Shown here one piece after another: positions 1 through 64,000 of a stretch of 64,000 nucleotides of DNA (position 1 is its first letter; the number at the start of each line of letters is the position of its first letter). This DNA is from Massilia sp. Se16.2.3 (GTDB lineage: Bacteria > Pseudomonadota > Gammaproteobacteria > Burkholderiales > Burkholderiaceae_D). The stretch covers positions 3,038,001 through 3,102,000 of the forward strand of contig NZ_CP050451.1 in NCBI RefSeq assembly GCF_014171595.1. Direction: 5' to 3'. The position numbers were made by a program, and so were the translations under genes. Under the pieces are notes generated by a model. The model was not told the DNA's origin, searched no databases, and was given only the letters and a program-made list of their open reading frames with translations.

Positions 1-91
1 CGGCATGAAGACCCGCGACCTGCTCGAAGCCCGTCACCAGAAGCTGATGGCCTACGGCAAGTTCAAGGAAACGACGCCGAGCGAAGAGTAA
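1..91 (+). CDS. accA: Acetyl-CoA carboxylase carboxyltransferase alpha subunit, C-terminal end
   Basis: Partial gene cut by the window start. The last 29 codons, read in the frame beginning at base 2 and ending with TAA at 89-91, give a tail containing KTRDLLEARHQKLMAYGKF. This matches the usual end of AccA in Burkholderiales. AccA with AccD transfers the carboxyl group from biotin-BCCP to acetyl-CoA in the first step of fatty acid synthesis. The identification rests on this short tail plus the next gene being tilS, which follows accA in many betaproteobacteria. Confidence 0.75.
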   Translation, partial: GMKTRDLLEARHQKLMAYGKFKETTPSEE

Positions 92-124
92 GCGGTAGCA
101 GCCGTACCGAGAAAGTCGTAACGC

Positions 125-1530
125 GTGAGTCGTCCCCAAGCCGGGTCCGTCCCGGCCACCTTCGCGCGCGCCCTCGCGGCGCTGCGCGCGCAATCCTTCC
201 TTCCTCCATTGCGGTAGGTGCAGCGGCGGCCTCGATTCGATGGTCCTGCTGCGGCTGGCCGCCGATTGGTGCCGCGAGCAGGGCGTCGCGCTGCACGTCT
301 TCCACGTTCACCACGGCCTGAGCCCGAACGCCGATGCCTGGCTCGGCCACGTCGAGTCCGGCGCGGCGGCGCTGGGCCTCGCCTGCGACCATCGCCGGGT
401 GACGGTGGAGAAGGGCGGCGCCGGCGTCGAAGCCGCGGCGCGCAAGCTGCGCTACCGCGCGCTCGGCGAGATGTGCGCGGCGCACGGCGCCACCGTGCTG
501 CTGACCGCGCATCACCTCGACGACCAGGCCGAGACCGTGCTGCTGCAACTGCTGCGCGGCTCCGGGCCGGCAGGCCTGTCGGGCATGGACGGCGCCAATG
601 CCGCCCCGAGCTGCTCGGCAATCCTGACCTCATCATGGCGCGTCCGCTGCTGCCGCACGCGCGCGCCGAGCTCGAAGCCTGTGGACGCCAGCAGGGATTA
701 TCCCGGGTCGAGGACGAATCGAACCTGGATGCGCGCTACGCCCGCAACGCCTTGCGCCACACCGTGATGCCGGCGCTGGCGCTGGCCTTTCCGGGCTTTC
801 AAGCCCGCTTTGCCCGTAGCGCGGCGCATGCGCAGTCGGCCCAGCGCCTGCTGGACGAGCTCGCCGCCCGGGACCTGGTCACCTGCCTGATCGATGACGC
901 GCTCGACGTCGCCCGGCTGCGCGCCATGAGCATCGACCGCGTCCATAACCTGCTGCGCCACTGGTTCAAGCAGCGCGCGCTGGCGATGCCCTCGACCGCA
1001 TGGCTGGAAGAGATGGTGACGCAGCTGTTGGAAGCGCGCGAGGACGCCCAGCTGCTTGTGACCCATCCGGCCTGCCACATCCGGCGCTACCGCGAGCGCC
1101 TGTACATCACCTCGAAACTGCCGGCGCTGGCCGGCATGCGCGACCCCGACGACGAGGGCGTCATCGAGAAGCTGGGCGAATCGTTTGTCTGGCGCGGCGA
1201 AGCCCGGCTGGCGTTTCCCAGCTATGGCGGCGTGCTGCACTTCGAGCCTGCCGGGCAGGGTTTCGAGGCAGCCTGGCTGCGCAGCCAGCGGCTCGTCATC
1301 GACTTCCGCAAGGGCGGCGAGCGCCTCAGCTTGCCGCCAACCGGCCGACGCGCAGCCTGAAGGCGCATTACCAGGCCTGCGACGTGCCAGCCTGGGAGCG
1401 TATGCGCCTGCCCATCGTCAGCAGCGGACCGGACCTGCTGTACGCGGCCGGCCTCGGCATGGATTGCCGCCATTTCGGCGCGCCAGGCTTAGCGCTGATC
1501 GCTCTGCGCTGGGAATCAAGCGAGGCTTGA
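125..1530 (+). CDS. tilS: tRNA(Ile)-lysidine synthase, frameshifted in this assembly
   Basis: TilS ligates lysine to C34 of tRNA-Ile(CAU), so that it reads AUA; the gene is normally essential. A GTG start at 125 opens VSRPQAGSVPATFARALAAL. The PP-loop ATP signature SGGLDS is at 222-239, followed by HVHHGL and AHHLDDQAETVLLQLLRGSG. The C-terminal half (NALRHTVMPALA, TilS substrate-binding and C domains) follows to 1530. The protein moves through several frames: changes lie near 200-207, near 220 (one base missing just before SGGLDS), near 600 and near 1345. Similarity continues in each new frame, so sequencing indels are likelier than a true pseudogene. The start codon is a best guess. Confidence 0.85.
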
Positions 1531-1763
1531 GGTCCGCCGGCAGCGGGCGTTCGCCCCGCCGCACCGCCACATTGTTGCGGATCGGGAGCCACTCCCGCGC
1601 ACGCTCGTGCCCGCTAATATCCGAATAGTTTCTATGCGAAAAACGTATTACCTTATTTTCGTTTCGTATAGCTTTTGGAATTTCCTCTCTTGTGATTTTG
1701 CGATGCAACATGTTATTGTAGTTGCTCCCTTTTGATCTTCTACAAGCTGGAAAACATCCTGTT

Positions 1764-3011
1764 ATGGCTTTAATTGTCCACAAATACGGTGGTACGTCGA
1801 TGGGCTCGACGGACCGTATCAAGAACGTTGCGGCCCGCGTCGCCAAGTGGCATGACGCCGGATACAAGATCGTCGTGGTGCCCTCGGCAATGTCGGGCGA
1901 AACGAATCGCCTGATCGGCCTGGCGAAGGAAATCATGGCCGAGCCGGACCCGCGCGAACTGGACATGATCGCCTCCACCGGCGAGCAGGTGTCGGTAGGC
2001 CTGCTGGCGATGGCGCTGCTGGCCATCGGCAAGGATGCCGTGTCCTATACCGGCTGGCAGGTCGGCATCCGCACCGATTCGTCGTTTACGAAAGCGCGCA
2101 TCCAGTCGATCGACGACTCGCGCGTGCGCGCCGATCTCGATGCCGGCAAGATCGTCATCATCACCGGTTTCCAGGGCGTGGATGAGCAGGGCAATATCTC
2201 GACGCTGGGCCGCGGCGGTTCGGACACCTCGGCCGTGGCAATCGCCGCCGCGCTGAAAGCCGACGAGTGCCTGATCTACACCGACGTCGATGGCGTGTAC
2301 ACGACCGACCCGCGCATCGTGGACGAAGCGCGCCGGCTGGAAAAGATCACTTTTGAAGAAATGCTGGAACTGGCTTCGCTTGGCTCGAAAGTGCTGCAGA
2401 CTCGCTCGGTCGAGTTCGCGGGGAACTATCAGGTACCGACACGCGTGCTGTCGTCCCTGACCGACCCGCACATGCCGCTGCAAGAAGAAGCCAACTCCGG
2501 CACCCTGATTTCGTTTGAGGAAGAAACCAACATGGAACAAGCCGTCATCTCCGGTATCGCCAACCACCGTGATGAAGCCAAGATCACCGTCATGGGCGTG
2601 CCGGACAAGCCAGGCGTCGCCTTTCACATCCTGGGCCCGGTATCGGACGCCAACATCGAAGTGGACATGATCATCCAGAACCAGTCGGTCGACGGCAAGA
2701 CCGACTTCACCTTCACGGTCTCGCGCAACGACTACCAGCGCGCCATGTCGGTGCTCGAAGCCCAGCGCGAACAGCTCGGCTACACCCGCCTGGTCGGCGA
2801 CGCGAAAGTGTCGAAGGTCTCGGCCGTCGGCGTGGGCATGCGCAGCCATGTCGGCGTCGCCTCGGAAATGTTCCGCACGCTGGCGGAAGAGGGCATCAAC
2901 ATCATGATGATCTCGACTTCCGAGATCAAGATTTCGGTGCTGATCGACGAGAAATACATGGAACTGGCCGTACGCGCCCTGCATAAAGCGTTTGGCCTGG
3001 AGAAAGCTTAA
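1764..3011 (+). CDS. lysC: Aspartate kinase with two ACT domains
   Basis: Aspartokinase phosphorylates L-aspartate, the first committed step toward lysine, threonine, methionine and diaminopimelate. The 415-residue length is normal for the class. The N-terminal kinase shows KYGGTSMG (residues 6-13), STGEQVSVGL and the GRGGSDTSAVA nucleotide/aspartate site. The last ~150 residues form two ACT domains that bind feedback inhibitors. ATG 1764 is chosen because KYGGTSMG lies 5 residues in, as in homologues; an upstream in-frame ATG at 1722 would add an atypical leader. No frameshift is seen. A possible internal start at 2532 (MEQAVISGIANH) lies just before the ACT region, where some bacteria start a separate beta subunit. 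Confidence 0.95.
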   Translation: MALIVHKYGGTSMGSTDRIKNVAARVAKWHDAGYKIVVVPSAMSGETNRLIGLAKEIMAEPDPRELDMIASTGEQVSVGLLAMALLAIGKDAVSYTGWQVGIRTDSSFTKARIQSIDDSRVRADLDAGKIVIITGFQGVDEQGNISTLGRGGSDTSAVAIAAALKADECLIYTDVDGVYTTDPRIVDEARRLEKITFEEMLELASLGSKVLQTRSVEFAGNYQVPTRVLSSLTDPHMPLQEEANSGTLISFEEETNMEQAVISGIANHRDEAKITVMGVPDKPGVAFHILGPVSDANIEVDMIIQNQSVDGKTDFTFTVSRNDYQRAMSVLEAQREQLGYTRLVGDAKVSKVSAVGVGMRSHVGVASEMFRTLAEEGINIMMISTSEIKISVLIDEKYMELAVRALHKAFGLEKA

Positions 3012-3107
3012 CTTTTTCCCATATTTTCCGCCGTGCGCCTTGACCAATCCGGCACCGGCGATTAAGATGCTTGCACTCAGCGCTAGCGCAGTCTGCTGGA
3101 GTTGATT

Positions 3108-3200
3108 GGAGACGTGGCCGAGTGGCCGAAGGCACATCCCTGCTAAGGATGCATATGGCTTATACCCGTATCGTGGGTTCGAATCCCACCGTCTCCGCCA
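3108..3200 (+). tRNA. tRNA-Ser (GCT anticodon)
   Basis: A 93-nt class II tRNA with CCA encoded. The acceptor stem pairs GGAGACG with CGTCTCC, followed by discriminator G. The anticodon loop CTGCTAA holds GCT, which reads AGC/AGU serine codons. A long variable arm typical of tRNA-Ser precedes the T arm GGGTTCGAATCCC. It lies 96 bases after lysC. Confidence 0.95.
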
Positions 3201-3213
3201 GAGTTTCAAAGAT

Positions 3214-3240
3214 AAAAGCCACCGCAAGGTGGCTTTTTTC
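3214..3240 (+). terminator. Rho-independent terminator after tRNA-Ser
   Basis: AAAGCCACC, loop GCAA, GGTGGCTTT, then a T run. It lies 14 bases past the tRNA 3' end and should end the tRNA-Ser transcript. It also separates the tRNA from the converging protease operon. Confidence 0.85.
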
Positions 3241-3271
3241 TTTCCTGCGGCAGTTATTCTACCCGCCAGCC

Positions 3272-4969
3272 TCATTCCTTCACCGGCGCCCCCAGCGGCA
3301 AATAGCCCTCGAGCTGCCTGGTCGAGAAATCGCGCAGGCACACACGGCCGCAACTGGTCGAGGCCTCGTAAGCCCGGATCGAGCCGTTTCCCGTCGGGCT
3401 GAGCGAGACGAACAGTCGCACGTGGCTGCCAGGCTTGTTCATCGCATCTCCGGGCCTGAGTTCCGCGTAGGAGGGAAGTGGGCGGGCTACTTCCTTCAGG
3501 CGTGCCGTCGTACGGCGTTTGACATTCCAGGTCTGCGAGACAAAGCCCGAGCAGTCGACCCCGGCGGCGCGGCGGTCGACGCAGTCGCCCTTCCTGCACG
3601 TACAGATATTGCCCCCTGCATAGCCCTCGGCGGTGCGCTGCATGAACGCGGCGATTGTGATGTAGCCGCCCCAGTTGTAGGGGATACCGGTAACGCGCTT
3701 GCCCAGCTGGCCCTCGAGGTAGGCCGGCCTCAACCAGCGCTTGCCGCGGGCGGGTACGCAGGCGGAGACGGCGTCTGGCCGGTAGTTGGCGGAAGTGACC
3801 TGCCACTGCGCGGTGCGGTAGGCTTCCGCGGTCGACAGGATGGCGGCGCGGGTCAGGCCGGCGCCGGTCGACTCCCCGGAGCCGGAGTCGCGCTCGCGGG
3901 CGTCACCGCTCGAGCGGATTGGACCCTGCTGGGCGGCGATGCGCCGTATCGTTTCCTCCTGGCGCCGTGCGAACTGCGCGTGCGGGAAGGGGTTGAGCGA
4001 CCACAGCCGCGTGCGATCGGGGTGCGATTCCATGAAGTACAGCGTGCCCGTGCGCGACAGGGCCAGGTAGCGGTTTGGCACGAGCTCGAGGAATTCGTCG
4101 GGAACGTCGTAGCCGCCGTCGAAGCTGCCGTCGCGTGCATAGCGCAATACCCACACCTTCGCCCGGCCCACGCCTTGCTGCTGCGCGAACTGCTCGGCAC
4201 GCACATAAAAGCGTCCATCCTCATCCGTCCCCAGCAGGGCAACCGAGCCCAGCAGAGCGGGCGCAATGGCGATGGGCAGGCGCGTCATGCGTGGCGGCTC
4301 CCCCCTGCGCACTTCCACGCGCACTTTGCCGTCGTCGCCGCGCACGGTGCGGTATTCATCCGGTTGGCCCTCGCCTGACGCGGCGCGCAGCCAGCGCCCG
4401 GTGCCGGGTGTGCCGCCGCTGTTTTCCGGGGTGCCGTCGGTCTCGCCGATGCTGTCCTCCGGGACCGCGCCGTTCGCCTCGAACATGGCGGTGGCGGCGG
4501 CCGCGGGCGCGGAGCTCGCTTCCGTCGACGCTCGGTCGAGCAGCTTGCCGGCGCCCGTGTCGCTGCCCACATACACGGGCTTGTCTTCCAGCACGTACAC
4601 GGCCCGCCCCTGGCGGACGATGTCTTGCGCCAGGCTGTGTGGACGCAGCGGCGCGGCCAGTTCGGCCTTGCCCGTGGGCGAGACGCGCAGGACGCGGGCG
4701 TTGACTGCGTCCGGGATCAACACGCCCTCGTTCCCGGACTCGACCAGGCCGGTCGGGCCGACCGCCGGCGCCTCCGGCGTGTGCTGGGTAATGCCCAGCT
4801 GCTGCGCACCGCTGCCGCGCGGGAAGGTCTTGATCACCGTGCCGCGCGGGTCGCCGGTTGTCGGTGCCGCGGCCGGGGCCGCGCACGCGTCGCCAAGGCA
4901 GAGCAGGGCGGACAGGAGCCACAGTGAACGGTTCAGTTGGCTTTTCAGGATGATGTTCAGACAATTCAT
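3272..4969 (-). CDS. Exported NlpC/P60-like cysteine peptidase, last gene of the protease operon
   Basis: A 565-residue protein starting MNCLNIILKSQ, with a hydrophobic signal segment ending near LGDACAAPA. The middle region (roughly residues 40-330) is an uncharacterised, possibly beta-propeller-like domain (VESGNEGVLIPDAVNARVLRV, GTLYFMESHPD). The C-terminus looks like an NlpC/P60 papain-like fold: GVDCSGFVSQTW with candidate nucleophile C473, GSHVRLFVS with H516, and YEAS with E535 as a possible third polar residue. Known family members cut peptide or amide bonds in peptidoglycan; substrate here is unknown. Its ATG overlaps the stop of the trypsin-like gene (ATGA, 4966-4969), so it is translationally coupled. 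The family call is by motif and is moderate. Confidence 0.7.
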   Translation of the reverse strand: MNCLNIILKSQLNRSLWLLSALLCLGDACAAPAAAPTTGDPRGTVIKTFPRGSGAQQLGITQHTPEAPAVGPTGLVESGNEGVLIPDAVNARVLRVSPTGKAELAAPLRPHSLAQDIVRQGRAVYVLEDKPVYVGSDTGAGKLLDRASTEASSAPAAAATAMFEANGAVPEDSIGETDGTPENSGGTPGTGRWLRAASGEGQPDEYRTVRGDDGKVRVEVRRGEPPRMTRLPIAIAPALLGSVALLGTDEDGRFYVRAEQFAQQQGVGRAKVWVLRYARDGSFDGGYDVPDEFLELVPNRYLALSRTGTLYFMESHPDRTRLWSLNPFPHAQFARRQEETIRRIAAQQGPIRSSGDARERDSGSGESTGAGLTRAAILSTAEAYRTAQWQVTSANYRPDAVSACVPARGKRWLRPAYLEGQLGKRVTGIPYNWGGYITIAAFMQRTAEGYAGGNICTCRKGDCVDRRAAGVDCSGFVSQTWNVKRRTTARLKEVARPLPSYAELRPGDAMNKPGSHVRLFVSLSPTGNGSIRAYEASTSCGRVCLRDFSTRQLEGYLPLGAPVKE

Positions 4970-6090
4970 TTGTCGAGCTCCTCGAGTACTTGCTGCATCC
5001 GTTTGACATCGACCGCCGTGTTGTAGAACTTCTCGCCCGCAGTCAGGCGCCGGGTGTATTCGCTCATGGTGATATTCGGGAAGCCCTTCACCTGTACACC
5101 GACGACGCGGCCGCTCGCGTCGAACAGGGGCGATCCGGAGCTGCCGCCCGCGGTATGGCAGGTATGCCGCAGGTTCGCGGCCGTCGCTTTGTTGTCCACG
5201 GCCTGGCAGTCGCGCGACAGCATCATCGGCAGGCCGCCGGGGTGATGGATGAGCTCGACCTTGACGGGCAGGGCCGCATTGACGTCGGCGAAGCGTGCCA
5301 CGGGCCGCCCGGCCAGCAGGGGCAGGTCGGCAGGGGCGACCCTGAGCACGGTGATGTCCGGTGTCTTGTAGGTTTTCGCATCCAGGCAGCGCAGCGTCAC
5401 TGGCGGCCTGGTGTCGCTCAGGTAATCGAGCAGGATGTCGACGTCGGCGCACGACTTTCCGCTGCGGCTGAACGCGGACGACGCTTCGATGCAGTGGTGG
5501 TTGGTCATGATCTTGCCCGGCGCCACCAGGAAACCAGTGCAGGAAGACATGTCGGAGGTGAACAGGAGCTTGACCACGCCCCGTGCGCGCTGCTGGGCCG
5601 GCGCCGCTTTATCCAAGTCGGCAATGCTGGCCCAGGGCTGGTCGACGGCGCCGATCGACAGCGGCCGCGGATCCCTGCCGCTGTCGGTGAAATAGTCGGA
5701 CAAGGTGAGCCGCAGCGCGCGCGGCCGCGCCGGCGCTTCGACATATGCGCTGACCTCGCTTGCCTGGAAGCGCATGGTGACCAGCGGCCGCTCGGGATCC
5801 ACGTCCAGCAAGGACAGGCGTTGCAGTTCATTGCCGGCTTCGTCGCGCACTACGATGAATGCGGTCTCCTTGCGGGGATTGCGCAAGCTTGTGAACTTCA
5901 GCCGGATGAAGCTGGCGTCGTTTGCCTTGATGGGCGCGCTGCGCCACCACACGGTGCCGCCGTAGTCGCTGTAGGTGGCCGTCAGACCGAGCGGATGGCG
6001 CTGTTCGAAGCTCGGTTCGCGGCCGCTCGCCGTCGTGACAGTCGAGGCCAGCATGAACAGGCAGAGCAGCGCGGCAAGGGTTCTTTTCAT
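4966..6090 (-). CDS. Exported trypsin-like serine protease
   Basis: A 374-residue protein with a Sec signal peptide (MKRTLAALLCLFMLASTVTTASG). Residues ~25-165 form an unassigned beta-rich domain. The C-terminal half is a chymotrypsin/V8-like peptidase: TNHHC gives His199, TPDITVL gives Asp245, and GGSSGSPLF gives Ser318, the full triad. Several cysteines (184, 200, 214, 235, 295, 311) suggest disulphides and a periplasmic or secreted site. Both ends overlap neighbours by ATGA: its start sits in the stop of the S8 protease (6087-6090) and its stop in the start of the NlpC/P60 gene. This points to fixed stoichiometry with both. Confidence 0.85.
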   Translation of the reverse strand: MKRTLAALLCLFMLASTVTTASGREPSFEQRHPLGLTATYSDYGGTVWWRSAPIKANDASFIRLKFTSLRNPRKETAFIVVRDEAGNELQRLSLLDVDPERPLVTMRFQASEVSAYVEAPARPRALRLTLSDYFTDSGRDPRPLSIGAVDQPWASIADLDKAAPAQQRARGVVKLLFTSDMSSCTGFLVAPGKIMTNHHCIEASSAFSRSGKSCADVDILLDYLSDTRPPVTLRCLDAKTYKTPDITVLRVAPADLPLLAGRPVARFADVNAALPVKVELIHHPGGLPMMLSRDCQAVDNKATAANLRHTCHTAGGSSGSPLFDASGRVVGVQVKGFPNITMSEYTRRLTAGEKFYNTAVDVKRMQQVLEELDK

Positions 6091-8225
6091 GGCAGGAGGT
6101 CTCCATCGCAGCCTTTGGTGAAGGAACAAGCCGTGTAGTCCTCGACATCGGCTACGGCCACCTTGGGCAGGCCGGTGAACGAAATGTAGGTGTCGCTGAA
6201 CATCGCTGCGCTGTAGCGCTTGAGGACCTTGTTCTTGCGCACCACAACCCAGAAGCGCTGCTCTCCGTTCGGCAGCCTGGTGGCCTGCAGGCGCTTCACG
6301 TCGCGCATGACCAGCGACAGGCCGTTGACCGTGTTGCCCTGTTCGTCGAGGGCATAGGAAATGTTCACCGAGGTGCTCGGGCTGGCGTCGCCACGCAGTA
6401 TGCAATTGCCCCTCGGGCAGGTGCCGGGACGCAGGCGCAGCACATCCTGGCTGAAATCGAGTGCCCTGGCAAAGTCGATCCGGCCAAAGCGCATCTTGCT
6501 CTCGAGCCCGTCGATGAAGGTGGATGTGAAGAGGATCCGGTGCTTGATCCGCCTGGCGTCGATCTTGGCCGTATCGCGCTCGACGCGCTCGAACAGGAGG
6601 GCCGCCAGGGCGGACACGTAGGGCGCGGCGAACGAGGTGCCGGCGTAGCGGGCGTAGCCGCCCCCGAACACGGCGCCGGTGGTATCGCCCACCGCCGCGA
6701 CGTCGAACTGGATGCCGGAATTGGAAGAGCCGAGCAGCCTGCGCCCGCCGGCATCGAGAGCAACGACACTGATGACCGCATTCGCACCCTCGCCCTCGTT
6801 CGACCAGCATGCCGGTATGACCCGGCATGCGACGCCCTGTTTGTTGAAGTCGGTTCCTTCGTTGCCCGCCGCGGCCACGAACACGACCCGGTGGCCATAG
6901 CCTTCGACCGGCGAGATCACATGGGCCAGCTGGGTCTTGATGCCGTCCTCCTTCGCTTCATAGGCCTGGCTGATATTGACGACGCGCACGTCAGGCATGC
7001 CGATCTTGTCGGCCTCGGTCACGAACAGGTCCTTGTTGAGGTTATCCCCCACATGCTCGACCTGCCAGATCACGGCATCGGGCGCGGCACCGACGACGAA
7101 AGGCGGCGTGCTCTTGCCGACGATCAGGCTCGAGACAAAGGTCGCGTGATCGAAGGCGTCGCTCAGAAAATTGCGCAAGCTGCCGCACGTGGGCGAGGAC
7201 GGTACCTTGCCCATTTTCGATACATCGATCGGCAGGGGCGTGTAGAGGACGATGGCGCTCTGGCCGCCGCGCTTGAACACACAGTGCGCTTTGTCGGCAT
7301 AGCCATCCCAGACCCCGACGCCAAGGGGCTTATTTGGCATCACGCGCTGCGGGCCGCGCACGTAGTTCATTACCTGCAAGGGGTTGGGCGCAGGGCCCCG
7401 CGCCGCTGCCGCTGCCGCTGGGCGCGCGGACGGCGGGGCACTCTGCTGCTTCAGGTGGATGGGCACGGTGGCGCGCATGTCGGAGCTCAAGCCGGACAAG
7501 CCGTTGCGCGCGCGAATGGCGTCGACGACAGTGTTGAAGACGTTTTCGATTTCCTTGCGTCTGGCGGGGTTGTCGCGGATGTGGATCTGGATCGACTTCG
7601 CCGGGAGCATCATGGTGGTCACGCCGTCCCGCAGTTCCGGCTTGCCGCCGGGATTGAGCCGTTCGATGACGCGCTTGCACCGGGCATCGAAGACGTCGCA
7701 TCCGCGCAGGTCCCTGGTGACCTTCAGGGGAATGTTGTCGAGCTCGGGGTTCGCGACCACGCGCTTGCCGGCCAGGTAGGACTTGATCGGCACCTCGGGC
7801 AGGCAGATGATGTAGCGTGGCAGGCTGGCGTCGTCGCAGCTGAACTCCTCCGGCGAGACCGTGGTCGACCAGGGCAGCTTCTGCATGCGCCAGCTTGCCC
7901 GGCCCTTGACGACGGAACAGATGTGGCCGTTGCGCCTGCACAGCGATAGGCTCAACAGGTCGGTGACGACGCCTTTGGGCCAGCCGAGTTCAGCCTCGAT
8001 GAGTTCGGCGGGATTCTTCGCCGACTTGTTGAGGAAAGCCTCCATGCGCAACAGGCCGCGGTCCACCAGTGCGCCGGTCACTTCCGCGGTGTTCTGCTCG
8101 AGGTTGCCACCCTCGAAACGCAGGTTCAGGCGATCGTCGTCGTGGGACGGACCCTGGGCCAGGGCGCCCAGCTGCAGCACAACCGGGGCGAGGGGCGGCG
8201 CAGGCCCGGCGCCAGCCGCCTCCAC
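6087..8225 (-). CDS. Subtilisin-like (S8) serine protease with a long N-terminal region
   Basis: The 712-codon frame opens at GTG 8225. The true start is uncertain: ATG 8248-8250 in another frame, joined by an indel, is an alternative, and no clear signal peptide is visible with either. Residues 1-295 show no recognised domain but hold paired cysteines. The peptidase follows: VGVWDGYAD (Asp307), FDHATFVSSLIVG (His360), AAAGNEG (oxyanion Asn455) and AGTSFAAPYVSALAALL (Ser531). All four catalytic positions are present, so activity is expected. A C-terminal ~120-residue domain ends with TACSFTKGCDGDLLP. Second gene of the lipoprotein-S8-S1-NlpC/P60 operon. Confidence 0.85.
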   Translation of the reverse strand: MEAAGAGPAPPLAPVVLQLGALAQGPSHDDDRLNLRFEGGNLEQNTAEVTGALVDRGLLRMEAFLNKSAKNPAELIEAELGWPKGVVTDLLSLSLCRRNGHICSVVKGRASWRMQKLPWSTTVSPEEFSCDDASLPRYIICLPEVPIKSYLAGKRVVANPELDNIPLKVTRDLRGCDVFDARCKRVIERLNPGGKPELRDGVTTMMLPAKSIQIHIRDNPARRKEIENVFNTVVDAIRARNGLSGLSSDMRATVPIHLKQQSAPPSARPAAAAAARGPAPNPLQVMNYVRGPQRVMPNKPLGVGVWDGYADKAHCVFKRGGQSAIVLYTPLPIDVSKMGKVPSSPTCGSLRNFLSDAFDHATFVSSLIVGKSTPPFVVGAAPDAVIWQVEHVGDNLNKDLFVTEADKIGMPDVRVVNISQAYEAKEDGIKTQLAHVISPVEGYGHRVVFVAAAGNEGTDFNKQGVACRVIPACWSNEGEGANAVISVVALDAGGRRLLGSSNSGIQFDVAAVGDTTGAVFGGGYARYAGTSFAAPYVSALAALLFERVERDTAKIDARRIKHRILFTSTFIDGLESKMRFGRIDFARALDFSQDVLRLRPGTCPRGNCILRGDASPSTSVNISYALDEQGNTVNGLSLVMRDVKRLQATRLPNGEQRFWVVVRKNKVLKRYSAAMFSDTYISFTGLPKVAVADVEDYTACSFTKGCDGDLLP

Positions 8226-8273
8226 CGAACCCGGAACGACGCGTCGACATACGAGCCACCTCGCCGTTGGCCG

Positions 8274-9343
8274 TTAACGATGGACCTTGATGGAAATGCT
8301 GCCGCCGGCCACGGGCCGGTCCGGGGAACGGAAGGCAGGCCGCCGCCGTTGCGTTCCGGCGTTTCTTCGGTTCCCGAACCGGCACCGCCTGCGCCGGCAT
8401 TGCGCAGGCTGGCCACGAGTGCCGCCAGCTTCGCCTCGCCGCGCTCGACGATCGGCGCCAGTACGCGCTTGATCCGGTCCCTGTCTTCCGGCGACAGCGG
8501 CTTGAGCTTGCCATCGCTGCCGACGAACAGCGCCAGCCCCTGCAGGTTCTTCGCCAGCAGCGCCTGCTCCGCCGGGGTGGGTGCGCCCAACACCAGCCAG
8601 TAGATCAGGGCGACCTGTTCGGTTGTCACGGTCGGCTCGCCGATGGCACGGGCGATTGCAAAGCGGTCGGCGGCCGACAGCAGTTCCTCGCCCGTGGTCG
8701 AGGCGACAAACCTGGCGGTGCCGACCGACTCGTTGACCAGGCGGCGGATCGTTTGTACCTCGCACAGCTTGTCGTAGTCGCGCAGGATGCCGACCGCCGC
8801 GCCATAGCTCATCGCCGTCACCGGCGGCATGGCCGCGCGATAGGTAGTTTGGGCACCCTCGACCAGGTCCTGGATGCCGCTGATGTCGGGCGAAAACAGG
8901 AACACGTCCGCATAGGATTCGGTCGAGGCGCTGCCAAACGAGAACATGCTGGACGTAATCGCAATCGCCTTTGCGGAGACCCCGGTCACGCCTTGCAGGC
9001 CCGCGACCAGGCCGCCGGTCAGGCCCAGCTCCTTGCGGCCGAAGGCATAGCGCTGCGCGGCCAGGCCAAGGTTGCGGAAATACGCCTTGCACCCGATATC
9101 GGCCATGGCCATGCCGGTCTCGATGAAATTGCGCACGACGGTCGCATCCGAACGAGCCGCCTGCGGGGCGGACAGCGCCGCGTTGATGTCTTTCAGGGAG
9201 CTGTCGAAGGAGCGCTGCAGTTCGGCCACGGTGCTGGCCGAGATCGTTTCCGCCGGAGGCTGGATCGATGCGCACCCGGGCAAGAACATGAGGGGAAATC
9301 CGAACAGGATGGAACAAACGAACCGGTCGCCACGGAGTTTCAT
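8274..9343 (-). CDS. Lipoprotein, first gene of the protease operon
   Basis: Starts MKLRGDRFVCSILFGFPLM with lipobox LPGC, so Cys24 or so is expected to be lipidated and the protein anchored in the envelope. RBS AGGAAG lies 5 bases before the ATG. The body is mostly helical (VAELQRSFDSSLKDINAALS, GMAMADIGCKAYFRNLGLAAQR). I recognise no family. Near 8315 the frame changes: the reading that ends GPVAGGSISIKVHR (stop 8274) is more natural than the frame that runs on across the next gene. It is about 350 residues and immediately precedes the S8 protease, so it may be an anchor, receptor or chaperone for it. Confidence 0.65.
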
Positions 9344-9649
9344 CACGCTTCCTTTGCCTCTGGTTGCGTTTCCCGGCTGGCGCCGGGGGCGCAACGCAGC
9401 TTGAGCCATCGATGCCGCACTGGCGCTGCTGGCAGGCCGAAGCGGTCCCACAGTCTGTATGCAGTCGAACTGGAAGTACTGGATGCGAAATCCAGTCTAA
9501 TGTAAATACGGTAAAATTGTAGGACTGCGCCGACAAAATTTCGTCAAGATGTTGTTATTTCGACGTCACTGCCGGTCGCTCCCAAGGACTGCCGGGCGCG
9601 GGCGCTGGGAACGGCAAAGGCGCCGGAGATGTACAGGAAGGGCGCGAGC

Positions 9650-10081
9650 TCAGCGCGGACGGTGCTGGCGCCCGCTCGTCCGCATGCGGCTGGCGCGCCC
9701 CGGCAACGGGCGCGCCTGGGCCACCGCGAGATCGGTGGTCAGGCGGTGCAGCGACAGCAGATCGGCGCAGGCGGCCATCGCTGTGCGGCCGAGTTCGGCA
9801 TCGCCGGCCTCGACGCGGGTTTCGATCGCGTGCAGCGCGCCGAGCAGGAAGGCGTTGTCGGCGCGCCGCGCCTGCAGGCAGTCCAGGCCCAGCATCTCGA
9901 TAACGGCTTCCTCATGCGCCAGCTCGGCCTCGATGATGGCGACCACCCCCGCGAAGCCGCGCACGAATGCCGCCTCCGGTTGCTGGAAGAGCCCGTGCAG
10001 GCGCGCGAACAGCAGCTTGCGTGCACGGCGCAAGGCATGGGCGGCGACATGGGGCGCCGCGGGCATGTGCGGCGAAGGCAT
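9650..10081 (-). CDS. Hemerythrin-like small helical protein
   Basis: A 143-residue protein predicted to be nearly all alpha-helical. His and acid residues are spaced as in four-helix hemerythrin-type proteins: FARLHGLF, AELAHEEAVIE, ALHAIETRVEAGD, LLSLHRLTTD (HxxxxD). Homology to hemerythrin is my inference from this pattern; a general helical domain is the alternative. The last ~20 residues (RPLPGRASRMRTSGRQHRPR) look less protein-like and may follow a frameshift. A perfect FNR/Anr-type palindrome is centred ~64 bases upstream of the ATG, so oxygen- or NO-linked expression is plausible and fits an iron-oxygen protein. Confidence 0.55.
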   Translation of the reverse strand: MPSPHMPAAPHVAAHALRRARKLLFARLHGLFQQPEAAFVRGFAGVVAIIEAELAHEEAVIEMLGLDCLQARRADNAFLLGALHAIETRVEAGDAELGRTAMAACADLLSLHRLTTDLAVAQARPLPGRASRMRTSGRQHRPR

Positions 10082-10129
10082 CTGGCAGACATGAACCGGC
10101 GTGGATCGGAAAGTTTGCGTCGGTCGGTG

Positions 10130-10161
10130 CAGGCACCTTTGATCTAGATCAAAGGTGCCTG
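10130..10161. promoter_or_regulatory. FNR/Anr-type operator within a 32-bp perfect palindrome
   Basis: The core TTGATCTAGATCAA (10139-10152) matches the FNR/CRP-family consensus TTGAT-N4-ATCAA at every defined base. The symmetry extends outward through AGGCACC/GGTGCCT to a perfect 32-bp inverted repeat. It lies between the end of the upstream kinase gene (10187) and the start of the hemerythrin-like gene (10081). Its centre, ~64 bases from that ATG, would suit class II activation (-41.5) with a ~23-base leader. The extended arms could also form a hairpin that stops kinase transcription, though no T run follows. Confidence 0.75.
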
Positions 10162-10186
10162 TCGCCAGCAGCGCTCGCCCGCGTGT

Positions 10187-11333
10187 TCAGGCAAGCGTGG
10201 GCGCATCGCGAAACGGGCGCGCATCGATGGGGATGTCGATCAGGAAGGTGGTGCCGCGCTCGCGCGCACTGTCGAGCGCGATGCTGCCGCCATGGCTCTC
10301 GGCCACGCCGCGCACATATGGCAGGCCGATGCCCCAGCCTTTCTGCTCGCCGGCCCGGGCCGACTGGGCACGGCGGAACATCTGGAAAATCGATTCCTGG
10401 TCCTCGACCGGAATCGGGTTGCCTTCATTGTGGACCGACAGCAGCAGGCGCTCGTCGACGGACCGGACCCTGATGCGGATGGTGGTTCCCGGACTGCCGT
10501 ATTTCACCGCATTGCCGACCATGTTCTCGAGCGCGCGCTTGAGCGCCGGGCGCGACCACCAGCCGAGCACCGGTTCGCCGTCCGTTTCGATGTGGTGATC
10601 GCGGGTGAGGGCGGCATCGCGGCACACTTCGCTCACGACCTCGCCGATGTCGAAGCGTGTCAGCTCCAGCTCGGGGCGTCCGTTACCGTGGAACAGCATC
10701 GAGTCGAGCAATTCGCGGATCAGGCCATCGGCGCGCCGGATGTTGCTCAGTACCTTGTCGGCGAATTCGCTGGTCCGCGCGGGGTCGGCGTTGCGTACGA
10801 TGAGTTCGGCGGCCAGCGCGGCGGCATTGAGCGGATTGCGCAGGTCGTGCGTCAGCGCCGCGAGGAAGCGCTCGCGCAGGGCGCTGTGCACCGGGGTGAA
10901 GGCGTTGACCGCATCCTTGATGCCGCCATCGATCGCGTGGTGGATGGCCGCGGTTTCCCTGAGCGTCAGCGTGGCGCCGTCCTCCTGCAGCACCTCGAGG
11001 GATGACACTGCGCAGGATCTGGTATTCGCCGATCAGCGCCTCGTGGTCGTAGGCGGACAGGCGTGCGCGCTCGCCGCCATGTTCGGCCGCGATCGTGGCG
11101 CCCGCCACCGCGTCCGCGCGCGGATAGCCGGGCGTCACCGCCTCGCAGATGTTGTCGTAGAAGGCCGGCAGCGTATCGACCAGTACCGGATGGCGCAGCG
11201 CATCGGCTTCCCCGATGGCGGCGCGCACGCGCTCTTCCCAGCGGGCGAACACCCGGTCGCGCAGTGCGAGCATGCGGCGGGAAGTGGGAGCAAGGTCTTG
11301 CTGGTCGGGTTTCTGGTCGCTGGCGAAAGTCAT
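10187..11333 (-). CDS. Sensor histidine kinase with RsbRD-like N-terminus, frameshifted
   Basis: The N-terminal ~130 residues (MTFASDQKPDQQDLAPTSRR onward, with VLVDTLPAFYDNICEAV and YDHEALIGEYQILRSV) resemble the soluble RsbRD-type sensory domain found in front of some kinases. Then come the HisKA H-box ALTHDLRNPLNAAAL, N box VGNAVKYGS and ATP-lid motifs GWGIGLPYVRGV. A one-base loss near 11003 splits the two parts. No membrane segment is seen, so it is probably cytosolic. No response regulator is adjacent. The gene is co-directional with and upstream of the hemerythrin-like gene, separated by the FNR-type site. Confidence 0.8.
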
Positions 11334-11582
11334 CGATTGGGCAGGACGCCGCCACCTTGCCGGTGGCGCATCTGTTTGATAATTATTGGAAAATTTACCA
11401 CGGTGCGGCCGGAAGGCGGCGCCCGCCCTGCAGTGTGCGCCCGCCATGGGCAAGCAGCGGGGCCATGCCGGTGCCGGCAGGTACGCATGCCGGGATCGGG
11501 ACGTGCATTCTTGCTGCTTGTCAACGCCAAGGGCCGGCCGCGATGGGAGCATGGATTTCGGTCCCGGACGCGTGGAGGAGAA

Positions 11583-13283
11583 ATGGATGAGCTGCTACGG
11601 TATTTCGAGGAGGAGCTCGGCGTGTTTGGCGGCTACGCGCGCGAGTTCCGCAAGCGCTTCCCGAAGCCGGCAAGCGACCTGCACCTGGCCGGCGAAAGCT
11701 ACGAAGACCCGAGCGTCGCGCGCCTGATCCAGTCGGTGGCGCTCCTGAGCGCGCGCATTCACAAGCGCCTCGACGACGACTACCCGAAGTTCACCGAGTC
11801 GCTGCTCGAGAGCCTGTATCCCCATTACCTGCGCCCGTTGCCCTCCTATTCGGTGGCGCAGCTGCTGGCCCCTGGCGCGGACGCTTTCTCGCTCATCGCG
11901 CGGGGAACTTCGCTGCGCAGTCATCCGGTGGGGGGCACGGTCTGCCAGTTCCGTACCGTCTATCCGGTGCTGGCGGGCCCGCTGCGCATCGTGCAGGCGT
12001 CCTTCAGCGTCCATGGTGGCGCGGCCGGGGCGCGTCTGCCTCGTGGCGCGAACGCCTTCATCGCCGTCGGCTTCGAGATGAAAGGTTCGCTGCGCGAACT
12101 GTGCGCGCGCGGCCTGGCGCCGATACGCGTGTTCGTCGAGGGCGACCCGTCGCTGCGCGCGGACCTGGTCGACACCCTGTGCATGCGCGCCAGCCAGGCC
12201 TGGGTGCAAGGCGCGGACGGGCCATGGCTGGCGCTCGATGCGGTACCGCTGCGGCTGGCGGGGTTCGGCCAGGACGAGGCACTGCTGCCATTGCCGCAGC
12301 GCTCGCATCCGGCCTTCGGCCTGCTGACCGAATACTTCAGCTATCCCGAAAAATTCAACTTCATCGACATCGACCTGGAACAGGCGGCGCACCTGCTGGC
12401 GCCCGGCTGCACGCGCTTCACCGTGCACCTGGCGCTGTCCGGACTGCCCCTCGATTCCGACGCGGCGCGCATGCTGTCGGCGCTGTCGCCTGCCAACCTG
12501 CTGCTGGGCTGCACGCCGGTGGTGAACCTGTTCCGCAAGGGCGGCGACCCGATCCAGCTGTCGCATACGCGCGCCGAGTACCCGCTGGCGGCCGATGCGG
12601 CGCACGCGGCAGCCTTCGACATCCACAGCATCGACCGGGTTTCCCCGGTGCGCGAACTGCGCGGCGCCAGCATCACGACCGAGTTTGCGCCGCTCTACGC
12701 GCTGCGCCATGGCCAGGGAGGCGATCACGGCCACTTCTGGGTCGCCCGGCGCGACGACGAGGCGCTGGCCGGGGTCAGTCCCGGCCACGAGATGCGCCTG
12801 GCCCTGCTGGACGCGGATTTCAATCCGGGCGATGCGGCCGGCGCCACCATATCGACCGAGCTGACCTGTACCAACCGCGACCTGCCTTCACAGCTGGCCC
12901 ACGGCCTGCCCGGCGGCGACCTGGTGGCCGAGGCCGCCTCGGGCAGCCTGCCGCTGCGCCTGTTGCGCAGGCCGACGCCGAGCTACCGTTTCGGCAGCGG
13001 CCACGGCGCGCACTGGCGCCTGATTGCCCACCTGTCGCTGAACCACGCGGGCTTGAGCACGGCGAGCCTGCCGGAGCTGCAGCGCATGCTCGCGCTCTAC
13101 GACCTGGCCCGCTCGCCCGTCGCACGCCGGCAGATCGCCGGCATCGGGGCACTGGAACACGGCACCGTGCGCGCCTGGTTGCCTACCCGTCCCGTGGCAT
13201 CACTGATGCCGGGCGTGGGGATCCGCATGCGCGTCGACGAACGCGCTTTCGTGGGCAGCGGCCTGTACGTGTTTGCCCGGTAA
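11583..13283 (+). CDS. tssF: Type VI secretion baseplate subunit TssF
   Basis: A 566-residue protein beginning MDELLRYFEEELGVFGGYAREF, with FTESLLESLYPHYLRPLPSY, the hallmark of TssF (VasA/ImpG). TssF, with TssG and TssK, forms the wedge of the T6SS baseplate in the cytoplasm. The ATG at 11583 follows a GGAGGAGAA ribosome-binding site. The upstream gene faces away and no tssE, tssB/C, tssH or vgrG lies nearby, so with tssG it is an orphan pair here. Length is slightly below the usual ~590-620. Confidence 0.9.
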   Translation: MDELLRYFEEELGVFGGYAREFRKRFPKPASDLHLAGESYEDPSVARLIQSVALLSARIHKRLDDDYPKFTESLLESLYPHYLRPLPSYSVAQLLAPGADAFSLIARGTSLRSHPVGGTVCQFRTVYPVLAGPLRIVQASFSVHGGAAGARLPRGANAFIAVGFEMKGSLRELCARGLAPIRVFVEGDPSLRADLVDTLCMRASQAWVQGADGPWLALDAVPLRLAGFGQDEALLPLPQRSHPAFGLLTEYFSYPEKFNFIDIDLEQAAHLLAPGCTRFTVHLALSGLPLDSDAARMLSALSPANLLLGCTPVVNLFRKGGDPIQLSHTRAEYPLAADAAHAAAFDIHSIDRVSPVRELRGASITTEFAPLYALRHGQGGDHGHFWVARRDDEALAGVSPGHEMRLALLDADFNPGDAAGATISTELTCTNRDLPSQLAHGLPGGDLVAEAASGSLPLRLLRRPTPSYRFGSGHGAHWRLIAHLSLNHAGLSTASLPELQRMLALYDLARSPVARRQIAGIGALEHGTVRAWLPTRPVASLMPGVGIRMRVDERAFVGSGLYVFAR

Positions 13284-13371
13284 TGGACCGCTATTTCGGC
13301 CTGAACCGGCAGCTGAACTGTTTCAGCCGGCTCCAGATCGTCTCGAGCCAGACTGGAGAGGAGATCCTCGC

Positions 13372-14511
13372 ATGCGCCCCGCGCACCGGCGAAACGCTGC
13401 GGCCGTGATCGAGCGCCTGCTCGCCGCGCCCCACGAGTTCGAATTCGTGCAGGCCGTGCGCGTGCTGCTGGCCTGGCTGGCGCGGCAAGGCGTGGCGCCC
13501 GAGGCCGCCTTGCGCGAGCACCTGCGCTTCGAAAACAGCCTGCGCCCGGGCTTTCCGCCGGCGCAGATCGAGGCCCCGGTATGCGAGTCCGGGACCAGCC
13601 TCGTTGGTGTGGACGATGCTGGCGAGCCGGCGCCGCCGCGCCTGCGCATGACGCCTGCCTTCATGGGCCTGCTGGGCACCCAGGGCAGCCTGCCGGCCCA
13701 TGTAACCGAGCGCATCGCTGCCTGGCAGGCCGGGCACGATGACGAGGCGCCGCGCGCCTTTCTCGACATGCTGTCGGGGCGCATGCTGGCGCTCTTTTAC
13801 GAGGCCTGGTTCAAGCATCGCATCGAACTGGCGCCTGCGGGCGGCGCGGAGCGCCTGCGGCCCTTGCTGCTGGCACTGGCGGGATTCCCGGACGACAGCC
13901 GCGCCCTGGCCGGCAGCGTGCCCGCGCCGGAGGCCGGTGAGAACCGCCGCGCCCGCGGTACCCGCCGACCTGGTGGCGCACTTCGCCGGCCTGCTGCAGG
14001 GACCCCCGTGTCGGGTGTGGTGCTCGAGCGGGTGCTGGCGAGTTACTTCGGGGTCGCCATCGCACTCGAGGAAGCCGTGGGCCACTGGAGCCGACTGCTG
14101 CCGGCGGAACAAAGCGCGCTGGGGACACACGCGCTGCTGGGCCAGGACACCGCGCTCGGCGAGCGCAGCTGGCGTCCCGACCTGCGCGCGCGCCTGCGCA
14201 TCGGCCCCTTGCGGCGTGCCGCATTCGAGCGCTTCCTGCCCAGCGGCGAGTCGGCCGCGACGCTGCGGGCGATCCTGCGGGTGCTGGCGCCGCCTTGCGT
14301 CGAATTCGAAGTGCAGCTGGTGCTGTGCCGGAGCAGCGTCGGCCCCAGCTTCCTTGGCGCTGGCGGGGACGCGCCGCGTCTCGGCCGCGACAGCTTCCTC
14401 CTCACCGGCGCGGTGGCCTGCGACCGCGCCGACATGCGCTACGTCATCGCGCCGATGGCCGCGCTCGCGCCCCTGAGCGGACGGCAGCAAGGCAGCAGGG
14501 CCGCCCGGTGA
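13372..14511 (+). CDS. tssG: Type VI secretion baseplate subunit TssG, internally frameshifted
   Basis: ATG 13372 follows GGAGAGGAG and opens MRPAHRRNAAAVIERLLAAP. TssG family features include FEFVQAVRVLL, LRFENSLRPGFPPAQI and RLRMTPAFMGLLGTQGSLP. The C-terminal part shows ERSWRPDLRARLRIGPLRR. Between about 13925 and 14010 the reading frame is wrong: PAVPADLVAHFAGLLQGPP appears in another frame, and the original frame then resumes at SGVVLERVLASYFGV. This is a pair of compensating indels. It is normally about 340-380 residues and this fits. It pairs with TssF in the baseplate wedge; 88 bases separate the two genes. Confidence 0.85.
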   Translation: MRPAHRRNAAAVIERLLAAPHEFEFVQAVRVLLAWLARQGVAPEAALREHLRFENSLRPGFPPAQIEAPVCESGTSLVGVDDAGEPAPPRLRMTPAFMGLLGTQGSLPAHVTERIAAWQAGHDDEAPRAFLDMLSGRMLALFYEAWFKHRIELAPAGGAERLRPLLLALAGFPDDSRALAGSVPAPEAGENRRARGTRRPGGALRRPAAGTPVSGVVLERVLASYFGVAIALEEAVGHWSRLLPAEQSALGTHALLGQDTALGERSWRPDLRARLRIGPLRRAAFERFLPSGESAATLRAILRVLAPPCVEFEVQLVLCRSSVGPSFLGAGGDAPRLGRDSFLLTGAVACDRADMRYVIAPMAALAPLSGRQQGSRAAR

Positions 14512-14563
14512 AGCGGCGGCCCCGCTATCGGCCACCGTGCCGGCGGCCATGGCGCTACTGCCC

Positions 14564-16081
14564 CTACTTCAGGATCAGGTTCGCAAAGTTGATCGACTCG
14601 CCGATGAAGGCGACCGCACATCCTTCCGCCGGATACTCGAAGTCGAAAGCGACCTTGCCCGCGGTGTCCACGCCGATCAGCTTGGTGACGGTTCGGCCGG
14701 CGGCGACCGAGTAGGTGACGAGGAAGTGGCCGGGCGCGCTTTCATAGACGCTCGAACAGATGTCGGAAAAAATCGCCGGTGTCGGCGAATAGGCCCAGGT
14801 CTCGGCGGCCGTGCGCGCCGTTTCATCGATGGTGTAGCGCGAAGGCGTGCTGTAGTCGCGCGTGACGCCCGGCGCGGTACCCGGCGGCTGGTTGGCGCTG
14901 CCCAGCCCGTTATTGAACAGCAGCAGCTCGCCGTTCGATGCCATCGACAGCGCGTGCTGCCCGACCGGCGGCTTGCCCGCCTTGAGCTTGAGCGCCAGTG
15001 CGCGTAGCGAAGGGTAGTCGACATACCAGTGCTTGCTGGTGTCGCCCAGCAGCCACTTGATGCGCCCGCTGGCGTAATCGAGCTTGACGACGAAGTTTTC
15101 GCGGCTGGAGATCAGGAGCGAATCGTCGGCCGGGACATAGACCGCCGAATTCATGTGGAACCAGTCGACGCCGTCGCGCACGAAATTCGACGGATCGTCG
15201 CCGCCGGCCTGCATGGTCGAACGGAAGATGGCGTTCAGGTCCCATTCCTTCAGTACCTCGCCGCCCGGGCCGACCTCGGCCAGGATGGACTCGATCTTCC
15301 GAATGCCGCCATCCTGCGCGTCGACTTCGGCGAGAAGCCCAAACTTGCCCAGCGCGAGGTCGTGGTGGAAGTTGGTATAGCGCGCGGATGCGAGCCGGGC
15401 GGAGGTGTAGGTGCCGTCGAGCCTCAAGCGGAAGAGCTCGGGCGCCGTCTGGCTACCGACGTAGAAGGAATCGGGCTTGAACACCGAGCTCAGGGAGTCG
15501 CCCGCGCGCGCGCCGAGCCAGCGCAGGTTGCCGTCGGTGTCGAGCACGGCTGGCGTGGCGAGGCCGTTCTGCAGCATCATGTAGTCGAAGCCAGGCACGG
15601 CTGTCGCGCTGCGCGCGGTGCGCACCTGGGGTGTACTGTAGCGCGCCCCCGGTCCCGTGTACGCGGGCGTGGCCACCGCCACCTGCAGGGCGTGGGTGGA
15701 ATTGTCGTGGAAGGTGGCGGTGATGGAAACGGCGTTCTGGTACCCGGCGTACAGGCCGAACACGGCAAAGGCGAGCCGCTTGTCCGCCGGGCGCCAGGCG
15801 CCGTTGCGTTCGAGCCAGGCGCGGGTGTAGGTGACGGCGACCGGCTTCGAGAACGTTCCCGGCTTGGGCGCCACGGTGAATGCAATCCGGTCGAGGTCGT
15901 CGAAGTCCTTCATTTTCAGGGCGACGTTGGCGATGAACGGTGTCGGGCCGGCGCTTTGTTCGGCAAGGCCGACTTCGGCCTCTTCGGCCTGGTCTTCATC
16001 GAACTTGCTGCAGGCGCTGGCCAGCAGGCAGGCGCCCAAGACCATACAATGGCGCAAATGATGGCGAATAACGGGCTTCAT
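14564..16081 (-). CDS. Arylsulfotransferase (AssT)-like lipoprotein
   Basis: A 505-residue protein starting MKPVIRHHLRHCMVLGACLL with lipobox LASAC, hence a probable envelope lipoprotein. The body resembles the ASST/AssT beta-propeller family: GFDYMMLQNGLATPAVLDTD, FHHDLALG, DWFHMNSAVYVPADDSLLIS (conserved His), KWLLGD, PVGQHALSMASNGELLLFNN and YESAPGHFLVTYS. Classical enzymes transfer sulfate between phenolic compounds using a catalytic His. Activity here is inferred; many propeller relatives are uncharacterised. RBS GGAGGA precedes the ATG. It diverges from copA across a 170-base region holding the CueR-type promoter. Confidence 0.75.
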   Translation of the reverse strand: MKPVIRHHLRHCMVLGACLLASACSKFDEDQAEEAEVGLAEQSAGPTPFIANVALKMKDFDDLDRIAFTVAPKPGTFSKPVAVTYTRAWLERNGAWRPADKRLAFAVFGLYAGYQNAVSITATFHDNSTHALQVAVATPAYTGPGARYSTPQVRTARSATAVPGFDYMMLQNGLATPAVLDTDGNLRWLGARAGDSLSSVFKPDSFYVGSQTAPELFRLRLDGTYTSARLASARYTNFHHDLALGKFGLLAEVDAQDGGIRKIESILAEVGPGGEVLKEWDLNAIFRSTMQAGGDDPSNFVRDGVDWFHMNSAVYVPADDSLLISSRENFVVKLDYASGRIKWLLGDTSKHWYVDYPSLRALALKLKAGKPPVGQHALSMASNGELLLFNNGLGSANQPPGTAPGVTRDYSTPSRYTIDETARTAAETWAYSPTPAIFSDICSSVYESAPGHFLVTYSVAAGRTVTKLIGVDTAGKVAFDFEYPAEGCAVAFIGESINFANLILK

Positions 16082-16196
16082 GCATCCTCCAGGTTGACGG
16101 CATACGGATGGGTTATCTCTTCGATTTCCGCGGCCTGGCCGCGTTCCCCTGGCCGGCTCGCGATAGCGAATGGCGCAAGAAACCCGGCTGTCTGGC

Positions 16197-16227
16197 TTGA
16201 CCTTCCCATCGTGGGAAGGACCAGGCT
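16197..16227 (+). promoter_or_regulatory. CueR/MerR-type copper-responsive promoter of copA
   Basis: A -35 hexamer TTGACC (16197-16202) runs into the dyad CCTTCCCATCGTGGGAAGG (16201-16219). A weak -10 (CAGGCT, 16222-16227) sits 19 bases downstream of the -35. The over-long spacer with a CCTTCC/GGAAGG dyad is the known signature of CueR-activated copA promoters. It ends 25 bases before the copA ATG. No cueR gene is present in this window. Confidence 0.85.
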
Positions 16228-16251
16228 GGATGGATCGCAAGGAGATTACCT

Positions 16252-18524
16252 ATGGAAAACAACACCCACCAGCATGAGGCTGCCCCTGCGGCAAGCTTTG
16301 ATATTTCCGGCATGACATGCGCTTCATGTGTCGCGCGTGTCGAAAAAGCCCTGCGCGCGCTGCCGGGCGTGACCGACGCTGCCGTCAACCTGGCGACCGA
16401 ACGCGCGACCGTGCGTGGCAGCGCCGCACCCGAGGCCGTCCTCGCGGCCGTACGCGCGGCCGGCTACGACGCCACGCCCGCGCCGGCACGCGGTGCTCCT
16501 CCGGCCGCAACGGGAGCGGCCGCACCGGTCCGCCATGCTGTTGCGCGGTGGTGGCCCGTCGCCGCGAGCGCGCTGCTGACCCTGCCGCTGCTGCTGCCGA
16601 TGCTGGGCGGCCTGCTCGACCTCGAGTGGAGCCTGCCCGGCATCCTCCAATGGCTGCTGGCCACGCCTGTGCAGTTCTGGCTGGGCGCGCGTTTCTACCG
16701 CGCCGGCTGGAAGGCACTGCGTGCCGGCAGCGGCAACATGGACCTGCTGGTGGCGCTGGGCACCAGCGCCGCGTACGGGCTGTCGGTCTACCTGCTGCTG
16801 GCCGATCCACATCCCGGCCATGGCGCCCCGCACCTGTATTTCGAGTCCTCCGCTGTCGTCATCACGCTCGTCCTGCTCGGCAAGTGGCTGGAACGCCGCG
16901 CCAAGGGCCAGACGGTCGAGGCCATCCGCGCGCTCGAGGCGCTGCGCCCGCTCCAGGCGATCGTGCGGCGTCCGGGCGGCGACGAGCCCGTTCCCATCGA
17001 CGCGCTGCGCGTAGGCGACCGGTTGGTGGTGCCCCGGGCGCCCGGATTGCCGCCGACGGCCGCGTGCTCGAAGGCCGCAGCGCCGTCGACGAGTCGCTGC
17101 TGACCGGCGAAAGCCTGCCAGTGCCGAAGGCGCCCGGCGACAAGGTAGCGGGCGGCGCGATCAATGCCGACGGCGTGCTGCTGGTCGAGGTGGGCGCCGT
17201 CGGTGCCGATACCATGCTGGCGCGGATCATCCGCCAGGTCGAGGATGCCCAGGCGGTCAAGGCGCCGGTGCAGCGCCTGGTGGACCGCGTCAGCGCGGTG
17301 TTCGTCCCCATCGTGCTGCTGGTCTCGCTCGTAGCCTTCCTCGGCTGGGGCATGGCCACCGGCGACTGGCAGGCGGCGCTGCTGCACGCGGTGGCGGTGC
17401 AGGTGATTGCCTGTCCCTGTGCGCTCGGGCTGGCCACGCCGACCGCGATCATGGTCGGCACCGGCGCCGCCGCCCGCCACGGCATCCTGATCCGCGATGC
17501 CGAAGCGCTCGAGCTGGCGCACGCGGTGGACACGGTGGTGTTCGACAAGACCGGCACCTTGACCGGGGGCGGCCGCGCGTGCTCGCCCTCGAAGGCGACG
17601 ACTCCCGCGCGCCTGCTGGCGCTGGCCTGGGCCGTGCAGCGCCACAGCGAGCATCCGCTGGCGCAGGCGGTGACCGAGCATGCACGCGCGGCGGGTGCGG
17701 CATCGCCCGACGCGCTTGAGGCGCAGGCGCTGCCGGGGCGCGGGGTGCGGGCGGAAGTCGAGGGCGCGACCGTCTGGCTGGGCAGCGAACGCCTGATGAC
17801 CGAGTTGGGCGCGGCGACCGATGGCCTGCGCGATAGCGCCCGCCGGCACGAAGAACTCGGCCGCAGCGTGTCCTGGCTCGCGCGCGCGGACGCCACCGGC
17901 AAGGCCGGCGTGCTGGGCCTCATCGCCTTTGGCGACGAGATCAGGGAAGGTGCCGCGCAGGCGGTATCGAGCCTGCAGGCAAAGGGGTGTGCGCGTCATC
18001 ATGCTAACGGGCGACAATGAGGGCGCGCGCGCGCGGTGGCGGAGGCGCTCGGCATCACGCACTACCAGGCCGGCGTGCTGCCGGAAGAGAAAGCCGAGGC
18101 GGTGCGTGCGGCAATGATGCGCGGAGCGACCGTCGCCATGGTCGGCGACGGCATCAACGATGCACCGGCGCTCGCCGCGGCCCATGTCGGCATCGCCATG
18201 GGTGGGCTGGACGTGGCCATGCACACGGCCGGCATCACGCTGATGCGTCCCGATCCACGCCTCGTGATGGACGCCATTGTGATGTCGCAGCAGACCTACC
18301 GCAAGATCCGCCAGAACCTGGGCTGGGCCTTTGCCTACAATGTCGTCGGCATCCCGCTGGCGGCCTTTGGCCTGCTCAACCCGATGCTGGCCGGCGCCGC
18401 CATGGCATTCAGTTCGGTCAGCGTCGTGAGCAACGCCTTGCTGCTGCGCCGCTGGCGCCCGGCCGCCGTCCAGCTACCAGTCACCACGGGGGCCGAAGCG
18501 CCCCAAACCAAAGGAGAACAGAGC
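16252..18524 (+). CDS. copA: Copper-exporting P1B-type ATPase CopA, frameshifted
   Basis: CopA pumps Cu(I) out of the cytoplasm using ATP. Domains in order: N-terminal HMA domain with GMTCASC, His-rich linker, first membrane helices, actuator loop with DESLLTGES, channel motif [12 protein letters not shown], phosphorylation site DKTGTLT, HP motif SEHPLAQ, hinge MLTGDNEG and [11 protein letters not shown], then two final helices. Frame changes occur near 17045 (VGDRLVV to [13 protein letters not shown]), near 17985 (extra G before [12 protein letters not shown]) and near 18030. The last frame has no stop before copZ and runs straight into it, so the real CopA end is unclear. It was probably lost to an indel after [11 protein letters not shown]. 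Driven by the CueR-type site upstream. Confidence 0.9.
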
Positions 18525-18731
18525 ATGTATGAACTGACCGTCGAAGGCATGAGCTGCGGCCACTGCGTGAGCCGCGTGACGAAAACCGTGCAGGAGATCG
18601 ACAGCGGGGCGCAGGTCGCGGTCGACCTGCAATCGAAGAAGGTACGCATCGACAGCGCGGCCGACCTGGAGCGCATCGCGGCGGCGATCGACGCGGCCGG
18701 CTATCCAGTGACGGCGCGCTCGGCGGCGTAG
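18525..18731 (+). CDS. copZ: Copper chaperone CopZ / HMA-domain protein
   Basis: A 68-residue single HMA domain: [20 protein letters not shown] with the metal-binding pair in MSCGHC. It carries Cu(I) between cytosolic sites and CopA. The ATG has its own strong site AAAGGAGAACAG, which argues for separate translation even though the CopA frame reads through into it. C-terminal residues [17 protein letters not shown] complete the fold. Confidence 0.9.
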
Positions 18732-18732
18732 G

Positions 18733-18784
18733 GTGGACGGCTCCGTGGTACTGCATGCGCACCTGTACCGGAAGAGCCGTCCAC
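18733..18784. terminator. Hairpin between convergent copZ and multicopper oxidase genes
   Basis: Arms GTGGACGGCTC (18733-18743) and GAGCCGTCCAC (18774-18784) form an 11-bp perfect stem with a 30-base loop. There is no T run, so intrinsic termination is only a possibility; 3' end protection is an alternative. Confidence 0.4.
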
Positions 18785-18820
18785 GCGTTCAACACCGGTA
18801 AGCAGGCCGCGCGACTCCCG

Positions 18821-20191
18821 TCACCCGTGGCTGTGCTTCACAGGCTTGCGTACTGACACCGCGCCAGTCGGGGCGGCCTGGCCGTTTCCGGGCGCTTGCG
18901 GCGCCGGCGGCAGTTCCCCGGTCCACTCGCGCGCGACGGTCCCGGCGGGATGCTGGTACCAGCCCGGGTCGCGGTAGTCTCCGCGCGCCAGGCCCTGGCG
19001 CACCTTCAGCGTCGTGAACATCCCGCCCATTTCCAGGTTGCCGAAGGGCCCGCGCCCGCTCATCATCGGCAGCGTGTTTTCCGGCAGCGGCATCTTCATG
19101 TCGCCCATCGAGCCGCCTTTTTCGCCCATCACCATGTAGCCCGGGATCAGGTCGTTGATCTTCTTCGCCACGCCGCGGTGGTCGACGCCGATCAGGTTCG
19201 GCACGTCGTGCCCCATGGCGTTCATCGTGTGGTGCGACTTGTGGCAGTGGAAGGCCCAGTCGCCCGGGTTGTCGGCCACGAACTCGATGGCGCGCATCTG
19301 GCCGACACCGATGTCCACGCTCACCTCCGGCCAGCGCGCCTCGGGCCGCACCCAGCCGCCGTCGGTGCCGGCGACCTCGAAGCGGTGCCCGTGCAGGTGG
19401 ATCGGGTGGTTCGTCATCGTCAGGTTGCCGACGCGGATGCGGACCCGCTCGCCCAAAGTGGCCACGAGCGGGTCGATGCCGGGGAAGACACGGCTGTTGA
19501 AGGTCCACAGGTTAAAGTCGAGCATGGTGTTGGTGCGTGGCGTGTAGCTGCCCGGCTCGATGTCGTAGGCGCCCAGCAGCATCACGTAATCGCGCCCGAC
19601 CGCATGCTGGCGGATGTCCTTCGGATGCGTGACCCAGAAACCCATCATCCCCATTGCCATCTGCTGCATTTCATCCGCATGCGGGTGGTACATGAAGGTG
19701 CCGGCATGGCGCGCGACGAATTCGTAGACGAAGGTCTTGCCGGGTGCGATGCCGGGCTGGGTGAGACCGGTAACCCCATCCATCCCGCAGGGCAGGATCT
19801 GGCCATGCCAGTGGATGCTGGTGTGCTCGGGCAGCTTGTTGGTAACAAAAATGCGCACCCGGTCGCCCTCGACCACTTCGATCGTCGGGCCCGGGCTCTG
19901 GCCGTTGTAGCCCCACAGGTTGGCCTGCATGCCGGGTGCGAGTTCGCGCACGACGGGTTCGGCCACCAGGTGGAATTCCTTGACGCCGTCCTTCATGCGC
20001 CAGGGCAGGGTCCAGCCGTTGAGGGTGACGACCGGGTTGTAGGGACGGCCATTGGGCGGCGCCAGCGGCGCGGCGGTGGCGCCGGACGCCTGGGTCGGGG
20101 CTTCCGGCAGCGTGGCGGCGCCGGCCTTGCTGACCTGGGCGGCGCCCACCAGCGCGGCGGCGCCGCCGAGGAATGTGCGACGTGATGTCAT
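18821..20191 (-). CDS. Tat-exported multicopper oxidase
   Basis: A 456-residue protein with a twin-arginine-like leader (TSRRTFLGGAAALVG). The copper ligand motifs are all present and in order: HWHG, HPHADE, HPIHLHGH, and HCHKSHH with a nearby HTM. Methionine-rich stretches (MQQMAMGMMGF, GDMKMPLPENTLPMM) are typical of copper-tolerance oxidases that oxidise periplasmic Cu(I). The C-terminus ends in VKHSHG. Its ATG overlaps the stop of the TolC-like gene (ATGA at 20188-20191). It is the last gene of a four-gene minus-strand copper operon. Confidence 0.9.
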   Translation of the reverse strand: MTSRRTFLGGAAALVGAAQVSKAGAATLPEAPTQASGATAAPLAPPNGRPYNPVVTLNGWTLPWRMKDGVKEFHLVAEPVVRELAPGMQANLWGYNGQSPGPTIEVVEGDRVRIFVTNKLPEHTSIHWHGQILPCGMDGVTGLTQPGIAPGKTFVYEFVARHAGTFMYHPHADEMQQMAMGMMGFWVTHPKDIRQHAVGRDYVMLLGAYDIEPGSYTPRTNTMLDFNLWTFNSRVFPGIDPLVATLGERVRIRVGNLTMTNHPIHLHGHRFEVAGTDGGWVRPEARWPEVSVDIGVGQMRAIEFVADNPGDWAFHCHKSHHTMNAMGHDVPNLIGVDHRGVAKKINDLIPGYMVMGEKGGSMGDMKMPLPENTLPMMSGRGPFGNLEMGGMFTTLKVRQGLARGDYRDPGWYQHPAGTVAREWTGELPPAPQAPGNGQAAPTGAVSVRKPVKHSHG

Positions 20192-21602
20192 TGTGCGTGT
20201 TCCTTGTCGTGCGAATGTTGGGTGGTCGGGGCGGCAGGCGCAGGCGGGGCAGCCATCGCCGGCCCGAGCGGCCCGCCGAGCGCCTCCTCGAGGTCGGCCT
20301 CGGCGCGCCAGTAGCCCTCCAGCGCACCGATGTAGGCGTTGACGGCGCCGGCCTGCTCGCGTGCATCGGCCAGCAGTTCGAATGTACTGGCGAGCATGCC
20401 GTTATAGCGCAGCAGGGTCTCGTGCGAGATCTGCTTCCTGAGCGGCAGGACGGCGTCGCGGTAGTGGCGCGCCAGGTCCCGGCGGCGCGATAGCCCGGTA
20501 GCGCTCGCGCGCCTGGCTGCGCGCCCTCACCGCGGTGTCGGCGACCTGGCGCAGCGACTGCATGTAGAGGGCTTCGGCCCGCGCCACGCGTGCGCCGCCC
20601 CAGTCGAACAGCGGCAGTTCCAGCGCGATCTCGTAGCCGCGTGCGCGTGGCTCGCCGGTTTCGCGTTTGGTCTCGACGCCCAAGTCGAGCACGTTCACGA
20701 AGCGCGTGGTGCGCGTCAAGCCCAGGCTGGCGGCCAGGCTGGCGCTTGCCTCGCGCGCGGCCTGCACGTCGAGCCGGCGTGACAGTGCCAGGCGCTCGGG
20801 TTCCCTGGGGATCGAGCGGCGCCGCCGGCAGGTCGGGCAGGCGCTCGGGCAGGGTGAAGGAGGTGTCCTGACCCCACATGCCCAGCTGCCGCGTCAGCGC
20901 TTCGCGCGCGGCGACGGCTTCCTGGCGGGCGCGGGTCAGGCTCGCGCTGGCTTCGGCATAGAACACCTGCTCGCGCGCTTCGTCGAGTTGACTGGCATTG
21001 CCGGAGCGTGCCATCCGCCCCATCAGCTCGGCACTGGCGTCGGCCGCGGCATTCACCCGGCGCGCATAGTCTTCGCGCTGGCGCGCGGCCACCGCCTCGA
21101 CCCAGGCGCGCCGGGTTTCATAGGCGTGTTTTTCGATTTCCAGGCCGACCGCCAGCTTGGCTTCCTCGAAGCGCCGCCTTTCCATGCGCGTCGACAGCGG
21201 CAGGGTCAATGCCTCCAGCAGGCCAAAGCTGAGCGAGCGTTCGATGTCGACGACCCCGCCGCCAGCCAGGCGCTTGAACCCGAAGGAGGGATTCTGCAGC
21301 CGCGCCGCCTGCGCCAGCTCGGCCTGGGCGATGCCGACCTTCCAGTAGCTCGCCTGCAGGCCCGGATGGTTCAGGAGGGCGATGCGCACGGCGGCATCCT
21401 GGTCGAGCGGCCGTGCCAGCAGTGCCCGCACCGTGTCGGCCACTTGCCGCTCGTCGGCCGGGTTGCGCGCCAGGACCGGCTGCAGGTTGGCGCGCGTGCG
21501 CGCGGCGTCGGCAACGGTGTCGAAGCCGCCGTCGGGCGTCACGCTGGCGCAGCCGGCCAGCAGCAGGGCGCCGACGAGCGTGGAAAGCGCCGCGCGCGTC
21601 AC
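20188..21602 (-). CDS. TolC-family outer-membrane efflux lipoprotein, frameshifted
   Basis: Begins at GTG 21602 (MTRAALSTLVGALLLAGCAS) with lipobox LAGC, like NodT/CusC-type outer-membrane factors. The GTGA overlap with the previous gene's stop supports this start. The coiled-coil hairpins of a TolC protein follow: ARPLDQDAAVRIALLNHPGL, AQAARLQNPSFGFKRL, then YEIALELPLFDWGGARVARAEALYMQSLRQVA and QISHETLLRYNGMLASTFELL. Frame changes are near 20810 and 20480. Length over the frames is about 470 residues, normal for the family. No inner-membrane pump or adaptor is adjacent, so the substrate (probably copper) is inferred from context. Confidence 0.8.
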
Positions 21603-22421
21603 GGCTGCGCTCCATGGGCATGTGCGCCGCCAGCGGCCGGCGAGCATGTCGACGCGCTCGCCATGTCTTTGCCAGCGCAGCAGCCGGACTGGCAGCAATC
21701 GGGCTTGCAGCAACCGTCTGCGCAGCATCCGTTCGAAGCGCCGGCAGCTTGACCAGCCATGCACGATGGCGGTGCGGCCGCGTTCAGGGCCGCCAGTACT
21801 TCAACTGGCCCGGCCTTCTTGCAGCAGCCACCGCAGGAAGCAGCTTCGTGCGCGGCGGCCATGCGATGGGCCGCATGCGGATCGGGAGTGACGTTTGGTG
21901 CGGCCCGCGCGGCCATCCCCTGCAGCAGGCGCAGCCGCCATGCGCCGCGCCGCTTCCATGCATGGCGTGCGTGCGATGGCCGGCGTGCGGCTCGGCTGCC
22001 GCGACCGGAAGAGCGGGGGCAGCCCCGTGTGCGGTATGGGGATCCGGGAGGGGCCAGCAGCATGGCCGGCGTGCGGGTCGGGAGCGGCTGCCGAACCGTG
22101 TCCGGCATGCCCGGGGGCGGACGCCGGAGCCGGCGCAGCGGCGCCGTGGCCGGCGTGGGCATCGCCGTGACCCGCGCCGCCCATGGTCAGCATCATCGAA
22201 TTCGTGGCCCCGACGATGCGGTTCTGTTCGCGCCAGCCGCGATCCGGGCTGGCGGCGGCTGCGGCAGGTGCGCGGTAGCGGGCGGCGTCGACGTAGCGGA
22301 CGGCGGGGACCTGGGCGTCGGCCGCGGCGGCTGGAATCGACGGCTGGGCGGGTGCGGCGTGGGCAGCGGCCGCCAGCAGGCAGGGCGCGGCCACGCGGAA
22401 AAGCGTGCGTGCGAAAGTCAT
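21599..22421 (-). CDS. Exported His/Cys-rich protein of the copper operon, frameshifted
   Basis: Starts MTFARTLFRVAAPCLLAAAAHAAPA, a Sec signal peptide. RYVDAARYR and WREQNRIVGATNSMMLTMGG follow, then a run of metal-binding repeats (GHGDAHAGHG, HAGHGSAAAPDPHAGH). Near 22050 the His-rich reading moves to another frame (DPHTAHG, EPHAGHRTHAMHGSG, HGGCACC). It moves again near 21920 to DPHAAHRMAAAHEAASCGGCCKK and a Cys-rich tail with ADGCCKPDCCQSGCCAG. The exact protein is uncertain because of these indels. It could also be two proteins. Binding of copper in the periplasm is inferred from composition and from its place between copper genes. The stop overlaps the TolC start. Confidence 0.6.
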
Positions 22422-22500
22422 GACATCCTCGTGTGAGACGATTGGTACGGCCGCGCGTGCGCTGACAGCGCAGCCACGGGCGGAGCGAACGGCAGGAGAA

Positions 22501-22913
22501 TCAGGCGACGGGGAGGCGGGGAGGTCGTTCGGGCAGGGCCAGGTCGACCGAAGGCACGTCGCCGTCGGCGAAGGGCACCGTCCAGGCCGGCGGCGCGTGC
22601 ACCGCGAGCGCCGGCAGGGGGGAGCCGGGACAATGGCGGCGCCGATCGAGCAGGCCGCGCAGGCGCTGCACTTGCCGGCGCCATGATGGGTGCCGGCAGC
22701 GTCGTCGTGCATGGCGGCCATGGCGGCGTGATCCATGCCAGTGGCCATTGCCTGCATGTGCTCCGCATGCGCATCGCCGTGCGGGGCGGCAGCGGCAACC
22801 GTACGCGCGCCGTGGCCCGCTGCGCAGCCGAGCATGGCCGCCGAGGCGAAGCCCGGAAAGGGCAGCGCCAGCAGGACGAGCCAGACGATCAGTGTACGCA
22901 GGGTGGTGTTCAC
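22501..22913 (-). CDS. Small exported Met/His/Cys protein (DUF2946-like)
   Basis: About 136 residues starting MNTTLRTLIVWLVLLALPFPG, with a signal or membrane helix. It continues into AEHMQAMATGMDHAAMAAMHDD, a Met/His-rich segment, and GKCSACAACSIGAA. A one-base indel in a C run near 22617 shifts to the frame ending DVPSVDLALPERPPRLPVA (stop 22501-22503). This layout (leader, CxxC, short proline-rich end) resembles DUF2946-type proteins often found in copper clusters; the family name is tentative. First gene of the minus-strand copper operon. Confidence 0.55.
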
Positions 22914-23030
22914 CGGATTATTCTAGCACGCGCCGGCAAAGCGAAACCCGGCGGTTGCCAGCGTCAATACGGGCTGTTACTATCTTGCTTTTTAGATAAT
23001 CCGCATTCGGAAAGAAGCGAGGACGCCCGC

Positions 23031-23447
23031 ATGGCCTGGATTGCCCAGCTCTTGTTTCCGCGCCGCAGGAGAAACCGGCGCGAGCTGGCCGCGCGGGCCA
23101 TGGAAGTGGTCGCGCGGGTGCTGTTCGACGTCGGCGTCGACCGTTTTCGCAAGGGTTCCCTGCTGGTCGACGCCGAATTCCGCGTGCGTTTCGTCAGCGG
23201 CGACGTCCCCGGGCCCGTCCTTGCCGCCGTCCAGGTCGCCAGCCTGGCACAGGCGCGCGCGCGCCTGCCTCTTGAGCTCGACCGGTCGCCGCTGGGCGCG
23301 GCGCTGCTGAAACGGCGCGTGGCGCTGGTGGTGCAGGAGTGGCTGGGCTGCGTGCTGGCCCAGTCCGCCGAGCTGCGCGCGCGCTGCCGGCGCGGCGTCA
23401 GCCGGTGCTTCTGCGGAAGGCCGCGGCCTCGAAATAGACCCGGCTGA
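23031..23447 (+). CDS. Hypothetical protein
   Basis: A 138-codon frame starting MAWIAQLLFPRRRRNRRELA. The middle has balanced hydrophobic content (EVVARVLFDVGVDRFRKGSLL, EFRVRFVSGDV). The end (CRRGVSRCFCGRPRPRNRPG) overlaps the converging transporter by 50 bases and looks spurious, so the true stop is probably near 23400 after an unseen indel. No family recognised. It diverges from the copper operon; AT-rich DNA at 22970-23000 probably holds its promoter. Confidence 0.45.
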   Translation: MAWIAQLLFPRRRRNRRELAARAMEVVARVLFDVGVDRFRKGSLLVDAEFRVRFVSGDVPGPVLAAVQVASLAQARARLPLELDRSPLGAALLKRRVALVVQEWLGCVLAQSAELRARCRRGVSRCFCGRPRPRNRPG

Positions 23448-24342
23448 TCGCGGGGTCGAAGGCGGCCACCGTCGCCTGCAGGCGCTCGATCGCCACGTCC
23501 ACCTCGTCGATGCGCATGCCGCGCCGGAAGCGCACGGCGGCCGTCAGCAGCACGTCGTCCGGCCCCAGCTGCATCGTCATCAGCTGGCCGACCTTCTCGA
23601 TGTCGGGGTCTGCAGCGAACAATTCCTTCAGTTTCCCGGTCTGCTCCACGCCCACGCTTTCGCCCACCAGCAGGCCGCCCGTCTGGCGTGCCAGCGTGAA
23701 GGCCGCGCCCACCAGCAGCAGGCCGATCAGGATCGAGGCGATCGGGTCGATGGTGGGATTGGCCAGCAGTTGGCCAAGCAGGATGCCGCCGGCCGCCACG
23801 ACGATGCCGAGCAGGGCCGCCGTGTCTTCGATGAAGACCGTAAACACCGAGGCATCCTTGCTGGCCTTCACGGTCTGCCACAGCGTGGTGCCCGGCTGGC
23901 GGCTGCTGTTCAGTGCGCGCCTCGACACGTTCCAGCTGTATCCTTCGAACACGAAGGCCACGCCCAGCACGACATAGTTCCAGAACGGGTCGCCCGCCGG
24001 CGCCGGTTCGCGCAGGCTGTGGATGCCGTGGTAGATCGACAGGCCGCCGCCAAGCGAGAAGACCGACAGCGCCACGATCAGGGCCCAGAAATACACGGCC
24101 TTGCCGTAGCCGAAGGGGTGGCGCGCATCGGGCTTGCGGGCGGCGACCTTTTCGCCCACGAGCAGCAGCAGTTCGTTGCCGGTGTCGACCGCCGAGTGGA
24201 TGCCTTCGGCCAGCATCGCCGCGCTGCCGGTCAGGGCGGCGACGACGAATTTGGCGGTGGCGATGCCGAGGTTGGCGACGATGGCGGCGTAGATCACCTT
24301 GCGGCTGTCGCCCGCGGGCGGCGTTTCCTTGTTTGCGGTCAT
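23398..24342 (-). CDS. Cation diffusion facilitator (SLC30A9-like) transporter
   Basis: A 314-residue inner-membrane protein with about six helices and a C-terminal cytosolic domain. Residues from VIYAAIVANLGIATAKFVVA carry MLAEGIHSAVDTGNE, the HxxxD half of the metal site. The second half, in helix five, reads FIEDTAALLG, so the usual His is Glu as in the ZnT9/SLC30A9 branch. CDF proteins exchange Zn, Co, Fe or Mn for protons; this branch is poorly defined. It sits between the copper cluster and the acyl-CoA synthetase fusion without operon links. Confidence 0.85.
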   Translation of the reverse strand: MTANKETPPAGDSRKVIYAAIVANLGIATAKFVVAALTGSAAMLAEGIHSAVDTGNELLLLVGEKVAARKPDARHPFGYGKAVYFWALIVALSVFSLGGGLSIYHGIHSLREPAPAGDPFWNYVVLGVAFVFEGYSWNVSRRALNSSRQPGTTLWQTVKASKDASVFTVFIEDTAALLGIVVAAGGILLGQLLANPTIDPIASILIGLLLVGAAFTLARQTGGLLVGESVGVEQTGKLKELFAADPDIEKVGQLMTMQLGPDDVLLTAAVRFRRGMRIDEVDVAIERLQATVAAFDPAISRVYFEAAAFRRSTG

Positions 24343-24481
24343 GGATGAGCGGGGAGGTTCGGTTGAAGCCTAGTCTAGCCAATTCGCGGTTCTCGACGAG
24401 CGCGGCTGGAAATGACGATCGCGTCCGGGATAGCTGCGCGGTTCGCTCGTCCTCCGGCACAGCAGGCATGGCGGGGGCGGC

Positions 24482-27159
24482 ATGAGCGTACGCAACCTGA
24501 ACCGCCTGCTGGCGCCGCGTTCGGTGGCGCTCATCGGTGCTTCCGAGCAGCCGGGCAGCCTGGGCGCGACCCTGCTGCGCAACCTGGTCGCCGGCGGCTT
24601 CAAGGGCGGCATCCACCCGGTCAATCCGAAGTACACGGAGCTCGGCGGCCTGCCCGCGGTGGCAAGCGTCGCCGAACTGGACACGGCGCCGGACCTGGCC
24701 GTGATCTGCACGCCCCCGGCCACGGTGCCGGGCATCATCCGCCAGCTGGGCGAAAAGGCACGCGCGCGCGGCCGTCGTGCTCAGCGCTGGCCTGGCGGAA
24801 GCGCGCGACGAGCGCGGGCGCTCGCTCAAGCAGGTGATGCTCGACGCCGCCAACCCCTACCTGCTGCGTATCCGGGCCCGAACAGTGCCGGCCTGCTCAC
24901 GCCCGGCCTGGGCCTGAACGCGAGCGTGGCGCACAGCGGCGCGCTCGCCGGGCGCATCGCTTTCGTGTCCCAATCAGGCGCCCTGATGACCGGGGTGCTC
25001 GACTGGGCGCGCTCGCGCGGCATCGGCTTTTCGCACTTCATCGCGCTGGGCGACTCGAGCGACGTCGACCTTGGCGACGTGCTCGATTACCTGGCCAGCG
25101 ACGGCGCCACAAGCTCCATCCTGCTGTACGTCGAAAACCTGCGCTACGCGCGCAAGTTCATGTCGGCGGCGCGCGCCGCGGCGCGCAGCAAACCCACCGT
25201 GGTGCTCAAGGCCGGGCGGGTGAACGGGGGCGTACGCGCCGCCGCCAGCGAGAGCGGGGCGCTGGCCGGCATGGATGACGTCTTCGACGCCGCCATCCGC
25301 CGCGCCGGCATGCTGCGCGTGCCCACCACCGAGGGCCTGTTCGCGGCCGCCGAAACCCTGGCCCACGCCAGGCCCTTGTACGGCGAGCGCCTGGCCATCG
25401 TCGCCAACGGCGCGGGCCCGGGCGTGCTGGCGCGCGACGCCCCGGTCTGCGGCGGCGGCAGCGCCGCCGTGTTCGCGCCCGAGACGGCCGAACGCCTGGC
25501 CGCGTTGGTCCCGGCGGGCGCGGCGCCTGCCAACCCGCTGAACCTGCACGGCGGGGCCGAGCCGGAGCGCTACCGCCAGGTGCTCGAAGTATTGCTGCGC
25601 GACCCCGGGCTCGATGCGGTACTGGTGATCCATGCCCCCACCGCCACGGTCGACAGCGCCGACGTCGCCGACGCCATCGCCCCCGTTGCCCGCGCTGCCT
25701 CGCGCAACGTGCTCTCGTGCTGGCTGGGAGGCGACTCGGTGGCACCGGCACGCGCGATCGCCTCGCAGGCCGGCATGCCGACCTATGCCACGCCCGAGGA
25801 TGCCGTCGCCGGCTTCCTGCAGATCGTCCACTACCGCCAGAACCAGAACCTCCTGATGCAGGTGCCGCCCTCGGTGCCCAGCGCCCTGGCGGCCGAGCGC
25901 AGCACGGCGCGGGCACTGGTGCGCGAAGCCCCGGCGAGCGGGCGCCACCTGCTGTCCGATCCCGAGACCAAGGCCATCCTGCGCCTCTACGGCATGGCGC
26001 TGGTGGAGACCCGGCCCGCGTCCAGCGTCGAGGAGGCGGTGCTGGCCGCCCGCGGCATCGGCTTTCCCGTCGCCGTCAAAATCCTGTCGCCGGACGTGAT
26101 GCACAAGTCCGATGTGGGGGCGTGGCGCTCGACCTCGATTCCGAGGAAGCCGTGCGCGCCGCCGCGGGACGGGTGCGCAGGCGCCTGGCCGAGCTGCGCC
26201 CGGATGCGCGCTTCGAGGGTTTTTCTGTGCAGGCGATGGCGCGCCGCCCGGAAGGCCACGAGCTCATTTTGGGTGCCGCACTCGACCCCGTCTTCGGTCC
26301 GGTCATCCTGTTCGGCCAGGGCGGCATTGCCGTGCAGGTGGCGAACGACCATGCGGTGGCCTTGCCGCCGCTGAACGCGGTGCTGGCGCGCGACATGGTC
26401 GAGCGTACCCGCGTGGCGCGCCTTCTGGCCGGCTACCGCAACCGCCCGCCGGCCGACATGGACGCCATCCTGGCCGCGCTGGTGCAGGTGTCGCGGCTGG
26501 TGGCCGACATTCCGGAAATCGTCGAACTCGACATCAATCCGCTGCTGGTCGACGCCAGGGGCGCCATCGTGCTCGACGCGCGCATGCGCCTGGCGATGGC
26601 CGACCGCTCCGGCAGCACCCTCGACCGGCTGGCAATCCGCCCTTATCCGCGCGAGCTGGAGGAAACCATCGCCTGGGACGGCGGCAAGCTGCTGCTGCGT
26701 CCCGTGCGTCCCGAGGACGGGCCGGCCCACCTGCGTTTTTTCGACGCGCTCACGCCCGACGACGTGCGCTACCGGATGTTCGTGCGCATTCGCGAGCTCC
26801 AGCCCTCGCAGCTGGCGCGCTTTACCCAGATCGACTACGACCGCGAGATGGCCTTCATCGCCACCCGTCCGGGACCCGACGGCCTGCCCGAGACGCTGGG
26901 CGTGGGAAGGGTGGTGGCGGACCCCGACAATATCAGCGCCGAGTTCGCGGTGACGGTGCGCTCGGACCTGAAAGGCCTGGGGCTGGGACGGATCCTGATG
27001 GAGAAGCTGATCGCCTATTGCCGCTCGCGCGGCACCCGCGAAATCGTCGGCGAAGCGCTGCCGCAGAATAACCGCATCATCGGGCTGGTGAAGAAGCTCG
27101 GCTTCCAGGTGATGCCGGCGGGGGAAGAGGGCGTGCGTTCGTTCAAGCTGACTTTGTAA
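24482..27159 (+). CDS. Acyl-CoA synthetase (ADP-forming)-like protein fused to GNAT acetyltransferase, frameshifted
   Basis: About 890 residues. N-terminal CoA-binding domain (LLAPRSVALIGASEQPGSLG), succinyl-CoA-ligase-like domains (GPNSAG, FVSQSGALMTGVLDWA), an ATP-grasp domain (SDPETKAILRLYGM, FPVAVKILSPDVMHKSDVG, PEIVELDINPLLV) and a C-terminal GNAT domain (LLLRPVRPEDGPAHLRFFDAL, GLGLGRILMEKLI). This is the arrangement of protein lysine acetyltransferases of the Pat/Pka type and of bifunctional acetate-CoA ligases. A compensated shift lies at 24765-24870 and a single shift near 26118 before VALDLDSEEAV. Pat-type homologues acetylate acetyl-CoA synthetase; whether the ligase half is active here is unknown. 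Confidence 0.85.
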
Positions 27160-27208
27160 TGAAAGAACATTTCATTGGTGGCCGGGGGATGAAATAATGT
27201 TTCGCTCT

Positions 27209-27338
27209 CGTAGGGTGGGCTCCGCCCACGCGGAAACATCGGTTGAAAGATGGGAACGGGGCCGCGAGCTAGCAGAGGCTGCATCCGCGTGGGGCATTGA
27301 AGCCGGGGGGGGGCTTGAATGCGAAGCCCACCCTACGG
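27209..27338. repeat. GTAGGGTGGGC-type inverted-repeat element, copy 1
   Basis: The left arm starts CGTAGGGTGGGCTCCGCCCA (27209) and continues to CGCGG at 27233. The right arm ends AGCCCACCCTACGG (27325-27338). The outer ~13 bases are inverted copies and each end also folds on itself. The interior holds a further hairpin around GGCATTGAAGCC/GGCTTGAATGC. A related 163-bp element is at 35973-36135. No open frame of its own. Resembles short dispersed intergenic palindromes (REP/MITE-like). Confidence 0.7.
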
Positions 27339-27374
27339 GAGGGCGCGGGCTGTTGGAACACGACCGCAGCCACA

Positions 27375-28622
<1,248 letters not shown>

Positions 28623-28802
28623 GGAAACCTTGGAGCAAATTGAACAGCCGACAGTGTAGCCTGCCGTGCGCGTGCGAGCACGGTTTCCAGCACGCGCCTG
28701 GGCACACGACGGTCGCAAGCGCCCAGGTTCACAGATATGTCTGGCGTGCGCGGCGCCACGTGCATGCCTGGCGCACGTAGGGCGGCCGGCGGCGCTGTCC
28801 TT

Positions 28803-28960
28803 AGAGCCTATCCCGGTAGTCCGGAGTCGCTGCTGGCGCGCCTGACAAACGCGTGCTGCGTTGCTCGTCGTTGCATGGCCAGCCATGCGGCCTCCTCGCG
28901 CCTTGCCCGCGCTTGCCATGCATCGCCACCAGCTTTCCCCGGACTACCGGGATAGGCTCT
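28803..28960. repeat. 158-bp MITE-like element, copy A
   Basis: Bounded by a perfect 22-bp inverted repeat: AGAGCCTATCCCGGTAGTCC(GG) at 28803-28824 and its complement at 28939-28960. The interior is about 110 bp, GC-rich, with its own short symmetry (GCATGGCCAGCCATGC). A second copy of the same length lies inverted at 56359-56516 with only a few differences. No transposase is inside, so it is probably mobilised in trans, or it is a dispersed structured repeat. Confidence 0.85.
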
Positions 28961-29085
28961 TAGAAATCGACGAACGAAGCAAGCACGCAGCCCGTGATCG
29001 GCTTGACCGGTTCCTGGCGCCCCTGGCAGCCACCGATGACGAGACAGGCGAGGGCGATGGCGCCCCAGCGCAGGACAGGTTTCAT
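28960..29085 (-). CDS. Very small lipoprotein
   Basis: A 41-residue frame: MKPVLRWGAIALACLVIGGC followed by QGRQEPVKPITGC and a tail ending in SFVDF. The lipobox IGGC follows a good signal peptide, and RBS GGAGGAAG precedes the ATG. The TAA stop (28960-28962) touches the terminal base of the 158-bp element, so insertion of the element may have truncated or set the end of the gene. Similar tiny entericidin-like or lysis-type lipoproteins exist; no family is assigned. Confidence 0.6.
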   Translation of the reverse strand: MKPVLRWGAIALACLVIGGCQGRQEPVKPITGCVLASFVDF

Positions 29086-29144
29086 GACGCTTCCTCCTCC
29101 GACTTCATGATAGCGCGCCCCGTGCGCCACGCAAGCGCCGCACG

Positions 29145-29816
29145 TCAGAAGCGGTAGGACAGGCTGGCCCGCAATACCGGATAGACCTTGTAGTCCGATA
29201 CGTCGCCGGCCAGGCGCGCCTGTTCCTCGGCAACGTCGCTCGCCAGGCGCTGGCATACGGCGGTCGCCACCGTGCAGTTGAGGCTGCGCAGGCTGACGCG
29301 CGCCGAGCCCTGGTAATAGGCGCCCAGGTCGCCGCCGAAGCTCCAGCCGCGCTCGTCGCTCAAGGCATTGCCCCAGCCGATGCCGAGGTAGGGCGCGGCC
29401 TTGCGGAAGTCCACCTTGCCGACCAGGATGCCGACTTCGGCGATGTTGTACTGGGTGCCGTTGAGGCGGAAGGTCGACAGGCCGTTCGGCTCGGCAACGG
29501 CGTCGAAGCGCGTATTGTTATAGATGACGCCGCCCGTGAGCCGGAAGCTGCTGCCGGCGCGCGGATACCAGTCGAGCAGGGCGTCGACCGTCTGCAGCTT
29601 GCCGTCGAGGTCGTACTCGAGCTGGCCGGAACTGCGGGTGAAGTCGTGCTTGAAGTAGTTGACGCCGAGCCGGCCATTGAGCGAGGAGGCCAGCGGAAAG
29701 CTCAGGTGGGCGCCGACGCCGGTGCTGCCGGCATCGAGGCTGGCCCCGACCTGGGCCGCGGCGGGCGTGGCGGCCATGAGGCAGGCCAGCATTGCAGGAA
29801 TGAACGGATGTTTCAT
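29145..29816 (-). CDS. Outer-membrane beta-barrel protein
   Basis: A 223-residue protein with signal peptide MKHPFIPAMLACLMAATPAAAQ. It ends with an aromatic C-terminal strand (ASLSYRF), as expected for BAM-dependent barrels. Alternating strands such as GRLGVNYFKHDFTRSSGQLEY and FRLTGGVIYNNTRFDAVAEP suggest an OmpW/porin-like small barrel. Function unknown. It diverges from the His-rich exported protein at 30027 across ~210 bases. Confidence 0.75.
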   Translation of the reverse strand: MKHPFIPAMLACLMAATPAAAQVGASLDAGSTGVGAHLSFPLASSLNGRLGVNYFKHDFTRSSGQLEYDLDGKLQTVDALLDWYPRAGSSFRLTGGVIYNNTRFDAVAEPNGLSTFRLNGTQYNIAEVGILVGKVDFRKAAPYLGIGWGNALSDERGWSFGGDLGAYYQGSARVSLRSLNCTVATAVCQRLASDVAEEQARLAGDVSDYKVYPVLRASLSYRF

Positions 29817-30026
29817 GAAGACCCTCGTCGCATGACATGTCGTTGGGGTGATTCTAGCGGCGACCCTGTCGTAAGCGCACCACTGCGCCTATTCCGCGCG
29901 ACAAGTCGACGCGCCAAGTCGGCGCGCCAAGTCGGCGCAACAAGTTGTAAATGTGTGTTGCAGCGAACAAAGTTTTTACTTTGGGCCTGATACAGTACGC
30001 CTTACATGACAACGAGAGGACCTTTC

Positions 30027-30539
30027 ATGAAATCCCCACTTCGCTTCCTTCTTGGCGCCGCCTTGCTGGCTGCAGCCGCCACGCCGGCCCTGGCCCAGAC
30101 CAATGTCAGCATCAGTATCGGCCAGCCCGGCTTCTACGGCCGCCTGGACATCGGCGACTTCGGCCAGCCACCGGTCGTCTACACCCAGCAGCCGGTGGTC
30201 GTGGTGCGCGAAGTGCGCCACGTGCGCGCCGAGCCGATCTACCTGCGCGTGCCGCCCGGCCACCGCAAGAACTGGTCGCGCTACTGCGGCCGCTATGGCG
30301 CCTGCGCGCGCCCGGTGATGTTCGTGCGCGACGACTGGTACACCAACACCTATGCGCCGCGCTATCGCGAGCGTCACCACGGCTACCGCGAGCCGGTGCG
30401 CGAAGTGCGGGAAGTCCGCGAAGTGCATTATGTCGAACACGATCGCCATGACAGGCACGACAAGCACGACAAGCACGACAAGCATGACAAGCACGGCGGC
30501 GGCCACGGCCATGGCAACGGTCACGGCCGCGGCCATTAA
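30027..30539 (+). CDS. Exported protein with His-Asp-Lys repeat tail
   Basis: A 170-residue protein with signal peptide MKSPLRFLLGAALLAAAATPALAQ. The middle segment is rich in Tyr, Arg and Pro (YLRVPPGHRKNWSRYCGRYGACARP). It ends in tandem HDRHDRHDKHDKHDKHDKH and then GGGHGHGNGHGRGH. The repeat DNA is GACAAGCAC in tandem. RBS GAGAGGA favours ATG 30027 over the in-frame ATG at 30006. Metal binding (Ni, Zn or Cu) in the periplasm is inferred from the tail only. Confidence 0.75.
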   Translation: MKSPLRFLLGAALLAAAATPALAQTNVSISIGQPGFYGRLDIGDFGQPPVVYTQQPVVVVREVRHVRAEPIYLRVPPGHRKNWSRYCGRYGACARPVMFVRDDWYTNTYAPRYRERHHGYREPVREVREVREVHYVEHDRHDRHDKHDKHDKHDKHGGGHGHGNGHGRGH

Positions 30540-30559
30540 GTAGGCAGCCCGTCCCTGCG

Positions 30560-30587
30560 TCCGCGCCCACGCCGGCGCGGATTTTCC
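30560..30587 (+). terminator. Rho-independent terminator after the His-rich protein
   Basis: Stem TCCGCGC/GCGCGGA with a short loop (30560-30581) followed by TTTT, ~21 bases past the stop at 30539. Confidence 0.65.
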
Positions 30588-30656
30588 TCCGGGTGTACAC
30601 TTGCCATATCGCCAATGTGCTGGCATTGCCGGCGGGCGCAACGGACGGAGGATGGC

Positions 30657-31978
30657 TTGCAAAGCGAAATCGTGATCGTCGGAGGCGGGGCGGGCGGACT
30701 GGAACTGGCCTGTAAACTGGGACGCAAGCTCGGTCCCTCGAAGGTGATGCTGGTGGACTGCCGGCTCTACCACATCTGGAAGCCTTCGCTGCACGAGGTG
30801 GCGGCCGGCACGCTCGACATCCACCAGGAGGGCCTCTCCTACCAGATGCTGGCCCACGATAACGGATTTACCTTTGTCTACGGCCCGATGACGGCGCTCG
30901 ACGGTGCCGCGCGCAGCATCACCGTGGGCGCCGTGCGCGCCGCCGATGGCGAAGACGTGCTGCACGAGCGCCGGATTGCATTCACTTCCCCGGTGATCGC
31001 CGTCGGCAGCACCTCGAACTACTTCGGCGTGCCGGGCGCACGCGAACACACCATTTCCCTGAACGCCACCGAAGACGCCGAGCGCTTCCGCCTGCGTCTC
31101 CTGCGCCTGATGGCCGTGGCCGAGCAGGCGCGCGAGGAACGCGAGCGCGCTGGCGGCGGACAGGACGACGCCCCGCTCGACATCGTCATCATCGGCGGCG
31201 GCGCCACCGGCGTCGAACTGGCGGCCGAATTGCGGGAAGCATCGGGCGTGTACGCCACCTACGGCTTCACGCGCCTGCAGGTGCAGCGCGACGTGCGCAT
31301 CACCCTGCTCGAGGGCGCACCGCGCATCCCGGCGCCGCTGCCCGAACGGGTCTCGAGCGCTGCCCTGAAGCTGCTGGGCGAACGCGGCATCAAGGTCGTG
31401 AACGACTGCCGCGTCACGGCCATCGAGCCCGATCGCGTGCTGGACAATGCCGGCAACGTCTATCCAGCCAGCCTGTGCGTGTGGGCTGCCGGCATCCGCG
31501 CCCCGGAGCTGCTGGGTTCGCTCGGCCTGCCGACCAACAAGGGCGGCCAGATCGAGGTCGACACCCACCTGCGCGTGCCGGGTCACCCGGGCATCTACGC
31601 TTTCGGGGATTGTGCCGCCTGCATCGATGCGGAGGGCAAGCCGGTGCCACCGCGCGCCCAGGCCGCGCACCAGCAGGCCGACTACCTGGCCGACGGTTTC
31701 CTGCGCCGCGCCGCCGGCAAGCCACCCAGGGGACCTTCCCTACCGCTACCGCGACTACGGCTCCCCTGGTTTCGCTGGGCAAGACGACCAGCGTCGGCAA
31801 CCTGATGGGTTCGCTGCGCGGGGCAAGCTGGTTTGTCGAAGGGATGATGGCGCGCCTGATGTACACCAGCCTGCACCTGCTGCACCACAAGGCCGTGCTC
31901 GGCACGATGCGCACCGGCGTGCTGGCGCTGGCGCGCTTCCTGGTCAGGCGCGCGACGCCGCTGGTGAAGCTGCATTGA
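30657..31978 (+). CDS. ndh: Type II NADH dehydrogenase (NDH-2), frameshifted near the C-terminus
   Basis: A peripheral membrane flavoprotein that passes electrons from NADH to quinone without proton pumping. An FAD site (IVIVGGGAGGLELACKLGRK) is at the N-terminus and an NADH site (IVIIGGGATGVELAAEL) near residue 180. VYPASLCVWAAGIRAPELL and GIYAFGDCAACID follow; the C-terminal membrane-binding segment SWFVEGMMARLMYTSLHLLH closes it. The start is taken as TTG 30657 after CGGAGGA, since the FAD motif begins 4 codons later; an upstream ATG at 30615 is possible. One or two indels between 31725 and 31790 shift the frame before SLGKTTSVGNLMGSLRGASW. Confidence 0.85.
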
Positions 31979-32023
31979 AGGAACCGGCACGCCTTGCCGG
32001 CGTGCCATGGCCGCCCGAGGGAT

Positions 32024-32737
32024 TCAGGCCGGTGCGTGGCGCGGCAGGATCATCGTCAATGCCGCGCCGCCCTCGCGCCCCGTTTCCAGGCTGACGCTGC
32101 CGCCGAGGGCACGGGCGCGTTCGCGCAGCAGGCGCAGGCCGTGGCAGCGGAGCGACTCTGGCTGGCCGTTCGCCATGCCGGCGCCGTCGTCGCGCACGGT
32201 CAGCATCAGCTGGTCGCCATCGTCGTCGAGGATGACGTCGATCGTGCGCGCATTCGCATGGTGCAAGGCGTTGCGCAGCCCTTCCTCGGCGCAGCGCAGC
32301 AGGGCGACGTTCTGGGGGCGCGTATAGGCGTCGTCGTCGTCGGGCAGGCTGACGCGGGCCGTAATGCCATGCTCCAGGCTGAATTCGGCCACCAGTTCGG
32401 TCAACGCGGCCTTGATGCCAAGGAACTCCAGCTTGTCGTTCCACAGCGTCAGCTGCACCTTGCGGTTGGTCTCGATGATGCCGTTGAGCAGGCTTTTCAT
32501 CTGGTTGGCCCGGTCCACCGCCTTGGCATCGGTCAGGCCTTTCGACAGCAGGCCCAGGTGCATGGTGAGGGCCGTCATCGACGAGCCGAGGCTGTCGTGC
32601 AGCTTGCGCGCGAGCAGGCGCCGGTCGTCGTCCCAGCAATTCATCAGGTGGGCGACCAGCTCGGTCAGCGCGGCGGTGCGTTCGGCAACCTGCCGTTCCA
32701 GTTCCGGGTCGAGGTGCTGCGGTTCCGGTGCGGTCAT
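32024..32737 (-). CDS. NarL/LuxR-type sensor histidine kinase (HisKA_3)
   Basis: A 237-residue kinase without membrane segments. The dimerisation domain carries RRLLARKLHDSLGSSMTALT with the phospho-accepting His, and the ATPase domain has EEGLRNALHHANA (N box) and VRDDGAGMANG (G box). Such kinases pair with DNA-binding NarL-type regulators; none is adjacent. ATG 32737 (MTAPEPQHL) is preferred. ATG 32767 would add 10 residues. A GGCACGCC/GGCGTGCC hairpin at 31986-32006 lies between it and converging ndh. Confidence 0.8.
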   Translation of the reverse strand: MTAPEPQHLDPELERQVAERTAALTELVAHLMNCWDDDRRLLARKLHDSLGSSMTALTMHLGLLSKGLTDAKAVDRANQMKSLLNGIIETNRKVQLTLWNDKLEFLGIKAALTELVAEFSLEHGITARVSLPDDDDAYTRPQNVALLRCAEEGLRNALHHANARTIDVILDDDGDQLMLTVRDDGAGMANGQPESLRCHGLRLLRERARALGGSVSLETGREGGAALTMILPRHAPA

Positions 32738-32935
32738 CGTGGGCTCGGTGAATGTTTCCCAAATCATACAACAGCTTCGCAGAGGGAGTGCGCACTGAGG
32801 TGCTCGGCGCCGCGTGTCACGCCCCGGAGTGTGGAAGGGCAGGCACAGCGTGCGCTGCCGAACGGTGTAACGCGGCATTTGGCCTCACGCTGGAGCCCTG
32901 GACTTCTTATTCAATAAACAACTCTGGGAGCTAGC

Positions 32936-33403
32936 ATGCCAAACAATACCGAGACGCCCATCGACGCCATCACCCTGCTCACCAAGCAGCACCGCGAAGT
33001 CGAGGACATGTTCGAACAATTCGAAAAGATGACCGACCGCGCCAAGGTGAGCAAGAAGAAGCTTGCCGACCAGATCTGCAATGCCCTGATCATGCATACC
33101 ACCATCGAGGAAGAAATCCTGTATCCGGCTACCCGCGAAGCGAGCGAGGAAACCGAGGACATGGTCGACGAGGCCGTCGTCGAGCACGCCTCGGCGAAAG
33201 ACCTCATCGCCCAGGTACAGGAAATGGATCCAGGCGACGAGCTGTACGACGCCAAGGTCAAGGTGCTGGGCGAAATGGTCGAGCACCACGTCAAGGAAGA
33301 AGAGGAAGAAATGTTCCCGAAACTGCGCGAACTGAAGCTCGACCTGGCCCAATTGGGCGCCGAGATGGCGGCCCGTGCCAAGGAAATCCAGGCAACGATG
33401 TAA
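32936..33403 (+). CDS. Hemerythrin HHE-domain protein
   Basis: A 155-residue cytosolic four-helix protein. Iron-ligand residues appear as TKQHREVEDMFEQ, MHTTIEEEILYP, VVEHASAKDLI and EHHVKEEEEEMFP. Diiron hemerythrin-like proteins bind O2 or NO or respond to oxidative stress. RBS GGGAGCTAGC precedes the ATG. It stands alone between two signalling genes and is followed by a clear terminator. Confidence 0.92.
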   Translation: MPNNTETPIDAITLLTKQHREVEDMFEQFEKMTDRAKVSKKKLADQICNALIMHTTIEEEILYPATREASEETEDMVDEAVVEHASAKDLIAQVQEMDPGDELYDAKVKVLGEMVEHHVKEEEEEMFPKLRELKLDLAQLGAEMAARAKEIQATM

Positions 33404-33430
33404 GCGTCCTGCGCCTGCCGGACAAAACAG

Positions 33431-33456
33431 AACGGCGCCCTCGGGCGCCGTTTGTT
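33431..33456 (+). terminator. Terminator after the hemerythrin gene
   Basis: AACGGCGCCC, loop TC, GGGCGCCGTT, then TGTT. It lies 28 bases after the stop and also separates the gene from the converging kinase. Confidence 0.75.
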
Positions 33457-33475
33457 CGTCTCGGGGATGCCGCGC

Positions 33476-35857
<2,382 letters not shown>

Positions 35858-35898
35858 GTTCGATAGTGGATCGGCGCTCACCGGCGCCTGCGCCTGGC

Positions 35899-35947
35899 AA
35901 CGGCGCCCTTGTTCCGCGGTAGTTAGCGGGGCGGGGCGCCGTTTGTT
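35899..35947 (+). terminator. Terminator after the HhH-like protein gene
   Basis: Arms AACGGCGCCC (35899-35908) and GGGCGCCGTT (35934-35943) with a 25-base loop and trailing TGTT. It ends transcription from 35405. The same stem sequence is used after the hemerythrin gene (33431). Confidence 0.6.
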
Positions 35948-35972
35948 CGGGGGTACCGGGGTATCCGGTTTT

Positions 35973-36135
35973 CGTAGGGTGGGCTCTCGAGCCCACGCGG
36001 TCCAGGATGTGGAGGTATCGGTACAGCAGCCAGCGGGACTAGCTGTGAACGTTCGCGTTTCATGGAGTGCCAGCTATCGGCACCGCCGGGGTGATGCGAG
36101 CCTTGCACCGCGTGGGCTCGAGAGCCCATCCTACG
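35973..36135. repeat. GTAGGGTGGGC-type inverted-repeat element, copy 2 (163 bp)
   Basis: Terminal arms of 28 bases: CGTAGGGTGGGCTCTCGAGC plus CCACGCGG at 35973-36000, and the reverse at 36108-36135 with a single mismatch. Each arm also contains GGGCTCTCGAGCCC as a self-palindrome. The interior (~107 bases) has no frame. The outer arms match copy 1 at 27209, but the interiors differ. Confidence 0.8.
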
Positions 36136-36169
36136 ACGGCAAACGCTGACGCGTTCCGCCGGCATTCCC

Positions 36170-37159
36170 TCAGCGGTGCGGCACCAGCTCCGCCGCCTGC
36201 TTGGCGGGCGTCTTGACCGCCACCTGGCGCGAGCCCGCGGTGGAGCAGAAGCGATTCTTGCCGGCGCGCTTGGCTTCATACAGCGCATAGTCGGCGATGC
36301 TGATCAGCGCGTCCACCGATTCGGCGTCGTCGGGATAGATGCTGATGCCGATGGAGGTCGACAGGCGCAGCGTCAGGTCGTTGATGAAGAAGGGCTCGGA
36401 CAGCGCTTCCACCAGCTTCGAGGCCGGGCCTTGCGCATCCTGCAGGCTGTGGATGTCGCCCAGCACGACCATGAATTCGTCGCCGCCGAGGCGCGCGACC
36501 GTGTCTTCCTTGCGCGACGAAGCGAGCAGGCGCTGCGAGACCATCTTCAGGATCTCGTCGCCATAGGCATGGCCGTAGGTATCGTTGATTGCCTTGAAGC
36601 CGTCGAGGTCCAGGTACATGATCGCCGCCTTCGCATGGCTGCGGTTGGCATGCTGCAGGGCGGTTTCGATGCGGTCTTCCAGCAGGCGCCGGTTCGGCAG
36701 CCCGGTCAGGGCGTCGTGCAGGGCCAGTTCCTGCTGGGCCTTCGAATACTGGGCCAGTTCCTTGTAGAGCAGGCGCACTTCCAGCATGTTGTGGATGCGC
36801 TTGTGCACTTCCAGCAGGTCGAAGGGCTTGCTGATGAAGTCGCGCGCGCCGGCCTCGAGGGCCGCGATCTTGAAGCTGGGCTGGGCCGTCAGGGCCAGCA
36901 CGGGCAGGTAGCCGCCTTTTTCGATTTCCTTCAGGCTTTTCATGACCTGGAAGCCGTTCAGGCCGGGCATCTGCAGGTCGAGCAGGATGAGGTCGTAGTT
37001 GTGCTCGCGGTGCAGCGGGCAGACCTGTTCCGGCTCCATGGTCGAGCTGACGTTGGAGTAGCCCTCTTCGCGCAATATCTCTTCCATCAGCTCGATATTG
37101 TCTGGCGAATCGTCTACGACCAGGATTTTGGCGTTCAAAATGTCTTGTCTGCTCGGCAT
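36170..37159 (-). CDS. Response regulator-GGDEF diguanylate cyclase
   Basis: A 329-residue protein. The N-terminal receiver has KILVVDDSPDNIELMEEILR and LILLDLQMPGLNGFQV, with the phospho-Asp in LLDLQMPG. The C-terminal GGDEF domain has ALTGLPNRRLLEDRI and ARLGGDEFMVVLG. RKED lies five residues before GGDEF and forms an RxxD inhibitory site, so product feedback is expected. It makes cyclic di-GMP from two GTP when phosphorylated, linking the surrounding kinases to biofilm or motility control. It lies 130 bases past the stop of the large kinase downstream on the strand axis; co-transcription order is kinase then cyclase. Confidence 0.92.
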   Translation of the reverse strand: MPSRQDILNAKILVVDDSPDNIELMEEILREEGYSNVSSTMEPEQVCPLHREHNYDLILLDLQMPGLNGFQVMKSLKEIEKGGYLPVLALTAQPSFKIAALEAGARDFISKPFDLLEVHKRIHNMLEVRLLYKELAQYSKAQQELALHDALTGLPNRRLLEDRIETALQHANRSHAKAAIMYLDLDGFKAINDTYGHAYGDEILKMVSQRLLASSRKEDTVARLGGDEFMVVLGDIHSLQDAQGPASKLVEALSEPFFINDLTLRLSTSIGISIYPDDAESVDALISIADYALYEAKRAGKNRFCSTAGSRQVAVKTPAKQAAELVPHR

Positions 37160-37290
37160 GCTTCTTCTCGTCGAAATAGGTACTGGAAGGAAACAAATTT
37201 CATACAGGAATCCAACTTTCCCACTCCAGGTAGTCTAGCAAAGACCCAGGAATTTCTTGTAGGACAGCGCCGCGTCGGGTAGTAGGAACT

Positions 37291-40200
37291 TCACAATCGT
37301 GCCCGGCCGCTTGGCGGACGCACCAGAGAAGCGACCGCGGCGATCAATTCGCTCGGTTCGACCGGCTTGGAAATATGCGAAGAAAAGCCCGCTTCCAGGG
37401 CGCGCAGGCGGTCTTCCGAGCGGGCAAAGGCGGTCAGTGCGACGGCCGGCAGCAGCCCTCCACGGTCGCGCGGCAGGGCGCGTACCCAGGACAGCAGTTC
37501 GAAGCCGTCGACTTCGGGCATGCCCAGGTCGGAGATCAGGAGGTCGGGCATGTCGGCCTGCAGCGAGGCAAACGCTTCGCGCGCGCTGGCGGCGATGCGT
37601 ACCCGCGCCCGGCAGTCGGTGAGGATGCGGGCAATCAGCTCGCGCGCATCGCGGTCGTCGTCGACCACCAGCACCGAGGCGCCTTCCAGGTCGCGGTAGG
37701 TGAGGTCGGGCGCGACCGGCGGTGGCGAGCCGAGAGCCAGGCCGCGGCTGCGCGCCGTGTTCGGAACAATCTTGGCCAGCGGGAGCTCGATCGTGAAGCT
37801 CGCACCCCGGCCTTCGCCGGCACTCTCGGCGCGCACGGTGCCGCCGTGCTGCTCGATCAGGTGCTTGACGATGGCCAGGCCCGGGCCCAGCCCGCCGTGG
37901 CGGCGCGTCATCGAGGCGTCGGCCTGGCGGAAGCGCTCGAACACGTGGGTGATGAATTCCGGCCCGATGCCGGCGCCGGTATCGCGCACGGTCACCATCA
38001 CCGAACCGTCGCGCTGGCCCAGTTCGACCGTCACCAGCCCGTCGCGCGGGGTGAACTTGATCGCGTTCGAGAGCAGGTTCCACACCACCTGCTGCAGGCG
38101 CGCCGGGTCGCCGGCGATCATGCCCGGACTGGCCTCGTAGCGCTTCTCGATGCGGATGTTCTTGGCCTCGGCGGCCGGGCGCACGGTGTCGATGGCGGCA
38201 TCGACGAAGCCCTGCGGGCTCAGCGTCTGCATGTCGAGCAGCACCTTGCCCGACGTGATGCGGCTCATGTCGAGCAGGTCTTCGATCAGCTGGGCCTGGG
38301 CGCGCGCATTGCGTTCGATGGTCTGCAAGCCGCGCTGCAGGTCGTTCTGGTCCTTGCCGCCGCGGCGCAGCACCTGTGCCCAGCCCGGGATGGCCGAGAG
38401 CGGCGTGCGCAGTTCGTGCGACAGGGTGGCCAGGAACTCGTCCTTCATCTGGCTCGAGCGCTCGGCCTCGGCCCGCGCCTCGCGTTCGCTCTCGAGCAGC
38501 ACCTTGCGTTCCTCGGCCGCCTGCTGGGCCGCTTCGTAGAGGCGCGTGTTGTCCAGCGCGACGGCGGCCTGGGCGGCGATGCCGGCCACGATGCGCTCGG
38601 TGCGCTCGGTGAACACGCCCGGTTCCGGATGGCCGAAGAACATCGTACCCATCGGTTCGCCCGAGGCCGCCATCACCGGAACCGAGAGGTAGCTGCGCAC
38701 GGCGGGCTGGCCGGACAGCGGGGTGAACTGGGTCGGACCCTGGCCATAGCGCGGGTCGTCCGTGATGTCGCTCGAGCGCACCAGGCCGGTGCCGCGGAAG
38801 CTGGGGCCGAACAGGGCGGTGGCCTGCGGTTCGCCGAAGCTCTGGAATTCGTTGGCGACGCCGCCGGACAGGGGTGTAGAGCGAGAACGTCGGCCCTTCG
38901 GCTTCCTTTGCCGTGATAGAAGAAGCCGGCGAAGCGCGCGCCGGCGATGCCGCTGGCGGCCTCGACGGCCACTTGCAGCAGCGAGCGCAGGTCGCGCGTG
39001 GAAGCGAGGGCACTGCCGGTGTTGTTGAGCAGTTCGAGCACCTTCGATTCGTCGCGCAGGGCTTGCTCGACACGCTTGACCTGGTCGACGTCGGTGTTGG
39101 TGCCGAACCAGCGCACGACCTTGCCGTGGCGGTCGCGCACGGCATTCACGCGGGTCAGGAACCAGCGGTACTGGCCATCGGCGCCGCGGATCGGGTATTC
39201 CATCTCGAAAGGCGCGCCGCTCTCGATCGAGGCGCGCCAGTGTTCGCGCATGGCGGGCAGGGCATCGGGCTCGACCGTGTCTTGCCAGCCCCAGCCGGTA
39301 GCAAGCTCGGGCGTGGTGCCGGTGTACTCGTACCAGCGCTCGTTGAACCAGACGATGGCACCGTCGGCCTGGGCCATCCAGGCCAGCTGCGGGATGGTAT
39401 TGGCCAGGGCGCGCAGGGTTTCCTCGCTCTGGCGCAGGCTGTCCTCGACGTTCTTGCGGCTGGAAATGTCCTGCACGACGCCGGTCATGCCGATGATGCT
39501 GTCGCGCTGCTGCGGGTCGGCATGGTTGGCGCGGCCCACCAGCGCGATCCAGCGCGCCTGGCCGCCGTCGGGCAGCAGGCGGCATTCGATGTTCAGGTCG
39601 GTATGGGCGGCAAAGGCATGCAGCACTTCGCGGCGCACCGATTCGCGGTCCTGTTCGTCCAGGCGCGCGCGCAGGGCCGGCCAGGAATGGGGAACTTCCG
39701 GCTCCAGCCCGAGGATGGCGGCGGCGCGCTCGCCCAGGATCAGGCGGTCGCTGGCCGCATCCCAGCGCCAGTCGCCGAGGCGGCCCGCGGCCAGGGCCAC
39801 CTGCAGCCGGTTGTTGCTCTCGATGAGGGCCTGCTGGTCGGCGCGGCGGCGCGTGATGTCGTGGAAATACAGGGTCAGGCCATCGGGCGAGGGATACATG
39901 CGCGCCTCGATCCAGCAGGCCAGGCGCGGGTAGAAGAACTCGCGGCTGCCGGTCTGGCGCGAGGCCATCGCCCGTTCCAGTTCGGTGGCGAGATTGCTGC
40001 CGCGCAGCTCCTCGAACTCTTCCCACAGGTTATTGCCGAGGAGGCCAGCGCGGGTCTTGCCCAGCGGCGCCAGCAGTTCCAGCGCGCGGCCGTTGATGTA
40101 GGTGATGCGCCAGTCGAAGTCGACCGCGCAGAAGGCATCGGTCAGGCTCTCGAGCATGTTTTCCATGCGCTCGTTGGCCTGGCGCAGGGCTTCCTTGGCG

Positions 40201-40302
40201 GCCATGAGCTCGGCCTCGGCATTGCGGCGTGCCGCCGGGGCGTGGCTCGCGTTGCGCACTGCGGCCGCGCATCAGTTCGAGTTCGTCGGGCTTGTCACTC
40301 AT
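37291..40302 (-). CDS. Multi-PAS/GAF hybrid histidine kinase, frameshifted
   Basis: Starts MSDKPDELELMRGRSAQREP (ATG 40302). A shift near 40255 joins it to the main frame. About 1000 residues: PAS 1 (MLESLTDAFCAVDFDWRITY), PAS 2, PAS 3 (NTIPQLAWMAQADGAIVWFN), GAF (STRDLRSLLQVAVEAASGIA), HisKA (DEFLATLSHELRTPLSAIPG), HATPase (VVWNLLSNAIKFTPRDG, RDTGAGIGPEF), then a receiver (SVLVVDDDRDARELIARI, LLISDLGMPEVDGFE). A second shift is near 38880 inside GAF. The G2 box reads GGLGPGLAIVKHL where GLGLGLAIV is usual; this may be a real substitution or a base error. Cytosolic. Confidence 0.85.
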
Positions 40303-40502
40303 GCCAGGCCCTCCACGGTCGCGGCGCACGCAGCGCAAGCCGGTCCGGCGTGGACCGGCACGGTGGCGGAAGGCGCAGCGGATGCGGTTGGGCGAAGGTC
40401 ATGATGGTCAAGCTGTCGGCAACGCGCAAGGACGCCGCGTGCCCTGGCTCCCGGCCATTCTAGCCCAGCGGCCGGGCGCTGTCGCACACGCTGGTGCAGC
40501 AC

Positions 40503-41329
40503 TCAGGCGCCCGTCCGCAATTGGTCGGCCACCTTGTGCAGGGCGTCCTGCAACTGGTCGAGCTCGTATGGTTTCTGCAGTGACTGGTAAGGGAAGTCCA
40601 GGTGGCGCAGCAACATGTCGCCGTAGCCGGAGGCGAAGATGACCTTCAGGTGCGGATGGCGCACCAGGGCTTCGCGCGCCAGGTCGACACCGGACATGCC
40701 GGGCAGGCTGACGTCGGTGAAGAGCACGTGGTAGCGGCGCGCGCCCATGCGCTGCAGGGCGTCTTCCGGGTGCGCCGTGCCTTCGACCTCGTAGCCGAAA
40801 GCCTTGAGCATTTCGCACACCGGTATTGCGAGTCGAGGTTGTCCTCGACCACCGGGATCGACAGGGTGCCGGAATCGGCGGCCGGTTCCGCGGAGGCCGC
40901 ACGCGTTGCCGGGGCCAGCGCGCAGGCGATGCCGCCCACGGTGGCGCCCTCGGTAAACAGCGGCGTGAAATACAGGTCGTAGCGCTCGGACGCGCCGCCG
41001 AAGCCGACGGCCGCTCCCGCTACCAGTGCCGCCTCGCCGCGCCAGGCGCGCGCGGCGCCTTCCTGCGCGGCGGCGAGCGGCGGCGGCAGCACCGGCGGCA
41101 CCGAGCCGCCCGGCACGTGGCCAAACGCGGGCCCGGCCACGGCTCCGTAGGCCTCGTTGCACAGGACCGCCGACTGCGGCCCCCATTGCAGCAGCATCGG
41201 CAGCGGCGTATTGAACATCAGGTCGGCCGCTACCCGCAGCGGCTGCGGCCAGCCGGCCGGATCGCCGAGCGAGGTGGCGCTCCAGTCATAGGCGGAAACA
41301 CTGCGGGCAGACATACCGGAAGAAAGCAT
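40503..41329 (-). CDS. PAS-like domain plus receiver response regulator, frameshifted
   Basis: Starts MLSSGMSARSVSAYDWSATS. The N-terminal ~150 residues (LGDPAGWPQPLRVAADLMF, MLLQWGPQSAVLCNEAYGAV) are the PAS-like module common in Burkholderiales sensor kinases. A receiver follows: IPVVEDNLDSQY, shift near 40826, then EMLKAFGYEVEGTAHPEDAL, HVLFTDVSLPGMSGVDLARE and SLQKPYELDQLQDAL. No kinase core lies between the two, so either a kinase was lost or this is a sensor-regulated receiver. Phospho-Asp is in FTDVSLPG. Confidence 0.75.
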
Positions 41330-41427
41330 GGGAAACGGCCTGTTAAATATTCGAAAACATGGTCGAATCGTACACTAAATGCGCAGCGGTTGGCGACGCG
41401 TCCGTGCGTCGCGGCCGGCGCGCGGCA

Positions 41428-42099
41428 TCAGGGCAGGCCATGGCCGGCGCCGGCACAGGCAATTGCCTCCTCCAGCCTGTCGTTCCCCCAGAACATCTCG
41501 TCGCCGGTGAAGAAGGTCGGCGCGCCGAAGATGCCGCGTGCGGCGGCGGCCTCGGTGCGCTCGCGCAGACGCAGTTTCGCCTCCGGGGCCTGGGCAGCGT
41601 CGAGGAGCGCCTGCGCATCGGGCACCAGGCCGTCCGGGGCATCCAGCACGGCCTGCGCGTCGTCGATCTCGCGGTCCTCCACCCAGTTCTGCAACATGAC
41701 ACGGCGGCAGAAGGCACCCATCCGGGGCTCGTGCACCGCCGGGGACGCCACCCTCATCGGCAGCAAGGCGCGGCGGGGAAAGGCCGAGGGCTTGCACCAT
41801 GGCAGGCCGAGGCGCGCACACTGGCGTTCCATGTCGCGCCACATATAGCGGCCTTTCGCTTCCTGCAGCACGAAAGGCGAGGTGTTCCAGCCGAGTTCGC
41901 GGAAGATCGGGCCGAGCAGGAAGGGGCGCCATGCGACGGCGACCCCGGCGGCGCGCGCCAGGTCCTCGATGCGCATGACGGACAGGTAGCTGTAGGTGCT
42001 GCCGAACTCGAACCAGCATTCGATGGCCACGGGGCCGGTCGCGGTGTCGCGGGATGGCAAGGCCGTCTCCTGTGGCGCCCGGGCGTGGGCATCGAGCAA
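41428..42099 (-). CDS. 2-hydroxychromene-2-carboxylate isomerase family (DsbA-like fold)
   Basis: A 223-residue thioredoxin-fold protein of the GST-kappa/HCCA isomerase group. AIECWFEFGSTYSYLSVMRI carries the substrate/GSH-binding Ser region near the N-terminus, VAWRPFLLGPIFRELGWNTS follows, and GIFGAPTFFTGDEMFWGNDR is the C-terminal cis-Pro region. Classical members isomerise an intermediate of naphthalene degradation; most relatives act on other glutathione-linked substrates. No aromatic degradation genes are nearby. The start may be 42099 or a later codon near MLDAHAR. Confidence 0.85.
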   Translation of the reverse strand: MLDAHARAPQETALPSRDTATGPVAIECWFEFGSTYSYLSVMRIEDLARAAGVAVAWRPFLLGPIFRELGWNTSPFVLQEAKGRYMWRDMERQCARLGLPWCKPSAFPRRALLPMRVASPAVHEPRMGAFCRRVMLQNWVEDREIDDAQAVLDAPDGLVPDAQALLDAAQAPEAKLRLRERTEAAAARGIFGAPTFFTGDEMFWGNDRLEEAIACAGAGHGLP

Positions 42100-42150
42100 T
42101 GATAGCAGCAGCCCGAGGCGGCACGGCGGCAGGGCGCCAGGGCCAGGGGC

Positions 42151-42242
42151 AAAAAAAAGCCCGCTGCGGGAGCGGGCTGAATCTATTTCCGAGGAGGAAT
42201 ATAGAGGAGACAGGAAGGATTATGCTGCTGCGCAATAATTAT
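42151..42242 (-). ncRNA. Candidate small RNA with C/U-rich anti-Shine-Dalgarno motifs
   Basis: On the minus strand a -10-like TATAAA (complement of 42249-42254) would start a transcript near 42242. It ends at a strong intrinsic terminator: stem AGCCCGCT/AGCGGGCT (42158-42178) and eight U residues (42151-42158). The ~92-nt product carries CCTTCCTG, CTCCTC and TTCCTCCTC in unpaired-looking sequence, which could mask ribosome-binding sites. No convincing coding gene lies on this strand between promoter and terminator. A 7-1-7 palindrome overlaps the promoter. All of this is sequence-based inference. Confidence 0.5.
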
Positions 42243-42258
42243 TTCCAATTTATATTCG

Positions 42259-42273
42259 CAATGACTGTCATTG
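42259..42273. promoter_or_regulatory. 7-1-7 palindrome over the candidate sRNA promoter
   Basis: CAATGACTGTCATTG is a perfect 15-base inverted repeat with a one-base centre. The AATGA...TCATT halves resemble Fur-family operators. It lies just upstream of the -10 element of the candidate minus-strand RNA, the usual repressor position. Assignment to Fur is tentative. Confidence 0.4.
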
Positions 42274-42587
42274 ACGATTCATATGGCTCGTGAGAGGGCC
42301 GCACGGGAGCGCATTTGCTTGGTGCATCGCAGAAAATGTTTTACCATGGCAAATATGTCACGACAGTGTAGTTCGCCTGCCGCAGCCCGGCTGCCCCTAT
42401 CGCCACATTCGTCAAGGGTAGGCGGGCCTGGCCGCGACCCGGCGCGCGCGCGCGGCGCCGGGCCGCGGCCAACGGAGCTGCTGCAAGCGGCCATGGCGCG
42501 ATATCATGAGCTCGATGTGCAAGCCGCCGCGCCATGGCCGGGACGGCCCGCGACGATGCACACGTTCCAGCAACCGAACCTCGGCCG
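42274..42587. other. Intergenic region before yfiR-like gene
   Basis: About 314 bases. A 24-codon frame (MLLRNNYFQFIFAMTVID...) starts at 42222 on the plus strand behind GGAGACAGGAAGG and ends at 42293, antisense to the candidate RNA; I judge it possible but weak. The rest shows no convincing gene. A C/G-rich stretch at 42430-42480 has no clear structure. Confidence 0.35.
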
Positions 42588-43204
42588 ATGATTCGACACC
42601 GTCTCTCTTCTTTCTTGCCCGGGCGCCGTGCCCCGGGCATGCGCCTGGCCGGCTGGCTGCTCGCGTGCGCCGCGGCCGCGTGCGCGGCGGCCGCCGTGGT
42701 GCCGATACCGGTGCTGGCCCAGAGCGCCGGCAGCCTGGCGCTGGAACGCCGCGTCAAGGCCGCCTTCCTCTACAAATTCCGGGCTATGCCGAGTTTCCGG
42801 CGGGTGCCTTTGCCGACCGGGGGCGCGCCGGTGACGATCGGTGTCGTCGGCTCCGACGAGATGGCGGCCGAACTGACCCGCGTCGTCGCCGGGCGCCAGG
42901 TCGGCGGACGCGCCCTCGTGGTGCGCTCGCTGCGCGAAGGCGAGCTGGCCGCGCCGGTGCACCTGCTCTTCGTGGCCGGCAACGACAGCGCGCGCACCGG
43001 CCGCATCCTGCGCGCCGCCCCCGGCGCACTGCTTCCCGTCACCGAGTGCGATCTCGGCCTGCAGCAGGGCAGCGTGATCAATTTCAGGATAGTCGACGAG
43101 CGCGTACGTTTTGACGTGTCGCTCGATTCGGCGGAAAAGAACAATGTCAAACTCAGTTCGCGGCTGCTGACCGTGGCCAACCGCGTGGTAAAAGGAAATA
43201 GTTG

Positions 43205-43205
<1 letters not shown>
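42588..43205 (+). CDS. YfiR-family periplasmic protein, internally frameshifted
   Basis: About 205 residues with a Sec signal (MRLAGWLLACAAAACAAAAV region). The YfiR/DUF4154 core appears as ALERRVKAAFLYKF, then PGYAEFPAGAFADRG in another frame (two compensating indels at about 42775 and 42825), then APVTIGVVGSDEMAAEL, VHLLFVAGND and LPVTECDLG. YfiR is the periplasmic brake of the YfiN/TpbB cyclase in Pseudomonas. Here the stop overlaps the start of a CHASE8-like histidine kinase (TGATG at 43203-43207), so the partner is a kinase. Confidence 0.8.
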
Positions 43206-45098
<1,893 letters not shown>

Positions 45099-45190
45099 GC
45101 CTGCCCCGGCAGGCGCCGGGCGGCAGGGAAGGAATGAACGACGGGGATGCAGGGCACCCCCGTCGTTCCGCCAGCGGTCAACCCGGAGGG

Positions 45191-45733
45191 TCAGCCGCGC
45201 CTGGCTTTGCGGCGCCGTGCCAGCAGACCCAGCACGCCCAGGCCACCCAGCATCATGCCGTAGGCTTCGGGTTCGGGAACCGGTGCGAGCATCATGGCGC
45301 CGCCAAAGGAAGCGCCATCGTCCGACACCATATTTCCGTTCACCCGGATGGTGTAGTCGCCGGCAGCCAGGTTGCCCCCGGCCACGGTCCAGACATCGGT
45401 CGCCCCGGTACTCATCGAGGTACCCTGGCTGATCAGCGTGTCGTTGCCGTCGTACAGCCACAGGCCGGTGATGTCGAGCCCGACGTCGGCGGAGCGGCTG
45501 ACCGAAGCGACGATCGCATCGAGGTTCATGCCGACGGTACCGTCGACGGTGAACGTGAAGCGGTCGGCGAAGGTGCTGCCGCTGTTGCCTTCCTCAAAGC
45601 TGTCGCCGAAATAAGCGCTCATGTCGACCAGGTCGAGCGCCTGGGGCGAGTTGCCGATGACTTGCGCGAGCACCGGCGCCGAGCCGAAGGACGCGCTCGC
45701 CAACACGATTGCAGCAATCAAAGATTTTTTCAT
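45191..45733 (-). CDS. FxDxF-type PEP-CTERM exported protein
   Basis: A 180-residue protein with signal peptide MKKSLIAAIVLASASFGSAPVLAQ. It has FGDSFEEG and FADRFTFTVDGTVGMNLDAI in the middle (the FxDxF group). The C-terminal sorting signal VPEPEAYGMMLGGLGVLGLL is followed by RRRKARRG. Exosortase cleaves at the PEP motif, and the protein goes to the outer surface or exopolysaccharide matrix. No exosortase gene is in the window. Its promoter side is the gap at 45734-46110. Confidence 0.9.
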   Translation of the reverse strand: MKKSLIAAIVLASASFGSAPVLAQVIGNSPQALDLVDMSAYFGDSFEEGNSGSTFADRFTFTVDGTVGMNLDAIVASVSRSADVGLDITGLWLYDGNDTLISQGTSMSTGATDVWTVAGGNLAAGDYTIRVNGNMVSDDGASFGGAMMLAPVPEPEAYGMMLGGLGVLGLLARRRKARRG

Positions 45734-46111
45734 ATCAACCTCACGAAAGAATCCAGTCGCGTCATGCGGCTGGGTTGTAGCAATCGGGGGACTTCATGCT
45801 AGCAAACGCAGGGAGGCGCGCGCGACGATTGCAAGAGGTGTGACTGTGCGGCGACAGTTGCTGCGTAAAAGAAATATTCAACGGTGATGCCCATGTACCC
45901 GTCGGTTTCATAGGAGAGCAGTGCCGGATCAATTGTTGAGTAGAAAATGCGATCGCATTGCTGTGATGCTGTCAGCCTATGCCTACATAAAGAGAGGGGG
46001 GAATCCTTGGCAGAGCTAAGCCAGATTTAAGACTGGCGTATGTTTGCTCAGCAAAAGACGGGTGTGCCGGGTAGAAGCTGGGGAGTGACAGAAGAAACAG
46101 ACGGGAGAAAA
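45734..46111. other. Intergenic region before the tRNA-Arg array
   Basis: About 380 bases of lower GC. The promoter of the PEP-CTERM gene is expected at 45735-45830. A perfect palindrome AATGCGATCGCATT is at 45946-45959; no function is assigned. No credible coding frame is seen. Confidence 0.35.
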
Positions 46112-46145
46112 GAAAAATGGCCCAGAATCGCTTCTGAGCCATTTT
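46112..46145 (-). terminator. Terminator of tRNA-Arg copy 1
   Basis: Minus-strand stem AAAATGGCTCAGAAG/TTCTGGGCCATTTT followed by U residues (A run at 46112-46117 on the plus strand). It lies ~12 bases past the tRNA 3' end. Confidence 0.8.
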
Positions 46146-46156
46146 CTTGAAACTGA

Positions 46157-46233
46157 TGGTGCGGCTGGCAGGAATCGAACCCACGACCCCTTGGTTCGTA
46201 GCCAAGTACTCTATCCAGCTGAGCTACAGCCGC
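46157..46233 (-). tRNA. tRNA-Arg (ACG), copy 1
   Basis: A 77-nt tRNA with encoded CCA. Acceptor GCGGCTG/CAGCCGC, D arm AGCTCAGCTGGATAGAGT, anticodon loop CTACGAA (ACG, read as ICG), T arm GTGGGTTCGAATCC. Upstream on the same strand is GCTATAATGCG with a perfect -10. Identical in all 77 bases to the next three copies. Confidence 0.96.
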
Positions 46234-46431
46234 CCGAGGCACGCATTATAGCGGCACCTGGCGGAAATGGGAAGAGGCCTGGGGCAGGCGGCTTTGCCCT
46301 GGCAGGAACATCGGGTTGGCATCGATGCCGCCTGCGCGTCCAGCCACCCTGCGATTCAGCGTGCCCTCTGCAGTCGAAAGAACAGGAGGTCCGTCGAAAC
46401 TGCCCCGGCCGCCGCGACGCGACAACGAAAA

Positions 46432-46457
46432 AAGGCCAGATCTTGCGATCTGGCCTT
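46432..46457 (-). terminator. Terminator of tRNA-Arg copy 2
   Basis: Stem AAGGCCAGATC/GATCTGGCCTT with loop around TTGC, followed by U residues (A run 46428-46433). Nearly the same hairpin serves copies 3 and 4. Confidence 0.85.
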
Positions 46458-46465
46458 CGTATTCG

Positions 46466-46542
46466 TGGTGCGGCTGGCAGGAATCGAACCCACGACCCCT
46501 TGGTTCGTAGCCAAGTACTCTATCCAGCTGAGCTACAGCCGC
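46466..46542 (-). tRNA. tRNA-Arg (ACG), copy 2
   Basis: Same 77 bases as copy 1. It has its own GCTATAATGCG -10 immediately upstream (46550s) and its own terminator, so each unit is monocistronic. Confidence 0.96.
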
Positions 46543-46657
46543 CCGAGGCACGCATTATAGCGAAGTGTGCCGCGCTTGGGAAGCGCTTATTGCATGTCGG
46601 AAAATCGCATGGGAAGCGCCGTAAGTCGCGACATGGAAAGGGGCGCGACAAACGAAA

Positions 46658-46683
46658 AAGGCCAGATCTTGCGATCTGGCCTT
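46658..46683 (-). terminator. Terminator of tRNA-Arg copy 3
   Basis: Stem AAGGCCAGATC/GATCTGGCCTT with U run, 9 bases past the tRNA. Identical to the hairpin after copy 2. Confidence 0.85.
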
Positions 46684-46691
46684 CGTATTCG

Positions 46692-46768
46692 TGGTGCGGC
46701 TGGCAGGAATCGAACCCACGACCCCTTGGTTCGTAGCCAAGTACTCTATCCAGCTGAGCTACAGCCGC
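46692..46768 (-). tRNA. tRNA-Arg (ACG), copy 3
   Basis: Same 77 bases as copies 1, 2 and 4. Best promoter of the four: TTGGCA, 17 bases, TATAAT (see the promoter entry at 46780-46808). Confidence 0.96.
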
Positions 46769-46779
46769 CCGAAGCACGC

Positions 46780-46808
46780 ATTATAGCGGGGCAGTGCGCA
46801 ATTGCCAA
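46780..46808 (-). promoter_or_regulatory. Sigma-70 promoter of tRNA-Arg copy 3
   Basis: On the minus strand: -35 TTGGCA (46803-46808), spacer 17, -10 TATAAT (46780-46785), about 11 bases before the tRNA 5' end. The other three copies keep the -10 but have weaker -35 regions. Confidence 0.75.
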
Positions 46809-46914
46809 GCTTTCCATCAGGGCGTGTCCGAAAGGGGCCGGGAAGGCGGCAGGCGGGCACCCCGGATGCGATGAAAAGCGGGCAGGTTCCCGTGCAGACG
46901 GGCCGGAAATGAAA

Positions 46915-46941
46915 AAGGCCAGATCCTGAGATCTGGCCTTT
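46915..46941 (-). terminator. Terminator of tRNA-Arg copy 4
   Basis: Stem AAGGCCAGATC/GATCTGGCCTT variant with loop CTGA and a U run on the minus strand. One base differs from the copy 2 and 3 hairpins. Confidence 0.8.
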
Positions 46942-46949
46942 GTATTGGT

Positions 46950-47026
46950 TGGTGCGGCTGGCAGGAATCGAACCCACGACCCCTTGGTTCGTAGCCAAGT
47001 ACTCTATCCAGCTGAGCTACAGCCGC
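46950..47026 (-). tRNA. tRNA-Arg (ACG), copy 4
   Basis: Same 77 bases as the other copies; the upstream -10 GCTATAATGCG is present. It is the first unit at the right end of the array and diverges from the sensor kinase at 47151. Confidence 0.96.
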
Positions 47027-47150
47027 CCCGTGAGACGCATTATAGCAGTGGCATGTTATTTGAGGAAGTCTTAATTTATTACAACTCGCAGGCCGGCTCT
47101 GGTAGATTGAAGCACTCTGTATTCGATCCAAGAAGACTATGTTGGGGTTC

Positions 47151-50100
47151 ATGAAGCGCGTCCTGTCCCTGCGGGCGCGCCTGTTGCCGGCGGCGGGCCT
47201 GGCCGTCCTGTTCGCGGTGTTTGCCAACGACGCGCTTGCCGTGGCGCGCAACCTGCGTTTCGAACGGGTGTCGATCGAAGACGGCCTGTCGCAGGAATCG
47301 GTCATGAACATCCTGCAGGACCGCCAGGGCTTCATGTGGTTCGGCACCCAGGCGGGGCTGAACCGCTACGACGGTTACCGCATGACCGTCTACCGCAGCG
47401 ACCCGCGCGATCCGTCCTCCCTGCCCGACGGCTATGTCAACGCGTCCTTCGAGGACGCCGAGGGCCGCCTCTGGTTCGGCACCAAGGGCGGCCTGGCGCG
47501 CTTCGACCCCGCGAGCGGCAAGTTCGTGCGCTACGCGCTGCGCGACGCGCTCGCGCCCCAGGACGGCAACCGCAGCGTCAACGCCATTGCCGCCGACCGC
47601 CGGGGCGCACTCTGGCTCGGCACCAGCGAGGGCCTGAAACGTTTCGACCCTGCCACTGGTGCCTTCAGCACACTGCACCGGCTCGATGGCGGCAGCGACG
47701 ATGTCGTCAGGGCACTCGCCTTCGATGCCCGGGGCACCCTGTGGATCGGCGGCGCCGGCGGGATCGGGCGCCTGGCGCCGGGCGCCACCCGCATCGCATA
47801 CCTGCCGGCGCCAAGCGACCCGCGCCGCTCCCGCATCCTGGCCCTGTCGATGGGGCCGCGCGATACGCTCTGGGTCGGCAGCGAAGCCGGGCTCGAAGCA
47901 TGGAACGTCGCCACGCCCCAGCCGGAGCGCCGCGCCGTCACCGCCGCCGAGGGCCTGGGCGAGGTGCGCGTGCTGGCGCTCTACCACGATCCTGGGGGCA
48001 CGCTCTGGGTTGGCACCGATTTCGACGGCCTCAAGTGGCGCGACCCTGCCAGCGGCCATTTCGTTTCCTACCGCAGCCAGCCGCTCGACCGCACCACGCT
48101 GTCGGACAACCAGATCGTGGCGGTGCGCATTGACCGTACCGGCACGCTCTGGGCCGGTACCCGCTTCGGCGGCGTGAACCGCACCGACCTGGCCAGCGGC
48201 GGCTTCTCCCACTACAGCTTCCGGCCGGAGAGCGGTTTTCGCAGCGGCTACGAGAAGGCGCGCGACGTCGCCGTGCGCGCCGACGGCAAGCTCTGGCTGG
48301 CCACCACCGGCGGCGGCCTGGTGCTGGTCGACCCGGCCAGCGAACGCACCGAACAGCTGCGCCACGTCCCCGGACGCGCCGACAGCCTTCCGGACGACGT
48401 CATCCACAGCCTGAGCGTCGCCGAGGGCCGGCTCTGGGTCGGCAGCGCCGGCGCCCTGGCCTGGTCCGGGCTGGCCGGGGGCGCTTCCGCCGGGTCGAGC
48501 TGCCCGGGCTGGGCACGGCCACGGTGCAGGGCGTGGTGCGCACGCGCGACGGCGCGCACTGGGTGCTCACGCGGGCCGGGCTGTACCTGCTGGGGCCCGA
48601 CCTGCGCGTGCGCCGGCACTGGCAGCACGACCCGCGCGACCCGCGCAGCCTGGGCGACAACACCGTGTTCGCGCTGGCCGAAGACCGCGCCGGCATCCTC
48701 TGGCTCGGCACCGACAATGGGCTCGACCGTTTCGACCGCGGCGAAGGCGTGTTCACCCATTTCCGCCACGATGAAGCGGACCCGGACAGCATGCGCAACA
48801 GCCGCGTCTACGACCTGCTGTACTCCAGCCGCGGCGAACTCTGGCTCGGCACGGCAAGCGGCCTGCACCGCATGGAGGGCGGCGCCAGGCCGGCCTTCCG
48901 CTTCATGCCGGTATCGAACGCGCGCGTGGCCACGCCGATCGGCGCGATCCCGGAAGACCTGCAGGGACGCGTATGGGTCAGCACCACCGACGGCATCAGC
49001 CGGCTGGAGCCGGGCAGTGGCGTCTTCAAGCACTACACCGCCAAGGACGGGCTGCCGGGCGGCAGCTATTTCGTCGGCTCGGCCGCACGCGGGCCCGATG
49101 GCCAGCTGCACTTCGGCGGCGTCAACGGCTTGAGTTCCTTCCTGCCGGATGGCATCCGCGACAACCCTTATCCGCCGCTGGTGCGCATCACCGATTTCCT
49201 GGTGGCGAACAAGCCCCACCCGCTGCCCGGCCCGGTCGGCAGCATCGGCCAGATCACGCTGTCGCACCGCGAATCGGCGTTCTCGCTGGAGTTCGCCGGC
49301 CTGCATTACGCCGCCCCGGCCAGCAACCGGTATTCCTACCGGCTCGAGGGCTTCGACGAAGCCTGGGTCGACACCGATGCCACCAAGCGCTTCGCCAGCT
49401 ATACCAACCTCGACCCCGGCAACTACGTGTTCCGTGTCCGTGCCAGCAACAAGGACGGGGTCTGGAGCGAGGCCCCGGCGGCGCTGACGATCACAGTGAC
49501 GCCGCCCTGGTGGAAGACCTGGTGGTTCCGCCTGCTGGCCACGGCGCTGCTGGCCAGCCTCGGCGTGGCCGCCTACCGGCTGCGCGTGCGCGCGCTGGTG
49601 CAGCAGAAGGGCATGCTCGAGCGCCAGGTCGGCGCCCGCACCGCCGAGCTGGTACTGCAGAAGGACGCGGCCGAACGGCGCAAGCGCGAAGCCGAGCAGC
49701 TGGGCGAGGCGGCCGACCGGGGACGGCGCAACATCGCCCTGCTGTCCGATATCGGCCGGCGCCTGACCGCCAACCTCGATACCGAGGCCATCATGACCAC
49801 GCTCTACGAGCACGTCCGGTGCTGATGGACGCTCCGGTATTCGCGGTGGCGGTGGCGCGGCCCGACGGCGAACAGTTCGATTTTCCCTATGCCGTCATCG
49901 AGGGCCGCCGCTGCAGCGGTGGCGCGCGCGAACGGCGCGACCCGCGCCAGCTCGCTGGCTGGTGCCTCGACCAGGCACGCGAAGTCTTCATCAACGACCT
50001 GGCGCGCGAGTCGGCACGCTACCTGCCGGCGGCCGAGCCGGATGCGGTGGCGGCGGCGACGCTGCCCTGCGACGGCGAACCGTCCCGGCCGGACGCGCTG

Positions 50101-51176
50101 CCGCGTGCGCTGATGTACGTGCCGGTGACGGTTGGCCAGCGGGTGCTGGGCGTGCTCTGCGTGCAGAGCTTCCGGCCCGCCGCCTACCAGCGCATGCACC
50201 TCGACATGCTGCGCACGCTGGCCGCCTATGTCGGCGTGGCGCTGGACAACGCCCAGGCCTATCGCCAGCTGAAGGATGCCCAGGCCCAGCTGGCGGCCCA
50301 GGAAAAACTCGCTTCGCTCGGCTCGCTGGTGGCCGGCGTGGCGCACGAACTGAATACCCCGATCGGCAACAGCCTGCTCATGGCCAGCACCCTGCAGGAA
50401 AAGACCTGCCACGTGAAGGCAGCTTTCGAGGCCGCCACGCTGCGCCGTTCGGAACTGGCCGGCTACATTGGCGCGGCCGAGGAGGCGTCGGCGCTGATCG
50501 TGCGCAGCCTGCATGGCGCCGCCGAGCTGGTGGGAAGCTTCCGCCGGTGTCGGTCGACCAGGCCAGCGCCGCGCGGCGCCGCTTCGACCTGGCCCAGGCC
50601 AGCGGCGAAATCACGGCCACCGTCATGAACAAGGTGCGCCTGGGCGGCCACAGCCTGGTGCTCGCGGTGCCCGAGGGGATCGTGATGGACAGCTATCCCG
50701 GCCCCCTCGGCCAGGTCATCATCAACTTCGTCAACAACGCGCTGCTGCACGCTTTCGACGAGCCGGGCGGCAGCATGCGCCTTTCGGCCGATCCGATCGA
50801 CGAGGCCTGGGTGCGCATCGTCTTCGAGGACGACGGCCGCGGCATCGCGCCCGCGCACCTGGCCCGGGTCTTCGATCCCTTCTTCACGACGCGCATGGGG
50901 CAGGGCGGGACGGGCCTGGGCCTGAACATCGCCCATACGATTGCCACCACGCTGCTGGGCGGCAGCATCCGTGTCGAAAGCACGCTCGGCGAGGGCACGC
51001 GCTTCATCCTGACGCTGCCGCTGGTGGCGGCCGAGGCGCGGCCGGTGGAAGAAGAAGGGCGCCTGCCGGCCCAGCCCGGCTCTTCCTGCCGGCGCCGCGA
51101 AACGGCGGCGCCGGTGTTGCACCGATGCCGCGCCGGCCGCCGTCGCGATCGGGTCGGCGCTAAATATTATTGTTAG
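47151..51176 (+). CDS. Two-component propeller sensor histidine kinase, frameshifted
   Basis: About 1340 residues. Signal/anchor MKRVLSLRARLLPAAGLAVL, then two seven-bladed-propeller-like sets of repeats (RLWFGTKGGLARFDP, ALWLGTSEGLKRFDP, LWVGTDFDGLKW and more), a Y_Y_Y domain (SLEFAGLHYAAPASNRYSYR), a transmembrane helix (WFRLLATALLASLGVAAYRL), coiled coil, GAF-like domain, and a kinase with SLVAGVAHELNTPIGN and GTGLGLNIAHTIATTLLGG. Frame changes are near 48490, 49820 and 50545. It resembles hybrid sensors for sugars or polymers, but no DNA-binding output is fused. The stop region past EEEGRLPAQPG may itself be shifted. Start 47139 is an alternative. Confidence 0.85.
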
Positions 51177-51234
51177 GAAATTATGGATGTGTCAGCATCC
51201 CGTTTTGTTCTTTTGAGAAACGGTGGAACAGGGC

Positions 51235-51969
51235 ATGTCTGAACAGCTTTTGGAAACGAACCCGGGATCCGGGATGCATCCCTTCGGTGAGGCGATCGAG
51301 AACACCTCCGGCATGGGCAAGTTCCATGCGTTGCCCGACGGTGTCGCACGGTGGTCGTGGGGCGGTTTCGTCTTCAGCTGGATCTGGGCCGTCTGCAACG
51401 GCAACTGGATCGGCCTGCTTGCCTTGTTCCCGGGCATCGGCTTCGTCATGCGCATCGTGCTGGGCGTGAACGGGCGCAAATGGGCATGGCAGAACCGCCG
51501 CTGGGACAGCGTCGCGCATTTCAACCGCGTCCAGCGGCGCTGGAGCATCGCGGCCCTCGTCTTCGGCCTTGCCATCCCGGGGATCGGCATCGTGGCGGCG
51601 GTTGCCATTCCGATGTACCAGGACAGCCAGTACCGGGCGCCGCTGGCGGCGGCCCATGGCTATGCGAACGAGGCTGCGCAGGCCGTGGGGCGCCATATCG
51701 CCGCACACCGCGCCCTGCCGCGCGACCTGGACGAAGCCGGCTTCCGGGCGCCGCTGCCGGCCAGCGTCGACCACCTGGCGATCGACCCGCGCAGTGGGCA
51801 GCTGCTGGTGACGGTCAACGTCGGCCGCCTGCGCGGCAAGACCTTTTCCCTGGCCCCGACGCTGGAAGCCGATGGCAGCATCAGCTGGCGCTGCCTGTAC
51901 GGCGAGATCCCGCGCCGGCAACTGCCGAAGGCGTGCAGTTACAACGTGGCCGATCCGTTCGCCCTGTAA
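51235..51969 (+). CDS. Membrane protein with C-terminal pilin-like domain
   Basis: A 244-residue protein, ATG 51235 after GGAACAGGG. The N-terminal part (WSWGGFVFSWIWAVCNGNWI, GLLALFPGIGFVMRIVLG) holds two membrane helices of a small unknown domain. The middle, FGLAIPGIGIVAAVAIPMYQ followed by DSQYRAPLAAAHGYANEAAQ, resembles the hydrophobic N-terminal helix of type IV pilins but without the prepilin cleavage Gly-Phe at the very start. The C-terminal domain has the two cysteines of a pilin globular head (SWRCLYGEI, PKACSYN). It may be a pilus-related or unrelated membrane protein. Confidence 0.7.
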   Translation: MSEQLLETNPGSGMHPFGEAIENTSGMGKFHALPDGVARWSWGGFVFSWIWAVCNGNWIGLLALFPGIGFVMRIVLGVNGRKWAWQNRRWDSVAHFNRVQRRWSIAALVFGLAIPGIGIVAAVAIPMYQDSQYRAPLAAAHGYANEAAQAVGRHIAAHRALPRDLDEAGFRAPLPASVDHLAIDPRSGQLLVTVNVGRLRGKTFSLAPTLEADGSISWRCLYGEIPRRQLPKACSYNVADPFAL

Positions 51970-51975
51970 AAAAAA

Positions 51976-52923
51976 CTACCCGACCAGGTTGATCGCCCGC
52001 CCGGCCTCCCAGGCCTCGATGTTATCGACCAGCATGTCCGCCAGCGTCTGCATTGCGCCGCCGCTGGCCCAGGCGACGTGTGGGGTGAGGATGAAGTTCG
52101 GCAGGCGCAGGCCGAGCAGGGGATTGCCAGGGGCGGGCGGTTCGAGGCTGAGCACATCGAAGCCCGCACCGCCGACGCTGCCCGCCATCAGCGCCGCCGC
52201 CAGGGCCGCTTCGTCGACCAGTCCCCCGCGCGCGGTATTGATCAGGAGGGCAGTGCGCTTCATGAGGCCCAGTTCGCGTGCTCCGATGAAGCCCCGCGTT
52301 TGCTCGTTCAGGGGCAGGTGCAGGCTCACCACGTCGGCGCTGGCCAGCAGTTCGTCCAGAGGCACCTGCGCGACGCCATCGACATCGATCGGCGAACGCG
52401 TCGCGGTACAGACCTCCATGCCGAAGGCCTGGGCGATGCGCGCCACGCGCCGGCCGAGGGCGCCGAAGCCGACGATGCCCAGGCGGCTGCCGGCCAGGTC
52501 GCCGATCGGATGGTCCAGCAGGCAGAAGCGGTTCGAATGCTCCCAGCGCCCGGCCTCGACGTCGGCGACATAGGCGCGCAGGTTGCGCCGCAGCGCCAGC
52601 ATCAGGGTGAAGCAGTGCTCGGGCACGGACGCGAGGGAATAATTGCGGATGTTGACGACCTGGACGCCGCGTTCGCGGCAGGCGGCCAGGTCGACATTGT
52701 CGGTACCGGTGGCGGCAATGGCCACCAGGCGCAGGTCGGGCAGGCGCGCCAGCACCTCGGCACGCAGGGGCACCTTGTTGGTGACGGCGATGCTGGCCCC
52801 CTGCAGGCGTTCGCGCACCTGGTCGGGGGCGGTGGCCGGGTAATCGCGCCATGCGTGCGCGAAGGCCGGGCGGCGCAAGCGGGCGTTCAGGCTGTCGCGG
52901 TCGAGGAAGACGATGCTGTGCAT
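51976..52923 (-). CDS. D-2-hydroxyacid dehydrogenase (glycerate dehydrogenase-like)
   Basis: A 315-residue NAD(P)-dependent enzyme. Nucleotide site GIVGFGALGRRVARIAQAFG; catalytic Arg in INTARGGLVDE, Glu in VLSLEPPAPG, His in ILTPHVAWASGG. The family reduces hydroxypyruvate or glyoxylate to D-glycerate or glycolate. Start MHSIVFLDRDSLNARL at 52923 is preferred over 52962. No frameshift. Convergent with the pilin-like gene only 7 bases away. Confidence 0.92.
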   Translation of the reverse strand: MHSIVFLDRDSLNARLRRPAFAHAWRDYPATAPDQVRERLQGASIAVTNKVPLRAEVLARLPDLRLVAIAATGTDNVDLAACRERGVQVVNIRNYSLASVPEHCFTLMLALRRNLRAYVADVEAGRWEHSNRFCLLDHPIGDLAGSRLGIVGFGALGRRVARIAQAFGMEVCTATRSPIDVDGVAQVPLDELLASADVVSLHLPLNEQTRGFIGARELGLMKRTALLINTARGGLVDEAALAAALMAGSVGGAGFDVLSLEPPAPGNPLLGLRLPNFILTPHVAWASGGAMQTLADMLVDNIEAWEAGRAINLVG

Positions 52924-52974
52924 GGCGCGTGAAGTCAGGTTGGATGGCCGATTGTAGGCCATGGCTGGCCAGGA

Positions 52975-53002
52975 CGAAAAAAAGACAGGGCGAACCCTGT
53001 CT
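52975..53002 (-). terminator. Terminator after the Lys/Ala-rich exported protein
   Basis: On the minus strand, AAGACAGGG/CCCTGTCTT with a GTTC-type loop (52983-53005 region) and a following U run (A run 52977-52983 on the plus strand). Confidence 0.75.
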
Positions 53003-53031
53003 TCCGGTGCTCGGGGCTTGAGCGGTGGGTC

Positions 53032-53370
53032 TTATTTGCTTGCTGCGGCGGTGGTGTCCGCCTTGTGTTCCGCGCTGTCGGCCTTGTGTTCGGCCTTGTG
53101 TTCCGCGGCGTCGGCCTTGGCTTCGGCCTTTTTCTTGGTGGCTTTCTTCTCTGCCTTGGCCTTGGTCTTCGCGGCGTCCGCTTTCGCGTCGGCGACGTCG
53201 GCTTTCGCCTCGGCCTGGGCCTTTTGTACCTTCGCATCCGCCTTCGCAACATCCTTGGCTTCCTGGGCTTCGGCCTTGGCCGCCGGAGTAGTCGCCTGGG
53301 TCGCGGCGGTCTGTGCGAATGCCGAGGTGGCGAACAGGCCGGCGATCAGGGTAGCGACGATTTTGCTCAT
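53032..53370 (-). CDS. Exported Lys/Ala/Glu-rich coiled-coil protein
   Basis: A 112-residue protein with signal peptide MSKIVATLIAGLFATSAFAQ. The mature part is made of low-complexity repeats of Ala, Lys, Glu and Asp (KADVADAKADAAKTKAKAEK, AEHKAEHKADSAEHKAD), predicted to be a long charged helix. Similar Ala/Lys-rich exported proteins occur in Oxalobacteraceae; role unknown. It has its own terminator. Confidence 0.8.
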   Translation of the reverse strand: MSKIVATLIAGLFATSAFAQTAATQATTPAAKAEAQEAKDVAKADAKVQKAQAEAKADVADAKADAAKTKAKAEKKATKKKAEAKADAAEHKAEHKADSAEHKADTTAAASK

Positions 53371-53601
53371 GGTGATCTTTCCTTCAGTAGTGGAAAAAGG
53401 GTGGTTCCCCGGGTGAACGCCTGGGCGGGCCGTCCGGTGCTACTGTGCCCTTAACGTGGGCCGCTTCGAAGGCGTTGACGTGCTTTTACATCCGGTTACA
53501 AACGGCCCCTCACGCCACCCGGGCCCGACGGTTAGCTGCCGTACAGTCGCGCCGCGCCGTGCGTCCTAGACTGGCCGCACCAGGATTCGCAGGAGCCAGC
53601 C

Positions 53602-56359
53602 ATGACCGACGCCCTCAAGCTGTACAAAGAAAAGCGCGACTTCACGATCACCTCGGAGCCCGCGGAGGGCGGCGAGCCGGGCCGCGAGGCGCTGACCTTC
53701 GTCATCCAGAAGCACTGGGCCAGCCGCCTGCATTACGACTTCCGCCTCGAACTCGACGGCACCATGAAGAGCTGGGCGGTGCCGAAGGGCCCCAGTTACG
53801 ACACCCAGGACAAGCGCATGGCCGTACACGTCGAGGACCACCCGATCTCCTACGCCGACTTCGAGGGCACGATCCCCGAAAAGCAGTATGGCGCCGGCAA
53901 GGTCATCATCTGGGACAAGGGCACCTGGACGCCGGAAGGGGACCCGCACGAGGGCTACCGCAAGGGCAACCTGAAGTTCGAGCTGAAGGGCCACAAGATG
54001 CACGGGCGCTGGGTGCTGGTGCGCATGAAGGGGCATGGCGACGAAAAACAGGAGCCGTGGCTCCTGATCAAGGAAAAGGACGACTATGCGCGTCCGGCCG
54101 AGGAATACTCGGTGGTCGAGGAAATGCCGGACAGCGTGAAGTCGTTGCCGATGCCGGGCAGCAGCGAAAAAGTCCCGGCCAAGGCGCGTGCCAGCAAGGC
54201 GGGCAGGGCGACGAAGGCAAAAGCCGACGCGGCCGCGGAAGAAGCGGTGGCGGAAGGCGTGGCCGACGAGACCGGCGGTAAAGGCACGAAAGCGGCCAGG
54301 AAATCCGCTTCGAAGCCGGCCGCCAAGGCTGCGGCCAGGCGCGGCGCGAAGCCGGCATCGGCCGCGGCGCTTCCCGCCGGCGTCGTCGAGGGCCACGCTG
54401 CCCGAGGAATTTGCCCCCGAACTGGCCACCCTGGTCGACAGCCCGCCGGCCAACCCCGAGGAATGGGTGTTCGAGGTCAAGTTCGACGGCTACCGCATGC
54501 TCACGCGGATCGAGAACGGCGCCGTGCGCCTGATCACCCGCAACAACAACGACTGGACCGACAAGCTGCGCCCGTTGCAGGAAGAGATCGCGCGCATGGG
54601 CATGCCGGACGGCTGGTATGACGGCGAGATCGTCGTCCACGATGCCAACGGCCGCCCGAATTTCGGCATGCTGCAGCTGGCCTTCGACGGCAGCCACGGC
54701 GCCGACATCATGTACTTCCTGTTCGACGCGCCCTACCTGGGCGGCTACGACCTGCGCAACGCCGCCCTGGTCGACCGCCGTGCGCTGCTGGAAGCGGCCC
54801 TGAAAGGCGCGAAGCGCTCTGAAAAAGTGCGCTTTTCCGACGAATTCGGCACCGATCCGGAAGGCTTGGTAGTCGCCGCCTGCAAGATCGGCCTGGAGGG
54901 CGTGATCGGCAAGCGGCGCGATTCGCGCTACGTATCGCGCCGCTCGCCCGAGTGGATCAAACTGAAGTGCGGACTGCGCCAGGAATTCGTCATCTGCGGC
55001 TACACCGACCCCAAGGGCTCGCGCACCGGCGTCGGCTCGCTCCTGCTCGGCACCTACGACCAGGAGGGGGTGCTGCGCTATGCCGGCAATGTCGGCAGCG
55101 GCTTCAATGCGGAGAGCCTGCGCGAAGTGACCGCGAAGCTGAAAGCGCTCGACACCGACGTCAGCCCTTTCCCTCCGCGCTCGGTCCCGGGCCGCAAGCA
55201 CCACTGGGTCAAGCCCGAGCTGGTGGCCGAAGTGAGTTTCTCGGAGTGGACCAATACCGGCTCGGTGCGCCACCCGGTATTCCAGGGCCTGCGCAAGGAC
55301 AAGCCGGCAAAAGGCATCACGCGCGAAGTCGCCAAACCCGTGGAGGAAGTCGAGATGCAGGACAATGCGCAGAACGCGGCCGCGCCCGCGAAAAAAGCCG
55401 GCAAAAAGAAAGCAGCACCAGCTGAAGCTGCCGTAGCGGCGCCGGCGGGCAAAGGCGACGAGACCGTCGCCGGGTTGCCCGCCACCCTGAAGGTCACCCA
55501 CGGCGAGCGCGTCGTCGACGCCAAAAGCGGCGCCACCAAGATGGACCTGGTGCGCTTCTATGCCCAGGTGGGCGCGCTGATGATGCCGCACCTGAAACGG
55601 CGCCCGGTGTCCCTGGTGCGAGCGCCCGCCGGCATTGCGGGCGACCTGGTCTTCCAGAAGCACGCCGACATCAAGAAGCTGCCCGGCATGAAGCAGATGG
55701 ACACGGCGCTCGACCCGGACCATCCGCCGATGCTGGAAGTGGACAACATTGCCGGCATCCTGGCCGCGGCGCAGTGGAACGCGATCGAGTTCCACACCCA
55801 GAACGCCACCAGCAAAGCCTACGAGACGCCCGACCGTTTCGTCTTCGACCTCGACCCGGGCGAAAGCGTCGAATGGGCGGCCATGCAGGAAGCCGCGCAG
55901 CTGATGCGCGCTTTTCTGGAGGAGCTGGGCCTGCCGGCCTTTCTGAAAACCAGCGGCGGCAAGGGCCTGCACGTGGTGGTGCCGGTCAAGGGCGGGCTCG
56001 ACTGGGACACCGTGAAGGGCTTTTCCCAGGCGGTGGTGAAGCACCTGTCCTCGACGCTGCCGGACCGCTTCGCCTTCAAGAGCGGCGCCAAGAACCGGGT
56101 GGGAAAAATCTTCATTGACTACCTGAGGAACGGCCAGGGCGCCACCACCGTCTGCGCCTGGTCGGTGCGGGCACGGCCCGGCCTGGGTGTGTCGGTGCCG
56201 CTGGCATGGGATGAACTGGCCGACCTGAGATCGAGCGACCAGTGGAACGTGATGAACATCGGCGAGCGGATTGAAGTCGGCAACGCGCCCTGGGACGGCT
56301 ACGACAAGGCGGCCCGGACGCTGACGGCGGCAATGAAGAAGCTGGGCTACAAGCCCTAA
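53602..56359 (+). CDS. ligD: Multidomain NHEJ DNA ligase LigD, frameshifted
   Basis: About 915 residues. Order: 3'-phosphoesterase domain (HWASRLHYDFRLELDGTMKS, HVEDHPISYADFEGTIPEKQ), Ala/Lys linker, ATP-dependent ligase (EVKFDGYRML with catalytic Lys, GLEGVIGKRRDSRY, EWIKLKC), Lys/Ala linker, polymerase/primase domain (DRFVFDLDPGES, FLKTSGGKGLHVVVP). One frame change near 54395 separates the phosphoesterase from the ligase (ATLPEEFAPELATLVDSPP). The order PE-LIG-POL matches LigD of Pseudomonas and Burkholderiales. It acts with Ku (61648-62712) in end joining. The 158-bp element begins at its stop codon. Confidence 0.92.
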
Positions 56360-56516
56360 GAGCCTATCCCAGTAGTCCGGGGAAAGCTGGTGGCGATGCA
56401 TGGCAAGCGCGGGCAAGGCGCGAGGAGGCCGCATGGCTGGCCATGCAACGACGAGCAACGCAGCACGCGTTTGTCAGGCGCGCCAGCAGCGACTCCGGAC
56501 TATCGGGATAGGCTCT
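56359..56516. repeat. 158-bp MITE-like element, copy B
   Basis: Inverted relative to copy A at 28803-28960 and of identical length, differing at a few positions (CCCAGTAG for CCCGGTAG on the left, CTATCGGG on the right). Terminal 22-bp inverted repeats AGAGCCTATCCC.. and ..GGGATAGGCTCT. The left end begins exactly on the last base of the ligD stop codon (TAA at 56357-56359). Confidence 0.85.
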
Positions 56517-56699
56517 AAGTACTCACCCAAAAATAAATGTGTTTTTGGCTTCCAGAACCGGCGCGTTGCTGCGTCGGCTCGCGTCCGCTTGCGGGGCAGT
56601 GCTCGCACTGCGGCGCACTCGCCGCCTTGCACCGCATCCGAACCGGCACGTCCGGTTCTGTTTGCCAAAACTCACATTTATTTCCGGTTGAGTACTTAG
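56515..56699. repeat. 185-bp inverted-repeat element abutting copy B
   Basis: Ends CTAAGTACTCACCCAAAAAT at the left and its near-complement ending TTGAGTACTTAG at 56699. The imperfect inverted repeat spans about 48 bases per end (AATAAATGTG, TTTTGG and AGAACCGG are shared). It starts inside the last two bases of the 158-bp element, so the two elements are tandem. AT-rich ends surround a GC-rich core; no coding frame of note. Confidence 0.75.
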
Positions 56700-56791
56700 C
56701 TACCGAGCCTCGCGCGCCCCGCAACTGCGCCCGGGGACATCCTCATCGATACTGCCGGGGCGAGCCGCCAGGACAATCCGCTGGCGCGGGC

Positions 56792-58185
56792 TCAGCGCTG
56801 CTTGTTGATGAACCCCGCCACCCGTGTCAGCGCAGCCGGTGCGATGGTCTCGTCGATCGTGGCATATTCGGCGGTGCCACCCGTCTTCGCGGTCTGGAAC
56901 AGGTGGTTCAGGCCGGGGAGGATGGCGCTGTCCGCGCGGCGGTTGCCGCCTGCGCGCAGGGCCGCCGCAATGCCGGCGATGTTTTCCGTGGCCGGTACCG
57001 GTGGTCGAGGCTGCCATTGAGCGCCAGCACCGGCGCGCGCACGGCGCGCCATTCGCGGCCCGGATCGGCACTCAGGACCGTGCGCAGCCGGGGATTGCGT
57101 GCTTCCTCCAGGCGCAGCGAACCATGGTGCATGTTGTATTTCTTGAGCAGCGCCTGCGCTTCGGGCTGCGCTTCCTGCAGGCCCTTCAAGACCGCCATGC
57201 GCGCATCGGCATCGGCTTCGTCGACGACGATGCGGTAGTAGCTGGCGGCATAGGCGACGATGCGCGCTCGGCTTCTTCAGGCGTGGCGCCGGCGTCGCGG
57301 CTCTCGATGCGGTCCTGCAGCAGCATGTTCTGCAGGCCGGGCAGGCCGACGCCCGCCATCGAGACGACGAAACCGACTTCGCGCGGAGCGCGCGCCGCAA
57401 CCGTGGCGGACAAGCTCGAGCCTTCGGAAAGGCCAATCAGGCCCACTTTCGAGAACTGACCCCTGGCGCGCAGCGCACGTACGGCGGCATGGGCGTCGTC
57501 GGCCAGCTTGTCCCGGGTCAGGGTGTTGAAGTCGCCGCTCGAGCGGCCGTTGCCGCGCTTGTCGTAACGCAGCACCGCAATGCCGTGGCGCGCCAGGTAG
57601 TCGGCCAGCACACGGAAGTGCTGGTGCTCGGCGATGTCGGCGTCGCGCGTGGACGGGCCGCTGCCATGCACCAGCACCACGGCCGGCGGACGCTTGGCCT
57701 TCGCCGGCAGCGACAGCGTCGCGCCCAGCATGACGCCATCGCCGCCGGGAATGGCCGGGGTTTCGTCGCGGTAGGGGAAGGGGGCCTGGGGCGTCTGCGG
57801 GCGCGCCTTGCGCGGGAACTCGGCGACCTGGCGCAGCGTCAGGGGAAACTCAGCGCCGCCCTGCTTCCAGGTGCCCTTGAAATGGTCGCCTTCCCAGGTC
57901 ATGGCCAGGGTGCCGAAGCCCAGCACCAGGTCCACATTGGCGCCGTCTTCCTTGACGCTCTTGAGCGGGATATCGTACTGCCCCTGGTCGGGACTGGCCA
58001 TCGAGGCCCAGGCCGCCCCGTCGGCGGGTGAAGACGTCGGCACCGAGACGCAGGGTAGGGCCGTCCGGGATCGTGATCGCTCCCATCCAGCGGCCGGGGT
58101 GATCGGCCAGGACGCCGGCCTGGGCTGCCGCCTGCGCGGCCAGGAGTGCGGCGAATGCCACTGGCTTGAGGATTGCCGTCTTCAT
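56792..58185 (-). CDS. Exported alpha/beta hydrolase, frameshifted
   Basis: Starts MKTAILKPVAFAALLAAQAA at 58185 (signal peptide). A first domain follows (VLADHPGRWMGAITIPDGPT, then GQYDIPLKSVKEDGANVDLV after a shift near 58030). The hydrolase has the oxyanion loop VVLVHGSGPSTRD, ADYLARHGIAVLRYDKRGNG, nucleophile elbow LIGLSEGSS and a C-terminal part with LNGSLDHR and ILPGLNHLFQTAKTGGTAEY (catalytic His). Further shifts lie near 57255 and 57000. The layout resembles exported S9/DUF-type esterase-peptidases of the BAAT/acyl hydrolase group. Substrate unknown. Confidence 0.8.
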
Positions 58186-58796
58186 GTCTCTGCTTCCCTT
58201 CATTGTCGTGATGACGCCTATTCTAGGTGACAAAATTTCCTCCAGGTAAATTAATCGATATGCATGTGATAACGCGGCGGCGAGGGGGAGCGCGCAGCCC
58301 GACAAGAAAGCGCTGTGGGATGCGCACTGTGTAATTTCGACAGTCTGTTCTGACCAGAAGAGCAATAGCGCAGTCGCCAAACCGAGGGGTCGAATGGCAG
58401 CGGAATGTTCGCGATGAACGCTTTGCTTCGCGCCGATGCTCATGAAGCAGCTGGAGAAAATGTACGCCGACTTGCCGGAAATTATCGAAAAGGAAGATCT
58501 GGCACAGCACTCGAAGGAGGAATTCGGGCTTGTATGCTCGAACTTCCCGGCCATACTCGAGCAGGAGCGGTGGGATTTTGAAAAATATCACGCGCACGAG
58601 CTGGCCACGGTCCGCCGGGGACCCCCTCGGTAAGCCGTTAGCGCCTGCACATCCAAGGATAATCGTCTGCTCGCCGGTGCTCTTGAAGCCGGCCTCGACA
58701 GGTGGCCGCGCTTCCCGATTCCCGCGATCTTTTTAGCGAAATTGGCTAGCTCTGCCAGCGTTTCCGAGGCGCCTGGGCGCCCGGCTCACTGCGGTT
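58186..58796. other. Low-GC intergenic region with possible gene remnant
   Basis: About 610 bases of clearly lower GC than the flanks. The only protein-like frame is at 58436-58633 (separate entry). No tRNA or repeat is recognised. It may be a small acquired segment or decayed gene. Confidence 0.4.
58436..58633 (+). CDS. Possible small acidic protein or gene remnant
   Basis: A 65-codon frame beginning MLMKQLEKMYADLPEIIEKE, with helical, charged composition (EEFGLVCSNFPAILEQERWD, FEKYHAHELATV). It looks like part of a longer protein cut at both ends. No RBS is obvious and base composition is AT-richer than neighbours. Low confidence; the antisense frame 58223-58597 is less protein-like. Confidence 0.3.
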   Translation: MLMKQLEKMYADLPEIIEKEDLAQHSKEEFGLVCSNFPAILEQERWDFEKYHAHELATVRRGPPR

Positions 58797-59900
58797 TCAC
58801 CGGCCACGCCGGACGTCGGTAACAAGCACCGGCAGGGACCACCCGCCGCCCATGTCGATTCCGCGGCACATGCCCGTCGTGCCTTTTTCGGTCTGGATGA
58901 AGCGCTTGCCGTCCCAGGTCCATTCGTCGATGTGCATGCAGTCGTAGCCTCCGCCCGATCCCGAGGCGCTGATCTTCCCATCCGCATAGTCCGTGCCCAT
59001 GGTCGAGACGAGCCTCGGCGCGAAGGGTGGACGCTCGTTGACCGTCCAGTAGGCTTCTCCGGTACCGGCCGCCCCCATCCAGCAGGTGGCCGATGCCAGG
59101 AGCGTTCCCTGCGACAGGCGCTGCAGGCTCACGGAATCGGGCTCGCCGCCCGCCTCGGCCATGGCGGGACAATTGTCCCCGACGGAAGCGGCCAGGGCTT
59201 TGCGGAGCGATGCCAGGTTTGACGCGGACAAATCGACGGGCTGGTCGACGGGCGCGACCTTGCCCGCGACGACGACCGGCGCCGGCACGGCTGGCAGCAC
59301 CGTGCGCTCGTCCTTGCTGCCCTTGCGCACGAGCGCACCCGGCGTGCCGAGGCGGCCCCGGAACTCGTCCATCTTCAGCAGGACCGCGGCAGCACCCTTG
59401 TCGGACAGCCGCCAGGTCCGGCGACCCTCCGTCCATTCGATCGTGCTGCGGCGAAGCAGGGCCGGCAGCAATGCGGCCGTTTGCGCGGGTGCGAGCGCCG
59501 TGAACCACTTACCTTGCGGAAGCACGACCTGTCCGGCCGGCTTGCCGTCGATCCGCATGTTCAGGGAGCGCCCGGGCGGAACCTCCGCGTCGTCTTCCCC
59601 GTAGTGGCCGACATGGATCTCGCTCGAGACGGGCTGGTCCGGCCCGGCTTTCCGGGTCAGCAGGACCGACACCGGCAGCGTCTTGCCGGGCGCGGCGTCG
59701 TCGCCACTGTCATCGTCCGCGATGCTCTGGTAGCCGGCGGCGCGGCAGGTACGTGTGTTGTCGCAGGCGAGCTCCCAATCCTCATGGGTGAAAGCAATGC
59801 CGCGGGGTGCGTTCGCCAGCGCGGGATGCGCGAACGCCAGCGCGGCGACGAGCGCGTAAATGCCCCTGACCGGGGCCGTGCGGGGTGTGACGATGTCCAT
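58797..59900 (-). CDS. DUF1176-family exported protein
   Basis: A 367-residue protein with signal sequence MDIVTPRTAPVRGIYALVAA. HEDWELACDNTRTCRAAGYQ near the N-terminus is the DUF1176 hallmark, followed by a long beta-rich body (YDCMHIDEWTWDGKRFIQTE, GMCRGIDMGGGWSLPVLVTD). Six or more cysteines suggest disulphides. A late indel is possible: another frame ends AWPVKPQ. It lies 13 bases downstream of the TPR gene and is probably co-transcribed with it. Confidence 0.85.
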   Translation of the reverse strand: MDIVTPRTAPVRGIYALVAALAFAHPALANAPRGIAFTHEDWELACDNTRTCRAAGYQSIADDDSGDDAAPGKTLPVSVLLTRKAGPDQPVSSEIHVGHYGEDDAEVPPGRSLNMRIDGKPAGQVVLPQGKWFTALAPAQTAALLPALLRRSTIEWTEGRRTWRLSDKGAAAVLLKMDEFRGRLGTPGALVRKGSKDERTVLPAVPAPVVVAGKVAPVDQPVDLSASNLASLRKALAASVGDNCPAMAEAGGEPDSVSLQRLSQGTLLASATCWMGAAGTGEAYWTVNERPPFAPRLVSTMGTDYADGKISASGSGGGYDCMHIDEWTWDGKRFIQTEKGTTGMCRGIDMGGGWSLPVLVTDVRRGR

Positions 59901-59913
59901 ATCTTTCCGGGGT

Positions 59914-61085
59914 TCAGGGCCTGACGCCATAGCGGTCGATGAAGCGGTTCACGCCGCCCGGGTCGCGCGCCAGCCAGGCTTGCAGTGCCGGGCGGTAGGC
60001 TCCGCGGTACATCAACAATAGCAGGGCCGGCTCGAGCTGGCCATCCTTTGCCATGGCCTGCAGCCGGCGCAGTGCCGGGTCGCGCGTTTGCTTGTCGGGT
60101 GTACTGCCGAGATCATCCAACACCTGCAGGGCGCGGCGCCAGGCATGCAGCTCGACCTCGAAAGCCGAAGCCTGCTTGTCCTTTACGGCGCGCGCTTCGA
60201 TTTCGCCCAGCGCCAGGGCCAGGCGGAAGCTGCCTTCCGGACCGTCGCTGCGGCCGACGACATCCTGGTCGAGCACGACCCTGTCCTTGCCGTCCTTGTC
60301 CTTCGACACGCTCACCCCGCGCCGGAAGCGCAGCGGACTCAAGGGCAGGCCCATGGCGTCGCGCAGTGCGGCCAGCTTGCCCCAGCTCGGCTGCTGGGAC
60401 GGATCGGCCGCGATGGCGGCAAGCAGGGCCTTGTCGGCGGATTCCCGTTTGCCCTGGGCGACGAGGGAGTCGGCGAGGAAGCGCCAGGCCTGTGGATTAT
60501 GCGGCTCGATCTCGGTTGCGCGGCGAAACAGCGGCTCGGCCTGGGCATACTGTTTCTGGAAGAAGTAGCAGTCGCCGGCGCCGACCCAGGGTGTGGAGGC
60601 CTGCGGGTCGAGCGCCATGGCTTGCTGGTATTTCGCCAGCGCCTCGGGATACTTGTGTTCGGAAAAGAAAACCTCGGCTTCGTCCAGCGCCGTCCGCGCA
60701 GCGGCGTTGGGCTGGTGCACAGGCGAGGGAGTGTCCTCGTCGAGCTTGCGCAGTGCCTCATGGGCCAGCACGTCGTCCGGATCGAGTTCGAGGGCGCGCT
60801 GAGCGAGGCCGCGCGCATTCTTGCGCAGGCTGTCGGCCTGTTCGGGCGCCGCCGACTTCGACAAGTCCTGCAGCAGTCCCGCCGCAACCGACAGCGGCAG
60901 GGACGACTGCGGGGCGCCGGCACGGGCAGCCTCGAAACTGGCGAATGCTCCCTTGTACTTGCCCTTGGCGACCAGCGCATGGCCGTCGTCAATGCGCTTC
61001 AGGCAGGCGTCGTCGCAGGTGGTGGTGGCCCAAGCCGCGGGAAGAAGGCCGCCAGGGTGGCGGCCAGGAGTGGTTGACGTAGCAT
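59914..61085 (-). CDS. Exported TPR-repeat protein, frameshifted near the N-terminus
   Basis: Starts MLRQPLLAATLAAF at 61085. A one-base shift near 61045 joins it to LPAAWATTTCDDACLKRIDD, so a signal peptide is followed by a Cys pair. The body holds TPR-like helices: ARTALDEAEVFFSEHKYPEA, PWVGAGDCYFFQKQYAQAEP, AWRFLADSLVAQGKRESADK. The C-terminus (LLMYRGAYRPALQAWLARDP) is also helical. About 388 residues. It forms a two-gene unit with the DUF1176 protein (gap of 13 bases); partner or scaffold function is inferred. Confidence 0.8.
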
Positions 61086-61224
61086 CGCGGTCCTCGAAGT
61101 GAAGCCGTATGCTAACCCGGCAGGCGCTGCCGGTGTCTATCGAATTATCACGAATGCAACCCACCGGCCGGGGAGCCGGCCGGTGGGCCGCCGCAGGCGC
61201 AGGCGCCCGCTTCCCAGGCACGAT

Positions 61225-61329
61225 TCAATAGCGGCGCGTGGTGGTGCCGTTATAGGTCTGCTTGAATGCCCTGGACTGGATTTTCTTCCAGATGAACGTT
61301 GCAATTGCCATCATGATCATCTTGCGCAT
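61225..61329 (-). CDS. 34-residue basic small protein
   Basis: Reads MRKMIMMAIATFIWKKIQSR then AFKQTYNGTTTRRY, stop TGA. RBS AAGGAGGCAG lies 5 bases before the ATG, the best ribosome site in this stretch. It has a short amphipathic/hydrophobic N-terminus and a basic tail. Too short for default gene calls. It lies downstream of the SDR-ku-membrane protein operon on the same strand. No family recognised. Confidence 0.55.
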   Translation of the reverse strand: MRKMIMMAIATFIWKKIQSRAFKQTYNGTTTRRY

Positions 61330-61404
61330 ACTGCCTCCTTGTCGAATGGCGACGCCAACGCCGCCGGTGTGAATGTGCTCCTTGCCGCGGGCGAACAAAA
61401 ACCG

Positions 61405-61644
61405 TCAGCCCGGCGACTCGTTCTTGAAAATGCCCCGGATGTTCATCGCCATCAGCGCCACCTGTAGCGAAATCAGGGCCCATGCTTCGTCGTGCACGCC
61501 CCAGATGATCCACAGGACGTTACTGAGGATGAACATCCAGAAGCCGAAAATCCGCTTCCCGGCTTTTTTCGAGCCGATCATGAAGGCGGCGTAGAGGCTC
61601 ACCGCCATGGCGGGCCATTGCAGCAGGTCGATCCAGTCACCCAT
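61405..61644 (-). CDS. Small membrane protein
   Basis: A 79-residue protein with three predicted helices (WPAMAVSLYAAFMIGSK, FGFWMFILSNVLWIIWGV, WALISLQVALMAMNIRGIFK). The last two helices resemble small PnuC/SemiSWEET-like or YgaW-type proteins, but the family is unassigned. Its ATG is 3 bases after the ku stop, so it is translationally coupled to Ku. Confidence 0.75.
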   Translation of the reverse strand: MGDWIDLLQWPAMAVSLYAAFMIGSKKAGKRIFGFWMFILSNVLWIIWGVHDEAWALISLQVALMAMNIRGIFKNESPG

Positions 61645-61647
61645 CCC

Positions 61648-62712
61648 TCAGGCCGCCTTCCTGCGCCGTGCCGGTGCCTTCTCGGCGACGGCCTTCGCGG
61701 CAGGCTTTTTCGCCGCCGCTTTCCCGGCAACCGGCTTCTTCGCGGCCGGCCTGGCGCGTGCGGCTACCGCTTCCTCTTCCTCCGCGTGGGTAGCAGCCTT
61801 GCGTTTGCCCGGGGCCGGTGCGTCGTCATCGCCTTTGCGCGCGGCAGGCTTCGGCGCGCGCTTCGGCGGTGGCGGCTCGTCGTCGTCCTCGTCGTCGACC
61901 GCCGCCGCTTTTCCCGGCTTCTTGCCGAGGCTGGCCTGCAGCAGCGAGACCAGGTCGATGACATTGGTCGCCCTGGCCGGCCTTTCTTCCGGATCGGGCA
62001 TGGTGATGGTCTTGGTCTGCCTGGCCTTGATCTTCTTCTCGATCATGGCCAGCACGTCCTCGCGGTAGGTGTCGTGGTACTGCTCCGGCTCCCAATCCTC
62101 GGCCATGCCCTGCACGAGGGCCATCGCCATCTTGAGTTCCTTGTCGGTGACGGCCGCATTCTTCGTGTCCTTCGTCGGGATCTTCAGTTCGCCCGGGTCG
62201 CGGATCTCGTCGGCATAGCGCAGCGTGTTCATGACGATGGTGTCGCCCACGCAGACCAGGGCCGCGAGGTGCTGCTTGACGCGGATGACGACGTGGGCGA
62301 TGCCGATCTTGCCGACGCGCTTGAGCACGTCGCGCAGCAGCGCATATACCTTGTCGCCGCCCTTGCCGGGCGCGAGGTAGTAGGGCTGGTCGTAGTAGAG
62401 GAGCGGAACATCCTCCGCGTCGACGAAGGCGAGGATGTCGATGGTCTGGGTCGCTTCCGGATTGGCGCGGCGCAGGTCCTCGTCGGAGAGCACCACGTAT
62501 TCGCCGTCCGCGTATTCGTAGCCCTTGATGATGTCGTCCCAGGACACTTCCGCATTCGTGTTCTTGTTGTAGCGCTTGAACCCGATGGGCGAAAAGTCGC
62601 GGCGATCCAGCATGTGCAGGTCGAGCCCCTTGTCGCTCACCGCCGGGTACATCTCTACCGGAATATGCACCAGCCCGAAGCTGATGGCGCCTTTCCACAT
62701 GCTGCGTGCCAT
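61648..62712 (-). CDS. ku: Ku protein (NHEJ end-binding)
   Basis: A 354-residue protein. The Ku core (ARSMWKGAISFGLVHIPVEM, FSPIGFKRYNKNTNAEV, DVPLLYYDQPYYLAPGKGGD, LVQGMAEDWEPEQYHDTYRE) occupies the first ~270 residues. A long Lys/Ala/Pro tail (KPAAKAVAEKAPARRRKAA) binds DNA or LigD. Homodimeric Ku rings load on double-strand breaks and recruit LigD. RBS GAGGAGAACCC. It lies 20 bases after the SDR gene and 3 bases before a small membrane gene, one operon. Confidence 0.95.
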   Translation of the reverse strand: MARSMWKGAISFGLVHIPVEMYPAVSDKGLDLHMLDRRDFSPIGFKRYNKNTNAEVSWDDIIKGYEYADGEYVVLSDEDLRRANPEATQTIDILAFVDAEDVPLLYYDQPYYLAPGKGGDKVYALLRDVLKRVGKIGIAHVVIRVKQHLAALVCVGDTIVMNTLRYADEIRDPGELKIPTKDTKNAAVTDKELKMAMALVQGMAEDWEPEQYHDTYREDVLAMIEKKIKARQTKTITMPDPEERPARATNVIDLVSLLQASLGKKPGKAAAVDDEDDDEPPPPKRAPKPAARKGDDDAPAPGKRKAATHAEEEEAVAARARPAAKKPVAGKAAAKKPAAKAVAEKAPARRRKAA

Positions 62713-62732
62713 GGGTTCTCCTCGTACTATTC

Positions 62733-63698
62733 TTATTCGCCGACGCTGCCGGTGACCGGCAGCACGATGCCCGTAATGTAGCTCGAGCAGGCGTTCGAGG
62801 CCAGGAACACGTAGGCCGGCGACAGTTCCTCCGGCTGGGCGGCGCGGCCATAGGTGGTGCTCTCGCCGAAATGGACGATCTTGTCCGGCGACTGGTCGGC
62901 CGGGTTGAGCGGGGTCCAGACCGGGCCGGGCGCCACGCAGTTGACGCGGATGCCCTTGTCCAGCAGGTTGGCCGCCAGCGACATCGTGAAGGCGTGAATC
63001 GCGCCCTTCGTCGACGAATAGTCGAGCAGCATCTTCGAGCCCTTGATGCCGGTGACCGAGCCGGTGTTGACGATCGCCGCGCCGCGCTTCATGTAGGGCA
63101 GGGCAGCCTTGGCCATGTGGAAGTAGCCGTAGATGTTCGTGCGGAAGGTCTCGTCGAAGCGTTCTTCGGTGATGTCCGCGAGCGAACTGGCGTGCATCTG
63201 GAAGGCGGCGTTATTGACCAGCACGTCCAGCCGCCCCCATTCGGCCACCACCGCGTCGACCGCCTGCTGGCAGAACTGCATGTCCTTGACGTCGCCGGCA
63301 ATCGTCACGCAGCGGCGGCCTTCGGCTTCGACGCAGCGCTGGGTTTCGGCCGCGTCCTCGTGTTCGTTCAGGTAGAGGATGGCGACGTCGGCGCCTTCGC
63401 GCGCGAACAGCACCGCCACGGCGCGGCCGATGCCGGAGTCGCCGCCGGTGACGATCGCGACCTGGCCTTCCAGCTTGCCGCTGCCCTTGTAGCTTTCGGC
63501 CATGAAGCGCGGCTTGACCTCCATCTGCGCTTCCAGTCCGGGTTTGGCCAGGTGCTGGGAAGGCATCGGCGGCACCGGCTGCTGGGCGCCGATCTGCACC
63601 GGCTTCTCGCCTTCCTGCTGGCCGGCGCTGGCGTCAAGCTGGTCCTGGCGGTTCTGGATCGCCTTCTGGTGGTTCGCTACATCGTCCTGGTTTGCCAT
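62733..63698 (-). CDS. Short-chain dehydrogenase/reductase
   Basis: A 321-residue SDR. A ~45-residue Gln-rich N-terminal extension precedes the Rossmann motif VTGGDSGIGRAVA. NAG-type motif LVNNAA, catalytic Ser in NTGSVTG, YSSTKGA with Tyr and Lys, and C-terminal PAYVFLASNACSSYITG complete the fold. It is close to the YhdF/YghA-like general-stress SDR group often found near Ku/LigD. First gene of the ku operon. Confidence 0.9.
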   Translation of the reverse strand: MANQDDVANHQKAIQNRQDQLDASAGQQEGEKPVQIGAQQPVPPMPSQHLAKPGLEAQMEVKPRFMAESYKGSGKLEGQVAIVTGGDSGIGRAVAVLFAREGADVAILYLNEHEDAAETQRCVEAEGRRCVTIAGDVKDMQFCQQAVDAVVAEWGRLDVLVNNAAFQMHASSLADITEERFDETFRTNIYGYFHMAKAALPYMKRGAAIVNTGSVTGIKGSKMLLDYSSTKGAIHAFTMSLAANLLDKGIRVNCVAPGPVWTPLNPADQSPDKIVHFGESTTYGRAAQPEELSPAYVFLASNACSSYITGIVLPVTGSVGE

Positions 63699-63881
63699 CG
63701 CACTTCCTTTCCTCTACTCGTGTCGGGACCGCGCCAGTATCGGCCGCCCGCCGGCGCGCGACGGTGCGGTTCCCACACAGCGCGGCACTTCGCCGCTCCC
63801 GGCCGCCTTCCGCCCCGGATGCTGCGGGTTTATGTCAAAATTGCCACTGCCCCGCATGCAAATGCGTATCAAGGAGAAAAC

Positions 63882-64000
63882 ATGTCCGACCAGGCTGCCA
63901 TCGGCTTGCTGCTCAGCCAAACCGAAGAGCGTCGCGCCGAGCTGGAGGCTGCCTGCGCGGGCGGGTTCGCGCGCCTGCTGTCGGCCGGCGACGCCGCGGC
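63882..64000 (+). CDS. Partial protein running off the window end
   Basis: Starts MSDQAAIGLLLSQTEERRAE behind AAGGAGAAAA and continues open to base 64000. The first 39 residues are helical with Ala/Leu-rich content. No family can be assigned from this fragment. It diverges from the SDR gene; the ~180-base gap should hold both promoters. Confidence 0.6.
   Translation, partial: MSDQAAIGLLLSQTEERRAELEAACAGGFARLLSAGDAA

Follow-up and report, generated by a model that had tools for sequence, protein, structure and literature searches.

A four-gene operon joining an S8-S1 protease pair to a propeller-NlpC/P60 protein and a lipoprotein in Massilia: a possible exported proteolytic cascade

A precedent for proteolytic control of a peptidoglycan enzyme outside the inner membrane is MarP, a periplasmic S1 protease that cleaves RipA, an NlpC/P60 enzyme with a Cys-His-Glu triad; the MarP cut alone does not open the RipA cleft (PMC6628586). 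A second point of comparison is the NucA-trypsin multi-peptidase conflict systems (System 3 of Kaur et al. 2020), for which a cascade has been proposed. They have several peptidases, trypsin and sometimes S8 among them, in one operon or protein, with EAD1 domains in a subset and effectors that attack peptidoglycan in some of the systems (PMC7159879). In Hachiman, AVAST and canu, a partner trypsin or caspase unmasks a nuclease proenzyme (PMC12799240).

Our analysis of a window of 64,000 nucleotides from Massilia sp. Se16.2.3 concerns an operon at about 3041272-3047343 of the genome, which encodes, in order, a lipoprotein, an S8 subtilase, an S1 protease and an NHL-propeller protein with an NlpC/P60 domain (Table 1). 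Like MarP and RipA, the operon combines an S1 protease predicted to lie outside the inner membrane with a putative NlpC/P60 endopeptidase. It differs in its S8-S1 pair, whereas MarP has a predicted membrane-helix anchor and no S8 partner named in the excerpts used (PMC6628586), and the window S1 reaches 23.6 bits against a cut-off of 250 for the MarP family (NCBIfam NF033740). With the NucA-trypsin systems the operon shares a trypsin-like peptidase (S1, PF13365), but their core NucA endonuclease is absent and the operon has instead a signal-bearing S8-S1 pair, a lipoprotein and an NlpC protein; the single genome match to NucA/Endonuclease_NS (PF01223; G000:C1:3523181) lies about 0.48 Mb away. 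In contrast to the nuclease effectors of Hachiman, AVAST and canu, none of the four operon proteins matches a nuclease family in Pfam, an MBL-type nuclease partner included. Three Rhizobium plasmid clusters, with an annotated serpin, trypsin, caspase and DUF4384 protein beside an NlpC relative, resemble the operon: the relative corresponds to the whole NlpC protein, at about 27-32% identity, and exported proteases lie close to it. They differ in that caspases and a serpin replace S8, and no lipoprotein of the operon's type occurs in the flanks examined. On our best reading, the operon may work like MarP-RipA or the NucA-trypsin systems while belonging to neither. No description of the four-gene array was recognised in the literature, as judged by titles and abstract openings.

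Four minus-strand ORFs without internal stops (8126-9343, 6087-8225, 4966-6090 and 3272-4969) lie in the row described by an earlier, sequence-only reading, with both ATGA overlaps where it had placed them. The complete catalytic sets that it had assigned to the two proteases were all located, namely Asp307, His360, Asn455 and Ser531 in S8 and His199, Asp245 and Ser318 in S1, the S1 triad being invariant in 5/5 aligned sequences (window included). Where S8 starts in the window is uncertain. The window lipoprotein ORF departs from the frame of its relatives at about 8321-8342; the relatives' proteins close with a tail of GGSISI type, which the window carries in another frame, with a stop at 8274, and the lipoprotein/S8 overlap at 8126-8225 is therefore spurious. 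Similarly, a gene at about 180-1518, presumed to be TilS, is spread over three frames in the window, whereas two congeners have it in a single frame. Indels of the assembly are the indicated cause, and those in this gene and in the lipoprotein frame are probably assembly errors. Aspartokinase (lysC) and the trypsin/NHL names on unscanned proteins are likewise presumptive labels. The same reading had given export signals to S1, the NlpC protein and the lipoprotein. All three indeed carry signal-like N-termini. Export of S8 is probable as well, since its relatives P0001-P0003 have a hydrophobic stretch resembling a signal peptide at their N-termini.

Table 1. Positions of the operon components and neighbouring features in the window.
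Feature	Position	Strand	Basis or remark
Terminator-like hairpin between tRNA-Ser and operon end	3214..3237		weak evidence: 7 such sites vs 5.0 expected
Variable interval tRNA-Ser to tssF, containing the operon	3244..11536		78 bp in congener G756
Predicted-exported NHL-propeller + NlpC/P60 protein	3272..4969	minus	relatives, profiles, hydropathy
Divergent NlpC/P60 domain, residues 370-565, Cys473, His516, Glu535	3275..3862	minus	alignment, profile
NHL-like six-bladed beta-propeller, residues 40-329	3983..4852	minus	
ATGA stop/start overlap S1-NlpC	4966-4969	minus	
S1 protease, signal-like N-terminus, extra N-terminal region, Trypsin_2 domain	4966..6090	minus	PF13365 1.5e-15; hydropathy
ATGA stop/start overlap S8-S1	6087-6090	minus	
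S8 subtilase, N-terminal region with conserved Cys	6087..8225	minus	PF00082 1.1e-18; alignment; start uncertain
Lipoprotein, predicted all-helical, lipobox LPGC24	8274..9343	minus	window ORF continues to 8126 after frame change near 8321

The NlpC protein has no PF00877 match at the gathering score and passes no other Pfam cut-off. Its C-terminal NlpC/P60 domain was placed by sequence profile (Spr/MepS, 3.4e-06; RipA, 1.5e-03) and not by structure search, since the chains listed in searches with a model of the protein were all propeller-type or unrelated. PF00877 is matched by 21 of the 26 aligned NlpC domains at E up to 0.1, and we therefore call the window domain a divergent relative of NlpC/P60. 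Cys473 in a DCSG motif, His516 in an HV motif and Glu535 are invariant in 26/26 aligned domains, window included, with Glu535 a candidate third catalytic residue of the RipA type. S8 scores 74.1 bits against the mycosin model of type VII secretion (TIGR03921, cut-off 278.75) and 26.7 bits against the anti-phage S8 peptidase IteS/IetS (NCBIfam NF042956, cut-off 900); the PADLOC IetS match (8.5e-06) spans only 40 residues. The lipoprotein has no Pfam family above cut-off, and a fold search with the model of its relative P0029 (pLDDT 60.3) gave a best PDB match of only E 0.56.

Among 145 family genomes, lipoprotein and NlpC queries found the set in its own genome only. A comparison that covered S8, NlpC and the lipoprotein and paired metagenome contigs by length found the lengths 9384, 8832 and 18123 in all three match lists, and 19045, 3711, 6751 and 81885 each in two of the three. 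Judged by these lists, relatives of the three proteins appear to recur together beyond chance, so that the earlier proposal of the operon as a unit withstands the check that had been set for it (homologues rarely found together); an S8-then-S1 order in distant genomes also supports it. Carriage as plasmid cargo was rejected, with S8 and the lipoprotein unmatched in 72,556 plasmid records, as was carriage by phages, with the NlpC protein unmatched in 50,697 phage records and in IMG/VR (two patterns).

An S8 predicted to be exported lies immediately upstream of S1 on the same strand in 5/9 non-self distant matches, with gaps of -16 to +12 bp (G446, G950, G1213, G1396 and plasmid pRL10 of Rhizobium ruizarguesonis). 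An S1 domain is fused to S8 in G446, the S8 Asp position is Glu in both S8 proteins of G950, and the catalytic Asn of the pRL10 S8 is not aligned. A metalloprotease-S8 fusion suggested by eye in P0013 was not counted (Astacin E 0.0068, under its cut-off). Matrixin accompanies the pair in three of the five loci, including pRL10, where an M23 protein and an Amidase_3-like protein (the latter under cut-off) are also neighbours. In G1396, a DUF1353 protein directly follows S1; a text search of PMC10318531 found no mention of DUF1353. No NlpC protein or lipoprotein of the operon's kind was found in the flanks examined at these five loci, so NlpC is not an obligate partner of the pair. Relatives of the NlpC protein adjoin caspases or trypsins in 36/80 genome loci, 33 of these from one lineage with a divergently transcribed caspase, and the same models find neither neighbour in the other 44; proteases are adjacent in all 4 plasmid records examined, of 90 matching. 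The Massilia genome itself has no caspase match.

We tentatively propose, at slightly below even confidence, that the operon encodes a proteolytic cascade which is exported and has a peptidoglycan endopeptidase, under its control, as end product and, jointly with this, that the S8-S1 pair is a conserved core whose partners are exchanged between lineages. The cascade was one of three ideas raised in the sequence-only reading; it fits best because MarP-RipA is a precedent and because relatives of the NlpC protein are linked to exported proteases, although the missing NlpC at the five distant loci counts against it. Catalytic residues, signals, domains and overlaps are read from the sequence, and we infer the trigger, cleavage order and target. 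S8 and S1 would be exported as zymogens, and one of them would be triggered at the envelope by damage, by attack or by a ligand that the lipoprotein or propeller senses. The triggered protease would process the other, and the NlpC domain would be freed from the propeller to cut stem peptides, so that the wall is remodelled or lysed. The lipoprotein could be an anchor, a sensor or a self-protection factor.

All three enzymes also resemble exported hydrolases, and the set may instead be extracellular and digestive or predatory: S8 and S1 would feed the cell by degrading proteins, NlpC by degrading the walls of dead cells or prey, and they would be co-expressed with no cascade. The matrixin, M23 and Amidase_3-like proteins beside the pRL10 pair would suit such a degradation kit. 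However, S8 precedes S1 with an overlap or a short gap in six loci, the window among them; this arrangement, the S1-S8 fusion and the annotated serpin of the Rhizobium clusters together suggest regulated proteolysis, and we consider the degradation kit unlikely.

We give a similarly low probability to a module that defends the envelope against T6SS attack, phage or predators; an envelope breach would trigger the proteases, and the wall hydrolase would kill or remodel the own cell. The operon is rare, patchy cargo in the variable interval between tRNA-Ser and tssF, and it resembles the protease-activated effectors of cytosolic defence systems (PMC12799240, PMC7159879). Against this, PADLOC hits for the set are partial and generic only, and a Pfam scan of two other interval genes gave one histidine kinase and one protein without a family. 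A histidine-kinase query had matches in 24/41 congeners, which were left unused. Foreign composition was rejected, as GC is 0.64-0.70 in the operon kilobases, similar to the flanks. No duplication of the tRNA-Ser end was found in the window, although a 64-bp repeat of it is present in congener G618. In congeners G660, G756 and G609, tssF and tssG come after the same tRNA-Ser although tblastn with the four operon proteins gives no match, so nearness to these genes does not make the operon a T6SS effector set.

Wall hydrolases are common antibacterial toxins, and the lipoprotein is retained with the set in relatives, but a secreted toxin set, with NlpC as toxin matured by S8/S1 and the lipoprotein as immunity protein, is quite improbable given that only Sec-type signals are seen in the operon proteins and that operon-free congeners still carry tssF/tssG.

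Returning to the proposed cascade, it is interesting to speculate, though we consider it unlikely, that modular cascades of zymogens, with a logic like that of clotting or complement, operate beyond the inner membrane in bacteria. Such cascades would be built on an S8-S1 core, to which matrixin is sometimes added, and on sister caspase sets with a serpin brake; in response to a signal at the envelope, a propeller-gated NlpC enzyme would cleave peptidoglycan under control, as an envelope immune or self-lysis programme. In the bacterial cytosol, effectors activated by proteases are already known; a recurrent set of exported proteases (S8, S1, matrixin and caspase) that are exchangeable and lie near wall hydrolases would carry this logic to the envelope. 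Small, concrete genes for testing whether exported bacterial proteases act in ordered cascades are offered by the conserved S8-S1 pair and by the family of NlpC domains.

The four open reading frames and both ATGA overlaps that the sequence-only reading had assigned to the operon were found again in the window, as were the catalytic residues claimed for its S8 (subtilase) and S1 (trypsin-like) proteases; Cys473/His516 of the NlpC/P60-like protein and lipobox Cys24 of the lipoprotein are also present. Pfam places the S8 protein in PF00082 (1.1e-18) and the S1 protein in PF13365 (1.5e-15), and neither the lipoprotein nor the NlpC protein scored above any Pfam cut-off. For the lipoprotein, the ORF and lipobox hold and the proposed 3′ end does not, as the short tail of its relatives sits in another window frame, with a stop at 8274 and a frame change near 8321. 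The export signals proposed for S1, NlpC and the lipoprotein probably extend to S8, whose relatives start with a signal-like stretch. Elsewhere in the window, a gene that we take to be TilS-like is split among three frames and occupies a single frame in the congeners G660 and G618, which makes indels in the assembly the likely cause of the window's frame breaks.

Coordinates of the operon genes and other features
Feature	Sequence	Position	Strand
TilS-like gene	window	180-1518	+
NlpC protein	window	3272-4969	-
S1 protease	window	4966-6090	-
S8 protease	window	6087-8225	-
Lipoprotein	window	8274-9343	-
tssF/tssG pair	window	11595-14511	+
Arylsulfotransferase-family gene	window	14564-16240	-
tRNA-Arg(acg) x4, tandem	window	46157-47026	-
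Large gene, weak NPHP3_N similarity	G446, L087	71-4060	
S8 with long N-terminal region	G950, L095	9635-12472	
Repeated tRNA-Ser 3′ end	G618, L131	861-1110	

Co-occurrence, suggested earlier as a check on the operon as a unit, was borne out for S8, NlpC and lipoprotein relatives as judged from the size of the longest contig in three protein lists. Sizes of 9384, 8832 and 18123 are common to all three lists, and 19045, 3711, 6751 and 81885 to two. A size in common with another list was found for 5/7 close S8 relatives (P0001-3, P0005-8), 6/8 close NlpC relatives (P0016-23) and 6/11 lipoprotein relatives (P0029-39); five of the nine close relatives lacking one come from contigs under 3 kb, and the more distant hits (P0009-15, P0024-27) had no contig size in common between lists. 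From these sizes, we infer that S8, NlpC and lipoprotein relatives travel together. The S8 single-protein query matched its own genome alone among 399 order-level genomes, and the S8 profile matched 2/392 family genomes (the second, G446, with a distant relative) and 3/398 phylum genomes. S1 had matches in 3/369 class genomes, and the lipoprotein and NlpC profiles each matched 1/145 family genomes, their own. The protein database, where scoring was limited per query to the 8000 candidates with most shared words, gave at least 15 matches for S8, 12 for NlpC and 12 for the lipoprotein.

Among nine non-self hits from S8 or S1 queries (genomes G446, G950, G990, G1213 and G1396, and hits H41-H44), five have S8 as the immediate upstream neighbour of S1, with both on one strand: G446, G950, G1213, G1396 and the Rhizobium ruizarguesonis plasmid pRL10. 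The gaps are +12, +10, -4, +12 and -16, respectively, and -4 in the window, with gene starts of the G loci assigned mechanically. This order was not seen in the G990 ORF list or in the annotation of Methylobacterium H42, Nostoc H43 and Caulobacter H44. In two of these, H43 and H44, the neighbouring genes are of ATPase type, and the H44 S1 had no clear signal stretch where measured. A matrixin adjoins the pair in G446, G1213 and pRL10, S1 is fused to S8 in G446, and G950 has a second S8. DUF1353 follows S1 in G1396, with a C14 (caspase) gene ~3 kb off, and pRL10 also encodes an M23 protein plus one that resembles Amidase_3 at a score below cut-off. No window-type NlpC protein or lipoprotein was found in the flanks examined of these five loci. 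The S1 alignment of the window with G446, G950 and pRL10 extends into the N-terminal region, whereas S1 of G1213 and G1396 aligns there with the others but with the window through the trypsin part only. In the two S8 proteins of G950, the catalytic Asp is aligned with Glu, and in pRL10 the catalytic Asn is unaligned, so not all S8 relatives are clearly active. Hydrophobic N-termini on most S8-S1 proteases, weak in the pRL10 S1 and at the mechanical start of the G1213 S8, support predicted export of most of them. Separately, the region of the G446 fusion cluster contains a large gene whose similarity to NPHP3_N is weak and under the cut-off, and the long N-terminal region of one G950 S8 is NHL-repeat-like by eye, with no Pfam match there.

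NlpC relatives were collected by a genome_contigs scan, and in the best 80 of 102 loci no window S8, S1 or lipoprotein was found at E 1e-3. By purpose-built domain models, 36 of these best 80 encode a C14 or S1 domain no more than ~1 kb from the NlpC match (two Pseudolabrys-named, S1; one Devosia-named MAG, C14; 33 Verrucomicrobia-titled, C14), and no S8 domain was found near NlpC. In the 33 Verrucomicrobia-titled loci, from L037-L080, the C14 gene adjoins a small, divergently transcribed NlpC-domain gene. The models found no such protease in the remaining 44, some on contigs of just 3-5 kb; a looser search gave further matches that are not part of the 36, with C14 ~5 kb off in L022 and in L077 and one weak match within L017. 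Four of 90 plasmid records matching the NlpC protein were examined: three Rhizobium plasmids carry genes annotated as serpin, trypsin-like, caspase and DUF4384 in 8-9 kb flanks, and in Azospirillum p3 a caspase gene lies 52 bp upstream of the NlpC relative. A caspase search of the window's own genome gave no match.

A long match to the stretch comprising tRNA-Ser and the adjacent gene, presumably aspartokinase (lysC), occurs in 40/41 genus genomes, and G643 has the tRNA part alone. Seven downstream regions were compared (G756, G660, G609, G618, G765, G535, G1496). The matched tRNA and tssF blocks are 78 bp apart in G756 versus 8293 bp in the window, and the interval holds other contents in G660 (~3 kb), G609 (~1.8 kb) and G618 (~1.4 kb, tssF being a fragment only). 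tssF was not found in ~12 kb downstream in G765 and G535, or in the 6.7 kb up to the contig end in G1496. None of the seven regions matched any of the four operon proteins, which, together with the variable contents, indicates that the operon is cargo in a variable tRNA-Ser/tssF interval. Its GC content is not distinct from the surroundings. Pfam confirmed TssF and TssG; tssF is ~38 kb from the genome's nearest VipB gene. An arylsulfotransferase-family gene adjoins tssG here and in G609, G756 and G618. Next to its tRNA-Ser, G618 carries a 64-bp repeat of the tRNA 3′ end that may be a scar of integration. Four tRNA-Arg genes lie in tandem farther along the window.

Our reading of the operon resembles both the proteolytic cascade that has been proposed to act in NucA-trypsin systems (PMC7159879) and the activation that is reported to occur in nuclease-protease pairs (PMC12799240), but the operon is without the defining features of either. 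The operon is consistent with a core of exported proteases that is modular between lineages and has, in this lineage, gained a lipoprotein and a wall endopeptidase with a propeller. Its architecture, the linkage and the precedent of MarP-RipA, in which a mycobacterial periplasmic S1 protease cleaves an NlpC/P60 enzyme, suggest that S8 and S1 may activate each other or the NlpC enzyme.
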